From: Chitinophagaceae bacterium | GTDB taxonomy: Bacteria; Bacteroidota; Bacteroidia; Chitinophagales; Chitinophagaceae | Assembly (NCBI GenBank): GCA_947447825.1 | Contig: CANFLL010000021.1 | Location: 1 to 51,360, forward strand | Direction of reading: 5' to 3' | Length of the DNA stretch: 51,360 nucleotides | Notes under the pieces: generated by a model | The model's input: the letters and a program-made list of their open reading frames with translations, nothing else | Told to the model about the DNA's origin: nothing | The model's database searches: none | Position numbers and translations under genes: made by a program | Part shown: in pieces, positions 1-51,360 of the stretch | Numbering within the stretch: the stretch's first letter is position 1 | Layout: each line of letters opens with the position of its first letter

Positions 1-2665
1 CAGTTGCCGAATAAGCAGCAGAAGCTGTGTTTTTAGCAGTAGCTTGACTAATCTTAGTGAAGCTCTTAGCATCAGTAGATTTCTCTACTTCAAATGTAGA
101 AACCCCCTTCTCTCCTACCGTATTCCAGCTAATAGTAGCAATCTTATTACTCAAGGTTGCACTAGCTACGATGCTATTAACAGCCAAAGTGGTTGGTTTG
201 AAACCAAGACTGAATCTGTTAGTGTATGATGCAGCATTTGTAGTATCAACTATGAATGTGATGGTATCGATACCTGTTGAAAGGGCTTTAACTGTACCTT
301 TGTAATTATCTTTCAATACAGGTAAGAACCCGCTGTCACCGTAAATACTTGCATCAATCACTAATTGATAGTTCTTGCCGCTTGGTTTGCTCAATGCAAT
401 TGGCAACACATCAGTAGCAGTTGCAGGTAATCTACCATCGATGCTTAGGTTTTTACCTTTATCAGAGATGTATAAATTATCGTTTGCATTACCAAACTTA
501 ATTGCATCTTGAGGGCCATAAATATTATCAAAGCTTTCACTGAATGCAATAGCAGCACCATCAACATAATTGTAGTTGTTTATAAAACTATTAAGTTTAT
601 AAAGACGTATGTAAATTTTGCTCAAAGGGGTAGACTTTCCAAACACAGCAGTCTTATTTGAACTTGCTGCTTTAGTTGACTCGGTGAATTTGACAACTGG
701 ACTTGTACTGGCGAAATTTTGTACAAAAACAGCTTGACCTGGTTGGATGTAACCAGTAGGAATATGAGTGTTACTAGAACCTGTAGCAGAGAATCCACTC
801 AAAGCATTATAAGCTAAGTAGGTACCAGTGGCAGAATAAGTTGGATCTAAATACCAAAAACTACCGTTTATATGTGATGAATTACCGAATACAGTGCTAG
901 TGTTATTAGCACTTGAAGGAGTTCCATCTCCCCACATTACAGGACAAACATAGGGATTGGCAATCATACTGAATGCAGCGTTTGAACTACCGCTTAATGC
1001 CGCAGCACTTGACGAGATGGCTGTTCCATCTGAAGTAGTCCCGGAAGCATTAGTAGTATTGTAAGTAACAGTGCCTGTAATCAACTTACCACCAACAGAA
1101 CGAAGTGTAGTTGGATTGACCATCAATAATCCAGCTCCATAGATATTTGAGATTGGGGTAGTTGCTAGGTTAAAGCTTCTGTCACCTCTAATTAACACCC
1201 TGTATCCTACAAAAGGATCAAGCGTAACCTTTGTGTTAGTGATTGGTGAAAAGGTAGGATAAGCATACGTATAAGCAGAATTAATTCCATTCAAACTATA
1301 ATCTAACCCATTGCCATTAGGAACTGGTTGACTAGCATAATTTGCTTTGTTTGCGTCAGTAGCACTTGCCCCTGTAATAAAGATTCCCTTACCACTTGTG
1401 AAGCTCCCGCCTTCCTGCCAGTTATTATAGATGGTACCTGCACCATAAATTTCTGAAGCCATATCACGATAAGCACGGTAGCCAGCAGGAATGTACCGTT
1501 CAACCGTTACATTGCCATTGATTGTTGCCCCCACTTGATCTACAACGGCAGAAGAGGCGATACTGGTGGACTTTAGGGTAAGTAAATCGTTTGTATTAAA
1601 AGTACCTGCTGTAGGTGTGAATGTACCACAAAGATTCAGCGAAGAGCCTAACGAAATTGTACCACTATTGAGGGTAATATTTTGAATATTATTCTTAGAA
1701 GCATCAAAATAAATAGTGCCACTACCACCATTACAATAAATAGATGAAGCAGTAGTGCTCTTTAAAACACCTGCGCCACTTATGTTTCCATTAAGTGAAA
1801 GATTGTACTTATTAAGATCAATCGTTCCGCCAAGTAATAAATCATATACTGTAATTGAATTTCCCAACTTTGCCGTAACTCCACTAGGTATCGTTAGGTT
1901 AGCCCCATTCATAATGGGATCGAAATATAATGAATCTACACTTACATTCAATACCAGATTAGAAGTGGATGTTCCTTTAAATGTCCCGATGCCATTAAGG
2001 CTACTATTAAGCGTAAGCGTTTTATCTGCTAGTGTTAAACTACCATTTAGTTCTAGCCCACCAATGCTTGCATTTGCATCCAATACTGGTTGATTGGCAG
2101 GTGCAGCAGGTATATATACACTACTACCTGTTGTTGGAATTAAACCGCCGTACCAGTTACTAGCGTTTGACCAACTTGTAGAAGAAGAACCCGTCCATGT
2201 AGGTATGGTTGATTTAAGGTCGGCTAAGGTTAAGAGATTAAAAGGAACACCATTAATGCTTGTTAGCACACTGTTATTACCTCTCGAAGTTGCAGCAAAA
2301 CCATTCCAAGCACTACCATTATAAATATTTAAGGCAAGTGTAGAGGTAGCAATACCATTAAGGGCAGCATTGCTGTAATTAAATTTTACCGAACCACTGT
2401 AAGCCTGGCTTGTGGTTGCCAACTGATAAACACTGGTAACATATAAAAATGGTGTGGTAACATTGGTAACCTTAGTTCTGGTAAGGGTATTGCCATTTAG
2501 TGTAAAATCAGCAGTAGGTAGTAAATCCATACTATCCGCAACAAAGTTTGTTCCTGCCTTTATGCCAAAGTCGGTACCGGCAGCAACAGAAAATACTTGC
2601 GCTGATGCTTGGCGAACCGTAATGCACATTAAGCAGATTGATAGACAAAAGAGTATTCCTTTCAT
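1..2665 (-). CDS. T9SS-type surface adhesin, 3' end missing
   Basis: The frame is open from the ATG at 2665 to the window edge with no stop, giving about 888 residues of a longer protein. It begins with a signal peptide (hydrophobic residues 4-12, cleavage probably after A-S-A near residue 21). Around residues 165-185 lies a W-T-G-S-S-S-T-S-W...N-W motif typical of Bacteroidota adhesins, then a beta-helix-like run of short repeats (N-G-x-L-T-L-x-x-K-T-L-T-L), a V-T-V-E-R-Y-I-P-A-G segment and a long C-terminal module. The same W-T-G motif, V-T-V-x-R-Y-I segment and following module occur in the 2273-residue protein at 16245-23066. The last visible part reads W-N-T-V-G-E-K-G-V-S-T-F-E-V-E-K-S, the fibronectin-like domain that precedes T9SS sorting domains in the other large proteins here. 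The sorting domain itself should lie just beyond the edge. Cell-surface localisation is inferred; the substrate is unknown. Confidence 0.85.
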   Translation of the reverse strand, partial: MKGILFCLSICLMCITVRQASAQVFSVAAGTDFGIKAGTNFVADSMDLLPTADFTLNGNTLTRTKVTNVTTPFLYVTSVYQLATTSQAYSGSVKFNYSNAALNGIATSTLALNIYNGSAWNGFAATSRGNNSVLTSINGVPFNLLTLADLKSTIPTWTGSSSTSWSNASNWYGGLIPTTGSSVYIPAAPANQPVLDANASIGGLELNGSLTLADKTLTLNSSLNGIGTFKGTSTSNLVLNVSVDSLYFDPIMNGANLTIPSGVTAKLGNSITVYDLLLGGTIDLNKYNLSLNGNISGAGVLKSTTASSIYCNGGSGTIYFDASKNNIQNITLNSGTISLGSSLNLCGTFTPTAGTFNTNDLLTLKSTSIASSAVVDQVGATINGNVTVERYIPAGYRAYRDMASEIYGAGTIYNNWQEGGSFTSGKGIFITGASATDANKANYASQPVPNGNGLDYSLNGINSAYTYAYPTFSPITNTKVTLDPFVGYRVLIRGDRSFNLATTPISNIYGAGLLMVNPTTLRSVGGKLITGTVTYNTTNASGTTSDGTAISSSAAALSGSSNAAFSMIANPYVCPVMWGDGTPSSANNTSTVFGNSSHINGSFWYLDPTYSATGTYLAYNALSGFSATGSSNTHIPTGYIQPGQAVFVQNFASTSPVVKFTESTKAASSNKTAVFGKSTPLSKIYIRLYKLNSFINNYNYVDGAAIAFSESFDNIYGPQDAIKFGNANDNLYISDKGKNLSIDGRLPATATDVLPIALSKPSGKNYQLVIDASIYGDSGFLPVLKDNYKGTVKALSTGIDTITFIVDTTNAASYTNRFSLGFKPTTLAVNSIVASATLSNKIATISWNTVGEKGVSTFEVEKSTDAKSFTKISQATAKNTASAAYSAT

Positions 2666-2711
2666 AAATAAGTTTTACATGGTTTGTAATGAGTTTTGTG
2701 ACGTAACTATA

Positions 2712-2738
2712 TCTGACAACTTATATAAAGTTGGCAGA
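2712..2738. terminator. Inverted repeat between two surface-protein genes
   Basis: An 11-bp stem with one mismatch (TCTGaCAACTT, loop ATATA, AAGTTGgCAGA) sits in the 88-bp gap between the collagen-like gene and the adhesin gene. It lacks a T-run on the minus strand, so it may be an mRNA processing or partial termination structure rather than a classical terminator. Confidence 0.4.
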
Positions 2739-2753
2739 TCTGAATACAAACCC

Positions 2754-5750
2754 TTATTTCTTATTTACTAATTTGTCTACTAAAGCTTTCAACTCATCTA
2801 TTTGTTTTTGTTGAGCTGCAATTTGTGTTTGTTGCTCTTGAATTGCTTTTGTTAGTACTGGGATTAAAGCAGTGTAGTTTACAGAAAGCAATTTGTCTTT
2901 GTCATCATCCTGGTGTACTACTGAAGGAAATACCTTTTGAAGTTCTTGTGCTATGAATCCATTTTCTTTAATAATGTAATCAGTTGACGATAGAGAGGTT
3001 TTCTTTTCGTAGCTCACTGGGTTCAGTTTCATTAATAGAGACAAGCTGCTAGAAAGTGGAGTTACATTTCTTTTTAAACGAGCATCGGAAGTGGTTGTAA
3101 ATGCTGCACCATAATAAGTAGCACTTGTTCTTACAGCACTTACACCATTCCCTAATTGGATAGTATTGCTTGCAGTAATTTGAGCACTAGCTCCAATAGC
3201 AGTACTGTTGCTATAACCATCAGCATTAACGCTTGTACCATAACCTAAAAATGTGTTATTAGAACCAGTAGCATTGTTATTTCCTGCTCCATTACCAATA
3301 CCAGAATTATTAGACCCGGTTGTATTTGAAGTTAAACAAGCTTGACCAACTGCACTATTCTGACCGCCTGTAGTATTATTTGATAAGGAGTAAGAACCTA
3401 GTCCTGCGTTATTTACACCTGTTGAGGTATTTTGCAGTGAGCCAGATCCAACTGCCGCATTATTATATTGAGAGCAATTCTGACAAGCTTGTGTTCCAAT
3501 TGCAACAGTTAAGTAACCGCTGGTATTAGTTAATGCGTTGTATCCTAGTACTGCATTATTATAATTTCCATTTCCTGAACCCATAGAAATCAAGTTGCCA
3601 CCAGCATTGATGTACATGTTATTTGCAGTAGAGGTAAAAGCTCCATAAGTGTTTAAATATTTTAAACCTGTATTACCAAGTTGTATAGTATTACTAGCCG
3701 TAACTTGTGCGTCATTCCCAATAGCTGTACTGTTAGTGTATCCATCTGCATTTGCTCTTGCATTATAACCTAGGTAAGTATTGTAAGTACCTGTTGCATT
3801 ATTATTTCCTGACGAATAGCCAACACCTGTATTATAAGATCCAGAAGTATTGCTTCCTAGCCCTGCTAATGCGCTATTGTAACTGCCAGAATTACTTTGC
3901 AATGCACCTGCACCAATAGCATTATTATTAGAACCTGTTACATTCTGTGAAAGTGAATAGGCACCAATAGAAGTGTTGAAAGTACCTGTAGTAATGGCGT
4001 AGGATGATTGAAATCCGACTGCCGTATTATTATTTGCCGTTACACTTTTTAAAGTTTGTGAACCAATGGCAGTATTATAATCGCCCCCTGTTGTATTTAA
4101 AGCTTGATAACCGAAAGCTGCACTATTGGTTGAGTTTGATGCACCATAACCTACTCCTATTCCATTGACTGATATGTTTGCATTGAATGACTTTGCACCT
4201 GCAAAAGATTGAGCACTAGTAGTAACCACACCACCATAAGAGGCACTTGCGGGTTGTAATGATAATGTTCCAGAAGAAAATGTACCTCCATTTGCATTAG
4301 GTGTAGCCCCTATTGCGCCAATTGTGATACCTGAAACAGCACTAGTTACAAAAGCTGTTGTTGCTAATTGTGTGGTATTAGTTCCAGACGTGGCTGTTGG
4401 TGCTGTAGGGGTGCCAGTAAAAGCAGGTGAAGCTAAAGGAGCAACACTTGCCCAGCTAAGTGTACCACTACCATTTGTGCTTATAACTTGACCATTACTA
4501 CCATCTGTATTGGGAAAAGTTATAGAACCCGAAGTTATTTTAGCATTTGTTTTAACTGAAGTAACATTTCCATTACCCACTTGTATTGTATTACTAGAAG
4601 TAATTTGTGCATCATTACCTATAGCTGTACTATTGGTATATCCATCCGCATTTGCCCTTGCATTATAACCTAGATAAGTATTGTATGTACCAGTAGAATT
4701 ATTAGTGCCAGTATTGTATCCTAGTCCAGTATTATTTGAGCCAGTTGTATTAGACTGCAACGCACCCGATCCAAAGGCAGAATTACTATTACCAGTGGTG
4801 TTTCCCCCAAGTGAGTATCTTCCTACAGCTGTAACATCGATTGATGTAGTTGTATTAATCAACGAAGAAACGCCTATGCCTACATTGTTATAATTTGAAG
4901 CATTCTTTAAAGCCTCTGACCCTATTGCAACACTGGAATAAGCGGCACTATTAGTTAGGGCGTTATACCCCAACACAGCATTGCTTGTGTTGCCACTTCC
5001 ACTCCCTACAGTAATTGCTCCATTAGAACCATTAACGTATAGATTATTGGCATTAAAGGTTTTCGTGCCTGCAAATGTCTGTGTCACATTGGTAACAACA
5101 CCACCAAAAGATGCTGTTGCAGGTGTAAGTGTCAAAACTCCACTACTATAAGTACCTCCGTTTGCATTTCCTGTTGCAGATATTGCTGACAAAGAAGTAA
5201 CGCCTCCAGAAGCACCTGTTGCACCTGTAGGTCCTGTAGGCCCCGTAGCACCAGTTGCCCCAGTTGCTCCAGTAGGCCCAATAATGTTTGCAACTAAAAT
5301 ATAAGTACCACTTACATTTTGATATACATTACCATTGGTAGTGTTTAAATAATAGTCGCCACTTATTCCCAAGCTATTAGCTGGTGTAGAAGTTCCATTT
5401 CTCCATACAGCACCTGCTGCACCCGTTGAACCAGTTGCCCCTGTAAGTCCGGTTGCCCCTGTTGCGCCAGTTGCGCCTGTAGTTAAACATGTCCAAGCTG
5501 TACCATTATAAAAATACAACCCTACAATACCATCAGTTTGATAAATAACTAAACCTGTGGCTGGAGTTGCAATTGCATTTCTTTGGGTGATTGTCATCCG
5601 AGGAGGCAGAAAGCCTTTGGTTGTAGATGTTACATCTAACATGGCCGAAGCGTTGATGTTTGAAGTAGAAACTCCTATCCCTACTTGGGCAAAGGTTGAA
5701 ACTGAAATACTGGAAATCGCAATTAGCAACAGCAATTTAATTTTCTTCAT
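2754..5750 (-). CDS. Collagen-like/YadA-head-like beta-roll protein with S74 autoprocessing chaperone tail
   Basis: 998 residues. A signal peptide covers residues 1-21. Residues 48-88 resemble the 'P-R-M-T-x-x-Q-R-N-A-I' module common at the start of Bacteroidota fibre-like proteins. Two Gly-X-Y collagen-like stretches follow (about 92-114 and 158-182). Residues 235-880 are a left-handed beta-roll of 14-16-residue repeats (A-x-G-x-x-A-L, S-T-A-I-G-N-D-A-Q) organised as three larger units, each ending N-A-D-G-Y-(T/S)-N-S-T-A-I-G. The last 113 residues form an endosialidase-type intramolecular chaperone (peptidase S74): S-D-A-R-L-K-R-N begins at Ser888 and keeps the Ser and the Lys five residues later of the known dyad, followed by G-F-I-A-Q-E-L and a C-terminal coiled coil. 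Family knowledge predicts trimer assembly and cleavage at Ser888. There is no T9SS sorting domain, so the export route beyond the Sec signal is unclear. It is probably transcribed ahead of the adhesin gene downstream. Confidence 0.88.
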
Positions 5751-6057
5751 GCGTGAGATTTAAAAGTTTATTTTGTTGAAAGTGTAAAAGAATATAAACA
5801 TGTTGAGTGAGTTTGTAGTAGTATGATTAAAACGTTCCGAAGTGAAACAAGCAAATGCGCGTGATCTGCAATTTTATATAAAGCCTTTTTCATACATTTT
5901 ATTTGAGTTTAAACTTACCATCTGGAATGGTTAATTGAATATTTCCTCAAATTGAATGTAAAAATTTGTTTTAGCAAAAAGACCCTTGTAAACAAGCTGT
6001 GTTTCCTTGTAAACGGAAGCCGTTTCCTTTGATAATTAATAAGTTAAGAAGCCACTA
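5751..6057. other. Intergenic region, small hairpin
   Basis: No gene is seen. A short hairpin AAACGG-AAG-CCGTTT lies at 6011-6025, just past the end of the AraC gene, without a T-run on either strand. The repeated phrases 'CTTGTAAAC' and 'GTTTCC' nearby could be a regulator-binding site or transcript-end structure. No convincing promoter box was found for the 998-residue gene. Confidence 0.35.
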
Positions 6058-7146
6058 CTACAGATTAAGGGAGTGTGAAGTCGGTTCATTTAGTGCTTTC
6101 AACAGGTCGGATGGAGTGCCGCCATGGAAACGTTTAAAGTGTTTGTAAAGGTGTTGCCTTGTTCCGAACCCAGCTTTTTGTGCCAAAGCATCGATGGTTA
6201 TATCTTTATGTTTACTAGTATTGATCAATTCAACAAAATAAGATACCCTGCTTTTATTTAATAGGTCATTATAACTTACACCATATTGATTTGTAATAAA
6301 ACTATTTAACAGATCTTCAGTCACCTCTAATTTAGTAGCAATGACTTGGAGAGACGCTTCTTTGTTTAAGTAAAAAAGATTAGTAAAAAACATATTTTCA
6401 AATGAGGTAACGTTTACTTCTTTATCAGTACCCTTTTGTTTATCTAGCTTATCAAATAATGTAATTTGTGAGCTTATTTTATTCAAAAATTTTGGTCTAA
6501 AAAGGAAACAAATAATACAACCTAAATACCCCGTAAGCCTCACTAGCTGTTCAATGCTTTCAGAAGTGAGGTTTGTAACCTTAATTAAATTGGCTATCCA
6601 AATTGGGTTAATACATAAAAGCAACACCAAAGACCATTGTTTTAGGTATTTGTGGTAAAGGTTATCTCCATCATATTTAATTAAGACCTTCTTATAAAGA
6701 GAACCAATTAACCAAAGAGAGCCGATGGTATACAGCAATCTAAAACAAATTCTTGTGTACAACAAAGATTTTATACTTCCAAGGTTAATGCTCACGTCAA
6801 CAGGAGATACAAACGAATAATAGAAGAAGAAAAATAACTGTACTGTAATCATAGAAGCAGCAAAAACAAAAACGTATTTCTTAATTTTTTGTAGATATAA
6901 TATAGAAAAAAAACATAGAGCTATGGCGGTAATAAATGTACTAGGCATTTCAACTATCCATCGATTATAGCGAGTATAATAGCAATATATAATACCTAAA
7001 CAATAAAAGATTACGCTAAATGAAATGGATAAGAGTGTTATTTTAAGATTTAAAGGGCGTTTAAAATTTATACAAAGCTCAGTAAATAATAGAATGCTAA
7101 TAGCTGCTAAACCAGCACAAAAATAGTTAGTAACAAGTTGCAACAT
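6058..7146 (-). CDS. Membrane-bound AraC-family transcriptional regulator
   Basis: 362 residues. The first ~210 residues hold about seven hydrophobic segments (roughly residues 3-25, 34-57, 68-86, 91-112, 132-151, 171-188 and 203-218), giving a 7TM-like sensor. A linker follows, and residues ~260-355 form an AraC/XylS DNA-binding domain with two helix-turn-helix units; the second reads I-T-I-D-A-L-A-Q-K-A-G-F-G-T-R-Q-H-L-Y-K-H-F-K-R-F-H, close to the family consensus. Such 7TM-AraC proteins in Bacteroidota are thought to link an external signal directly to transcription. It is divergent from comA across 304 bp and points toward the collagen-like gene. Its target is unknown; regulation of the flanking surface genes would be a guess from position. 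Confidence 0.85.
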   Translation of the reverse strand: MLQLVTNYFCAGLAAISILLFTELCINFKRPLNLKITLLSISFSVIFYCLGIIYCYYTRYNRWIVEMPSTFITAIALCFFSILYLQKIKKYVFVFAASMITVQLFFFFYYSFVSPVDVSINLGSIKSLLYTRICFRLLYTIGSLWLIGSLYKKVLIKYDGDNLYHKYLKQWSLVLLLCINPIWIANLIKVTNLTSESIEQLVRLTGYLGCIICFLFRPKFLNKISSQITLFDKLDKQKGTDKEVNVTSFENMFFTNLFYLNKEASLQVIATKLEVTEDLLNSFITNQYGVSYNDLLNKSRVSYFVELINTSKHKDITIDALAQKAGFGTRQHLYKHFKRFHGGTPSDLLKALNEPTSHSLNL

Positions 7147-7450
7147 AGTTAGAAATGATTTAAGGGATAATCATTAATTCAAGATAACTAATAAAGTAAA
7201 TAAAGGTTGAGTGTCAGATTGGGTTTTTGGGTGATAAACTGAAAGATTTCATTTTGAAAACGTTTGCAGTATAAAAGAAATCTACCTGAAATGGTTTTAT
7301 GCGAAATAAGAATTAGCTACATCAATCTGTAACACAGCTATAGTTCACAACAACTTTACTTTGGTGTTAAATTTGGTTATCACAGTATCGTCCTGTACTG
7401 CGTTAAAGTTCATACCCTTATTTTTGTAACCTTTCCAAAAAAATAATTAT
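7147..7450. other. Divergent intergenic region between AraC regulator and comA
   Basis: 304 bp, AT-rich, with no gene recognised. It must hold the promoters of both divergent genes. Only the TATTTTTG box upstream of the comA-like gene stands out. Confidence 0.5.
7419..7426 (+). promoter_or_regulatory. Candidate Bacteroidota -7 box for comA-aroE
   Basis: TATTTTTG matches the TAnnTTTG -7 consensus and lies 24 bp before the comA-like start codon. No clear TTG -33 box at the expected distance was found, so the call is tentative. Confidence 0.4.
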
Positions 7451-8212
7451 ATGAATTTTAATCTTTCGTCGATACCTGAGCGCACAGTGCAACCTAGAAA
7501 TAATGGTGTAACAATGATTATGGATAAGGGACTCAGCATAAGAGAAGTTCATGACTTTATGAGTGTTGGCGGTCCACATTCAGACATTATTAAACTTGGG
7601 TTTGGAACTTCATTTGTAACCCCCAATTTAAGAGAGAAAATTCAAGCCTACCAGTCATACAATGTTCCTGTTTACTTTGGTGGAACATTGTTTGAAGCCT
7701 TTTTAATAAGAAACCAATTCGAAGATTTTATTGCTGTATGTAAAGATTATGGACTTACACATGTTGAAGTAAGCGATGGCTCTATTACCATTCCTCACGC
7801 TGAAAAATGTGGATATATAGAAAAGCTAACAAAACATTTTACAGTATTAAGCGAAGTTGGCAGCAAGGATGCGCTCCATATTATTCCTCCATACAAATGG
7901 ATTGAATTGATGCGTGCCGAACTTGAAGCAGGCTCTTCCTATGTTATTGCGGAAGCAAGAGAAGCGGGTAACGTGGGTATTTACAGAGGAAGCGGCGAAG
8001 TGAGAGAAGGATTGGTGCAAGAAATTTTAACCCAAATACCAGAAGAAAAGATTTTGTGGGAAGCTCCACAGAAAGCCCAACAATTATATTTTCTAGAACT
8101 TATTGGTTGCAATGTGAACCTTGGAAATATAGCACCAAATGAAGTGATACCATTAGAAGCAATGCGTATTGGTTTGCGTGGTGATACTTTTCATTTATAC
8201 CTTTCAAAATAA
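7451..8212 (+). CDS. comA: Phosphosulfolactate synthase family protein (ComA-like)
   Basis: 253 residues, the usual length for the ComA family. Recognisable family blocks include N-N-G-V-T-M-I-M-D-K-G, D-I-I-K-L-G-F-G-T-S, V-P-V-Y-F-G-G-T-L-F-E, H-V-E-V-S-D-G-S, V-L-S-E-V-G-S-K-D and I-A-E-A-R-E-A-G-N-V-G-I-Y. In archaea ComA adds sulfite to phosphoenolpyruvate to give phosphosulfolactate, the first step of coenzyme M synthesis; the fold is a TIM barrel. No comB, comC or other coenzyme M genes are nearby, and Bacteroidota do not make methane. The product probably feeds sulfolactate or a sulfonate such as cysteate-derived sulfonolipid, but that is inference. The stop lies 14 bp before aroE, so the two are probably co-transcribed. 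Confidence 0.87.
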   Translation: MNFNLSSIPERTVQPRNNGVTMIMDKGLSIREVHDFMSVGGPHSDIIKLGFGTSFVTPNLREKIQAYQSYNVPVYFGGTLFEAFLIRNQFEDFIAVCKDYGLTHVEVSDGSITIPHAEKCGYIEKLTKHFTVLSEVGSKDALHIIPPYKWIELMRAELEAGSSYVIAEAREAGNVGIYRGSGEVREGLVQEILTQIPEEKILWEAPQKAQQLYFLELIGCNVNLGNIAPNEVIPLEAMRIGLRGDTFHLYLSK

Positions 8213-8226
8213 TAACATTCTCCCCA

Positions 8227-9003
8227 ATGACTGAAAACATTATAGCAGAAGACAATAAACGTTTGTTTGCGCTTATCGGGTTTCCCCTGTCGCATTCATT
8301 TTCTGAGCGTTATTTCACCAATAAATTTCAAGAAGAAGGAATTGATGATGCCATCTTTCAGTCATTTTCTTTTGAAGATATAAACCACATCAAAACGCTT
8401 GTAGAAACATTACCCAATTTTAAAGGCTTTGCCATTACGATACCACATAAGAAAGTAATCATCCCTTTTTTAGATGAAACAACTGAGGAGGTGAAAACAA
8501 TGGGTGCATGCAATTGTGTTTGTATAAGCAATGGAAAGCTGATTGGTTACAATACAGATGTTGTTGGTTTTGAAAAGTCATTCATCAAAAAACTTCAGCC
8601 TCACCACAAAAAAGCCTTAATTCTTGGTAGTGGCGGTGCGGCGGCGGCCGTGGAGTTTGTGTTGAGAAAGCTTCAAATTGAATATCTATTTGTTTCTAGA
8701 AATAAAAATGCAGAATCAAGTAACCTTACTTATGATGAACTTACTCCAGAGATAATTAACACATACTCATTGGTAATAAATACAACTCCATTAGGTACTT
8801 TTCCAAAGGTTGATGCTGCCGCAAACATCCCTTATCACCTATTAACGCCCAAGCACTATCTTTTTGATTTGGTGTATAACCCTGCCGAAACAAAGTTTTT
8901 ACGTTTAGGGAAAGAGCAAGGGGCAACTACAGAAAATGGATATGAAATGCTTGTTTTACAAGCTGAAGAAAACTGGAAAATTTGGAATAATATTTCACGA
9001 TAG
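8227..9003 (+). CDS. aroE: Shikimate dehydrogenase
   Basis: 258 residues, standard for AroE. It reduces 3-dehydroshikimate to shikimate with NADPH in aromatic amino-acid synthesis in the cytosol. Visible features: substrate-binding S-H-S at 22-24, catalytic Lys75 in I-P-H-K, Asn96, N-T-D at 109-111 (Asp111 is the partner of Lys75), and a dinucleotide-binding G-S-G-G-A-A-A at 134-140. It starts 14 bp after the comA-like gene and ends before the large palindrome-bearing spacer. A-rich sequence rather than a strong ribosome binding site precedes the ATG, as usual in this phylum. The pairing with a comA-like gene has no obvious pathway logic beyond both using phosphoenolpyruvate-derived chemistry. 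Confidence 0.93.
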   Translation: MTENIIAEDNKRLFALIGFPLSHSFSERYFTNKFQEEGIDDAIFQSFSFEDINHIKTLVETLPNFKGFAITIPHKKVIIPFLDETTEEVKTMGACNCVCISNGKLIGYNTDVVGFEKSFIKKLQPHHKKALILGSGGAAAAVEFVLRKLQIEYLFVSRNKNAESSNLTYDELTPEIINTYSLVINTTPLGTFPKVDAAANIPYHLLTPKHYLFDLVYNPAETKFLRLGKEQGATTENGYEMLVLQAEENWKIWNNISR

Positions 9004-9157
9004 TTTAGATAAGGAAGTTGTAAATAATAGATAGGAAATAATAAGTTGAAAAGTCGCTGGATTGAAGTGGAGATTGCTCAATTTAGTATGACTAAATAAT
9101 TCCAAAGGCTCAGAAAGTTTTTTGATTCATTGTTGGGCTTTTAGGGTGGGTAAAGTG

Positions 9158-9187
9158 AAAAAAAAGAGGGGGGACGCTGCCCCCCTC
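9158..9187 (-). terminator. Rho-independent terminator of the 721-residue LRR gene
   Basis: On the minus strand the stem GAGGGGGG/CCCCCCTC encloses the loop CAGCGT and is followed by eight T residues. The same hairpin with small changes follows the three other T9SS genes (11518, 14283, 16182). Confidence 0.85.
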
Positions 9188-9193
9188 CTGTTA

Positions 9194-9290
9194 TGTCTGA
9201 ACCATGATTTATAAGATTAAAATGATTTGTGAGATTTTTGGAGGATAATCCTTTTTAATCATCAAAATCCTATAAATCCTGGTTCAGACA
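9194..9290. repeat. 97-bp imperfect palindrome, copy 1
   Basis: The ends TGTCTGAACC and GGTTCAGACA are perfect inverted copies. Inner arms GATTTATAAGATT/AATCCTATAAATC and ATGATT/AATCAT also pair, around a central GGAGGATAATCC. It starts 7 bp after the LRR stop codon in the gene's direction, before the G/C terminator. Nearly identical copies follow the next two genes (11552-11647, 14318-14414). Confidence 0.9.
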
Positions 9291-9297
9291 ACAACTC

Positions 9298-11463
9298 CTA
9301 TTCCTTCACAAACCTCACTCCACTCACCTTGCCATCAGCAGTCTGTATCCGCAGATGATATACCCCTGCCGGTAAAACCCTAATAGACAGAGTGGGGTTA
9401 GTAGCATGATTTAAAGAAACACCCTTTACCACCCTTCCCATATTATCTATTACTTGTACAGAAGTTATTTTATTACCCATAACCGTAACAACATCTCTTG
9501 ATGGGTTAGGGATAATTGACAATTGATAATTATCAATTGTCAATTGAACTGAAACCACTTGGCTATATGTACTTGCCCCATCTTTATCAATAGCTTTTAT
9601 CCGGTAGTAAAGCCCCCCTGCCCCCCTAAAGGGTGGTTCTGCATCAACGTAACTATAACTATTATTGCCACTACCTACAGCAGTTTTGGTGTTTACATCC
9701 GTAAAGTTTACACCATCTAAGCTGCGTTGGATGGTAAAAAAGCCCGTATTTACCTCCCCCATTGTTTGCCATTGCAACTGCACCTGCCCATTAGTTTGTT
9801 TCGCACTTAGGGTAATGTCTTTAATGGGCAGGGTGGTAATGTTGATGGTATCGCTATATAAAGTAAGCTTGGTAGCCACTGCATTGCTTGCCACCACCCA
9901 GTATTTACCATTGGCAGTTACGGTGTAGGTGCTATCGCTTTTGTTTGTTGCTACCAGTGTGCCATTCTTATACCATTTGTAGGTATTGTTGGTAGTTGTG
10001 CCACCTATGGAAACAGATAGTGTATTGCCATTTTGTAGTAGGGAAACATTTGCTTGTGGGACATACACCGCAAAAGAATACTTTTTCGCAATAGCCTCAA
10101 CCCCACTAAAAATTAACTTATTGTTGTTTAGTGCCAAACTTATCAAGTAGGGTAGGTTAACCAATGAACTAGGGATTGCCCCTTTTAGGTTATTGGCGGC
10201 AAGTGAAATACCTGTTACCCGCCAGTTGTACTCTGTTACCCCAAACCAACTGCTTACAGGGAGTTTGGTTAACCAGTTGGTGTGGTTTACCCATGTTGCA
10301 CCACCTGTGCTGTTGTACAGATCTACCAAGGCAAGGCTGTCCTGTATGTTTGTTGGGTAGTTGATGGTGATGGTGTCGCTGTGCAGGGTAAGATATATGG
10401 CAACGGCATTTGTGGCGGCTGTATAGTAAAGTCCATTACTGGTTGGTCTGTAACTACTGTCGATGGTTTTTGTTGCTACCAATGTGCCACTATTATACCA
10501 TTTGTAGGTATTATTTATTGGTGTGCCACCTACAGAAACTGAAAGGGTAGTATCAGCATTGTTTTGTTGTAGTGGCACTATTGCTTGTGGGGCATAAAGA
10601 TTATTATACGCTTTTAGCTTGGCAATTGGCTCCATACCTGCAAAAGTGAATTTATTGTTAGACACCCCACCTTGTCCAGTGGGGCTAAGTTTGGTTAGGT
10701 TAAGTATGGAAGAAGGAATTGTGCCACTCAATTGGTTGTTTTGCAAAACAAAGAAAGTTAGGTTGGTTAAGTTACCCAAGGATGTAGGGATTGTGCCAGT
10801 TAATTGATTATTATACAACCTTAGCTCAACTAGGTTAGTCAAGTTGCCTAAAGAAGAGGGGATTGTACCACTTAATTGATTATAACATAGAACAAGTTCT
10901 TGCAAGTTGGTTAGGTTGCCTAATGAAGCAGGGATTGCGTTGCTTAGTTTATTATTATTCAAATAAAGCTTTGTTAGATTAGTTAAGTTGCCAAAAGAAG
11001 AAGGAATTGAACCAGTTAGTTGATTACCACTTAAACCAAGAAATTGCAGACTGGTAAAATTTCCTAATGAAGAAGATATTGTATCAGTTAGTGTATTATG
11101 AGATAAATCCAAATAAGCCAGGTTGGTTAAATTGCCTAAAGAACTGGGAATTCTACCTGTTAATTTGTTGCCCAAAAGTAAATACGTTAGTTTATTCAGA
11201 TTGCCTAAAGAGTAAGGGATGCTACCTTTTAAACCAGTAACAAGTTTTATAGAATCAACCCTATTATTTGCATCCAGCCCAATTCCATACCAAGTACTAA
11301 CAGGAGCTTTTGTTAACCAATTAGTTTTAGAATACCAATTAGCCCCATCTGTACTATCATATAAATTTACCAAAGCAAGGCTGTCTTGTATGTTTACCTG
11401 TGCTTTTAGGTTCGTTGCAGCAAACAAGCATACGGCAATCAGGAGTGTGGATATTTTTTTCAT
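9298..11463 (-). CDS. Secreted leucine-rich-repeat protein with T9SS type A sorting domain
   Basis: 721 residues. A signal peptide (1-21, ending L-K-A-Q) is followed by an LRR N-cap (D-S-L-A-L-V-N-L-Y-D-S-T...N-W) and eight plant-type 24-residue LRRs (S-L-G-N-L-T-N-L...G-x-I-P). Next comes an Ig-like domain (Y-K-W-Y-N-S-G-T-L-V-A-T), a second cap with one LRR, a second Ig-like domain, a fibronectin-like domain (L-Q-W-Q-T-M-G-E) and a sorting domain (I-I-P-N-P-S...F-V-K-E). The body is closely related to the adjacent 857-residue gene, but the sorting domain matches that of the NHL-repeat protein instead. A G/C palindromic element supplies the residues P-P-F-R-G-A-G-G-L in the fibronectin-like domain. 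Cell-surface ligand binding or adhesion is inferred from LRR and Ig domains; no enzyme motif is visible. Confidence 0.88.
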   Translation of the reverse strand: MKKISTLLIAVCLFAATNLKAQVNIQDSLALVNLYDSTDGANWYSKTNWLTKAPVSTWYGIGLDANNRVDSIKLVTGLKGSIPYSLGNLNKLTYLLLGNKLTGRIPSSLGNLTNLAYLDLSHNTLTDTISSSLGNFTSLQFLGLSGNQLTGSIPSSFGNLTNLTKLYLNNNKLSNAIPASLGNLTNLQELVLCYNQLSGTIPSSLGNLTNLVELRLYNNQLTGTIPTSLGNLTNLTFFVLQNNQLSGTIPSSILNLTKLSPTGQGGVSNNKFTFAGMEPIAKLKAYNNLYAPQAIVPLQQNNADTTLSVSVGGTPINNTYKWYNSGTLVATKTIDSSYRPTSNGLYYTAATNAVAIYLTLHSDTITINYPTNIQDSLALVDLYNSTGGATWVNHTNWLTKLPVSSWFGVTEYNWRVTGISLAANNLKGAIPSSLVNLPYLISLALNNNKLIFSGVEAIAKKYSFAVYVPQANVSLLQNGNTLSVSIGGTTTNNTYKWYKNGTLVATNKSDSTYTVTANGKYWVVASNAVATKLTLYSDTINITTLPIKDITLSAKQTNGQVQLQWQTMGEVNTGFFTIQRSLDGVNFTDVNTKTAVGSGNNSYSYVDAEPPFRGAGGLYYRIKAIDKDGASTYSQVVSVQLTIDNYQLSIIPNPSRDVVTVMGNKITSVQVIDNMGRVVKGVSLNHATNPTLSIRVLPAGVYHLRIQTADGKVSGVRFVKE
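9519..9546. repeat. 28-bp perfect palindrome encoding a linker
   Basis: Half-site TTGACAATTGATAA is followed at once by its exact reverse complement. It encodes the linker (T-I-D-N-Y-Q-L-S-I) between the fibronectin-like domain and the sorting domain of the 721-residue LRR protein. The boundaries were placed by eye and may be off by a base or two. Confidence 0.75.
9612..9640 (-). repeat. G/C palindromic element inside the LRR gene
   Basis: On the gene strand it contains ACCCTTTAGGGGGGCAGGGG and is read as P-P-F-R-G-A-G-G-L. The paralogues have A-A-S-G-V-N-Y or P-T-N-V-I-N-Y at this point, so the segment looks inserted or substituted. It belongs to the same family as the copies in hisF and trpA. 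Confidence 0.7.
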
Positions 11464-11517
11464 ACTTAATTGTAATTAAATGATTTGAATGAAAATAATG
11501 ATTGCTTTAATAGACAT

Positions 11518-11544
11518 AAAAAAGAGGGGGGACGCTGCCCCCCT
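11518..11544 (-). terminator. Rho-independent terminator of the 857-residue LRR gene
   Basis: Minus-strand stem AGGGGGG/CCCCCCT with loop CAGCGT, then C and six T residues. It lies 55 bp upstream of the next gene's start codon, so that gene's promoter must sit in a very short space or inside the repeat. Confidence 0.8.
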
Positions 11545-11551
11545 ACTGTAA

Positions 11552-11647
11552 TGTCTGAACCATGATTTATAAGATTAAAATGATTTGTGAGATTTGCGGA
11601 GGACATCCTTTTTAATCATCAAAATCCTATAAATCTTGGTTCAGACA
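11552..11647. repeat. 96-bp imperfect palindrome, copy 2
   Basis: Same TGTCTGAACC...GGTTCAGACA element as at 9194-9290, differing at a few bases mainly in the central segment. It begins 7 bp beyond the stop codon of the 857-residue LRR gene. Confidence 0.9.
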
Positions 11648-11654
11648 ACAACTC

Positions 11655-14228
11655 CTATTCCTTCACAAACCTAGTGGTTTGTCTATCGCCATCCTTACCC
11701 ACCAGCTCCAGCAAGTAAACTCCTGCGGTCAGGTTTTTCACGTTAATACCCGTACCGTTGCCGCCAACAACCACGCTGGTTGAGACCTGTTTGCCCAAAA
11801 CAGATATGATGATTGCATTGTAGCTCTTGCCAACCCCGATGCCACCAATGGTCAATACATCCTTGGCAGGGTTGGGGAAAGTGGTTAGAGATAAGTGGTT
11901 AGTGGTTAGTGAAACTATTTTGCTGTAGGCTATTACTCCAGTCTTATCTATTGATTTTATACGATAATAGTTTACGCCACTAGCAGCAGAAGCATCAATA
12001 TAACTGTAACCATTGGCACCACTACCTACGGCGGTTTTGGCATTAACATCTATAAAGTTTACACCATCAATGCTGCGTTGAATAACAAACGATGCCGCAT
12101 TTATCTCTCCCATTGTCTGCCATTGCAACTGCACCTGCCCATTGGTTTCTTTTGCACTTAGTGTGATGTCCTTTATTGGCAGGGTAGTTATATTGATAGT
12201 ATCACTGTAAAGCGTAAGTTTTGTAGCCACCGCATTGGTTGCCGCCACCCAGTATTTGCCATTGGCGGTAACAGTGTAGGTGCTATCTGCCACTTTTGTA
12301 GCCACCAACGTATCATTCCTATACCATTTAAAGGAATTGTTGGCGGGTGTGCCGCCTACAGAAACAGACAAGCTGTTGCCATTTTGTAGTAACGGTACAA
12401 TTGCCTGATGCGCGTAAGTGGCAAACGAAAATTTCTTTGCAATATTCTCAATCCCACTAAAAGTTAATTGGTTGTTGTTTAGTACCAAACTTGAAAGGTA
12501 GGGCAAGCTATCCAATGAAGCAGGTATTGCCCCCTTTAGGTTATTGGCGGCAAGTGAGATGCCTGTAACCCGCCAGTTGTACTCTGTTACCCCGTACCAA
12601 CTGCTTACAGGCAATTTGGTTAGCCAGTTGGTATGGTTTACCCAGTTTGCGCCACCTGTGCTGTTATATAAAGCCACCAAGGCAAGGCTGTCTTGTGGGT
12701 TGGTCGGGTAGTTGATGATGATGCTATCGCTGTATAGGGTGAGTTTTGTGGCAATGGCATTGGTGGCAGCCACATAGTATAGCCCATTGCTGGTAGGCCT
12801 GTAGGTACTGTCACTTTTTATGGTGGTTACCAGTGTGCCGCTATTAAACCATTTATAAGTATTGTTGGCAGGTGTGCCACCCACAGCAACTGAGAAAGTA
12901 GTATCACTTTTTTTTAAAGTTAACGGTACAATGGCCTGAGGACTATAATAAGAAACAGATTTCCTTGCGAGAGCCTCCATGCCATTAAAGGTTAGTTGAT
13001 TATTATTGATGGACAAACTCAAAAGCTGGGCTTGGCTACCCAATGTGGAAGGGACGGTGCCACTTAATTGGTTATAGCTAAGGTTTAAAAGGTTTAGCTT
13101 GGGGAGGTTACCCAAGGAAGAAGGGATGCTACCTGTTAATTGATTGTTGTAGAGGTACAGAAAGTATATTTTAGTAAGGTTGCCAAAGGAAGGGGGGAAA
13201 GAGCCACTTAATTTATTACTATCAAGATATAAATAGTGAAGGTTGGGGATGTTACCCAAGGATGAAGGAATGGTATCGGTTAATTGATTACTATATAATT
13301 TCAAATTTGTAAGGCTGGTCAGGCTTCCCAAAGAGGGAGGGATGGCACCACTCAACTGGTTGTCGTTCAAAAATAATTGGTTCAGGTTGGTTAGGTTGCC
13401 CAAGGAAGAAGGAATACTACCCGTTAACTTATTATTCCAAAGTTGCAAATCAATCAAATTGGTTAGGTTACCCAAAGAAGCTGGTATTACACCACTTAAT
13501 TGATTATTATATAATTCTAAATAGGCAAGGTTGGTTAAATTACCAAAAGAAACAGGTATGTTACCTGTTAGGTTATTGCCAACCAATTCCAAATCTGTAA
13601 CATTAGTTAGGTTGCCCAAGGAAGAAGGGATAGTATCGCTTAATTGATTTAAGTTGAGATATAGTGTTTGCAGGTTAATTAAATTTCCTAAGGAAGAGGG
13701 TATAGAACCAGTTAAATTGTTAACTACGAGATTTAATACAGTAAGTTTTGATAAATTACCCAAGGAAGAAGGGATACTCCCTGTCAAATTATTGAAGTGT
13801 AAATCTAAATAGTTAAGATTTGTTAAATTTCCTAAAGAAGATGGGATATTTCCCGTCAAATTATTATCAGTTAGGTCTAAATATGTAAGGTTTGTTAAGT
13901 TGCTAATTGAAGGCGGTATACTCCCTACTAAATTATTAGATGAAAGATTTAAATACTTAAGATTAATTAAGTTGCCTATAGAAATTGGGATAGACCCACC
14001 TGATAGATAGACTTTCAAATTTATAGAATCAACGCGGTTATTTGAATTTACACCTATCCCATACCAACTACTTACAGGTGCTTTACTTAACCAATTAGTT
14101 CCATTCAAGCCATTTGTGCTATCATATAGTTCTACTAGTATAAGGCTATCTTGTTTGTTTACTTGGGCTTTGAGGGTGGACACTGCAAATAAGCATACAG
14201 TAATAAAGAGTGTGGATATTTTTTTCAT
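11655..14228 (-). CDS. Secreted leucine-rich-repeat protein with T9SS type A sorting domain (857 aa)
   Basis: 857 residues with the same plan as its downstream neighbour: signal peptide (1-21), cap with D-S-L-I-L-V-E-L-Y-D-S-T, then about fourteen 24-residue plant-type LRRs (G-S-I-P-S-S-L-G-N-L-T-N-L), Ig-like domain, second cap with one LRR, second Ig-like domain, fibronectin-like domain (L-Q-W-Q-T-M-G-E-I) and a sorting domain (F-P-N-P-A-K-D-V-L-T-I-G-G...R-F-V-K-E). The extra LRRs relative to the 721-residue paralogue suggest expansion by unequal recombination among 72-bp units. The sorting domain is of the kind seen in the 2273-residue protein, not that of the LRR paralogue. Predicted to be exported by T9SS and attached to the surface; ligand unknown. 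Confidence 0.88.
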   Translation of the reverse strand: MKKISTLFITVCLFAVSTLKAQVNKQDSLILVELYDSTNGLNGTNWLSKAPVSSWYGIGVNSNNRVDSINLKVYLSGGSIPISIGNLINLKYLNLSSNNLVGSIPPSISNLTNLTYLDLTDNNLTGNIPSSLGNLTNLNYLDLHFNNLTGSIPSSLGNLSKLTVLNLVVNNLTGSIPSSLGNLINLQTLYLNLNQLSDTIPSSLGNLTNVTDLELVGNNLTGNIPVSFGNLTNLAYLELYNNQLSGVIPASLGNLTNLIDLQLWNNKLTGSIPSSLGNLTNLNQLFLNDNQLSGAIPPSLGSLTSLTNLKLYSNQLTDTIPSSLGNIPNLHYLYLDSNKLSGSFPPSFGNLTKIYFLYLYNNQLTGSIPSSLGNLPKLNLLNLSYNQLSGTVPSTLGSQAQLLSLSINNNQLTFNGMEALARKSVSYYSPQAIVPLTLKKSDTTFSVAVGGTPANNTYKWFNSGTLVTTIKSDSTYRPTSNGLYYVAATNAIATKLTLYSDSIIINYPTNPQDSLALVALYNSTGGANWVNHTNWLTKLPVSSWYGVTEYNWRVTGISLAANNLKGAIPASLDSLPYLSSLVLNNNQLTFSGIENIAKKFSFATYAHQAIVPLLQNGNSLSVSVGGTPANNSFKWYRNDTLVATKVADSTYTVTANGKYWVAATNAVATKLTLYSDTINITTLPIKDITLSAKETNGQVQLQWQTMGEINAASFVIQRSIDGVNFIDVNAKTAVGSGANGYSYIDASAASGVNYYRIKSIDKTGVIAYSKIVSLTTNHLSLTTFPNPAKDVLTIGGIGVGKSYNAIIISVLGKQVSTSVVVGGNGTGINVKNLTAGVYLLELVGKDGDRQTTRFVKE

Positions 14229-14282
14229 ACTTAATTGTGATTAAATGATTTTAATGAAAACAATGATTGTTGCAATAGACAT

Positions 14283-14310
14283 AAAAAAGGAGGGGGATGC
14301 TGCCCCCTCC
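14283..14310 (-). terminator. Rho-independent terminator of the NHL-repeat gene
   Basis: Minus-strand stem GGAGGGGG/CCCCCTCC with loop CAGCAT followed by six T residues. The stem is changed compensatorily relative to the other three copies, which supports a selected hairpin. Confidence 0.8.
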
Positions 14311-14317
14311 TATATCT

Positions 14318-14414
14318 TGTCTGAACCATGATTTATAAGATTAAAATGATTTGTGAGATTTGCGGAGAATAATCCTTTTTAATCATCAAAATCCTATAAA
14401 TCTTGGTTCAGACA
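14318..14414. repeat. 97-bp imperfect palindrome, copy 3
   Basis: Third copy of the TGTCTGAACC palindrome, starting 7 bp beyond the stop codon of the NHL-repeat gene. Most differences from the other copies lie in the centre, while the arms are nearly identical. Confidence 0.9.
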
Positions 14415-14421
14415 ACAACCC

Positions 14422-16083
14422 TTATTTCTTCACAAACCCTACTCCACTCTCTTTACCATCTATTGTTTGCACACGCAAATGATAAGCCCCTGCCGGCAAA
14501 CCAACCACAGAAAGCGTAGGGTTAGTAGCATCTTTTAGGGAAACAACCTTTACTACCTTTCCTGAATTATCAATTACCTGTAAAGAAGAAATGTGGCTAC
14601 CCTTAACAATTACATTATCCTTACTTGGGTTGGGATACAGAGTTAACTGATTACTGTTTACGGTAAACTGCACAGAAACAACTTTGCTAAAAGTAGAACT
14701 TCCATCCTTATCTACATTTTTAAGCCTGTAATAGTTAATGACATTGGTAGGACTATTATCTGTGAAACTATACTCATTTGCCCCACTGCCCACAGCTTTT
14801 AATGTGCCTATGTCTGTAAATGAAATACCATCCATACTCCTTTCTACCACAAAGTGGTCTGCATTCAGTTCTGTAACGGTCTGCCAGCCCAGTAGTACAC
14901 CGCTTGTCGCATGGGTTGCCGAAAAACCCATTAGCCGCAACGGTAAGACTTTGGTGTACGTTATTTTGCGTACACGGTTAAAGACTGAGTTCGATAAATA
15001 TATATTTCCACTTGTATCTATGGTCAAATAATTAGGGTAATCTATTTCTGCATTAAGGGGATTTCCCCCGTCTCCACTATAACCAAATTTTCCATTGCCG
15101 GCAATAGTAGTAATGGTATCGTTGGTTACCTTTCGGATAACGTAATTGGCTTGATCTGTTATATATAAGTTGCCTAGTTTATCAAGTGCGACCCCATAAG
15201 GTCCATCCAATTCTGCATTTATAGCCTTCCCCCCGTCGCCACTATAACCAGGGGTACCCTTACCCACAACCGTGGTGATAATGCCATTAGTGGATACCTT
15301 ACGGATACGGTAGTTAAGATTATCGGCTATGTAAATATTACCTGCGTTATCAACAAGTATCTCATGTGGGTTATTTAAAACTGCATTTGTTGCAAGCCCC
15401 CCATCACCACTAAAACCACCTTGAAAGCTACTACCCGCAACCCTAGTAATGATGCCACTTGTGTCTATTTTGCGCACACGGTTTGTTCCATCCACAAAAA
15501 ACACATTTCCTATCGTATCTATTGCCAGCCCCAATGGGTTGTATAGTGTTGCTTTTATGGCAGGTCCTCCATCGCCAATAAGTCCTATTGCGCCCGTTCC
15601 GGCAATGGTGGTGATGATGCCGGCCGTGTCTATTTTGCGGATACGGTTGTTTACCGCGTCTGCAATGTAGATATTCCCATGCTTGTCTACTTTTACATCA
15701 AAAGGAACATTCAGTTGCGCTTTGGTTGCCAATATACTGTCCCCATTGTACCCCCCTATTGTTCCTATGCCTGTATTGGTCGTTCCGCCGTTAATGCCAG
15801 CAATGGTGGTGATGGTGCCGTTGGGTGCTACCTTGCGGATGCGCTGGTTATCGTGTTCGGCAATCAATAAATTACCATGGTTATCCAAGGTAATTCCATA
15901 AGGTCCCAACAATTCCGCCTTTGTGGCGGGGCCACCATCGCCACTAAAACCTGCCGTACCCGTGCCAGCAATGGTGGTGATGGTAGCAATAGTGGTTTGG
16001 GCAGTAGTACGTTGCACAATTGCCGATAATAGACAACAAGCAAGAAGTTTACAACTGTTTCTGAAAATAAGTTTTGTACACAT
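14422..16083 (-). CDS. Secreted NHL-repeat protein with T9SS type A sorting domain
   Basis: 553 residues. After an N-terminal hydrophobic signal segment (about residues 8-28, ending T-T-A-Q) come six NHL repeats (G-T-I-T-T-I-A-G...G-F-S-G-D-G-G-P-A...L-x-x-P-x-G-I-x-x-D-x-x-G-N-L-x-I-A-D...R-I-R-K-V), which should close as a six-bladed beta-propeller over residues 32-375. A fibronectin-like domain (L-G-W-Q-T-V-T-E-L-N-A-D-H-F-V-V-E-R-S) and a sorting domain (L-Y-P-N-P-S-K-D...G-F-V-K-K) follow. NHL propellers bind ligands or act as scaffolds; no catalytic residues are evident. It shares its 5' leader and 3' palindrome with the two LRR genes downstream. Confidence 0.88.
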   Translation of the reverse strand: MCTKLIFRNSCKLLACCLLSAIVQRTTAQTTIATITTIAGTGTAGFSGDGGPATKAELLGPYGITLDNHGNLLIAEHDNQRIRKVAPNGTITTIAGINGGTTNTGIGTIGGYNGDSILATKAQLNVPFDVKVDKHGNIYIADAVNNRIRKIDTAGIITTIAGTGAIGLIGDGGPAIKATLYNPLGLAIDTIGNVFFVDGTNRVRKIDTSGIITRVAGSSFQGGFSGDGGLATNAVLNNPHEILVDNAGNIYIADNLNYRIRKVSTNGIITTVVGKGTPGYSGDGGKAINAELDGPYGVALDKLGNLYITDQANYVIRKVTNDTITTIAGNGKFGYSGDGGNPLNAEIDYPNYLTIDTSGNIYLSNSVFNRVRKITYTKVLPLRLMGFSATHATSGVLLGWQTVTELNADHFVVERSMDGISFTDIGTLKAVGSGANEYSFTDNSPTNVINYYRLKNVDKDGSSTFSKVVSVQFTVNSNQLTLYPNPSKDNVIVKGSHISSLQVIDNSGKVVKVVSLKDATNPTLSVVGLPAGAYHLRVQTIDGKESGVGFVKK

Positions 16084-16111
16084 AATTGAATTGAGATTAA
16101 ATGATTTGAAT

Positions 16112-16140
16112 GCCCCCCGTCCCCTAAAGGGGGGAGTAGG
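16112..16140 (-). repeat. G/C palindromic element in the NHL-gene leader
   Basis: Minus-strand reading CTCCCCCCTTTAGGGGACGG replaces the part of the conserved leader seen upstream of the two LRR genes, 29 bp before the start codon. Same family as the coding copies in hisF and trpA. Confidence 0.75.
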
Positions 16141-16181
16141 TCAAAAATATAATAATGAATTTAAAACGATAGACAGATATT

Positions 16182-16209
16182 AAAAATAGGGGGGACGCTG
16201 CCCCCCTAT
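16182..16209 (-). terminator. Rho-independent terminator of the 2273-residue gene
   Basis: Minus-strand stem TAGGGGGG/CCCCCCTA with loop CAGCGT followed by five T residues. This gene has the terminator but not the 97-bp palindrome; the palindrome position holds a G/C element instead. Confidence 0.8.
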
Positions 16210-16220
16210 TGTCATCCCAA

Positions 16221-16244
16221 AGTTCCCCTTTAGGGGCGAAGGGG
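16221..16244 (+). repeat. G/C palindromic element abutting a stop codon
   Basis: AGTTCCCCTTTAGGGGCGAA followed by GGGG ends exactly at the stop codon of the 2273-residue gene, antisense to it. Core identical to the copies elsewhere except for one G-to-A change. Confidence 0.8.
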
Positions 16245-19200
16245 CTATTCCTTCACAAACCTAATTGTTTGCTTTTCTCCTTTCTTACCCACCAGTTCCA
16301 GCAAGTAAACTCCTGCGGCTAGGTTCTTCACGTTCACACCGACACCGATGCCTCCAACAATTTGACTGGTTGACACCTGTTTACCAAGTACTGTAACGAT
16401 AGTTGCGGTGTAGCTCTTGCCAATCCCGATGCCACCAATAGTCAATACATCCTTGGCAGGGTTGGGATAGGCCGTCATTTTCTGTGCGGCAGTCACACTT
16501 TCTGATGCAATCGTAGCGATTGTTCCTTTTTTTGTAAACACCAAGTCAAAACGGTTGTTTCCCTTGCTAAGTGTGTTGGCAGTGAGGTTAAAGCTGTAGG
16601 TTGGGTTTGCCACCACATCATGCAGTACACCGAGATATTTGTCGCGAAGCAGGATGTCATAGCTGCCAGACATACCATCAAAGTCACTGAAATTCAGGCT
16701 AAAAATCCCCATCTCCGTGCTGCTGATGCCTAGTTGTGCCGTGTCCGTATCAACGTTGTCTGGGTGCGTGGCTATTGCGAATGCCATCTTGTCTTTCAGG
16801 GTGGTAATCACTTGGTTTCCTGTGTTCAATGATTGTGCATCCCAGCCAGATACGTAGTCCTTTGCACCTTTGCTGTTTAGTCGCACCACTACTTCGTCCA
16901 ATGGCAGGTTGCTGTTTGTACGCAAACCAACACGTACCAGTTTACTATTGTCGTTCACACTAAAAAACGCATCACTTGGAACGTTTGTCGAAGATCTCTT
17001 GTCTGATTCCTTAAAAGTAATGCTAGTTGCTGTGCAGCCCTTCTTTTCTTGTACCAAGAATCCCTGCCCACTTGCTATCAAAAAGGCATTGTAATTAGGA
17101 TTAGCACCAGCGTTGTAAGAAGTGTAACCACTGCCAGCCGTTATATTGGTTATGGTACCATTGCTGTAAGTGCTGTAAGTGCCAGTATTGTAAAAATACC
17201 CTGGGCAAATGGTCCACATTGCAGCGTAAATAGTACCCGAATTGTGCGAATACAAGGCATCAATACTTATCTGACAGGGGTAGGGGTTACCCATCAAATT
17301 AAAATTATAGGTACTCGTGTTGAGGTTTGGTTGAGGCAGATTTACCGTCACATCCCCAGTTGATACCCCTCCGACAGTTTGTAGCGTTACTGCATCAGGA
17401 TTGCCCGCAAAATTTGTAAGCAATTGGTTACCACAATAGCGTTGAGGGGTGTTATCTGTCCTGTCACCTCGGACACCTACAAGATACCCCAAACCGGGCT
17501 GCGTGCTATTAGTGGTGGTCGGTATGGTTACATAATTGCTTCCATTCACCAGCATGTTACTGTAGGTACACATGCTTGGGTTTTCATTATAGTTCTCATC
17601 AAAATAATTGGCGTTATAGGGACTTGATGGATAACCAGGGGCAGCAGTGAGAGAAGTACCACAAACAGTACCAGAGGGATACGTTCCGCTTGAATTGGGG
17701 TTGGATATTAGATTCGCCCTAGAGGGCCCAGAAATATATATCTGCTTCTGCCAGTTATTGAATATGGAAGTAGGACTAAGGATGCTTGGTGGTGTCGGCT
17801 GCACAGCCACAATGGGCGAACTAAGCATTTCCCAAACTCGTTGTGTGTTCTGATTAATATAAGTTTTTGCAGTTATATATCGCTGTACGGTAACATTGCC
17901 ATTGATATAACCAGAACAATTGCTCGGAGCAATTACCGCAGTACCAGTTCCGAAAGGTGGTGAGATAGTGGACGCCAATGTTAAATTACCATTGGTGTTC
18001 AGAATACCTATTCCTGAGGTTTGGCTTGGCGTCAATATACCCGTAATGGTCAAAGCGTTGCCCAAACTAATATTACCACTACTTACGTTAATGGTCAGTG
18101 TATTCAGCACATTGGTAGTACCAGGGGTTGTCTGGTTGAAGTATAAGGTAGAGCCAGCCGCACCATTCATTACCAACCCAGAAGCGGAAGATCCTTTGAT
18201 GGTGCCATTGGTATTGGTTCTCGTTATGGCACCACTCACAGTAAGTGTATAATCATTTAGTGTCAAGCTGTCACCAAGGCTCAGCGAATCAACGGGAGCA
18301 TTACTGTTCAAAACTGGTGGATTGGTAGGGTTGGCAGGTATGATTGCATTGAGCGAACTGGTAGGTATCATATTAGGAGACCAGTTGGTTGTTGTGTTCC
18401 AATTTGTAGAAGTGGCACCTGTCCATGTTATGGAAGTTATAATGGTCAGGTTCAATGTAGCAGCACTATCGCAACCTATACTATTGGTAAGGTGAGCAAT
18501 ATAGCTACCTGCTACACTGTAAGAAGTACCATTAAAAGTATAAGATGTACCAGCATAGATGCTTGCATTGGTGGTGCTTGTACTAACAGCCTTAACAGCT
18601 AATTTTAAGGTAGCCGCACTATCGCAGCCTACGCTGTTAGTGAAATGGGCTGTGTAAGTACCCGCTACACCATAGCTTGTGCCGTTCCACACATAAGGTA
18701 AGGCAGAACTACAAACACTTACTGATGTTGATGAGGTAGAAGTTGATTTCACTGTCAACACCAAGCTAGCCGCACTATCACAACCTACACTGTTGGTGAG
18801 GTGTGCTGTATAAATACCTGCTGTGGTGTAACTCGTACCATTAAAGGTATAAGAACCTCCTGCACAGATGCTTGCTGTGGTGGTGGAAGTACTTAAAGAA
18901 TTAACGGTTAGCACCAAGGTAGCCGCACTATCACAACCTACACTGTTGGTGAGGTGTGCTGTGTAAATACCTGCACTTGAATAGGTTGTGCCATTAAAAG
19001 TGTAAGAACCACCGGCACAAATGCTTTCTGTGGTGGTAGAAGTACTTAAAGAATTAACGGTTAGCACCAAGGTTGCCGCACTATCGCAACCAACCGAATT
19101 GGTGAGTTGAGCGGTATAACTACCTGCTGAAGTATAAGCCGTACCATTAAAGGTGTAAGAACCACCTGCACAGATGCTTGCTGTGGTGGTAGAAGTACTG

Positions 19201-22200
19201 TTGGCCTTAACAGTCAATACCAAGGTAGCGGCACTATCACAACCAACAGCATTGGTGAAGTGTGATGTGTAAGTGCCACTGGTGGTGTAGGTTACACCAT
19301 TCCAAGCATAACTGCCACAGGCCGTGATGCTGGTGCTGGATGTTGTTGCACTGTTGATGGTTAAATGCAATCTAGCGGTACTATCGCAACCTGCAGCATT
19401 GGTAGTGCTGTACGTGTAAGTGCCACTTTGGGTAAAGGTATTTGTTGGAGAAGTAGGGCTATTGCCACCATCCCAACTATAACTAGTGCCGCCAGATGCA
19501 ATAAGGGTTACACTATCGCAACCAGTGGTGGCACCTGCTATGGTTATAGAAGGCAGTGAGTTTACTGCAACCCGCTTGAAAACAGTGGTTGTACATCCAA
19601 AACCATTGGTAACAGCGTAGCTAATGGCGGCATTGCCCCCATGCTTTCCAAATACATTACCTGCATGAACGGTGGCACTTGAACTATTACTTGCCCATAC
19701 ACCGCCAGTTGTACTATCGTGCAGCAATATATTGCTACCTTGGCATACGCTAGCTGCACCAATTATAGGGGCTACGGAAGGGTTAGGGTTTACAGTGACC
19801 TGTTTTGTTACTGGTACAAGTGCGCCACAGGCATTAATAACTGAATAAGTGATGGTAACTGTGCCAAGACTTATGCCAACTACCTTTCCAGTTGAATCAA
19901 CGGTTGCAATGCTATTGTTGCTACTTGTCCAATAACCACTGTTGGTGTTATCAGATAGGCTTATGGATTTCCCCAAACACACATTATTGGGACCTTTAAT
20001 GGTATCTATTTTTGATGCGTCAATTTCAATTGTGGTTGTAGCGGAGTTACGGCAGCCTTTATTGCTGGTGACCGTGTATTGAATCGTTACCAATTGGTTT
20101 AGTGTGCTGTCACCTACATTTAATACCCCATTACTATCCACAAAATTATTGGGACTATGTAAAGTTGACCAGACCCCACCAATTGTACTATCTGTAAAAA
20201 AGACATGTTCATTGACACAAACTTGGGAGGGTCCAACAATAGAGTCTATTATTGGTGTTTGATAAACTGATATTACTTTTATACCCGTCATGGTATCGCC
20301 CACACAAGCATTATAAACACGGTAAGTAATGGTATCCACCCCGACCGCAATAACTGTAACAATACCAGCAGCACTTATGGTAGCTATTGAAGGATTGTTG
20401 CTACCCCAAGTACCACCTGTGGCATAATTGGTAGAAAAACCAATAGTGGTAGTGATACCCGAGCAAAAGGTTGAATCACCAGTAATAACAGGCACTGTGA
20501 AGCCTTGTACAATAATTGGTGGGGTTATGAGTGTTATCGAGCAACTATCTGCTTTTTTATAAGTGTAATTCAGTTGGTATGACCCTACTGAATCAGGTAC
20601 AAACAAATAGCCACCAGTACTATTTGCACTAACGCCAACACCAGAAAACACACCACCGGGTATAGTTGGGTGGAAGTAGGCACTAAGGTCTTGGATAGTG
20701 TCGCCCACACATTTGTGGGTTGTTGCTCCATCTAAAGAGCCAACTTGGTCGGCTGGCAGCAATACTACATCATCCAAAAAAAGATAGGTATTCTCTTGAT
20801 ACTTTGATGAGTCGAGCAATAAGGCTATATAAAACTGTGATTCAGGGTTGTCCGATAAGGGGTGAAAAGTAAAAGTATCGGTATAGTGTGTCCAACCCAT
20901 TCTTTGGGTATTGTTTAGAATGGTATCCATGCACAAAGGAGTAAGCCCACCCAATGGAGCAGAAGCTGTATTAAAAGCCTTGATTTGCGAACCAGAAGCA
21001 AAAGCTATGATGGCATCCTTGCAGTCATTGGGGTCAAATGAAGTGGGACGAAAACTTGGAGTAGTGGGATTGTTATGAACCACTGCCCAAAAGGATATTT
21101 TATATTGGTGGTTAGGAATCAATGGGGTAGAAAGTGTCTGCCAGATGCCTTCCCAACTATATTTACTGTAACCAAATGAGTCAATATTGCTCTGCATCCC
21201 AATAACAGCTGTATTGCTGGTAGAATTGCTAAGTGTGGGAGGGGCGACAGCAGGTAAAGTACCCAACGTATAGGTACCTAAAGTACAATTGTTGCCACAA
21301 TTAAGGCTATGAATGTCTGGTCCGCCATTGGCTATATTCCAACAGTCCAATTGTGCACCTAAGCTATCTGTTCTAATTGCCCCGCAGAAGGTGTGTTTTT
21401 CGAAGTCACCATTAGTTAGCATATTGTTGCAAGGAGGTGGCAACGTGCAAACAGCAGGGTTTAAAACATATACATACACATAAGTGATGTTACCAACATT
21501 TCCTAAACTATCCACCGGTAGATACCTTAATAAATAGACCCCGCCATTTTGCACATAATCCAATGTAGTTGGTGGTGCATACACAAAGGAAGTATCCGTA
21601 ATGCTTGCAATGCTACCAGACCCATATACTATTTCTGGACAGCTGAGTTTTGCACAATGGAAGTCGTTGCCTATTGGTTTTATGGTTATGCTGTCGCCAG
21701 CCACTTGGGTCACATATTGATAATTACCACTACTGTCAAATCCATCATTGATACCTACAACTTGTAATGCAGTATTACTGTTACCATAATTGTAACCATT
21801 CAGGTTGGTAGCACTGCCAAAACTGTCGCTCACTTGGTATCCAAGATCCCATAATGCCATCCTTTCCTGTGGTTTCCAAAAGCGTTTCATAGAACCAGGT
21901 CCACCTCCGTTACTCATTACAAAGTATTGATCATTGCAAACACCAAAAGATGGACAGAGAGCATTGATAATACATTCGTCTTCAAAATGGCTAAAGCTGC
22001 TTCCAGCTGAATAACCAGATGGGGAATAAACAGGCACAGTATCCCGTGTACTTACATATTTTACTGCATAAGAACAATTCGTATAATCGGGTAAGTATTG
22101 TGTCCCTCCAATACCCGTGCTGTCCGCTAGTACATTGAAAATGGAGGCATACATACTGTTGCAAGGGGCATCTGGGTAAAGTGGGTTGCAAGACAAACCA

Positions 22201-23066
22201 GTTTTTTGTGTAATTAATGGTTTGCCCTGATAGTCCTGTAAGTACTTGTCGTAGCGGCTATAGTAGTTTCCGCCAATGTCAGAACTACCATCACTGCCTA
22301 TCAAACTAGCAAATCCCAAAGCATGGGTAAACTCGTGTAATGCAACGCTGTACAAATCATATTCATTGTAACCGGGAGGGGTCGTCATGTCAGTATGCCA
22401 ATTGATGCCACTGAAATTGAAGGCTAACATCCCATGATAGTAGGGGTTTCCATTTACACCATACCTGTTGGACGAATAAAGTGGCTGAACCGCATTGGTA
22501 TAGCCATCCACCCCCGAGTTGATGGTTTGCCACATAACATTGTCGGCAATGCCACCCGAACAGGAAACACCCGGCGTAAGATAGAAAGATGTTGCCCAAC
22601 CCAATATACCATTAGGGGCATTTAGGCTAGCAATATTTCTGATATTTATGTTTACCTTGTTACCAGTGGTTGACAAGGGAGAGGAAATGAAAGCAGATAT
22701 ATCGTTGAATACTTGGCAGAAAACATTCTGTATTGCTGTTTGGGTAGCCGCATCGCAACCATTGCAAAAGTCTGCATCATAATAGAGGTTAAAATAACCT
22801 GTGTTGGTGCAATAGCTAGTCCCCCCTCTAGCTGTAGGCATTATGCGCCTTGCCGTGTGGTTAACCCTAGCAACAGCATCCGCACGCATTGTGTCGTTTA
22901 CCGAAAGGACGTCTATTGAAGAAACATTTCCCCATCTGTCATGCACGTTGTCAAAGTACCCGCCCCGGGTGAGTTGTGTCGGTTTGCCCGTACTGTCGGG
23001 CATTTGTGCTTGTGTAGATACTAAATAGGATAATCCCATCAGGAAAAGGAAGAGTTGCTTTCTCAT
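16245..23066 (-). CDS. Giant T9SS surface protein with metalloprotease-like and adhesin repeats
   Basis: 2273 residues. A signal peptide (1-20) precedes a zinc-protease-like region with H-E-F-T-H-A-L-G-F at residues 244-252. The usual third metzincin ligand position (H-E-x-x-H-x-x-G-x-x-H/D) is Ser, so catalysis is uncertain or uses another ligand. Then come a carbohydrate-binding-like segment (L-T-N-G-D-F-E, about 550-790), four Ig/Big2-like domains (G-x-S-x-V-C...G-G-x-W) and about six or seven 51-residue repeats (S-I-C-A-G-G-S-Y-T-F-N-G-T...V-G-C-D-S-A-A-T-L-V-L-T-V). Next is a W-T-G-A-T-S-T-N-W adhesin region with a beta-helix-like stretch and a C-terminal module shared with the protein at 1-2665. 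It ends in a sorting domain (Y-P-N-P-A-K-D-V-L-T-I-G-G...R-F-V-K-E). Likely a surface-bound protease or adhesin exported by T9SS. Confidence 0.87.
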   Translation of the reverse strand: MRKQLFLFLMGLSYLVSTQAQMPDSTGKPTQLTRGGYFDNVHDRWGNVSSIDVLSVNDTMRADAVARVNHTARRIMPTARGGTSYCTNTGYFNLYYDADFCNGCDAATQTAIQNVFCQVFNDISAFISSPLSTTGNKVNINIRNIASLNAPNGILGWATSFYLTPGVSCSGGIADNVMWQTINSGVDGYTNAVQPLYSSNRYGVNGNPYYHGMLAFNFSGINWHTDMTTPPGYNEYDLYSVALHEFTHALGFASLIGSDGSSDIGGNYYSRYDKYLQDYQGKPLITQKTGLSCNPLYPDAPCNSMYASIFNVLADSTGIGGTQYLPDYTNCSYAVKYVSTRDTVPVYSPSGYSAGSSFSHFEDECIINALCPSFGVCNDQYFVMSNGGGPGSMKRFWKPQERMALWDLGYQVSDSFGSATNLNGYNYGNSNTALQVVGINDGFDSSGNYQYVTQVAGDSITIKPIGNDFHCAKLSCPEIVYGSGSIASITDTSFVYAPPTTLDYVQNGGVYLLRYLPVDSLGNVGNITYVYVYVLNPAVCTLPPPCNNMLTNGDFEKHTFCGAIRTDSLGAQLDCWNIANGGPDIHSLNCGNNCTLGTYTLGTLPAVAPPTLSNSTSNTAVIGMQSNIDSFGYSKYSWEGIWQTLSTPLIPNHQYKISFWAVVHNNPTTPSFRPTSFDPNDCKDAIIAFASGSQIKAFNTASAPLGGLTPLCMDTILNNTQRMGWTHYTDTFTFHPLSDNPESQFYIALLLDSSKYQENTYLFLDDVVLLPADQVGSLDGATTHKCVGDTIQDLSAYFHPTIPGGVFSGVGVSANSTGGYLFVPDSVGSYQLNYTYKKADSCSITLITPPIIVQGFTVPVITGDSTFCSGITTTIGFSTNYATGGTWGSNNPSIATISAAGIVTVIAVGVDTITYRVYNACVGDTMTGIKVISVYQTPIIDSIVGPSQVCVNEHVFFTDSTIGGVWSTLHSPNNFVDSNGVLNVGDSTLNQLVTIQYTVTSNKGCRNSATTTIEIDASKIDTIKGPNNVCLGKSISLSDNTNSGYWTSSNNSIATVDSTGKVVGISLGTVTITYSVINACGALVPVTKQVTVNPNPSVAPIIGAASVCQGSNILLHDSTTGGVWASNSSSATVHAGNVFGKHGGNAAISYAVTNGFGCTTTVFKRVAVNSLPSITIAGATTGCDSVTLIASGGTSYSWDGGNSPTSPTNTFTQSGTYTYSTTNAAGCDSTARLHLTINSATTSSTSITACGSYAWNGVTYTTSGTYTSHFTNAVGCDSAATLVLTVKANSTSTTTASICAGGSYTFNGTAYTSAGSYTAQLTNSVGCDSAATLVLTVNSLSTSTTTESICAGGSYTFNGTTYSSAGIYTAHLTNSVGCDSAATLVLTVNSLSTSTTTASICAGGSYTFNGTSYTTAGIYTAHLTNSVGCDSAASLVLTVKSTSTSSTSVSVCSSALPYVWNGTSYGVAGTYTAHFTNSVGCDSAATLKLAVKAVSTSTTNASIYAGTSYTFNGTSYSVAGSYIAHLTNSIGCDSAATLNLTIITSITWTGATSTNWNTTTNWSPNMIPTSSLNAIIPANPTNPPVLNSNAPVDSLSLGDSLTLNDYTLTVSGAITRTNTNGTIKGSSASGLVMNGAAGSTLYFNQTTPGTTNVLNTLTINVSSGNISLGNALTITGILTPSQTSGIGILNTNGNLTLASTISPPFGTGTAVIAPSNCSGYINGNVTVQRYITAKTYINQNTQRVWEMLSSPIVAVQPTPPSILSPTSIFNNWQKQIYISGPSRANLISNPNSSGTYPSGTVCGTSLTAAPGYPSSPYNANYFDENYNENPSMCTYSNMLVNGSNYVTIPTTTNSTQPGLGYLVGVRGDRTDNTPQRYCGNQLLTNFAGNPDAVTLQTVGGVSTGDVTVNLPQPNLNTSTYNFNLMGNPYPCQISIDALYSHNSGTIYAAMWTICPGYFYNTGTYSTYSNGTITNITAGSGYTSYNAGANPNYNAFLIASGQGFLVQEKKGCTATSITFKESDKRSSTNVPSDAFFSVNDNSKLVRVGLRTNSNLPLDEVVVRLNSKGAKDYVSGWDAQSLNTGNQVITTLKDKMAFAIATHPDNVDTDTAQLGISSTEMGIFSLNFSDFDGMSGSYDILLRDKYLGVLHDVVANPTYSFNLTANTLSKGNNRFDLVFTKKGTIATIASESVTAAQKMTAYPNPAKDVLTIGGIGIGKSYTATIVTVLGKQVSTSQIVGGIGVGVNVKNLAAGVYLLELVGKKGEKQTIRFVKE
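18436..19357 (-). repeat. Tandem ~153-bp repeats encoding 51-residue units
   Basis: About six near-identical in-frame units, plus a more distant first one, inside the giant gene. Each encodes a paired-cysteine unit (C-A-G-G-S-Y-T-F-N-G and V-G-C-D-S-A). The last unit has Tyr in place of the first Cys. DNA identity between the central units is very high, which points to recent expansion. Limits are approximate. Confidence 0.85.
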
Positions 23067-23158
23067 AATACTTGTTTTAAATGGAGGTAATTCTTGTGTT
23101 TAAATATTTAGATTCGTTTATTGGAAAGATCGTAAACCGCAAGTTTTGGGTCGTTAGC

Positions 23159-23344
23159 TTACCATAGTTGTCTAAACCAACCAGTTACAAAAAAGGAAAT
23201 TAAAGAAATGTTTGCGATTACATGTCTCCTACAAAATGAAATGTAGGGGTAAACATTTGAAATTGTTTGCGCCTGCACCCTGCCTCTAAACAACCAAAAA
23301 CGAGTGCCACTACGAATGAGTAACCTATAGAAGTTTTTTTTCAT
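23159..23344 (-). pseudogene. Possible remnant of a secreted-protein gene start
   Basis: The ATG at 23344 sits in the context TAAGTATGAAAAAAA, the same as the starts of both LRR genes. The 61-codon frame contains V-Q-A-Q-T-I-S, which looks like a signal-peptidase site, but its N-terminal part is not hydrophobic. One base fewer in the A-tract would instead read M-K-K-T-S-I-G-Y-S-F-V-V-A-L-V-F-G-C, a good signal core. That suggests a dead gene with two compensating shifts. It may equally be chance. Confidence 0.3.
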
Positions 23345-23617
23345 ACTTAGTTTTATAAATAATAAATTACCATTTTAACACCTTCCTCTCGCCAAGGGAA
23401 AAATTTGCGTCACGTATTTAAAGTGTTATCATGAAACCACCACCCAGTTTATTTTTCTTTGAGTGTACCAAAGATTAATGTCTATCAAATAGCAGTTACT
23501 CAATATAATTAAGTCATCTATTCTTTATCATTTTTTTATTCCTTATTTTCAGGATGTAAAAATATAAGGCTTTTTTGGTTAAAAAAACACCTGTACGGGT
23601 GATTTTTCGTAAAGGTA

Positions 23618-23649
23618 TTGCCAAATTAAAGCACATCTCCCTATTTTTG
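23618..23649 (+). promoter_or_regulatory. Promoter of the response-regulator gene
   Basis: TTG at 23618-23620 and TATTTTTG at 23642-23649, with 21 bp between, match the Bacteroidota -33/-7 pattern. The start codon is 32 bp downstream. Confidence 0.55.
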
Positions 23650-23681
23650 CGCCATTAAATCTCCAACTGAATTACTTAACA

Positions 23682-24350
23682 ATGCCTAGAAGAAATACGT
23701 TTATACCGATTGCATTTGTAGACGACCACACAAGTTTTAGAAACTATTTATCTTTTTATCTTGAACAACTACCCAATAACTTCAAAATATATCATTACGA
23801 TGATGGAAAAGATTTTGCAACTCGTTTTCCTACAGAAAACTATGTACCTGCTATTGTGCTGATGGATGTGCGGATGCCTAACCTAAATGGCTACGACACT
23901 ACTACATGGATTAAACAACATTATCCAACCATTCCTGTTTTGGTTTTTAGCGAAATAATAGATTCACTCGCAATAGTGTCATTAGTTAGGTGCGGTGCTA
24001 ATGGTCATTCGAACAAAGGAGATTGCTATCCACCCACTCGGTTACTGGAAGCAATGGAAAAAGTGATGGCAGGTGAGCTCTATTTTGATGAGCCTGAATT
24101 GTACACCTTCGTTAAAAAAAGTTTAGCCACCCCAAAAGAGGAACTTAAAAAAGGTTTTGATTCATTAACAAATAGAGAAATGGCGGTAATAAGGTGTATT
24201 CTCATACAAAAAAGCATTAAGGAGAGTGCAAAGGAACTTTATTTATCCGTAGATGGCTACAAGAGCAGGCGGAAATCAATTTTTAAAAAGCTGGGTGTTC
24301 ATTCCATTGATGCACTGCTTGAATTTGCCAAAAAGATGGGATTACGTTAA
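23682..24350 (+). CDS. Response regulator, NarL/LuxR type
   Basis: 222 residues. The N-terminal receiver domain keeps the acidic pair Asp14-Asp15, the phospho-acceptor Asp62 (L-M-D-V-R-M-P), Ser90 and Lys112, so it should be phosphorylatable. Residues ~157-220 form a LuxR-type helix-turn-helix (L-T-N-R-E-M-A-V-I-R-C...S-V-D-G-Y-K-S-R-R-K-S-I-F-K-K-L-G-V). No histidine kinase lies within the window, so it is an orphan here. It is divergent from the giant adhesin gene; whether it controls that gene is not shown by the sequence. Confidence 0.9.
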   Translation: MPRRNTFIPIAFVDDHTSFRNYLSFYLEQLPNNFKIYHYDDGKDFATRFPTENYVPAIVLMDVRMPNLNGYDTTTWIKQHYPTIPVLVFSEIIDSLAIVSLVRCGANGHSNKGDCYPPTRLLEAMEKVMAGELYFDEPELYTFVKKSLATPKEELKKGFDSLTNREMAVIRCILIQKSIKESAKELYLSVDGYKSRRKSIFKKLGVHSIDALLEFAKKMGLR

Positions 24351-25031
24351 AGGCAACAAAAAGAAATAGGCAATAAATTTTTCTGTTCTCCACAGTATGT
24401 CCAATGGTTGAATACTGTTCCATTTAGCAAGATTAATAACTTTAGTCTTCTTATTTGCTATACTTTACTCTTATTTAAATGGTTTAACTGTATGAAAAAT
24501 ACTATCACCTATTTTGGGTTGATAAACAAACTTTCACCATTAAAATATACCTTATTTTATTAGTAAATTTAATGATTAACTATTTGTTAATCAATCTTTA
24601 TAGTAGTCTGAAAATATTAAGAAACAAATGCTACTTATACACTGATGCTCTTTGATACCAAGTTGAAGTAACTTAGTGATTCGAATGCCAGAGGTAAATA
24701 TGTGCTTAATTGATCCAAATTTGATAATATTTGATCTTGATAGGTGAATCGCTGAATATGATACTTGAACAGTTTGCATGAATCTCTTTATTTTATGTTC
24801 ATATATCATCATAACTTTCTTTTGGTGGCAAATACCAAGCTTAGTAAATCACGTAATTCCCTTGGGCATTCGAATCATTAACAAACATCTACAAGATAAA
24901 GAACTAAAGTAGTTTGTAGTTTCAACTAAAACAGTAGAATACAAACTAGTTCAAACAGGTAATAGCTTAACTAACATTGTGGAGAAACCATATAAGATGA
25001 TAGTCGGGTTAATTAGCTAATTTCGTAGCTT
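24351..25031. other. 681-bp gene-free AT-rich region
   Basis: No recognisable gene, RNA or terminator with a T-run. A small inverted repeat GATTAAC-tattt-GTTAATC lies near 24572-24590. A 73-codon minus-strand frame at 24591-24812 has no recognisable features and is not called. Confidence 0.5.
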
Positions 25032-25949
25032 ATGACAAAGAATTTGAAGTGGTTACTCCTTTTATTAATTTTTATAGCCCTAAAAGGGTATGCACAAACC
25101 CCTTTAGACGGTAATTGGTACAGCACAGGAACAGTGGTTATTGAGGGCAGCACGAACAGTTATCTGGGCGAATTGAAGCTTAAACAGAATGGCAGAAAGC
25201 TTACCGGTGAATTTAATTATTACTTTAGGGATAGCTTATTCACAAATAAAATAACGGGTGAGTTCGACTATAACTCTCGGTACATTGTTATTGCGCCTTT
25301 CCCGGTAATACTTCATTCCACAACTAGTACTAAAAATGGAGTTGACTGTTCCATGAGAGGTGAATTTATGTTACGCATTTCGAGAGTAGGCTCCTATTTA
25401 TCGGGCAAATTTGTGGCTGAAGACAATTATAAATATACCTGCCCCGAAATTGCTTTTGCCTTCGAAAAAAATGTAGACACCACTAGTAATCCCATATTTG
25501 AAGCAAAGAAGGTTACTGCTGCCGCTATTGACTCCCTGAAAAAGAATGACCCTGCAACGCCTACTATTGACCCTATTGTAGCATTGATAACCAAACAATT
25601 TGAGGAAAGACCAAAGTATGTTTTTAGAGATTTATTTGTGGAAGAAAAGAATCTTGACTTAGAGTTTATTGATAATGGTGCCATTGATTATGATTCAATT
25701 AGTGTGTTTTTGAATAATAAGCTCATAATGAAAAAAAGTATGCTAACCCACATTCCTATAAAACTAAAAATTACCTTAAACGATAGCTTACCCTATAATG
25801 AACTTTGCATGTTTGCTAATAATGAGGGGTTAATTCCACCCAATACCGCTACTATGACAGTGATAGATGGTGATAACAAAAACGAGATAGATATGAATAG
25901 TAGCTTACACAGCACAGCTACTTTAAAACTGTTTAGGCGAAAGAAATAA
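25032..25949 (+). CDS. Secreted protein of unknown function
   Basis: 305 residues. A hydrophobic signal peptide (residues 6-20, ending G-Y-A-Q) shows export. Residues 22-140 look like a lipocalin-like or 'extracellular beta-barrel' fold rich in alternating hydrophobic residues (D-G-N-W-Y-S-T-G...G-E-L-K-L-K-Q-N-G-R-K-L-T-G-E-F). Residues 190-305 may form a second beta domain (V-E-E-K-N-L-D-L-E-F-I-D-N-G...D-S-I-S-V-F-L-N-N-K-L). No catalytic motif, lipobox or sorting domain is visible. It stands alone, 95 bp ahead of the transglutaminase gene. I do not recognise the family with confidence. Confidence 0.75.
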   Translation: MTKNLKWLLLLLIFIALKGYAQTPLDGNWYSTGTVVIEGSTNSYLGELKLKQNGRKLTGEFNYYFRDSLFTNKITGEFDYNSRYIVIAPFPVILHSTTSTKNGVDCSMRGEFMLRISRVGSYLSGKFVAEDNYKYTCPEIAFAFEKNVDTTSNPIFEAKKVTAAAIDSLKKNDPATPTIDPIVALITKQFEERPKYVFRDLFVEEKNLDLEFIDNGAIDYDSISVFLNNKLIMKKSMLTHIPIKLKITLNDSLPYNELCMFANNEGLIPPNTATMTVIDGDNKNEIDMNSSLHSTATLKLFRRKK

Positions 25950-26044
25950 AAGAATTTTTAGGTAAACATGGTTAATTGCTAAAAAACAGTTTACTTTACC
26001 CAACGATAAGGCTGCCATTGGCATTTAATAAACAAATATAAATT

Positions 26045-29000
26045 ATGGCTATACGTGTAGCAATTAATCACAAGACTACTTACAGTTACGACAGACCAGT
26101 TTCATTGTCGCCGCACATTTTTAGGTTGCGTCCTGCGGTTCATTCTCGCACACCCATTGAAGCTTATGCCTTCAAAATTTCTCCTAAAAACCATTTTATC
26201 AACTGGCAACAAGATCCATTTGGTAACTATCAGGCCAGAGTTGTTTTTCCAGAACAAACAACTGAATTGAGTGTGGAAGTGGAAGTAATTGCCGATATGG
26301 TGGTCATAAACCCCTTCGACTTCTTTGTGGAAGAATATGCTGAAAAGTTTCCATTTACTTATGCGGCTCATCTTCAAAAAGAACTGATTCCTTATTTTGA
26401 AATAAATGACGATGGAGAATTATTGAATGAATGGCTAGAAAAACTAGAAGTAACACCCGAAACTAGCATTAATGATTTTTTAGTTTTTATTAATAGAAAA
26501 GTTTATTTAGACATCAGCTACTCTATCCGTATGGAAGCTGGCGTGCAAACAGCCGAAGAAACACTAGAAAAGAAATTAGGCTCGTGCCGAGATAGTGCCT
26601 GGTTACTAGTACAGATTTTAAGACATTTAGGATTGGCTGCACGATTTGTTTCTGGATACTTAGTTCAGTTAACATCTGATGTTAAATCATTGGACGGCCC
26701 TTCTGGTCCTGAAAGTGATTTTACCGATTTGCACGCTTGGACAGAGGTGTACATTCCTGGTGCAGGATGGATAGGGCTAGACCCTACCTCTGGATTGTTT
26801 GCTGGCGAAGGTCACATACCATTGGCTTGCACACCTCATTACACTAGTGCTGCCCCAGTGGTAGGTGCTACTGACAAATGTGAAACAGCATTTGATTTCT
26901 CTAATACAGTAACTCGTATTCACGAAGATCCTCGTGTAACAAAACCATACACAGATGCTCAATGGGCTGCTATTGATGCAACTGGTTATTTGATTGATGC
27001 TGACCTATTGGCAGGTGATGTACGCATGACAATGGGTGGCGAACCCACATTTGTATCAGTGGATGATATGGAAGACCCACAATGGAACACCACCGCAGAT
27101 GGGTTGCACAAACGTATTTTGGCGCATGACCTAATATTCAGACTGAGAGACCAGTTTGGAAAGAATGGCATGTTGCATTACGGACAAGGCAAATGGTATC
27201 CCGGAGAGCCTTTGCCTCGCTGGCAATATGGGTTGTTTTGGCGCAAAGATGGGCTTCCGGTTTGGAAGAATAAAGACCTTATGGCATTGGAAACCCATAA
27301 AAAGAAATATAACTTTCAAGATGCAGAAAAGGTAGCAAAAGAACTAGCCAAACGTTTGGCTGTGCATACTGACAATGTTATGCCTGCTTATGAAGACTCC
27401 TTCTACTTTTTATGGACTGAAGGAAAACTGCCCGTAAACGTTGATCCGTTGAAAGCAAACCTAAAAGACAGCATTGAAAGAAGAACACTGGCACAAATGC
27501 TAGACAAAGGACTAGACACGCCAACAGGGTATGTGTTGCCACTGGAATGGAATTATTGGAATCAGAAATGGAGAAGCTGCCAATGGCAATTGAACAGACC
27601 ACATTTATTCTTAATTCCGGGTAATTCTCCAGTAGGATTACGCTTGCCTTTGGATTCCTTGCCAGCAGTTTCTAAAGAAAAAGAACCTCAACAAGTAGAA
27701 AGAAGCTTGTTTGAAGATTTGCCAGAATTAGAGGACTACCATGAAAGCATTGAAAGCAGGTATGGTGAAGTTACGGTGCATGAACCACCACCAGACAGGC
27801 TGAAACAATATGAGGAAGAGCGCAAAAAAGAGGCAAAAGCAAAGAAGGGCATCAAAGAAAAAGAAGGTGTAAAGAAGCCTGAACCAAAGAAAGAAGAAGA
27901 AAAAGCGGCTGGTAATGAGCCTGTTTTTGAAGTGTACACCATTAAAAAGAGCTTGTGCGTAGAAGCTAGAGATGGCATGATTTACCTGTTCATTCCTCCT
28001 GTGGATTATGTGGAGCATTACCTAGATTTGATTGCTTCTATAGAAGCTACAGCAGAGAAACTTAAAATACCCGTTCGTATTGAAGGCTATGAGCCTCCAA
28101 GAGACTACCGTATGGAGCGTATGGTGGTTTCGCCAGATCCGGGTGTAATAGAAGTTAATATTCACCCTTCCAGAAACTGGGATGAACTAAAGAGCAATAT
28201 CAATACATTGTATGAACAAGCTTTTCTATCCCGTTTAGGAACTGAGAAGTTTATGATTGATGGTAGGCATACAGGCACAGGCGGTGGCAACCACATTACC
28301 ATTGGGGGTGCTACTCCAAGTGATAGCCCCATCCTTCGCCGTCCGGATGTGTTGCGTAGCTTGATAACCTACTGGCAGCATCACCCAGGCTTATCTTACC
28401 TTTTCTCTGGCTCTTTCATTGGACCAACAAGTCAGGCACCTCGTTTTGATGAAGGACTAAATGAAAAGCTCTACGAAATGGAAATTGCTTTTAGTCAGGT
28501 GCCCGAAGGTGGTTACATTCCTTTCTGGCTAGTAGATAGATTGTTCAGGCATTTATTAACAGATTTAACGGGTAATACGCACCGAGCAGAATTCTGTATT
28601 GATAAACTGTTCTCACCAGATTCTTCATCTGGAAGACTGGGAATTTTAGAGCTACGAGCCTTTGATATGCCTCCGCATAAACAAATGAGTTTGGTGCAAA
28701 TGATATTGATTCGTGGATTGATAGCCATGTTCTGGAATAACCCGTATCAACATGATTTAGTGAGATGGGGTACAGAACTACACGATAAATTCATGCTACC
28801 ACATTATGTTAGAGAGGATTTGAAACAAGTAGTAAAAGATTTGAATGGGGCTGATTATCCTTTTGACATCAGTTGGTTTGAACCTTTCTTCGAATTCCGT
28901 TTTCCTCATTATGGTTCCATTCGTGTTCAAGGAATTGACCTTGAAATAAGAATGGGCATTGAGCCATGGAATGTGTTGGGAGAAGAGATGAGTAGCAGTG

Positions 29001-29569
29001 GAACGGCTCGTTTTGTGGATTCATCTTTAGAAAGAGTACAGGTTAAACTGACGGGGATGAACGAGGCACGTTACGTTTTGTTATGCAACGGTGCAAGAGT
29101 GCCACTAAGAGCAACAGATGTGAAAGGAGAATACGTTTGTGGCATTCGCTATCGTGCTTGGCAGCCACCAAGTGCCCTGCATCCAACCATTGGCGTAGAT
29201 ACGCCACTTACATTTGACATTATTGATGTTTGGAATGGGAGAAGTATAGGAGGATGCACCTACTATGTTTCTCATCCTGGTGGAAGGAGTTATGACACGT
29301 TCCCTGTTAATAGTTATGAAGCAGAATCAAGAAGAGTAAATCGTTTTTGGAATCAAGGCTTCACACCAGAAGCTTTGCAGGAACATATCTCCGAAATAAT
29401 TTTGCAGCCTAGGAGTATTCCGAATAAAGATGCTTTGGCTTCTGTTCAGCACTACATTAAAGAGAACAGAATTCCTTTCCTTTTTGATCCTCCACCATTG
29501 GAAGTAAACAAGGAATACCCTGCCACCTTAGATTTGCGCCAAAGTTGGAGTAGGCGACATAAGAAGTAA
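26045..29569 (+). CDS. Transglutaminase-like protease fused to DUF2126
   Basis: 1174 residues. Residues 1-120 match the bacterial transglutaminase N-terminal domain (T-T-Y-S-Y-D-R-P-V...H-I-F-R-L-R-P). Residues ~150-260 are the transglutaminase core with the triad Cys181 (G-S-C-R-D-S-A-W), His230 (D-L-H-A-W) and Asp246 (G-L-D-P-T). The remaining ~900 residues correspond to the DUF2126 region (M-G-G-E-P-T-F-V-S-V-D-D...H-T-G-T-G-G-G-N-H...D-R-L-F-R-H-L-L-T-D-L-T-G-N-T-H-R-A-E-F), interrupted near residues 590-625 by a Lys/Glu-rich linker. This fusion is usually found with a circularly permuted ATP-grasp and an alpha-E protein in a proposed peptide-tagging system; none of these partners is adjacent here. 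No signal peptide is seen, so it is probably cytosolic. Confidence 0.88.
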   Translation: MAIRVAINHKTTYSYDRPVSLSPHIFRLRPAVHSRTPIEAYAFKISPKNHFINWQQDPFGNYQARVVFPEQTTELSVEVEVIADMVVINPFDFFVEEYAEKFPFTYAAHLQKELIPYFEINDDGELLNEWLEKLEVTPETSINDFLVFINRKVYLDISYSIRMEAGVQTAEETLEKKLGSCRDSAWLLVQILRHLGLAARFVSGYLVQLTSDVKSLDGPSGPESDFTDLHAWTEVYIPGAGWIGLDPTSGLFAGEGHIPLACTPHYTSAAPVVGATDKCETAFDFSNTVTRIHEDPRVTKPYTDAQWAAIDATGYLIDADLLAGDVRMTMGGEPTFVSVDDMEDPQWNTTADGLHKRILAHDLIFRLRDQFGKNGMLHYGQGKWYPGEPLPRWQYGLFWRKDGLPVWKNKDLMALETHKKKYNFQDAEKVAKELAKRLAVHTDNVMPAYEDSFYFLWTEGKLPVNVDPLKANLKDSIERRTLAQMLDKGLDTPTGYVLPLEWNYWNQKWRSCQWQLNRPHLFLIPGNSPVGLRLPLDSLPAVSKEKEPQQVERSLFEDLPELEDYHESIESRYGEVTVHEPPPDRLKQYEEERKKEAKAKKGIKEKEGVKKPEPKKEEEKAAGNEPVFEVYTIKKSLCVEARDGMIYLFIPPVDYVEHYLDLIASIEATAEKLKIPVRIEGYEPPRDYRMERMVVSPDPGVIEVNIHPSRNWDELKSNINTLYEQAFLSRLGTEKFMIDGRHTGTGGGNHITIGGATPSDSPILRRPDVLRSLITYWQHHPGLSYLFSGSFIGPTSQAPRFDEGLNEKLYEMEIAFSQVPEGGYIPFWLVDRLFRHLLTDLTGNTHRAEFCIDKLFSPDSSSGRLGILELRAFDMPPHKQMSLVQMILIRGLIAMFWNNPYQHDLVRWGTELHDKFMLPHYVREDLKQVVKDLNGADYPFDISWFEPFFEFRFPHYGSIRVQGIDLEIRMGIEPWNVLGEEMSSSGTARFVDSSLERVQVKLTGMNEARYVLLCNGARVPLRATDVKGEYVCGIRYRAWQPPSALHPTIGVDTPLTFDIIDVWNGRSIGGCTYYVSHPGGRSYDTFPVNSYEAESRRVNRFWNQGFTPEALQEHISEIILQPRSIPNKDALASVQHYIKENRIPFLFDPPPLEVNKEYPATLDLRQSWSRRHKK

Positions 29570-29603
29570 TTGGGGTGTGATAATGGATAAGTATTAATTG
29601 TTA

Positions 29604-29633
29604 TTTGATATTTGTAGGGTTAGGTTACATTTG
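29604..29633 (+). promoter_or_regulatory. Promoter of the small coiled-coil gene
   Basis: TTTG at 29604-29607 and TACATTTG at 29626-29633, with 18 bp between, fit the Bacteroidota -33/-7 consensus. The start codon follows 55 bp later. Confidence 0.55.
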
Positions 29634-29688
29634 CCACCGATTGCGTAACTATCAATTTGATACATAGCAATTAAACAACTCAATAACA

Positions 29689-30069
29689 ATGACAATAGAA
29701 ATTTCAGACATACAATTGTTCACGTTGTTAAAAGAAAAGGTTGGGGAAAAAGAGGCTACGACTTTAATAGATTATGTGAGGCAAGAAACAAATAGTACTG
29801 TAGTTAAAACAAAAGAACTTTTGAGTAAAGATATTTCCTCACTTCAGACTCATATTGATAGGCAATATATCAATTTAGATTTAAAATTTGCAGGTATTGA
29901 TGAAAAGTTTAGAATAATAGATGAAAGATTCAAATTACAAGAACAATCATTAGCCTTAAAAATTTCTGACTCAAAAAATGAAATGATGAAGGCAATGTAT
30001 ATTACCAGCTTTATTCAAATAATATCTATTATTGGTGGTCTAATGGCGTTGGTAAAGTTCATTAAGTAG
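29689..30069 (+). CDS. Small coiled-coil protein with C-terminal membrane anchor
   Basis: 126 residues. Residues 38-96 are predicted coiled coil (heptad-like I-D-R-Q-Y-I-N-L-D-L-K-F-A-G-I-D-E-K-F-R). A single hydrophobic segment covers about residues 101-121 (I-T-S-F-I-Q-I-I-S-I-I-G-G-L-M-A-L-V), followed by K-F-I-K. The layout resembles DUF1640/CCDC90-like small proteins, but I cannot assign a family with certainty. It has its own promoter upstream and an intrinsic terminator directly downstream, so it is probably a single-gene transcript. Confidence 0.7.
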   Translation: MTIEISDIQLFTLLKEKVGEKEATTLIDYVRQETNSTVVKTKELLSKDISSLQTHIDRQYINLDLKFAGIDEKFRIIDERFKLQEQSLALKISDSKNEMMKAMYITSFIQIISIIGGLMALVKFIK

Positions 30070-30105
30070 TATATAAAATTTAAAATAAGGTTTTGTTCAT
30101 TCAGG

Positions 30106-30143
30106 AGACCTATAAAGTTTAAAAGCTTTATAGGTCTTTTTAT
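30106..30143 (+). terminator. Rho-independent terminator after the coiled-coil gene
   Basis: A perfect 12-bp stem AGACCTATAAAG/CTTTATAGGTCT with an 8-base loop is followed by TTTTTAT. It separates the coiled-coil gene from prfC. Confidence 0.88.
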
Positions 30144-30174
30144 AAAAGTATAACAGTAAGAAGTAAATAGTAAC

Positions 30175-31764
30175 ATGAAATTTGAGAAGGAAATAAACCG
30201 CCGTAAAACGTTTGCCATTATATCTCACCCGGATGCGGGAAAGACAACCCTAACAGAGAAACTATTGTTGTTTGGAGGTGCTATTCAAACGGCAGGTGCA
30301 GTTAAAAGTAATAAGATTAAGAAGCATGCCACCAGCGATTTCATGGAAATTGAACGCCAGCGTGGTATCAGTGTTGCTACCAGTGTGATGACATTTGAGT
30401 ATGAAGGCTTCTTGATTAACCTCTTGGACACCCCTGGTCACAAGGATTTTGCCGAAGACACTTACAGAACATTGACAGCTGTGGATTCTGTTATCTTGGT
30501 AATTGATAGTGTTAATGGGGTTGAAGACCAAACTCGTAGGCTTATGGAAGTGTGCCGTATGCGAGACACACCCGTTATTGTTTTTGTGAATAAGATGGAT
30601 AGGGATGGCAAGAATCCGTTTTACTTGATGGAAGAGATTGAAAATGAACTGAAACTAACACTCCATCCAATGACTTGGCCCATTAATAGTGGTAAGGATT
30701 TTAAGGGTGTATATAATTTATCAAACAAAAGCCTACGCCTTTTTGCAGCTAGTACAAAAGGTGAAGAAGATGAAACCACATTTGCTATCTCAGATTTATC
30801 TGATACTATCCTTGAAGCTAAGATTGGGGAGAGAGATGCAAATCAATTGAGAGAGGATGTGGAATTGATTGATGGTGTTTATGGAGAATTGAATAAAGAA
30901 GATTACCTAACAGGAAAGGTAGCCCCTGTATTTTTTGGTAGTGCTGTAAATAACTTTGGTGTTCAGGAAATGCTAGATACTTTTATTACCATTGCGCCTG
31001 TGCCTCGTAGCCGTGAAACATCGATGCGATTATTAGAAGTAGGTGAAGACAAATTCAGTGGTTTTATCTTTAAAATTCATGCTAACCTTGACCCTAAGCA
31101 CCGTGACAGAATTGCTTTTTTACGTGTTTGTAGTGGTCGTTTTGAACGTAATAAATACTTTCACCATGTTCGATTAGATAAGGACATTCGTTTCAGTAAT
31201 CCTTATTCGTTCCTTGCTCGCAGCAAAGATGTGATTGACGATGCCTATCCGGGTGATGTGGTTGGGTTATTTGATACTGGTTCTTTTAAGATTGGTGATA
31301 CCTTGACCGAAGGAGAAAACTTCTTTTTTACCGGTATCCCTACTTTCTCCCCTGAAATATTTAAAGAGTTGGTGAACAAAGACCCCATGAAAACAAAGCA
31401 ATTGGAGAAAGGGGTTAGTCAGCTAACGGATGAAGGCGTTGCGCAGTTATTTACGCAGTTTGGCGGTAATAAAAAGATAATAGGTTGCGTGGGAGATTTA
31501 CAGTTTGAAGTTATCCAATATCGTTTATTGCAAGAATATGGAGCTGCTTGCGAGTTTAGAACAATGCCATTCTTTAAAGCTTGTTGGTTAACGAGCAAGG
31601 ATAGCAAAAAGTTAGAAGATTTCCTTCGATTCAAACAACAAAATAGTGCAGCAGACAAAGATGGCAATCCTGTTTATCTAGCACAAAGCGAATGGTTTTT
31701 AAACACAGAAATCAGCAACAATCCAGATATTCAGTTTCATTTTACTAATGAAGTAAATAAGTAA
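30175..31764 (+). CDS. prfC: Peptide chain release factor 3
   Basis: 529 residues, the normal length for RF3, a GTPase that recycles RF1/RF2 from the ribosome after termination. The GTP-binding motifs are intact: G1 H-P-D-A-G-K-T-T at about residues 18-25, the switch I region with R-Q-R-G-I-S-V, G3 D-T-P-G-H at about 85-89, and G4 N-K-M-D at about 139-142. The C-terminal domains carry the RF3-typical [14 protein letters not shown]3 is distinguished from EF-G by length and the [12 protein letters not shown] start. It sits between two terminators and is probably monocistronic. Confidence 0.96.
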
Positions 31765-31781
31765 TACCAAGTGAAAAACAA

Positions 31782-31818
31782 TCGTGGTTATAAGCTTTTA
31801 AATGGGCTATAATCACGA
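31782..31818. other. Hairpin downstream of prfC
   Basis: TCGTGgTTATAaGC pairs with GCtATAAtCACGA across a 10-base loop with few mismatches. It lies between the prfC stop and the bidirectional terminator and may stabilise the mRNA end. Confidence 0.5.
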
Positions 31819-31823
31819 ATGCC

Positions 31824-31872
31824 AAAAAGGTCAAAAGCGATTAGTATTAAAACTATTAGCTTTTGACCTTTT
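31824..31872. terminator. Bidirectional terminator between convergent prfC and thioredoxin gene
   Basis: AAAAAGGTCAAAAGC pairs with GCTTTTGACCTTTT, with an additional inner AGT/ACT pair. There is an A-run on the left and a T-run on the right, so it can stop transcription from both sides. Confidence 0.82.
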
Positions 31873-31896
31873 AAACTTTCGTCATTGAAGAATCTA

Positions 31897-32964
31897 TTAT
31901 TTCAATGTCTCTTTCAACTTTTCCATTAACTCCTCCCCTCTTAGGTTTTTGCCAATAATCTTACCCGTTGGATCAAGCAACATGTTTGATGGAATACTTT
32001 CTATCTTATACAATTTTGCTGCGGCATTTCCCCATTGTTGTAAATCACTAATGTGCGTCCAAGGTAATTTATCATCATTGATAGCTTTAATCCAGTTTTC
32101 TTTATCCTTATCAAACGATACACCAAGCACAGTGAAGTTTTTATCTTTAAACTTATTGTAAGCAGCTAACACATTTGGATTTTCCATGCGGCATGGTCTG
32201 CACCAACTAGCCCAAAAGTCAACCAACACATATTTACCACGAAAAGAAGAAAGACTAACAGGTTTATTTGCTGTATCATTCTCAGTAAAATCGGTTGCAA
32301 TGCTTCCTATTTGGCCAATCTTGGCTGCTGAAATCATTCTTTCAATCTCACTTGCAAAAACTATCTTTTTAGCAGAGGGTTGTAGCACATTATACTTGGC
32401 TTCTAACGCATCACCTTCGTATAATTTAGCAAACTGATACAATATAAAAGCACTTACAGGAGAAGCTGCATTAGTCTTTATAAAATTATCAGTGAAAGAT
32501 TTTAAAGCATTCTTATTGGCAGTAAATACTGCTATCAAACTATCGCGCTTTTTGCTAGGTTTTTCGGCATTAATGGTTGTGATTAGTTTGCCTAATTTAT
32601 CATTAAGTGGCAAGAATCCTTTCACAAAAGTCTTGTACTCACCTTGAGGAACAGAGCCTGTAAAAACCGCACTTTTCATGGCACCTAATTGCCCAGTGAC
32701 AGTTACGTTTTCATTTCCCAAAAAGAGTTCTGTGGACTCTTGTGTACCTATAAAACTTAATTGAAAGAAACTAATATCACTCACCTTTCCATTCAGGGTA
32801 AACTTACCAGCCTTGGCATAATCTTGCGCAACCGTATTGCCCTGAATATCTTGCAAAAATACTAGGGTACTATCTTTTAACCCCTTAACATTTCCTTTTA
32901 AAGTATATCCATTTTGGGCTATTGAAACAATTGGCAATAACAGTACTATCAGTAACTTTTTCAT
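31897..32964 (-). CDS. TlpA-like thioredoxin with N-terminal DUF4369 domain
   Basis: 355 residues. A short signal peptide (1-16, ending S-I-A-Q) sends it out of the cytosol. Residues ~18-110 match the DUF4369 beta domain (Y-T-L-K-G-N-V-K-G-L-K-D-S-T-L-V-F-L), residues ~110-220 are a helical linker, and residues 225-355 form a TlpA/AhpC-TSA thioredoxin domain with redox-active W-C-R-P-C (Cys255, Cys258) and a cis-proline segment (S-I-P-S-N). Likely a periplasmic thiol-disulfide reductase. It begins only 15 bp after hisIE and may be transcribed with the his genes, but has no known role in histidine synthesis. Confidence 0.88.
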   Translation of the reverse strand: MKKLLIVLLLPIVSIAQNGYTLKGNVKGLKDSTLVFLQDIQGNTVAQDYAKAGKFTLNGKVSDISFFQLSFIGTQESTELFLGNENVTVTGQLGAMKSAVFTGSVPQGEYKTFVKGFLPLNDKLGKLITTINAEKPSKKRDSLIAVFTANKNALKSFTDNFIKTNAASPVSAFILYQFAKLYEGDALEAKYNVLQPSAKKIVFASEIERMISAAKIGQIGSIATDFTENDTANKPVSLSSFRGKYVLVDFWASWCRPCRMENPNVLAAYNKFKDKNFTVLGVSFDKDKENWIKAINDDKLPWTHISDLQQWGNAAAKLYKIESIPSNMLLDPTGKIIGKNLRGEELMEKLKETLK

Positions 32965-32979
32965 TCGCTTGTTTTATAT

Positions 32980-33588
32980 TTATTTTTTATGTCTGCTTTG
33001 TAATACTTCCAAAACCTCGTGCAATTTATAATCTTTGGCTTTAAGTAACAATAAATAATGAAATAATAAGTCTGCGGCTTCTCCTAAAAACAAGTCTTTG
33101 TCGTTATCTTTTGCTTCAATCACCAATTCTACAGCTTCTTCTCCCACTTTTTGAGCCACTTTATTAATACCTTTTGCCAACATCTTGGCGGTATAGGAAG
33201 TTTCTGGAGCGGCTTTACTTCTTTGTTCAATTATATCTTCCAAGTAAAATAAAAAGTCGCTCGATTCATTCTTTTCATCCCAACAAGTATCAGCACCGGT
33301 ATGGCAAACTGGGCCAACGGGATTTGCCTTAATCAATAAAGTATCATTATCGCAATCAATAACAATGGATTCTAACAATAAAAAGTTACCACTCTCCTCC
33401 CCTTTTGTCCAAAGGCGTTGTTTACTACGGCTATAAAATGTTACTTTACCAATAGATTTAGTTTCGGCAAGAGCAGCCTCGTTCATAAACCCAAGCATCA
33501 ACACTTTACTTGTTTTGGCGTCTTGAATAACCGCAGGAACCAATCCATCGGCATACTTTTCGAAATCAACTTTTATATCTATACTCAT
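32980..33588 (-). CDS. hisIE: Bifunctional phosphoribosyl-AMP cyclohydrolase / phosphoribosyl-ATP pyrophosphatase
   Basis: 202 residues. HisI half (1-110): T-F-Y-S-R-S-K-Q-R-L-W-T-K-G-E-E-S-G-N, metal ligands D-C-D-N-D at 78-82 and zinc cysteines Cys95 and Cys102. HisE half (~112-200): I-I-E-Q-R...S-Y-T-A-K-M-L...K-V-G-E-E-A-V-E-L-V-I-E-A-K-D...E-A-A-D-L-L-F-H-Y. It carries out the second and third steps of histidine synthesis. It lies 54 bp downstream of hisF in the same direction. Both domains look complete. Confidence 0.95.
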   Translation of the reverse strand: MSIDIKVDFEKYADGLVPAVIQDAKTSKVLMLGFMNEAALAETKSIGKVTFYSRSKQRLWTKGEESGNFLLLESIVIDCDNDTLLIKANPVGPVCHTGADTCWDEKNESSDFLFYLEDIIEQRSKAAPETSYTAKMLAKGINKVAQKVGEEAVELVIEAKDNDKDLFLGEAADLLFHYLLLLKAKDYKLHEVLEVLQSRHKK

Positions 33589-33642
33589 TATTTGCTTTGA
33601 AAACCATTAATTAATTGCGCAGACGAAAATATGGTTATGTCT

Positions 33643-34470
33643 TTATATACGCACATGAATATTTTGTTCTTTAAGATAACTTTTCAAATCGGGGATACTT
33701 ATTTCCTTAAAATGAAAGATACTTGCCGCCAAAGCAGCATCTGCTTTGCCTTTCGTAAACACATCAACAAAGTGTGGCATTGTTCCACCGCCACCACTTG
33801 CAATGATTGGCACAGGCAACAAATCGCTCAAAACACTGGTAATATCCAACGCAAAACCCTGCTTTGTACCATCATGATTCATGGAAGTAAGTAGTATTTC
33901 GCCAGCGCCTAAGTCCACCGCTTGCTTTGCCCAATCAATTGTTTTAGCTTGTGTTTTTATGCGTCCACCATTAAGGTAAACATACCATTCGCCATCATCC
34001 TCCAAACGGGTATCAATAGCCAAAACAACAAATTGGCTACCAAATTCCTTTGCCAAATCATTAATTAATTGAGGGTTTCTAAAGGCTGCCGAGTTTATAC
34101 TTACCTTATCAGCCCCATTTTTCAATAACACAGAAGCATCATCAATAGAACTAACACCACCACCAACAGTAAACGGAATATTAATATATCGTGCAATTCT
34201 GTTTACCAGTTCGCTCAACGTTTTACGCTTTTCTACTGTAGCTGTAATATCCAAAAAAACCAGTTCATCAGCACCTTGTTCGGCATAGAAGGCACCCAAT
34301 TCAACTGGGTCGCCCGCATCACGGATATTCTCGAAGTTTACCCCTTTAACTGTTCTTCCATCACGAATATCGAGGCAAGGAATGATGCGTTTTGCGAACC
34401 CCTCCGCCCCTGCCCCTCCGCCCCTAAAGGGGGACTGTGAAGCACCCGAACTATTGATATTTTGTTCCAT
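33643..34470 (-). CDS. hisF: Imidazole glycerol phosphate synthase cyclase subunit, with element-derived N-terminal extension
   Basis: 275 residues, about 24 more than the usual ~251. The normal protein begins at residue ~26 ([18 protein letters not shown]), with catalytic Asp34 and a second Asp in A-I-D-T-R. The extra N-terminus, [20 protein letters not shown], is mostly encoded by a G/C palindromic element and its flanks (34399-34436). The ATG at 34470 is the only Met before the conserved start. With HisH it forms the synthase that closes the imidazole ring. Upstream lies the 81-bp repeat array, whose units contain a near copy of this gene's start region. A start at a non-ATG codon nearer the conserved domain cannot be excluded. 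Confidence 0.95.
34399..34436 (-). repeat. G/C palindromic element inside hisF
   Basis: On the gene strand it reads AGTCCCCCTTTAGGGGCGGA, then GGGGCAGGGGCGGAGGGG, so the right part is duplicated. It is translated as [12 protein letters not shown]. The frame differs from that used in trpA. Confidence 0.85.
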
Positions 34471-34503
34471 TTTAAATTATTAAGTTTATACAACCTCAAT
34501 TCT

Positions 34504-34866
34504 GTAAACGACCTAGTTTCCCTTTAGGGACGGAAGGGCAATATCTTCCATTTTAAATTGTTAAAATTAAATGTCTTTCACCCAGTAAACGACCTAGTTT
34601 CCCTTTAGGGACGGAAGGGCAATATCTTCCATTTTAAATTGTTAAAATTAAACGTCTTTCACCCAGTAAACGACCTAGTTTCCCTTTAGGGACGGAAGGG
34701 TATTATCTTCCATTTTCAATTGTTAAAATTAAACGTCTTTCACCCAGTAAACGACCTAGTACCCCTTTAGGGGCGGAGGGGTTACTTAGTTTCCCTTTAG
34801 GGACGGAAGGGTAATATCTTCCATTTAAAATTCTTTAATTTAGACATCTTTCACCTAATGAACGAC
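34504..34866. repeat. 81-bp tandem array with embedded G/C elements and mini-ORFs
   Basis: Three exact-length 81-bp units start at 34504, 34585 and 34666. A fourth, longer unit at 34747 carries an extra inserted G/C element (ACCCCTTTAGGGGCGGAGGG). Each unit includes TTTCCCTTTAGGGACGGAAG. On the minus strand each unit has a 12-codon ORF reading M-E-D-(I/N)-(A/T)-L-P-S-L-K-G-N-stop, at 34513-34551, 34594-34632, 34675-34713 and 34786-34824. The sequence around each mini-ORF start (ATTTAAAATGGAA) is the same as around the hisF start. Confidence 0.9.
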
Positions 34867-34929
34867 CTATTTTTTCTTTAAATACGAACTGGTATAAGAA
34901 AAAAGAAAATTTTATTCATCAATAAAATG

Positions 34930-35097
34930 ATTTACTTGATGAAGTTTTTCATTTATCTAATGAAATTTTCCATTTACTTGAAGAAGTTTTTCATTTACTT
35001 AATGAAGTTATTCAATTAATTAATGAAGTTTTTCAATTACTTAATGAAGTTTTTCGTTTACTTGATGAAGTTTTTCATTTACTTGATGAAGTTTTCC
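34930..35097. repeat. Eight 21-bp tandem repeats between hisA and hisF
   Basis: Consensus ATTTACTTGATGAAGTTTTTC, repeated eight times without spacers and with one to four changes per unit. It ends 32 bp before the hisA stop codon. Stops occur in most frames, so it is treated as non-coding. A 30-codon hydrophobic plus-strand frame at 34927-35019 is noted under findings. Confidence 0.9.
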
Positions 35098-35129
35098 ATT
35101 TTCCTCATCAAGAAAACAAGCCAATTTTA

Positions 35130-35858
35130 TCAATTAACCGCTATCAATTCCTCCAAAGAAATCCTATTTTCATAAATGGCCTTACCAATGATAACACCCT
35201 TGCAGCCAGCCTTTTGCAATTCATAAACATCATCAATCGTAGCAACACCGCCACTTGCAATCAAGTGCAATTGAGGGAATCGAGCCAAAATATTTTTATA
35301 TAAATCGATAGAAGGCCCTTCCAGCTTACCATCCTTACTAACATCGGTACAAAATATTTGCTGCACCCCAAGTTTTAGATAGTCTTCGATAAAGTCATAA
35401 ATATTGATGCCCGTGGTCTCCAACCAACCTCCAATGGCTATCATCTCGTCTTTTACATCAGCACCCAATAAGAATTTATCAGCACCATAAGCCTGCAACC
35501 AACTAACAAAAGTGGGTTTATCCTTCACGGCAATGCTCCCAACAGTGGCATAAGCGGCACCAGAACTGAACACAATATCCACGTCCTCTTTCTTTTTAAT
35601 ACCACCGCCAAAATCAATTATCATTTTTGTTTGCGATGCGATGGCTTCCAAAACCTTCCAATTCTTAACCGATCCAGCCTTTGCCCCATCCAAATCTACC
35701 AGATGCAAGCGATGCAAACCTGCATCTTCAAACATAAGAGCAACCTCCAATGGGTTTTCGTTATAAATGGTTTTCTGGGCATAATCGCCTTGCGTAAGGC
35801 GAACACATTTACCATCGATAATATCTATTGCGGGAATAATCTCTATATATGAATCCAT
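35130..35858 (-). CDS. hisA: ProFAR isomerase (phosphoribosylformimino-5-aminoimidazole carboxamide ribotide isomerase)
   Basis: 242 residues, normal length. It is a TIM-barrel paralogue of HisF that isomerises ProFAR to PRFAR. The catalytic Asp12 (P-A-I-D-I-I-D-G) and the Asp in C-T-D-V-S-K-D-G are present, as are the phosphate-binding G-G-G-I and A-S-G-G-V loops. It starts 60 bp after hisH; the 659-bp repeat-filled gap to hisF downstream is unusual for his genes, which are normally tightly packed. Confidence 0.95.
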   Translation of the reverse strand: MDSYIEIIPAIDIIDGKCVRLTQGDYAQKTIYNENPLEVALMFEDAGLHRLHLVDLDGAKAGSVKNWKVLEAIASQTKMIIDFGGGIKKKEDVDIVFSSGAAYATVGSIAVKDKPTFVSWLQAYGADKFLLGADVKDEMIAIGGWLETTGINIYDFIEDYLKLGVQQIFCTDVSKDGKLEGPSIDLYKNILARFPQLHLIASGGVATIDDVYELQKAGCKGVIIGKAIYENRISLEELIAVN

Positions 35859-35918
35859 ACTCTTCTATTACTTGTGTTCTTGGTGAAACCCTTGTGTACT
35901 TTGTGGTTAGCTTGTTTC

Positions 35919-36545
35919 TTACAATTCAATAAAATTCTTCAAAATCCGCTCTCCCACCACCGATGATTTTTCTGTATGAAATTGAACACCATAGAAGTTA
36001 TCCTTATTAAATGCGGCACTATAGGGCTGCACATAATTGGTGGTGGCGATGGTGTACTCATTTAAAGGAACAAAATAACTATGTACAAAATAGCAGTAAC
36101 TGTTTTCAGCCAAGCCTTCCATCAATGGGGACTTTAAATCGTATAGCGTGTTCCACCCAATTTGAGGGACTTTTATTTTGCTATATTTTTCTGGACGAAA
36201 GAGTTTTACCGGCTGATGAAGAATATCCAAGCAGGGAGTATTGTTCTCCTCAGAAAAAGTGCAAAGCAATTGCATACCAACACAAATCCCCAAAACAGGT
36301 TGCTTTAATTCTTTGATAACCGCATCAAGGTTATTCTCTTTGAGGCTATTCATGGCACTACTTGCTTCACCCACACCTGGGAATATTACCTTATCAGCCG
36401 CCATTATCTCTTCGTGATTATCGGTAACAATAGCATTAACTCCAATCCTTTCCAACGCATACAACACACTTTGAATGTTTCCTGCATTGTATTTTACAAT
36501 GACAATATTGCCTCTATTTTCTTTTATTGTAGAATCTATGCTCAT
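35919..36545 (-). CDS. hisH: Imidazole glycerol phosphate synthase glutaminase subunit
   Basis: 208 residues. Class I glutamine amidotransferase that feeds ammonia to HisF. The nucleophile Cys88 lies in G-I-C-V-G-M-Q-L-L, and the His190/Glu192 pair in G-V-Q-F-H-T-E-K-S. The oxyanion segment P-G-V-G is at 56-59. About 12 residues (M-S-I-D-S-T-I-K-E-N-R-G) precede the conserved N-I-V-I-V-K-Y-N-A-G-N; no other start codon of the ATG type is available. It follows the DUF6155-like gene by 13 bp. Confidence 0.95.
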   Translation of the reverse strand: MSIDSTIKENRGNIVIVKYNAGNIQSVLYALERIGVNAIVTDNHEEIMAADKVIFPGVGEASSAMNSLKENNLDAVIKELKQPVLGICVGMQLLCTFSEENNTPCLDILHQPVKLFRPEKYSKIKVPQIGWNTLYDLKSPLMEGLAENSYCYFVHSYFVPLNEYTIATTNYVQPYSAAFNKDNFYGVQFHTEKSSVVGERILKNFIEL

Positions 36546-36558
36546 TTGTTATTGTTAA

Positions 36559-37077
36559 TTATTTAGAAAGATATTCATCATAAGCATATTTAAGCGCATC
36601 ATGAAAGCCCCAACCAAAGTTTCTGGTTGAGTAAACTACCTCATTGCATCTTAACTTGAATTCATCTTCTAGCATTTCTTTTTGTATTAACTCTACTGCT
36701 TTATGAAAGGCATTAACGGCAGAATCATAAAATGGAATGTCAATATCACCATATTCTTTCGTAAACTCAACCGCCATCTCCACCCTATACAAAATAACAT
36801 CAATTAAATCCCTTGGATAAATAGATACTTTAGTAAATTCACTTATGATCTTTTTAACTTCTGATAAACGTGCTTTTCCAAAACCCCTATCGGGCATATA
36901 CTCCTTTTTAATCTTGTCTTTTACCTTTTTTACTATTTCAGAAGTGTCTCCACTAATTTCAATGTCGTAAAAGGTTTTTACATTATCAAACTTCTGATAC
37001 AACTTTTCAACTTCCTTTATCAACTCTTCTTTCGTTAAATCATTCAAGAACTTAGTCAGATCTCTTTTTGAAGCCAT
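36559..37077 (-). CDS. DUF6155-like protein of unknown function
   Basis: 172 residues, soluble and strongly charged. It opens S-K-R-D-L-T-K-F-L-N-D-L-T-K-E-E-L-I-K-E-V-E-K-L-Y-Q-K-F, a pattern I associate with DUF6155, and is predicted mainly helical; no catalytic motif or membrane segment is visible. It is wedged between trpA (6 bp upstream) and hisH (13 bp downstream), so it is surely co-transcribed with them. That position does not prove a role in amino-acid synthesis. The family name is from memory and needs a profile search. Confidence 0.8.
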   Translation of the reverse strand: MASKRDLTKFLNDLTKEELIKEVEKLYQKFDNVKTFYDIEISGDTSEIVKKVKDKIKKEYMPDRGFGKARLSEVKKIISEFTKVSIYPRDLIDVILYRVEMAVEFTKEYGDIDIPFYDSAVNAFHKAVELIQKEMLEDEFKLRCNEVVYSTRNFGWGFHDALKYAYDEYLSK

Positions 37078-37083
37078 ACAATA

Positions 37084-37893
37084 TTATTTTAAAATACTGT
37101 CTAAAAAAGCCTTTGTTGTTTGTTCCACATTGGTAGAACCTTCCAATGCCTTAATGTAAGCCGTACCAATAATTGCCCCATTGGCATATTTGCAAGCAGC
37201 AGAGAAAGTGGATTTATCTTTAATGCCAAAGCCGACCAATATTGGGTTATTCAACTTCATTGATTTCAATCTTTCCAAATACTTTTCTACAGCATTAAAA
37301 TCTTTCTCATTCCCTGTTGTAGAAGATGAGGATACTGCATACAAAAAACCACTACTCAACGAATCTAGCCTTCTCACACGCTCTTCACTAGTTTCGGGAG
37401 TAACCAAAAAGATAAAGTCTAAACCATACTTCTTAATGATAACCCCATATTCTGTTTCGTATTCATATTCTGGCAAATCTGGCAATATCAAACCATCAAC
37501 ACCAACAGCAGCTGCATCAGCACAAAACTTTTCAAATCCGTATTGCAACACAGGATTCATATATCCCATCAGAATGATAGCCGCTTTCTTTTCATACCCC
37601 TCCGCCCCTGAAGGGGAACTTTGGTTGCTCCCCTTTGGATGGGGGCGCAACTGATTAAACAATGTGGCTATCGTCATTCCATTAGCCAAAGCAACATTAC
37701 TACTTGCTTGAATTACAGGGCCATCAGCCAAAGGATCGCTGTAAGGCATTCCGAGTTCTATAATATCCGCGCCATTGGCTTGAAGTGTATTGATAATTGT
37801 AAGCGTACTATCCAAATGAGGATACCCAGCCGTACAATAAACATTTAAAACATTATTGGATTTATTCTTGAAAACCTCTTGTAACTTACTCAT
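37084..37893 (-). CDS. trpA: Tryptophan synthase alpha chain with inserted loop
   Basis: 269 residues. It cleaves indole-3-glycerol phosphate to indole and glyceraldehyde 3-phosphate. Catalytic Glu46 (I-I-E-L-G-M-P-Y-S-D-P) and Asp57 (L-A-D-G-P) are intact, as is L-M-G-Y-M-N-P-V-L-Q-Y-G and the phosphate-binding V-G-F-G-I. Between the helix before residue 83 and K-K-A-A-I-I-L-M-G at 102 there is an extra segment R-P-H-P-K-G-S-N-Q-S-S-P-S-G-A-E-G-Y-E encoded by a G/C palindromic element (37597-37648). The loop lies before strand 4 on the barrel's edge and may be tolerated. trpB and the other trp genes are not adjacent; trpA leads the his cluster here. Confidence 0.95.
   Translation of the reverse strand: MSKLQEVFKNKSNNVLNVYCTAGYPHLDSTLTIINTLQANGADIIELGMPYSDPLADGPVIQASSNVALANGMTIATLFNQLRPHPKGSNQSSPSGAEGYEKKAAIILMGYMNPVLQYGFEKFCADAAAVGVDGLILPDLPEYEYETEYGVIIKKYGLDFIFLVTPETSEERVRRLDSLSSGFLYAVSSSSTTGNEKDFNAVEKYLERLKSMKLNNPILVGFGIKDKSTFSAACKYANGAIIGTAYIKALEGSTNVEQTTKAFLDSILK
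37597..37648 (-). repeat. G/C palindromic element inside trpA
   Basis: On the gene strand a first half CGCCCCCATCCAAAGGGGAG and a second half AGTTCCCCTTCAGGGGCGGA, then GGGG, are joined by CAACCA. It is read as P-H-P-K-G-S-N-Q-S-S-P-S-G-A-E-G. The frame is shifted by two bases relative to the hisF copy. Confidence 0.85.
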
Positions 37894-38104
37894 TTAAAAC
37901 ATTTTATTTGTACGCACACACTTAACTATCTAAAAAAATCTCCTAATCTGATACAATTACACCAATAGGAATAGTAGATAGGCAAGCAGCAAATATAATA
38001 AGGTGCCTCTGTTTTCGCTTACAAGAGTGATTAAAATTGTGTGATTCAATTGTATAATTATTACTACTTACTTCGGATGAATGTTTGTGTATTTTGGTAA
38101 ACAT
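37894..38104. other. Upstream region of trpA
   Basis: No gene is seen. On the minus strand TATATTTG at 37990-37997 matches the -7 box and could serve trpA with a leader of about 90 bases. The nearest TTG on that strand is 24 bp upstream, wider than usual. Confidence 0.35.
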
Positions 38105-38142
38105 AAAAAAGCCCTTCAAGTAGATGCTCGAAGGGCTTTTTT
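38105..38142. terminator. Strong bidirectional terminator without an annotated gene
   Basis: AAAAAAGCCCTTC pairs with GAAGGGCTTTTTT around an 11-12-base loop. It is a classical intrinsic terminator on both strands. No intact gene ends here; a minus-strand reading frame tail stops 19 bp away (38161). Confidence 0.85.
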
Positions 38143-38160
38143 ATGCCCAATCCTATTTCT

Positions 38161-38286
38161 TTAAAAAGATCTGAAACCAAGTCTCTGTTTGATAAGGGTT
38201 TCGTATAAGTTCAAAGCGAATCCTACAAACGGCACATTGCAGTTTTCGGAAATTCCGAGTTCTTCAGTTGCTAATAACTGGTGATT
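38161..38286 (-). pseudogene. Possible C-terminal fragment of a lost gene
   Basis: An open stretch of 41 codons without a start codon, bounded upstream by a stop, reads ...E-E-L-G-I-S-E-N-C-N-V-P-F-V-G-F-A-L-N, then L-Y-E-T-L-I-K-Q-R-L-G-F-R-S-F-stop. Its composition looks protein-like, and a textbook terminator begins 19 bp past the stop. I do not recognise the family. Chance cannot be excluded at this length. Confidence 0.3.
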
Positions 38287-38319
38287 TTAGGGGATGCTCC
38301 CCATTTTAGGCTAAACAAT

Positions 38320-38610
38320 GCGTGCTTTACGTTGCACAACCCAGTGTTTTACGTTACTTAACCCCTAGCTTTACGTCAATCAGTGCGTGCTTTACGTCTC
38401 CTTACGTATACCACGCATTGATTGACATGAAATTTTACGTCTCCCTACGTATACCACGGTCTAATTGACGTAAAGTTTTACGTCCCTCCACGTAAAGCAC
38501 GGCCTGATTGACGTAAAAGTTTACGTCTCCCTACGTAAAGCACGGCCTGATTGACGTAAAATTTTACGTCCCTCCACGTAAAGCACGGTCTGATTGACGT
38601 AAAGATTTAG
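38320..38610. repeat. 43-bp tandem repeats rich in TTTACGT palindromes
   Basis: Five units of exactly 43 bp start at 38396. The consensus begins GTCTCCCTACGTAAAGCACG and ends TGATTGACGTAAAATTTTAC. Junctions create palindromes such as GACGTAAAATTTTACGTC. The left flank (38320-38395) has shorter degenerate units with CGTGCTTTACGT in the opposite orientation to the ACGTAAAGCACG in the main units. Non-coding; lies about 280 bp upstream of smc. Confidence 0.9.
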
Positions 38611-38891
38611 GTTAAAAGGTGAGAAGTTTAATGATTAGTGAATACACAACTCAAAGAATTAACAAAAGCATTGGCCATGAATAAAAATGAAAAACAAAGA
38701 GTAATATGTTCACTTGGATGTGTAGCATCAAAATAAACCTTGTGTACTTAGTTTCTACCTAGTGTCACTAGTGGTAAATACCTATCAAACAACTCTTTAT
38801 TAACTTTTCTATCTTTTTGTCCACATTGTGGATAACCGCCTTTGTGGTGAGTAACTATTGCCTTATGTTCGCAGACACTTAAAGAATTGGT

Positions 38892-41800
38892 ATGCGGTTA
38901 AAGAGTCTGGAAATAAAGGGTTTTAAAAGCTTCGCTGATAAGACATTGCTCAGTTTCGACGAGGGTATCACGGGCATTATTGGCCCTAACGGCTGTGGCA
39001 AGAGCAATATTATTGATAGTATCCGTTGGGTAATTGGTGAACAAAAGATAAGTGCATTGCGCAGCGAAAACCAAAGTGCCTTGGTTTTTAATGGCTCTAA
39101 AAACAGAAGTGCTAGCGGTTTGGCCGAAGTGAGCCTTACTTTTGAAAATACTAGAAACCTACTCCCTACCGAATTTAGTACCGTTACCGTTACCCGTCGT
39201 TTCTTTAAAAATGGAGATAGCGAATATCGCTTGAACGATGTTAGTTGTCGATTGAAAGACATTCATAACCTTTTTTTAGATACGGGTATCAGCACCGATA
39301 GTTATGCCATCATCGAACTAGGAATGGTAGATGACATTATCCGTGACAAGGAAAATAGCCGTAGAAGAATGCTGGAACAAGCGGCTGGCATAACCATTTA
39401 TAAAACAAGAAAGAAAGAAGCGAAAAGTAAATTAGATGCTACCGAGCAGGATTTGGCGCGCATAGAAGATTTATTGTTTGAAATAAATAATCAATTAAAA
39501 ACACTCGAAAACCAAGCAAAAAAAGCGGAGAAATACCTTGAACTAAAGAAAGAATATAAAGAAGTTGCCGTAGAACTAGCAAAAGCAGCTTTGGAAGGAT
39601 TCAACATTACATATAAGGAACTAAATGAGCAACAAGAAACCGAGGTAGATAAAAAGATTAGACTTGAGGCGGAAATTGCCAACGAAGAAGCATCCATTGA
39701 GCAAGAAAAGCTTGGTTTTATTGAGCAGGAAAGAGCTTTGCACAGTAAACAAACGGCATTTAATGAGTTGCTACAATCGCTAAGGGGTAAGGAAAATGAA
39801 AAGAACCTAGCAGCTCAGAAATTAAAATACCTCAAGGAAAAAGAGACTGGACTGAAAGACTTTTTGGCTAAAGCCGAAGGTCAGTTGAAGAACTTGGGAG
39901 ACAGTATTCAGTTTACGCAAGTGCAGGTTAATACGGAAAGCACAGTACTTCAGGAGTTGCAGTTTACGGTGGCAGCTTCGAAGCAAGCAATAGATGAAAA
40001 AAGAGAAATATTTGATGAGAAAAGAAGCGGATTAGATGCGTTAAGGGGCGAATACCAAAGTATTCAGCGTAATCAGTTTGATGCTGAAAAGCGTGTGGCC
40101 GTTGCCGATACTTCAATCAACAACATACAGCGTTCTTCCGTTCAGTTGCAGGATGAGCAGCAAAACAGAAGTGCGACCCTAAAACAATTGGAGGCAGAAC
40201 TTAAGGACAAAGAAGAATTGCAGGCCGAAAAGCGTGATGAATTGCAGGAACTGCAAACGGCGCATGAAACTGCCAAGCAAAATATATTTAATTCGCAGCA
40301 AGAGCTAGAAGTTTTTAGAAATAAACTAGCCGAAGAAACAAGAAAACTGGATAGCAAGCGTAATGAATATGCGTTGCTGAAAAGTTTGGTGGACTCGATG
40401 GAAGGTTATCCGGAGAGTATTAAATTTTTACACAAGAACCCTAATTGGAATCATACTGCTCCAATACTATCGGATATTATTTACGTTAATGAAAGCTACC
40501 GCACTGCCGTAGAGCAAGTGTTGGAGCCTTACCTAAACTATTATGTGGTAAATAATTTGGCAGAAGGAATGCAAGCCATTCAACTGCTAGATACCAATAA
40601 AAAAGGAAAGGCAAACTTCTTTTTATTAGATAAGATTGTGGCAGTTTCCAACTCATCTACCCAACCAAAGCACACCATCAAGGCTTTGGATGTGATAGAA
40701 GTGGATGAACAGTTTAAAAACTTGGCTGCACATCTATTAGGCAATGTGTTTATTGCTGAAAACGAAGAAGCTTTTGCACAAGAAAATACCAATGCCATCA
40801 TTCTTGAAAAATCTGGAAAGTATGTTCAAGGTCAATACACCCTTACAGGCGGCAGTGTAGGATTATTTGAAGGTAAAAAGATTGGTCGTGCCAAAAACTT
40901 AGAAAAACTAAGTGAGGAAATTGCACAGCAAGATACCATTGTAGTTTCTTTAAAAACGGAGATTAAAACATTGCATGAACAAGTGTTGGTGTTTAATCAA
41001 CAGTTGAAAGAGAATGCAATCAAGCAAACCGAGAACGAGATAAATCAGTTGACCAACCAAGTATTTGCTGCCAAGAACAAAATAGAAAATACGTTGGCTG
41101 CCCAAACCACTGCACAACAACGTTTGGAAGACTTGCAGCAACGGCTGGAAGATGAGCAGGAAGCCATTGCCACCACGAGGGAAAGTTTGGAAAGCCTTAA
41201 TAAAAAGTTACAACAGACATCTACAGATTTGCAATTGGTAGAAGGTGATTATAAGTTGGCAGAAAGGGATTATCAAGCTGCGTCTGCACAATATAATGAG
41301 AACAATTTACAGTTGACGCGTCAACAAAGCAAGATAAATGCATTGCAACAGGAGCTTACGTTTAAGCAAAAGCAACTAAGCGAATTGCATATCCAAATAG
41401 ATTCCAACACATCTCAATTGGGTGAAGCTGCTGGAAATATCTTAGAAGGAGAAAAGGGGTTATTGGCAAGCGAAGAAGCCTTACTTCAATTATTGAAAAG
41501 CAAGGAAGAAGAAGAAAAGAAACTGAATGAGGCCGATCAAGCTTATTATAATCTTAGGAATGCTTTACAAACAAAAGAAAGTGAACTGCGTACCAAAATT
41601 AAGAGCAAGGAAATGTTGGATGGTGTGTTGAATGCGCTAAAAGACAAGCTGAACGAACTTAAACTACAACTGGCAGGCATGAAAGAACGACTGCGTGTAG
41701 AGTTTAAGATAGATTTAGACAAGGTATTGCAAGAACAACGCATAACAGATTCTCCATTAGAAGACCTTCAAGCGAGTAGCGACAGGCTGAAAAGGCGTAT

Positions 41801-42413
41801 GGAAAACATGGGCGAAATAAACCCTACTGCCATTGAAGCTTATACCGAAATGAAGAAGCGTTACGACTTTATCCTTGAGCAAAAGAATGATCTGGTGACG
41901 GCGAAAGATAGCCTGATGCAAACTATTCAAGAAGTGGAAGCAACTGCTAACCAACAGTTTTTAGATACTTTTAATGCAGTACGTGAAAACTTCCAGAAAG
42001 TGTTTAAAGCTTTGTTTACAGAAGAAGATACGGCCGACATGGTGTTGGTAAACCCAGAAAACTTAGCCGAAACGGGTATAGAAATCATTGCAAAACCTAA
42101 AGGCAAGCGTCCTTCTTCCATCACACAGTTGAGCGGTGGTGAGAAAACGTTGACTGCCACGGCTTTGTTGTTTGCCATCTACTTAATAAAACCTGCCCCA
42201 TTCTGTATTCTCGATGAGGTTGATGCCCCACTAGATGACGCGAACGTCGGTAAGTTTACACAGATGATAAAGAAATTCAGCGATAACTCACAGTTTATCA
42301 TTGTTACACACAACAAACAAACGATGAGTGCGGTGGATGTGATATATGGCGTAACCATGCAAGAAGCAGGGGTGAGTAAACTAGTGCCGGTAGATTTCAG
42401 AAGTTTGAATTAA
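38892..42413 (+). CDS. smc: Chromosome segregation protein SMC
   Basis: 1173 residues, normal for bacterial SMC. Walker A G-P-N-G-C-G-K-S-N is at 31-39. Two long coiled coils (about 165-500 and 670-1015, rich in Glu/Lys/Gln heptads) flank the hinge (about 505-660, with G-Y-P-E-S-I-K-F-L and L-T-G-G-S). The ABC signature L-S-G-G-E-K starts at 1080 and Walker B reads F-C-I-L-D-E-V-D-A-P-L-D-D-A-N. It forms condensin with ScpA and ScpB, which are not nearby. Among the ATPases of this window it is the clear housekeeping one. A long gene-free region with the 43-bp array precedes it. Confidence 0.97.
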   Translation: MRLKSLEIKGFKSFADKTLLSFDEGITGIIGPNGCGKSNIIDSIRWVIGEQKISALRSENQSALVFNGSKNRSASGLAEVSLTFENTRNLLPTEFSTVTVTRRFFKNGDSEYRLNDVSCRLKDIHNLFLDTGISTDSYAIIELGMVDDIIRDKENSRRRMLEQAAGITIYKTRKKEAKSKLDATEQDLARIEDLLFEINNQLKTLENQAKKAEKYLELKKEYKEVAVELAKAALEGFNITYKELNEQQETEVDKKIRLEAEIANEEASIEQEKLGFIEQERALHSKQTAFNELLQSLRGKENEKNLAAQKLKYLKEKETGLKDFLAKAEGQLKNLGDSIQFTQVQVNTESTVLQELQFTVAASKQAIDEKREIFDEKRSGLDALRGEYQSIQRNQFDAEKRVAVADTSINNIQRSSVQLQDEQQNRSATLKQLEAELKDKEELQAEKRDELQELQTAHETAKQNIFNSQQELEVFRNKLAEETRKLDSKRNEYALLKSLVDSMEGYPESIKFLHKNPNWNHTAPILSDIIYVNESYRTAVEQVLEPYLNYYVVNNLAEGMQAIQLLDTNKKGKANFFLLDKIVAVSNSSTQPKHTIKALDVIEVDEQFKNLAAHLLGNVFIAENEEAFAQENTNAIILEKSGKYVQGQYTLTGGSVGLFEGKKIGRAKNLEKLSEEIAQQDTIVVSLKTEIKTLHEQVLVFNQQLKENAIKQTENEINQLTNQVFAAKNKIENTLAAQTTAQQRLEDLQQRLEDEQEAIATTRESLESLNKKLQQTSTDLQLVEGDYKLAERDYQAASAQYNENNLQLTRQQSKINALQQELTFKQKQLSELHIQIDSNTSQLGEAAGNILEGEKGLLASEEALLQLLKSKEEEEKKLNEADQAYYNLRNALQTKESELRTKIKSKEMLDGVLNALKDKLNELKLQLAGMKERLRVEFKIDLDKVLQEQRITDSPLEDLQASSDRLKRRMENMGEINPTAIEAYTEMKKRYDFILEQKNDLVTAKDSLMQTIQEVEATANQQFLDTFNAVRENFQKVFKALFTEEDTADMVLVNPENLAETGIEIIAKPKGKRPSSITQLSGGEKTLTATALLFAIYLIKPAPFCILDEVDAPLDDANVGKFTQMIKKFSDNSQFIIVTHNKQTMSAVDVIYGVTMQEAGVSKLVPVDFRSLN

Positions 42414-42416
42414 TAG

Positions 42417-42470
42417 TAAAAAGTCGAAAGTCATAAGTTGAAAGTCGAGAGTTAAGAGTTGGAAGTTAAA
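42417..42470. repeat. Degenerate AAGTCGAAAGTC-type simple repeat
   Basis: Imperfect repetitions of AAGTYGAAAGTC and AGAGTTGGAAGTT fill the gap between smc and the ATPase gene. The same kind of sequence, in inverted arrangement, occurs between gltB and gltD. Confidence 0.6.
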
Positions 42471-42486
42471 ACGGCTTAAAAGAATA

Positions 42487-42494
42487 TATTTTTG
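42487..42494 (+). promoter_or_regulatory. Candidate -7 box immediately before the ATPase start
   Basis: TATTTTTG ends only 3 bp before the ATG at 42498. If used, the transcript would start at or next to the start codon. A TTG at 42459-42461 lies 25 bp upstream, a longer gap than usual. Confidence 0.3.
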
Positions 42495-42497
42495 CCC

Positions 42498-43580
42498 ATG
42501 CGGATTAAGAAACTACACATACAGAACTTTAAATCTTTGGTTGATTTTCAACTAGAGGATATTCCCCAGTTCTGTGCTTTTGTTGGCCCTAATGCTAGTG
42601 GCAAGAGTAATATTTTTGAGGCGTTGGAGTTTATTAATTATTTGATTCGCTTCGATTTTGAAGCGGCTTCTTTTTTCGGTGGAAGTTCAGCAATTTTTTC
42701 CTTCAACTCAATTGATATAAGAAATAATAGTACAGTTTCGGGTCAAGATTTTGTTATTCAATTAAGCGATATCTATTCAAAACTAAGTATCAATTTTAAA
42801 AGTGATGGAAACATAAGTTACCTATCTTCAAATAATTTATTTCCTAACAAAGGAGTGATTGATAAATTTTCAATTTTACAATGGAACAATAACCCTGATG
42901 ATAAATATGCATTTATAAAAAAATTTAGAGAGCTAGGTTATCAATATGATAACGAGATTGAAACTTTCTTTGATAACTTTTCTAGAGTCTTTGTTGGTAA
43001 AACTGAATTAAAAAAAATTAATCAATCATCAAACAAACTCTTAATAGATGCTTCTAACCTTGCTCAAATTCTAGGAAAAATCTTTCAAGATGAAACCAAG
43101 AAAGAGGACTTTACAGAATGGCTTAGTATTTTGATTCCTGAGTTTAAAAGTATTGATGTTGTGAAAAGCGGGATTGATGGCAGCTTTCACATTTTTGTTT
43201 ATGAAAAAAGTCATTCAAAACCGTTTCCTATTGCTTTGTTATCTGATGGCACAAAGAATATTCTTGCATTGATGGCTGCTGTCTATCAAAGTAATGAAAC
43301 ACAGTTTCTTTGTATTGAAGAGCCTGAGAATGGATTACACCCACAAGCAATTGAGCAATTGATTGAATTGTTTAGGATAAAATGTGAGGAGGTAGGGCAT
43401 CATATATGGTTGAATACGCATTCCCAAACATTAGTTAGAAGCCTTAAAACGGAAGAGATTATATTGGTCAACAAGATAAATGGTGAAACAAAAGCCAAAC
43501 AATTAACCAAGAAAGATGATTATGGCATGAAGACAGATGAAGCGTGGTTGACCAATTTCTTTGGAGGGGGAGTGTTATGA
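42498..43580 (+). CDS. AAA (SMC/Rad50-like) ATPase, first gene of a putative defence cassette
   Basis: 360 residues from the ATG at 42498; an in-frame TTG at 42492 would add only two residues and is less likely. Walker A G-P-N-A-S-G-K-S-N is at 30-38, the signature-like L-L-S-D-G-T-K-N at about 248, Walker B F-L-C-I-E-E-P-E-N-G-L-H-P at about 275, and the H-loop N-T-H-S-Q-T near 311. This is the AAA_21/OLD-type architecture without its own nuclease domain. It overlaps the next gene by four bases (ATGA), and that gene encodes a TOPRIM-like protein, so together they look like a split OLD-family nuclease or PARIS-like pair. Defence function is inferred from this pairing only. Confidence 0.88.
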   Translation: MRIKKLHIQNFKSLVDFQLEDIPQFCAFVGPNASGKSNIFEALEFINYLIRFDFEAASFFGGSSAIFSFNSIDIRNNSTVSGQDFVIQLSDIYSKLSINFKSDGNISYLSSNNLFPNKGVIDKFSILQWNNNPDDKYAFIKKFRELGYQYDNEIETFFDNFSRVFVGKTELKKINQSSNKLLIDASNLAQILGKIFQDETKKEDFTEWLSILIPEFKSIDVVKSGIDGSFHIFVYEKSHSKPFPIALLSDGTKNILALMAAVYQSNETQFLCIEEPENGLHPQAIEQLIELFRIKCEEVGHHIWLNTHSQTLVRSLKTEEIILVNKINGETKAKQLTKKDDYGMKTDEAWLTNFFGGGVL

Positions 43581-44143
43581 GAAAAGTAGGATTCATTTGC
43601 GAAGGTCAAACCGAATACATATTACTAAAGTCCGAGGGATTTAAAGCTTATTTAAGTTCGTTGAACATTGAAATTGCTTTTGATATTATTGATGCTGGTG
43701 GCTGTAAGAATCTATTGCCCCACAATATTGAACCTAGTGTGAGAAAGCTAAAAGACTATGGCGCAGAAGCAATAGTTATTTTGACAGATATGGATGATGA
43801 CGCTTGCATTACCCTCACAAAAGAAAGAATACATCCTCAGAATGATTATTTGGTAGTTATTGCAGTAAAGCAAATTGAAGCTTGGTTTTTAGCTAATACA
43901 CAAACAATGCGCCTCTTACTCAATCAACCTGACTTCCATTTTGAGTTTCCAGAATCAGTACTAAATCCATACAAAGAAATCTATCAGTTTTTAGTATATA
44001 ATAGAAAAGGGAGCTATAACAAAAAGAGAATTGTTACTCGTTTATTGGATTTAGGCTTCTCCCTTCAAGACTCCGCCTCCCATCCTAATTGCCCTAGTGC
44101 AAAATACTTTATAGATAAACTTATACAACTCTCTTCTAATTAA
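43577..44143 (+). CDS. TOPRIM-like protein (DUF4276 family), partner of the ATPase
   Basis: 188 residues from the ATG at 43577, which overlaps the ATPase stop as ATGA; GGAGGGGG at 43563-43570 upstream is an unusually good ribosome binding site for this phylum. An in-frame upstream ATG at 43544 lies inside the ATPase and is not chosen. Residues 5-13 (G-F-I-C-E-G-Q-T-E) carry the TOPRIM acidic Glu, and 68-75 (I-L-T-D-M-D-D-D) carry the DxD pair Asp71/Asp73, as in DUF4276. TOPRIM domains cut or religate nucleic acids with metal ions. The ATPase plus TOPRIM operon order is typical of phage-defence modules, but no specific named system is claimed. Confidence 0.85.
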   Translation: MRKVGFICEGQTEYILLKSEGFKAYLSSLNIEIAFDIIDAGGCKNLLPHNIEPSVRKLKDYGAEAIVILTDMDDDACITLTKERIHPQNDYLVVIAVKQIEAWFLANTQTMRLLLNQPDFHFEFPESVLNPYKEIYQFLVYNRKGSYNKKRIVTRLLDLGFSLQDSASHPNCPSAKYFIDKLIQLSSN

Positions 44144-44147
44144 GCTC

Positions 44148-44585
44148 ATGTATCGATCCATTACTATCATTTATATTATTCTTTATGGTTGCTTTGTGTT
44201 GTTTGCACGGCAGCCTGATTATTTTGATGGTGAGGTAACTAACGCTACTATTCACTTAGCAAAAGATTCTGCTACAGGTGAGTTAAAGCCAATGGCAAAC
44301 TTTTCAATCGGGGCAAATAAATATTCCGTTGCAGCTAGTTATCCGCTTCGTTCGGTATCTGAAGGCGATAGGGTAAAGGTAATTTTTGAATCTGCCAATC
44401 CCAAGAAGGCAGCTGTTTACAGTGTGTGGGGGTATTGGATTTTATGGGATGAATTTCTAGTTTCCTCAGTTATTTACCTGATACTTTTTCAGGTGGCAGT
44501 AGGCATTAACAATAATCCTACTCCGGAAGCACTCATAGAACAATTGGAATATAAGCCGAAGCCAAAAACAAGGTATTCTGAGTAA
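44148..44585 (+). CDS. Two-TM membrane protein, DUF3592-like
   Basis: 145 residues. Hydrophobic segments at about 5-20 and 103-119 enclose a beta-rich domain (F-D-G-E-V-T-N-A-T...S-E-G-D-R-V-K-V-I-F-E-S-A-N-P-K-K-A-A-V-Y) that resembles DUF3592. The start is only 4 bp after the TOPRIM gene stop, so it is very likely translated from the same mRNA. DUF3592-type proteins occur in many contexts, so the link to the ATPase/TOPRIM pair could be fortuitous. If it belongs to the cassette, a membrane-acting effector or anchor would be the natural guess. Confidence 0.78.
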   Translation: MYRSITIIYIILYGCFVLFARQPDYFDGEVTNATIHLAKDSATGELKPMANFSIGANKYSVAASYPLRSVSEGDRVKVIFESANPKKAAVYSVWGYWILWDEFLVSSVIYLILFQVAVGINNNPTPEALIEQLEYKPKPKTRYSE

Positions 44586-44935
44586 GCAAGTTATCAAATA
44601 CAACTAAATTTTTAATTATCAATTATACCCCCATCTTTGAGCAAGAAAATGAACGTTCCATTGAAAATCAGTAATTAAGCCCCCTGTTTTCTGTAAATTT
44701 ATTTGGGGGAGTTTTGAGTAAGAAGCGTGTTGACTAATAGTAATGGGATTACAAAGCCCTTTTATTGGTAGTTCGGGATGCGCTTCGTTTAACATCACCG
44801 AACAGCCGCAAAGAAGTGATTAGCTGGAATGTCATGAAGTAGGGAATTATTTAAGCGTATTTCAGTTATAAACTAGTTTAACTAGAAAGCCCAAGTGACC
44901 AGCTTCGCTGAACATTAGAGTTGGTGGGGTAACGT
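44586..44935. other. Gene-free region with hairpin and inverted-repeat copy
   Basis: 350 bp. A hairpin GTTCGGGATG...CATCACCGAAC spans 44771-44803 with one bulge. The left member of a ~41-bp inverted repeat lies at 44860-44900. No gene or T-run terminator was found. Confidence 0.6.
44860..44900 (+). repeat. Inverted repeat, left copy flanking the toxin-antitoxin pair
   Basis: Contains CAGTTATAAACTAGTTTAAC, then TAGAAAGCCCAAGTGACC. The reverse complement of 45854-45894 matches it at most positions, including AGTTATAAACT and TTAACTAG without change. Confidence 0.7.
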
Positions 44936-45241
44936 TTAAACTGTTTTATTATACTTTTTAAGGGGATTCATTTTGTGTTGAAATATTGAGTGTACAATGA
45001 TTAGTTTGTTTTGATTGTCTATTGTGTAAATAATGGTGAATGGATATTTTTTAACGCCTAATTCAAAAAAGTTCTTGTACTTATTCCTCCATCTGGTAGG
45101 ATAGTCGCAAATTGATTCTAGCGTTACATCAATTGATTCAATAAATTTTACTGCCGATTGCTCACTTTTAATAATATACCACTTTACCGACAACTCATAT
45201 TCTTCCTGTGCAGCTTCAAGAAGAATATAGCTATAGCCCAT
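44936..45241 (-). CDS. RelE/ParE-family toxin
   Basis: 101 residues, the usual size for this toxin fold. It has the typical start Y-I-L-L-E-A-A-Q-E-E-Y-E-L-S-V-K-W-Y and the core S-A-V-K-F-I-E-S-I-D...I-C-D-Y-P-T-R-W...G-V-K-K-Y-P-F-T-I-I-Y-T-I-D. RelE members cleave mRNA on the ribosome, whereas ParE members poison gyrase; the sequence does not decide which. It overlaps the upstream antitoxin gene by 11 bp, so the two are translationally coupled. Confidence 0.85.
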   Translation of the reverse strand: MGYSYILLEAAQEEYELSVKWYIIKSEQSAVKFIESIDVTLESICDYPTRWRNKYKNFFELGVKKYPFTIIYTIDNQNKLIIVHSIFQHKMNPLKKYNKTV

Positions 45242-45485
45242 TTAAATTCGCTTTGGATAAAATGTCTTGAATCCTTTTTTTACTTTCTTGTGGAGTAATA
45301 ATTTTAGATGGATTTAATTTATAGTTATCATAACGTTTATCGAGTTCTGCTTTTAAATTAGCGGAATAATCTTCCGAAGAATCCTGTATTTCTGCTTCTG
45401 TCATAGAATAGATTGCTTTTATTTTTTTGTCGTCTGCCACTTCAAAAAAACTGTGCAGCTTCTGCCGTATTGAATTTGTATTCAT
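45231..45485 (-). CDS. Antitoxin of the RelE/ParE pair
   Basis: 84 residues from the ATG at 45485. A longer frame from 45560 exists, but a -7 box (45503-45510) lies inside that extension, so the shorter start is preferred. The protein is small and charged: N-terminal helical part (S-I-R-Q-K-L-H-S-F-F-E-V-A-D-D-K-K-I-K-A-I-Y), a middle E-A-E-I-Q-D-S-S-E-D-Y, and a C-terminal toxin-binding tail. No classical ribbon-helix-helix is obvious. The order antitoxin-then-toxin and the overlap support the assignment; the sequence alone would be weak. Confidence 0.78.
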   Translation of the reverse strand: MNTNSIRQKLHSFFEVADDKKIKAIYSMTEAEIQDSSEDYSANLKAELDKRYDNYKLNPSKIITPQESKKRIQDILSKANLNGL

Positions 45486-45502
45486 AACAGTAACAATTTT
45501 TA

Positions 45503-45510
45503 CAAATCTA
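45503..45510 (-). promoter_or_regulatory. Candidate -7 box for the toxin-antitoxin operon
   Basis: Minus-strand TAGATTTG matches TAnnTTTG and lies 17 bp before the antitoxin ATG. A -33 TTG at the proper distance was not found. Confidence 0.4.
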
Positions 45511-45731
45511 ATACAGTGCTGTTTAGTTGATAAAAAACAATAATTAATGTCCAAGAACATAGCTAAATATACAATTATAAGGAAGGTTTCCCACCAAGCA
45601 GTCCTTCTCTACCAATAAACACCTTTTCAAAAACAAGTAATGGCTATGGATAGGTTAGAGTCTACGGCTGAGTTGATGATTTTTGAATAGACTTGAGGAA
45701 GGGGTATTTAAAACATTTAATCTTAGCGAAG

Positions 45732-45757
45732 CCACGCGTCAAAGACGGCGTGGTAGC
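45732..45757 (+). repeat. Hairpin-bearing G/C repeat, forward copy
   Basis: CCACGCGTCAAAGACGGCGT followed by GGTAGC folds on itself (CCACGC and GTC pairing with GAC and GCGTGG). A related inverted copy lies at 45937-45962. The block 45720-45980 is visibly richer in G/C than its surroundings. Confidence 0.65.
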
Positions 45758-45853
45758 AGCGAGTCCGTGTAACAAGCTGATCTGGCGTGCGCTGGCGGGA
45801 ATCTCCCAAATGTCTTTTGACTTTAATATCCCCACTCGCGCAAGTTTTCCGTA

Positions 45854-45894
45854 GGATGACTTGTGTGTACTAGTTAAGCCAGTTTATAACTAAA
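45854..45894 (-). repeat. Inverted repeat, right copy flanking the toxin-antitoxin pair
   Basis: Reverse complement reads TTTTAGTTATAAACTGGCTT, then AACTAGTACACACAAGTCATCC. See the left copy at 44860-44900. The pair is about 950 bp apart and encloses both toxin-antitoxin genes. Confidence 0.7.
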
Positions 45895-45936
45895 ATCCCC
45901 TGCTAGTCCACGCCATACTCGCTAATATCTACTAGG

Positions 45937-45962
45937 GCTACCGCATCGTCTTCGACGTGTGG
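45937..45962 (-). repeat. Hairpin-bearing G/C repeat, inverted copy
   Basis: Reverse complement CCACACGTCGAAGACGATGC followed by GGTAGC matches 45732-45757 at about 21 of 26 positions. Confidence 0.65.
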
Positions 45963-46204
45963 ATTTGCTACCAACATCAAGCAAAACGAAGTTTAATTAT
46001 TAAAATAAAGACCTTCTGCTTTTATGGTTGTTTGTCCAGAATACCAAACAACTGGGAGTAAGTCAATCAACTTTCTTTTCAATCACCCAAATCCCTTTAT
46101 CTTCTATAAATATAAATACTAACCTTTATCAAATCAACTGTAACCCATACAATTCTATGTAAAAGAGTATTAAATGAGGCTTATGCAGGTTGTAATAACA
46201 CTAA

Positions 46205-46447
46205 ATAGTTTCGCTTACTCCATAACCCACAGGATAATGCTCCAAGTCGTATCGTTTGCTGCATAACCCACAGGATATTGCTCCAAGTCGTACAGCTTGG
46301 TGCATTCCCTACAGGATAATGCTCCAAGTCGTATCGCTTGCTGTATTCCCCACAGGATATTGCTCCAAGTCGTACCGCTTGGTGCATTCCCTACAGGATA
46401 ATGCTCCAAGTCGTATCGCTTGCTGTATTCCCCACAGGATATTGCTC
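46205..46447. repeat. 41-bp tandem array with alternating unit types
   Basis: Five full 41-bp units from 46229 to 46433 are flanked by partial units on both sides. Units alternate between type A (ACAGGATAATGCTCCAAGTC, then GTATCGYTTGCTG) and type B (ACAGGATATTGCTCCAAGTC, then GTAC(A/C)GCTTGGTG), giving an 82-bp higher-order period. There are no unique spacers, so it is not a CRISPR array. Confidence 0.92.
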
Positions 46448-47182
46448 TCAGTAAAAAAAAGGATAAAAAAGCTAAGAAAATATTTATTATGGGTATTGCT
46501 CGGAATAACCAGTATTGTACTTTACAAGAACAACTTTTACCCAATAAAACTTTCTAGATAAAGGACGACCTAATTACTCGCCCCCACATTTTCCTAGTTT
46601 CATAAGTCTGTCAAAAAGAATTTCTCTTTAGCGTAGGAATGTATTAGTCTTAAAGACACACTACGAAAATTAAGGTTCTGGTTGATGAATCCTTTCATGT
46701 GCAGCTTATTACTAGACTAATTCTTTATCTCCTCTAATCAAATAAGGTATTGTCATTGCTTATAGTATCATATCCAAAAAATCATGCTAACTCAATAGTT
46801 GATAATGAGGAGCGTTTATTGCTGGTAGACTCATCTAGGGAGATGTATAATTTTGAAAGGCAGTTACCAATATTTGTTTCGAAATGTATAAAAAATCATG
46901 AACTAAAAATAAAAATTCCATAATTAATAATGAAGCGAGCATTATTGTTATTCTTTTTTTACAACTCAAATACACAAAAAATGCTCGTTTCTTTATTAAG
47001 ATTAAATTATTTATAAAGTAAAAAATACCAGAAACAGTAATTTATCCTTATATTTAATCTCACATTAAAATCGAAATAAAAGTGATATAATTAAATAACT
47101 AAGAATCTATTGTTTAAAACAAAGAACACATACAATTCAAATCAAACACTACTTTTACCCCACAAATTAATTTATTGCTATT

Positions 47183-48094
47183 ATGAATTTAAAGAAATGT
47201 TTTTTCTTTTCTCTTACACCAATTCTATCTGTTATGGCTACAGCGCAAACCGTTATTCCATTGTATAAGGGAGCAATTCCCAATTCAAAACCTTGTAATG
47301 TCGTGGAGAAAGAACCTGCACCTGGAAGGGTTAGTGGCGTTACTACTCCTGTGTTGTATGCTTATTTGCCAGAAAAAAGAGATAGTGCAAAAGGAGCAGT
47401 TATCATTTGTCCAGGTGGCGGTTATGCTCGTTTAGCAACTGATCATGAAGGACATGAAATGGCAAAAGAGTATAATAAAAAAGGAATTGCGGCTTTTGTT
47501 TTGAAATATAGATTGCCTATAGATGCAGCTTGTGTTGAAAATACAGAGACTGTTGCGCTGATGGATGCACAGCAAGCCATTAAAATTGTTAGGGATAGGG
47601 CCGCTGAGTTCAATATAAATACAAATAATGTAGGTGTTATGGGTTTTTCGGCAGGTGGACATCTAGCTTCTACTTTGGGTACACATTTCACCAATAGCCT
47701 GATCCCAAATGAAGAGAATACTAACCTACGCCCTAGTTTTCTTGTATTAGGGTATCCAGTAATTAGTTTCTCTGATAGTCTTGCCCATAAAGGAAGTAGA
47801 GAAAATATGTTGGGTAAGAATGCATCGGCGGAGAAGATAAATTTATACAGCAATGAATTGCAGGTTACCTCTCAAACACCACCTACTTTTCTAATTCATG
47901 CCGCCGATGATAATGCTGTTAAAGTAGAAAACAGTATTGAGTTTTTTCTTGCTTTGAAAAAGAATAAAGTGCCCGCGGAAATTCATATTCTTCAAAAAGG
48001 AGGACATGGTTTCGGATTACATAACAAAGCAGAGCCTTCTTTTTGGCTAGATGAAGTGTTTGTTTGGATGAAGGCAAATAAGTTTTTGAAGTAA
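47183..48094 (+). CDS. Secreted alpha/beta-hydrolase esterase (acetyl-xylan-esterase-like)
   Basis: 303 residues. A signal peptide covers 1-21 (ending A-T-A-Q). The fold shows the oxyanion motif C-P-G-G-G-Y at 76-81, nucleophile Ser156 in G-F-S-A-G-G-H, the acid in H-A-A-D-D-N at 239-244 and His275 in G-G-H-G-F. The closest known relatives are the BD-FAE/acetyl esterase group that removes acetyl groups from plant or microbial polysaccharide. There is no sorting domain, so it is probably periplasmic or released. It stands alone, and no glycoside hydrolase, SusC or SusD gene is near. It is followed by a good terminator. Confidence 0.88.
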   Translation: MNLKKCFFFSLTPILSVMATAQTVIPLYKGAIPNSKPCNVVEKEPAPGRVSGVTTPVLYAYLPEKRDSAKGAVIICPGGGYARLATDHEGHEMAKEYNKKGIAAFVLKYRLPIDAACVENTETVALMDAQQAIKIVRDRAAEFNINTNNVGVMGFSAGGHLASTLGTHFTNSLIPNEENTNLRPSFLVLGYPVISFSDSLAHKGSRENMLGKNASAEKINLYSNELQVTSQTPPTFLIHAADDNAVKVENSIEFFLALKKNKVPAEIHILQKGGHGFGLHNKAEPSFWLDEVFVWMKANKFLK

Positions 48095-48135
48095 ATTGAC
48101 ATTTGGTGGGTTAAATTATTTAAAAACCCAAAAAA

Positions 48136-48173
48136 GGCAGTAAAGAAAAAAATCTCCTTTACTGCCTCTTTTT
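48136..48173 (+). terminator. Rho-independent terminator of the esterase gene
   Basis: GGCAGTAAAG pairs with CTTTACTGCC across an 11-base loop, then TCTTTTTAT. It also separates this gene from the convergent gltD. Confidence 0.87.
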
Positions 48174-48239
48174 ATAAAATAATACATTAAGCAACTTTTA
48201 TTTCAAAGCATTACCTTTTGTCTTATTACTTTCAACTGA

Positions 48240-49745
48240 TTAATACATCGCTTCCAATATGGAATGATCTTTAGATTCTAATACAGACGACCCCATTAAG
48301 AATTCATCTACCTTACGAGCACATTCACGTCCTTCGCTGATTGCCCAAACTACCAAGCTTTGTCCACGACGTACGTCTCCAGCAGCAAAGACTTTTGCAA
48401 TACTTGTTTGGTACTCTTTTTCAGTCGCCTTTACATTACCACGAGCATCTAACTCAATATCCAATTGATCTAATAAGCCATCTTTTTGTGGGGCAACAAA
48501 GCCCATTGCCAGTAAGGCAAGTTCGCATGGCAACTCTCTTTCACTACCAGCAATCTCAACAAAATTAGCAGGACGACCATCTTCAGTAATTTTCCATTCA
48601 AGGTCAACTACTTTCAATGCTTTCAAGTTTCCACTTTCGTCTCCAATAAATTCTTTAGTAGCAATAGCCCAATGACGGTCAGCTCCTTCCTCATGGGAAG
48701 AAGTTGTTTTCAGTATCATTGGATAAGTAGGCCAAGGCATAAAAGGAGTACGAGATTCAGCAGGACGGGGCATCAATTCAAATTGAGTAACTGATTTTGC
48801 ACCATGCCTATTACTTGTACCTACACAGTCACTACCAGTATCTCCCCCACCAATAACTACAACATTCTTTCCAGTAGCACGAACAATATTAGGTAGGATG
48901 TTACTTTCGATAGTTGCATTAGCCAGAGGATCAGCCCCATCAACAGTTTTGTTGTTTTGCTTCAAAAATTGCATTGCGAAATAAACACCATTCAATTCAC
49001 GACCAGGAACAGGCAAATCTCTTGGAACAGTAGAGCCACCTGCCAAAACTATAGCATTATATTCTCTTAATAAATCACTCACATGAACGTTAACACCCAC
49101 ATTAGAATGACACTTAAAGGTAATTCCTTCTTCTTCCAATACTGCAATACGACGATCGATAATACTTTTTTCTAACTTAAAATCAGGGATACCATAGCGC
49201 AATAATCCACCCGGCTTTTCATCTCTTTCAAAAACTACTACCGAATGACCAGCGTAATTCAATTGAGCTGCAGCCGCTAAACCAGAAGGACCACTTCCAA
49301 TTACTGCTACTTTTTTACCAGTTCTTAAATTTGGTTTACGAGCTTTTACAAATCCTTTTTCGAAAGCTATTTCTACAATATGCTTTTCAATTTCCTCAAT
49401 AGCTACTGGTGGTTGATTGATGCCAAGAACACAAGCACTTTCGCATGGTGCAGGACAGATTCTTCCAGTGAATTCAGGAAAATTATTAGTGCTAACTAAT
49501 ATGTCATAAGCTTCTTTGAAGTTCCCATCATAAACTGCATCATTAAATTCAGGTATAACATTGCCTAATGGACAGCCACTATGACAAAATGGAACACCAC
49601 AATTCATACATCTTGCGGATTGATGATTTAATTCCTCTTTAGAGTAATGGAATTCAAATTCCTTATAATCTTTCTTACGTTCCTCAGGTGAACGTTTAAC
49701 AGGTAATGCTCTTGTGAACTCTAAGAATCCGGTTGGTTTGCCCAT
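48240..49745 (-). CDS. gltD: Glutamate synthase (NADPH) small subunit
   Basis: 501 residues, normal length. It passes electrons from NADPH to the large subunit for making glutamate from 2-oxoglutarate and glutamine. N-terminal iron-sulfur cysteines are at 46, 49, 54 and 58 ([13 protein letters not shown]) and 97, 101, 105. The FAD-binding G-S-G-P-S-G-L is at 150-156, and the NADPH-binding G-G-G-D-T-G-S-D at about 298-305. A C-terminal [11 protein letters not shown] flavin segment is present. It lies 114 bp downstream of gltB in the same direction. Confidence 0.95.
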
Positions 49746-49788
49746 ATCGCTCTCAGCGTATTTATTTGTTAATTAATGAATTTTTAAA

Positions 49789-49845
49789 GTTGAAAGTCAT
49801 AGTAAGAAGAATGAAACTCATTCAAACTAACTTTTGACTTTCAAC
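49789..49845. other. Inverted repeat between gltB and gltD
   Basis: GTTGAAAGTCA at 49789-49799 and TGACTTTCAAC at 49835-49845 are perfect inverted copies around a 35-base loop. On the minus strand the hairpin is followed by TTTAAAAATT, so partial termination or RNA processing between the two subunit genes is possible. Confidence 0.6.
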
Positions 49846-49859
49846 AATAGACTTTTAAA

Positions 49860-51360
49860 TTATTTAGCAACTTCGTTTTTAGAAGCGACCGCTGCCTTTT
49901 TTAAAAGAACTTTTTTATAATCTTTAGGGAACACTTTTATAAAGTTCTTTATTTGGTTATCAAAATCATCTAACACAAACTTTGCAACAGTACTTCCTGT
50001 ATATTCTAGGTGTTTTGCTATTAATGATTTCAACTCTTCAATATCGACTGCTTCAACTACTGGATCTAAATCGATCATTTCTAAGTTGCAACTACCAGCA
50101 AAAGTGCCTTTAACGTCATAAACGTATGCAATTCCCCCACTCATACCTGCTGCGAAGTTTCTGCCTGTATCCCCCAAAATAACAACTCTTCCACCAGTCA
50201 TGTATTCACATCCATGGTCTCCAACGCCCTCAACAACTACTTGAGCACCCGAATTTCGTACTGCAAAACGTTCACCAGCCTTTCCTCGAATAAACGCTGT
50301 ACCATCAGTAGCACCATAAAAAGCTACGTTTCCTATGATGATATTGTCTTCTGGAATAAAAGTAGATTTCTTAGAAGGGTAAACTATCAATTTAGCACCG
50401 CTTAATCCTTTACCAAAGTAATCATTTGCATCTCCTTCTAGTTCTAGGGTAACGCCCTTTGTGTTGAAAGCTCCAAAACTTTGACCAGCAGTACCTACAA
50501 ACTTAAAGTTAACAGTATCTGGTGCTAATCCTAAAGAACGGTAACGTTTAGTTATCTCATTAGAAACAACTGTTCCGGCAGTTCTGTCTGTGTTCTTGAT
50601 AGGGAATGTAGCAGAGATTTTTTCTTGAGTATCCAAAGCTGGTTGAGCAGCTTTTAGTAAACGCCAATCTAAAATATCAGACATCATGTGGTCTTGTGCT
50701 TCAGTATTATATAGACCTACAAACTCATTAGCTGGCTCTTTAAAAAGAATTGGAGAAAGGTCTAGTTTACTATATTTCCAGTGATCAATGTTGTCCCTTG
50801 TTTTAAGGTAGTCGGTTTGTCCAATCATTTCGTTTACGGTTTTAAACCCAAGATCAGCCATTATTTCCCTTAACTCTTCTACCATAAACTTAAAGAAGTT
50901 TACCACATGGTCAGGATCTCCCTTAAAACGTTTCCTCAACTCTGGGTCTTGTGTTGCAACTCCAACTGGACAAGTATTCAGGTGACACTTACGCATCATA
51001 ATACAACCTTCTACAACCAATGCGGCAGTAGCAACACCCCATTCTTCAGCACCTAAAAGAGCTGCAATGGCAATGTCTCTACCTGTCTTCATCTGACCAT
51101 CAGCTTGAACAACTACTCTACTGCGTAATTTGTTTTTAACCAATGTTTGATGGGTTTCGGCTAAACCAAGTTCCCATGGTAAACCTGCATGTTTGATAGA
51201 CGATTGAGGCGATGCTCCAGTTCCACCATCATAACCTGCAATCAATACTACATCAGCTTTTGCTTTAGTAACACCTGCGGCAATGGTACCTACACCAGCT
51301 TTAGAAACTAGTTTTACACTTATTCTTGCAGCACGATTAGCATTCTTTAGATCAAATATT
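49860..51360 (-). CDS. gltB: Glutamate synthase large subunit, N-terminal part missing
   Basis: The frame is open from the right window edge to a stop at 49860, giving the last ~499 residues of a protein of usually ~1500. The visible part begins [18 protein letters not shown], within the FMN-binding synthase domain, continues through [17 protein letters not shown], and has the 3Fe-4S cysteines [12 protein letters not shown] (C-x5-C-x4-C). The C-terminal right-handed beta-helix domain (G-G-x-x-x-x-G-x repeats, e.g. [22 protein letters not shown]) is complete. The internal Met at 51245 is not the true start. Confidence 0.95.

Follow-up and report, generated by a model that had tools for sequence, protein, structure and literature searches.

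Palindromes translated within hisF and trpA of a Chitinophagaceae bacterium are candidate remnants of a mobile element encoding a DUF559 nuclease

Introduction

To our knowledge, the route by which protein-coding palindromes enter genes has been unsolved since their discovery in Rickettsia. The same question is raised by a 51,360-nt stretch of DNA from a Chitinophagaceae bacterium (contig CANFLL010000021.1, hereafter the window), in which two genes for housekeeping enzymes, hisF and trpA, carry the same short palindromic element inside their coding sequence. A preliminary description of this DNA likened the element to Rickettsia palindromic elements (RPEs) and left open how it moves.

Results

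Both copies are present where the preliminary description had placed them, Pfam confirms the host proteins as HisF and TrpA, and the two copies are indeed read in different frames, as SPFRGGG in HisF and as SPSGAEG in TrpA. The core, CCCCTTTAGGGGCGGAGGGG, lies at 34413-34432 (minus strand) inside hisF and recurs with one mismatch at 37597-37616 (minus strand) inside trpA. At three or fewer mismatches the window holds ten core matches, whereas 100 shuffles gave 0.00 on average. The features are the following:

33643..34470, minus strand: hisF with an N-terminal extension replacing the native start (open reading frame, Pfam His_biosynth, relatives)
34440..34470, minus strand: new start codon and leader peptide of the hisF cassette, homologous to the murG, hisA and DUF559-gene cassettes of congeners
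34396..34439, minus strand: right terminal repeat translated in HisF, made of the hairpin CCCCTTTAGGGG and the outer block CGGAGGGG, partly duplicated
34519..34811, plus strand: hisA-hisF spacer with five left-type repeats, inverted relative to hisF and partly in an 81-bp tandem array
37084..37893, minus strand: trpA with a net 14-residue in-frame insertion ahead of LMGYMNP (open reading frame, Pfam, relatives)
37595..37626, minus strand: right terminal repeat in trpA, AACCAAAGTTCCCCTTCAGGGGCGGAGGGGTA
37627..37648, minus strand: GCGCCCCCATCCAAAGGGGAGC in trpA, a putative decayed left terminal repeat
9613..9634, minus strand: further copy, EPPFRGAGGLYYR, in frame within a 725-codon open frame
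16113..16244: two copies in inverted orientation, at 16113-16132 (minus strand) and 16225-16244 (plus strand)

The native start codon of hisF is lost, and reading from the upstream ATG runs through the element. After the ATG at 34470 the first 40 HisF codons include no ATG, GTG, TTG or CTG, just ATC and ATT, and because no common start codon lies downstream the element must be translated, barring a rare start. From the ATG to KRIIP there are 27 codons in the window and 22, 37, 32, 26 and 28 in loci L011, L012, L015, L016 and L017, respectively; the extension is a single open frame in six of six congeners, the window included (counted by hand). The N-terminal extension claimed at the outset is thereby borne out. 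The motif used recovered 53 hisF genes from the 81 loci searched and gave none in the other 28; the native start ATG is present in 39 of the 53 and absent in 14, two of which (L020 and L036) resemble ordinary GTG or TTG starts, and a strict core lies within 75 nt in 8. The hisA-hisF spacer of the window also contains four 12-codon mini-frames, e.g. MEDIALPSLKGN.

The internal loop insert described for TrpA is likewise real, the protein being 269 residues long in the window and 255, or 14 fewer, in L011 and L012, its two nearest relatives. Relatives without the element thus do not share the extra residues, as seen in these two loci for trpA and in the 39 genes with a native ATG for hisF. Alignments with solved TrpA place the insert in the gap region before the LMGYMNP strand. 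A core occurs in this loop in 7 of 81 TrpA genes dispersed over the tree, by a rule that was set after the loops had been seen, accepts one-mismatch forms and scores L018, with its variant palindrome, as core-less. This scatter requires seven changes on the tree, at least six of them forced by supported branches, and we therefore conclude that the loop was struck repeatedly. A plasmid search using the TrpA insert peptide returned no match.

The host genome, G000, which is 97% complete at 4.65 Mb in 187 contigs, holds 17 distinct core places and no match to a reversed control pattern. The preliminary description had proposed counting cores inside and between genes genome-wide; by our own reading seven of the 17 are in frame inside genes, namely HisF, TrpA, a xanthine dehydrogenase frame (two copies), the C-terminus of a NirD-type protein, an 856-aa DUF7149/DUF7814 protein and the 725-codon frame at 9613. 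At least two others, at 16113 and C125:2730, lie in open frames just 5' of a probable start codon, where they may be translated or left out of the protein. An Rfam search of the hisF/trpA region gave just two sub-threshold matches.

A wider core pattern matches 12 of the 13 genomes of the window's genus, and its reversed control none. In a phylum sample of 395 genomes the core pattern matches 27 and the reversed control 18, the latter with at most two matches each (counted by hand), so that single core matches in this sample may be chance; at least three matches are found in nine genomes (G000, G016, G167, G282, G329, G340, G428, G436 and G444). Once overlapping duplicates of the variable-gap pattern had been removed, the fetched loci contained 157 distinct copies: 60 within called genes, 90 intergenic and 7 overlapping a gene end. 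These counts, and the positional ones that follow, depend on our own simple gene caller and include orthologues, and hence are not independent. Of the 45 in-gene copies that lie on the strand of a gene whose start is uncut, 25 sit 10-14 codons past the start codon, and 64 of the 93 non-genic copies having an outer-side gene lie within 25 nt of a gene boundary (46 stops, 18 starts). In-gene copies occur in 56 frames; 30 were tested and 29 have a Pfam domain at E<=1e-8. The host families include TsaD, glycosyltransferase 28 (MurG), prephenate dehydrogenase, HisA, threonine dehydratase, shikimate kinase, argininosuccinate synthase, ArgC-type dehydrogenase, PRA isomerase, proline racemase, porphobilinogen deaminase and DNA polymerase A. 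Names more specific than a Pfam family (MurG, ThrB, ArgB, trpE, trpG, NirD etc.) are our own readings.

The enzyme domain found between such repeats is DUF559. Inverted repeats bracket 26 of 35 DUF559 copies, several of which represent one site shared by related genomes, versus 3 of 219 random segments; nine copies failed this test, and one of the 36 domains found was dropped for a cut flank. From left repeat through DUF559 frame to right repeat, the full unit spans 417-581 nt (16 copies measured). The domain is in frame within LeuRS, adenine deaminase, chorismate synthase, acyl-CoA mutase, HisA, HisF and others, and in some of the long frames it may simply be part of an ordinary multidomain protein; no TrpA was found to carry the complete domain. 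Both its sequence and its predicted fold match the homing endonuclease I-Bth0305I and Vsr, and the kinship to a homing nuclease is reflected in matches to 3r3p by sequence and by fold. No Hint splicing domain appeared among Pfam matches at E<=0.001 in ten fused open reading frames, ten loci examined for group I or II introns gave no Rfam match at gathering thresholds, and no target-site duplication was evident by eye at 16 junctions, where the inserts as bounded are not all multiples of three.

A DUF559 match is present in 5 of the 13 genus genomes, the window's own genome having none. In one survey the domain occurs in all eight genomes with at least three core matches, but also in 13 of 34 core-less ones, while in a second survey five genomes (G000, G001, G003, G004 and G006) have many cores and no DUF559; as a predictor of cores, its presence is not clear-cut. 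In a DUF559 tree based on 34 of the 36 domains, ArgB copies group across genomes, as do HisA-junction copies, and copies at LeuRS site A form no single clade.

The same conserved sites are filled in some genomes and empty in others. LeuRS of G206 has residues 472-623 in excess, and its flanking halves adjoin in 13 of 15 other congeners searched (first half 85-93% identical); G462 has DUF559 at a different LeuRS site, and G465 gave no match. At hisF in one other genus, 7 of 31 genomes have unbroken DUF559-HisF fusions (G428, G504, G501, G503, G488, G499 and G510). Among the 30 hisF loci read there, the fusion is broken by a stop or a frame change in G506, G282 and G492, remnants are left in G490 and G486, two loci start MSLAKRI and 15 show the native MLxKRI; one, G487, is very short (MKPIGGLAK). 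HisF of G489 is insert-free and 98% identical to that of the filled G428. The fusion junction reads SPFRG(L/R/P/A)GG, a peptide of the same kind as SPFRGGG in the window. Polymorphic insertion at one conserved site, by which we would recognise a homing gene, is thus found at both hisF and LeuRS.

Copies frequently occur as inverted pairs. In the genus they form a cassette of a 5' leader, an ATG and about 12 codons ahead of the right repeat. Compared without the left repeat, the cassettes of hisF, hisA, murG and the DUF559 gene are homologous in 21 of 21 pairs, versus 0 of 500 shuffles, and the tsaD and argC cassettes have no homology to that of hisF. Between hisH and hisA, G010 has cassette, DUF559 and cassette, and G001 a single cassette that is closer to the first of G010 than to the second; judged by its sequence, G001 is what a deletion between the repeats would leave, if the change ran in that direction. 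Between trpE and trpG, DUF559 is found in G061, G062 and G063, with repeats on both sides at L237 and L241 and none bracketing it at L250, and G005 has at that site a TrpG with leader and palindrome. The idea that the leader peptide is a remnant of the DUF559 N-terminus was not retained: the two are similar in some genes, yet the G282 copy suggests that C-terminal remnants are possible.

Discussion

We consider it probable that homing-like insertion by an encoded DUF559 nuclease, followed by internal deletion, explains the palindromes of the window. This rests on in-frame position, bracketing repeats, presence/absence polymorphism, site reuse, a decay series and cassette homology, all of them read from sequence comparison. 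The palindromes in hisF and trpA would be the surviving terminal inverted repeats of a compact mobile element that inserts at gene junctions or within genes, often in frame, its nuclease presumably being made within the host protein or from the host operon, without splicing. A DUF559 protein of the Vsr or I-Bth0305I type would cut at or near conserved sites, and repair would copy the element into the cut site, as in homing. Internal deletion would later take out the nuclease frame, and in each single case we infer loss rather than gain. One product would be the repeats alone, as a short peptide scar (TrpA); the other would be a cassette joined to the gene (HisF), running from the left repeat through 5' leader, start codon and leader peptide to the right repeat. 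Nuclease-less copies may move in trans while a genome retains DUF559. Those of the window appear to be DUF559-less derivatives and, given that their genome has no DUF559 match, are probably static and tolerated. What stands of the Rickettsia-type reading is that palindromes are translated in frame in housekeeping genes of a Bacteroidota; what it missed is that they are best read as the two ends of a unit able to hold a DUF559 frame and, in hisF, that the cassette also supplies a new start codon together with a 5' leader. How the element moves, the question left by the preliminary description, now has a candidate answer.

It is unlikely that these are REP/REPIN-type elements moved by a RAYT (Y1 HUH transposase), with DUF559 as an unrelated passenger. 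The host genome does have five Y1_Tnp matches, four above the cut-off, one on a contig that also bears two cores about 4 kb off, and the frequent inverted pairing is REPIN-like. However, none of the five fetched Y1 loci (2.6-3.2 kb each) contains a core, bracketing inverted repeats are absent in four of them and present in L091, and it is DUF559, not Y1, that lies between the repeats; as the mover, Y1/RAYT is disfavoured as far as the host genome is concerned. The intragenic REPs tagged with GTAG or CGTC are likewise short palindromes, often near gene ends and some within ORFs (PMC3733652). Unlike these, our elements have no terminal GTAG/CGTC, their ends being AGT..CCCC and the outer block (by eye), and the host genome showed no Y1 gene next to a copy. 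The AT-rich variants contain CGTC internally.

Quite unlikely, in our judgement, is that a Bacteroidota palindromic element of the Rickettsia type, lacking its own nuclease, became associated with DUF559 secondarily. RPEs are palindromes translated in frame in unrelated genes (PMC10969869), and the present palindromes share with them that the unrelated host genes are still intact. Against this, repeats of the same kind bracket DUF559 at precisely these sites in hisF and hisA, and intermediates occur; unlike RPEs, the palindromes here are paired ends of a unit that can carry DUF559, in another phylum, and the likeness drawn is one of form and placement.

That selection maintains the cassette as an expression device, supplying 5' leader, start codon and N-terminal tag, with mobility incidental, seems very doubtful. 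Its homology within the genus and the 25 of 45 copies just past a start codon fit such a role, but the cassette is patchy among congeners, those of tsaD and argC are unrelated, insertions within TrpA and LeuRS cannot serve expression, and the remnants decay. Ordinary fusion and drift, with HisF starting downstream of an untranslated segment, is scarcely credible: in P. putida, C. koseri and S. maltophilia, most REPs lying within the 5' ends of ORFs were considered probably non-coding, but RPE-1 proteins of R. conorii are expressed (both PMC3733652), the HisF frame has no common downstream start codon and is kept in six of six congeners, and the TrpA and LeuRS inserts are internal.

These elements also differ from other known systems. 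Unlike homing endonucleases of the I-Bth0305I type, no intron or intein was found around DUF559, the domain is in the host frame, and inverted repeats lie at both ends. MITEs and DNA transposons share the terminal inverted repeats and the copies with and without enzyme, but here the nuclease is of the PD-(D/E)XK type, no target-site duplication was evident at the 16 junctions read and many copies are in frame. The Vsr mismatch endonuclease has the same domain family and fold, VsrA of Caulobacter containing DUF559 (PMC12907096), but DUF559 here lies between inverted repeats and is joined to unrelated enzymes. In our searches of the open-licence PMC literature, no description linking DUF559 to palindromes or in-frame insertion appeared. 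With the caveat that the window itself holds derivatives only, we lean towards regarding DUF559 elements as a new class of mobile DNA, in which a nuclease frame flanked by hairpin-bearing inverted repeats would home in frame into conserved genes and gene junctions, would never be spliced, would be expressed by way of the host enzyme and would decay to translated palindromic scars.

Conclusions

Palindromes bracket an enzyme gene, and full, broken, remnant and empty states exist at one site in one genus, which makes the mover directly testable. Enzymes such as LeuRS carry one or two nuclease domains without sign of splicing, the orphan domain DUF559 gains a candidate role, and the insertions map sites in conserved proteins that tolerate insertion. 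If this reading is true, in-frame palindromic elements elsewhere may share a comparable origin.

Repeats in the window and in the hisA-hisF spacer

The spacer between hisA and hisF contains four mini-frames, each of which leads into a left-type terminal repeat of the proposed DUF559-encoding element, together with an array of short tandem repeats; further repeats lie elsewhere in the window.

Repeats and mini-frames in the window
34551-34824, minus strand: four mini-frames of 12 codons each (MEDIALPSLKGN twice, MEDNTLPSLKGN, MEDITLPSLKGN)
34890-35133, hisA-hisF spacer: 21-bp tandem repeats of the TTACTTGATGAAGTTTTTCAT type
38348-38612, upstream of trpA: 43-bp tandem repeats, with many TTTACGTC and ACGTAAAGCACG
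9160-9315, 11518-11672 and 14284-14439: repeat in three similar copies, a GGGGGGACGCTGCCCCCC-type palindrome plus an inverted block, TGTCTGAACCATGATTTATAAGATT
46162-46489: array of 41-bp tandem repeats

In the genomes G489 (a member of another genus, searched at hisF for DUF559-HisF fusions), G509 and G511, the same spacer has no DUF559, and an inverted repeat, CGTCATTGCGAGG...CCTCGCAATGACG, takes its place (loci L353, L354 and L355).

Palindromes and DUF559 in other loci

A single xanthine dehydrogenase frame spans what we take to be the usual junction between subunits (loci L005, L009, L184 and L186; Pfam was run on L184), and in the host genome, G000, as in G003 and G004, palindromes of both orientations are translated there as a linker. 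DUF559 stands at the N-terminus of an amino-acid kinase, which we read as ArgB, in loci L238, L252 and L267, the first two of which carry two more palindrome-type peptides within the kinase. The adenine deaminase frame of L265 (genome G012) holds DUF559 and an in-frame array of repeated peptides (SNQFSNKDHFEDTKPVSE).

Between palindrome copies of genome G064 lies a DUF559 match interrupted by stops (locus L293 / L109, G064:C70:114353-114886); ahead of it come three copies in tandem, at a spacing of about 56 bp. This is a decaying element.
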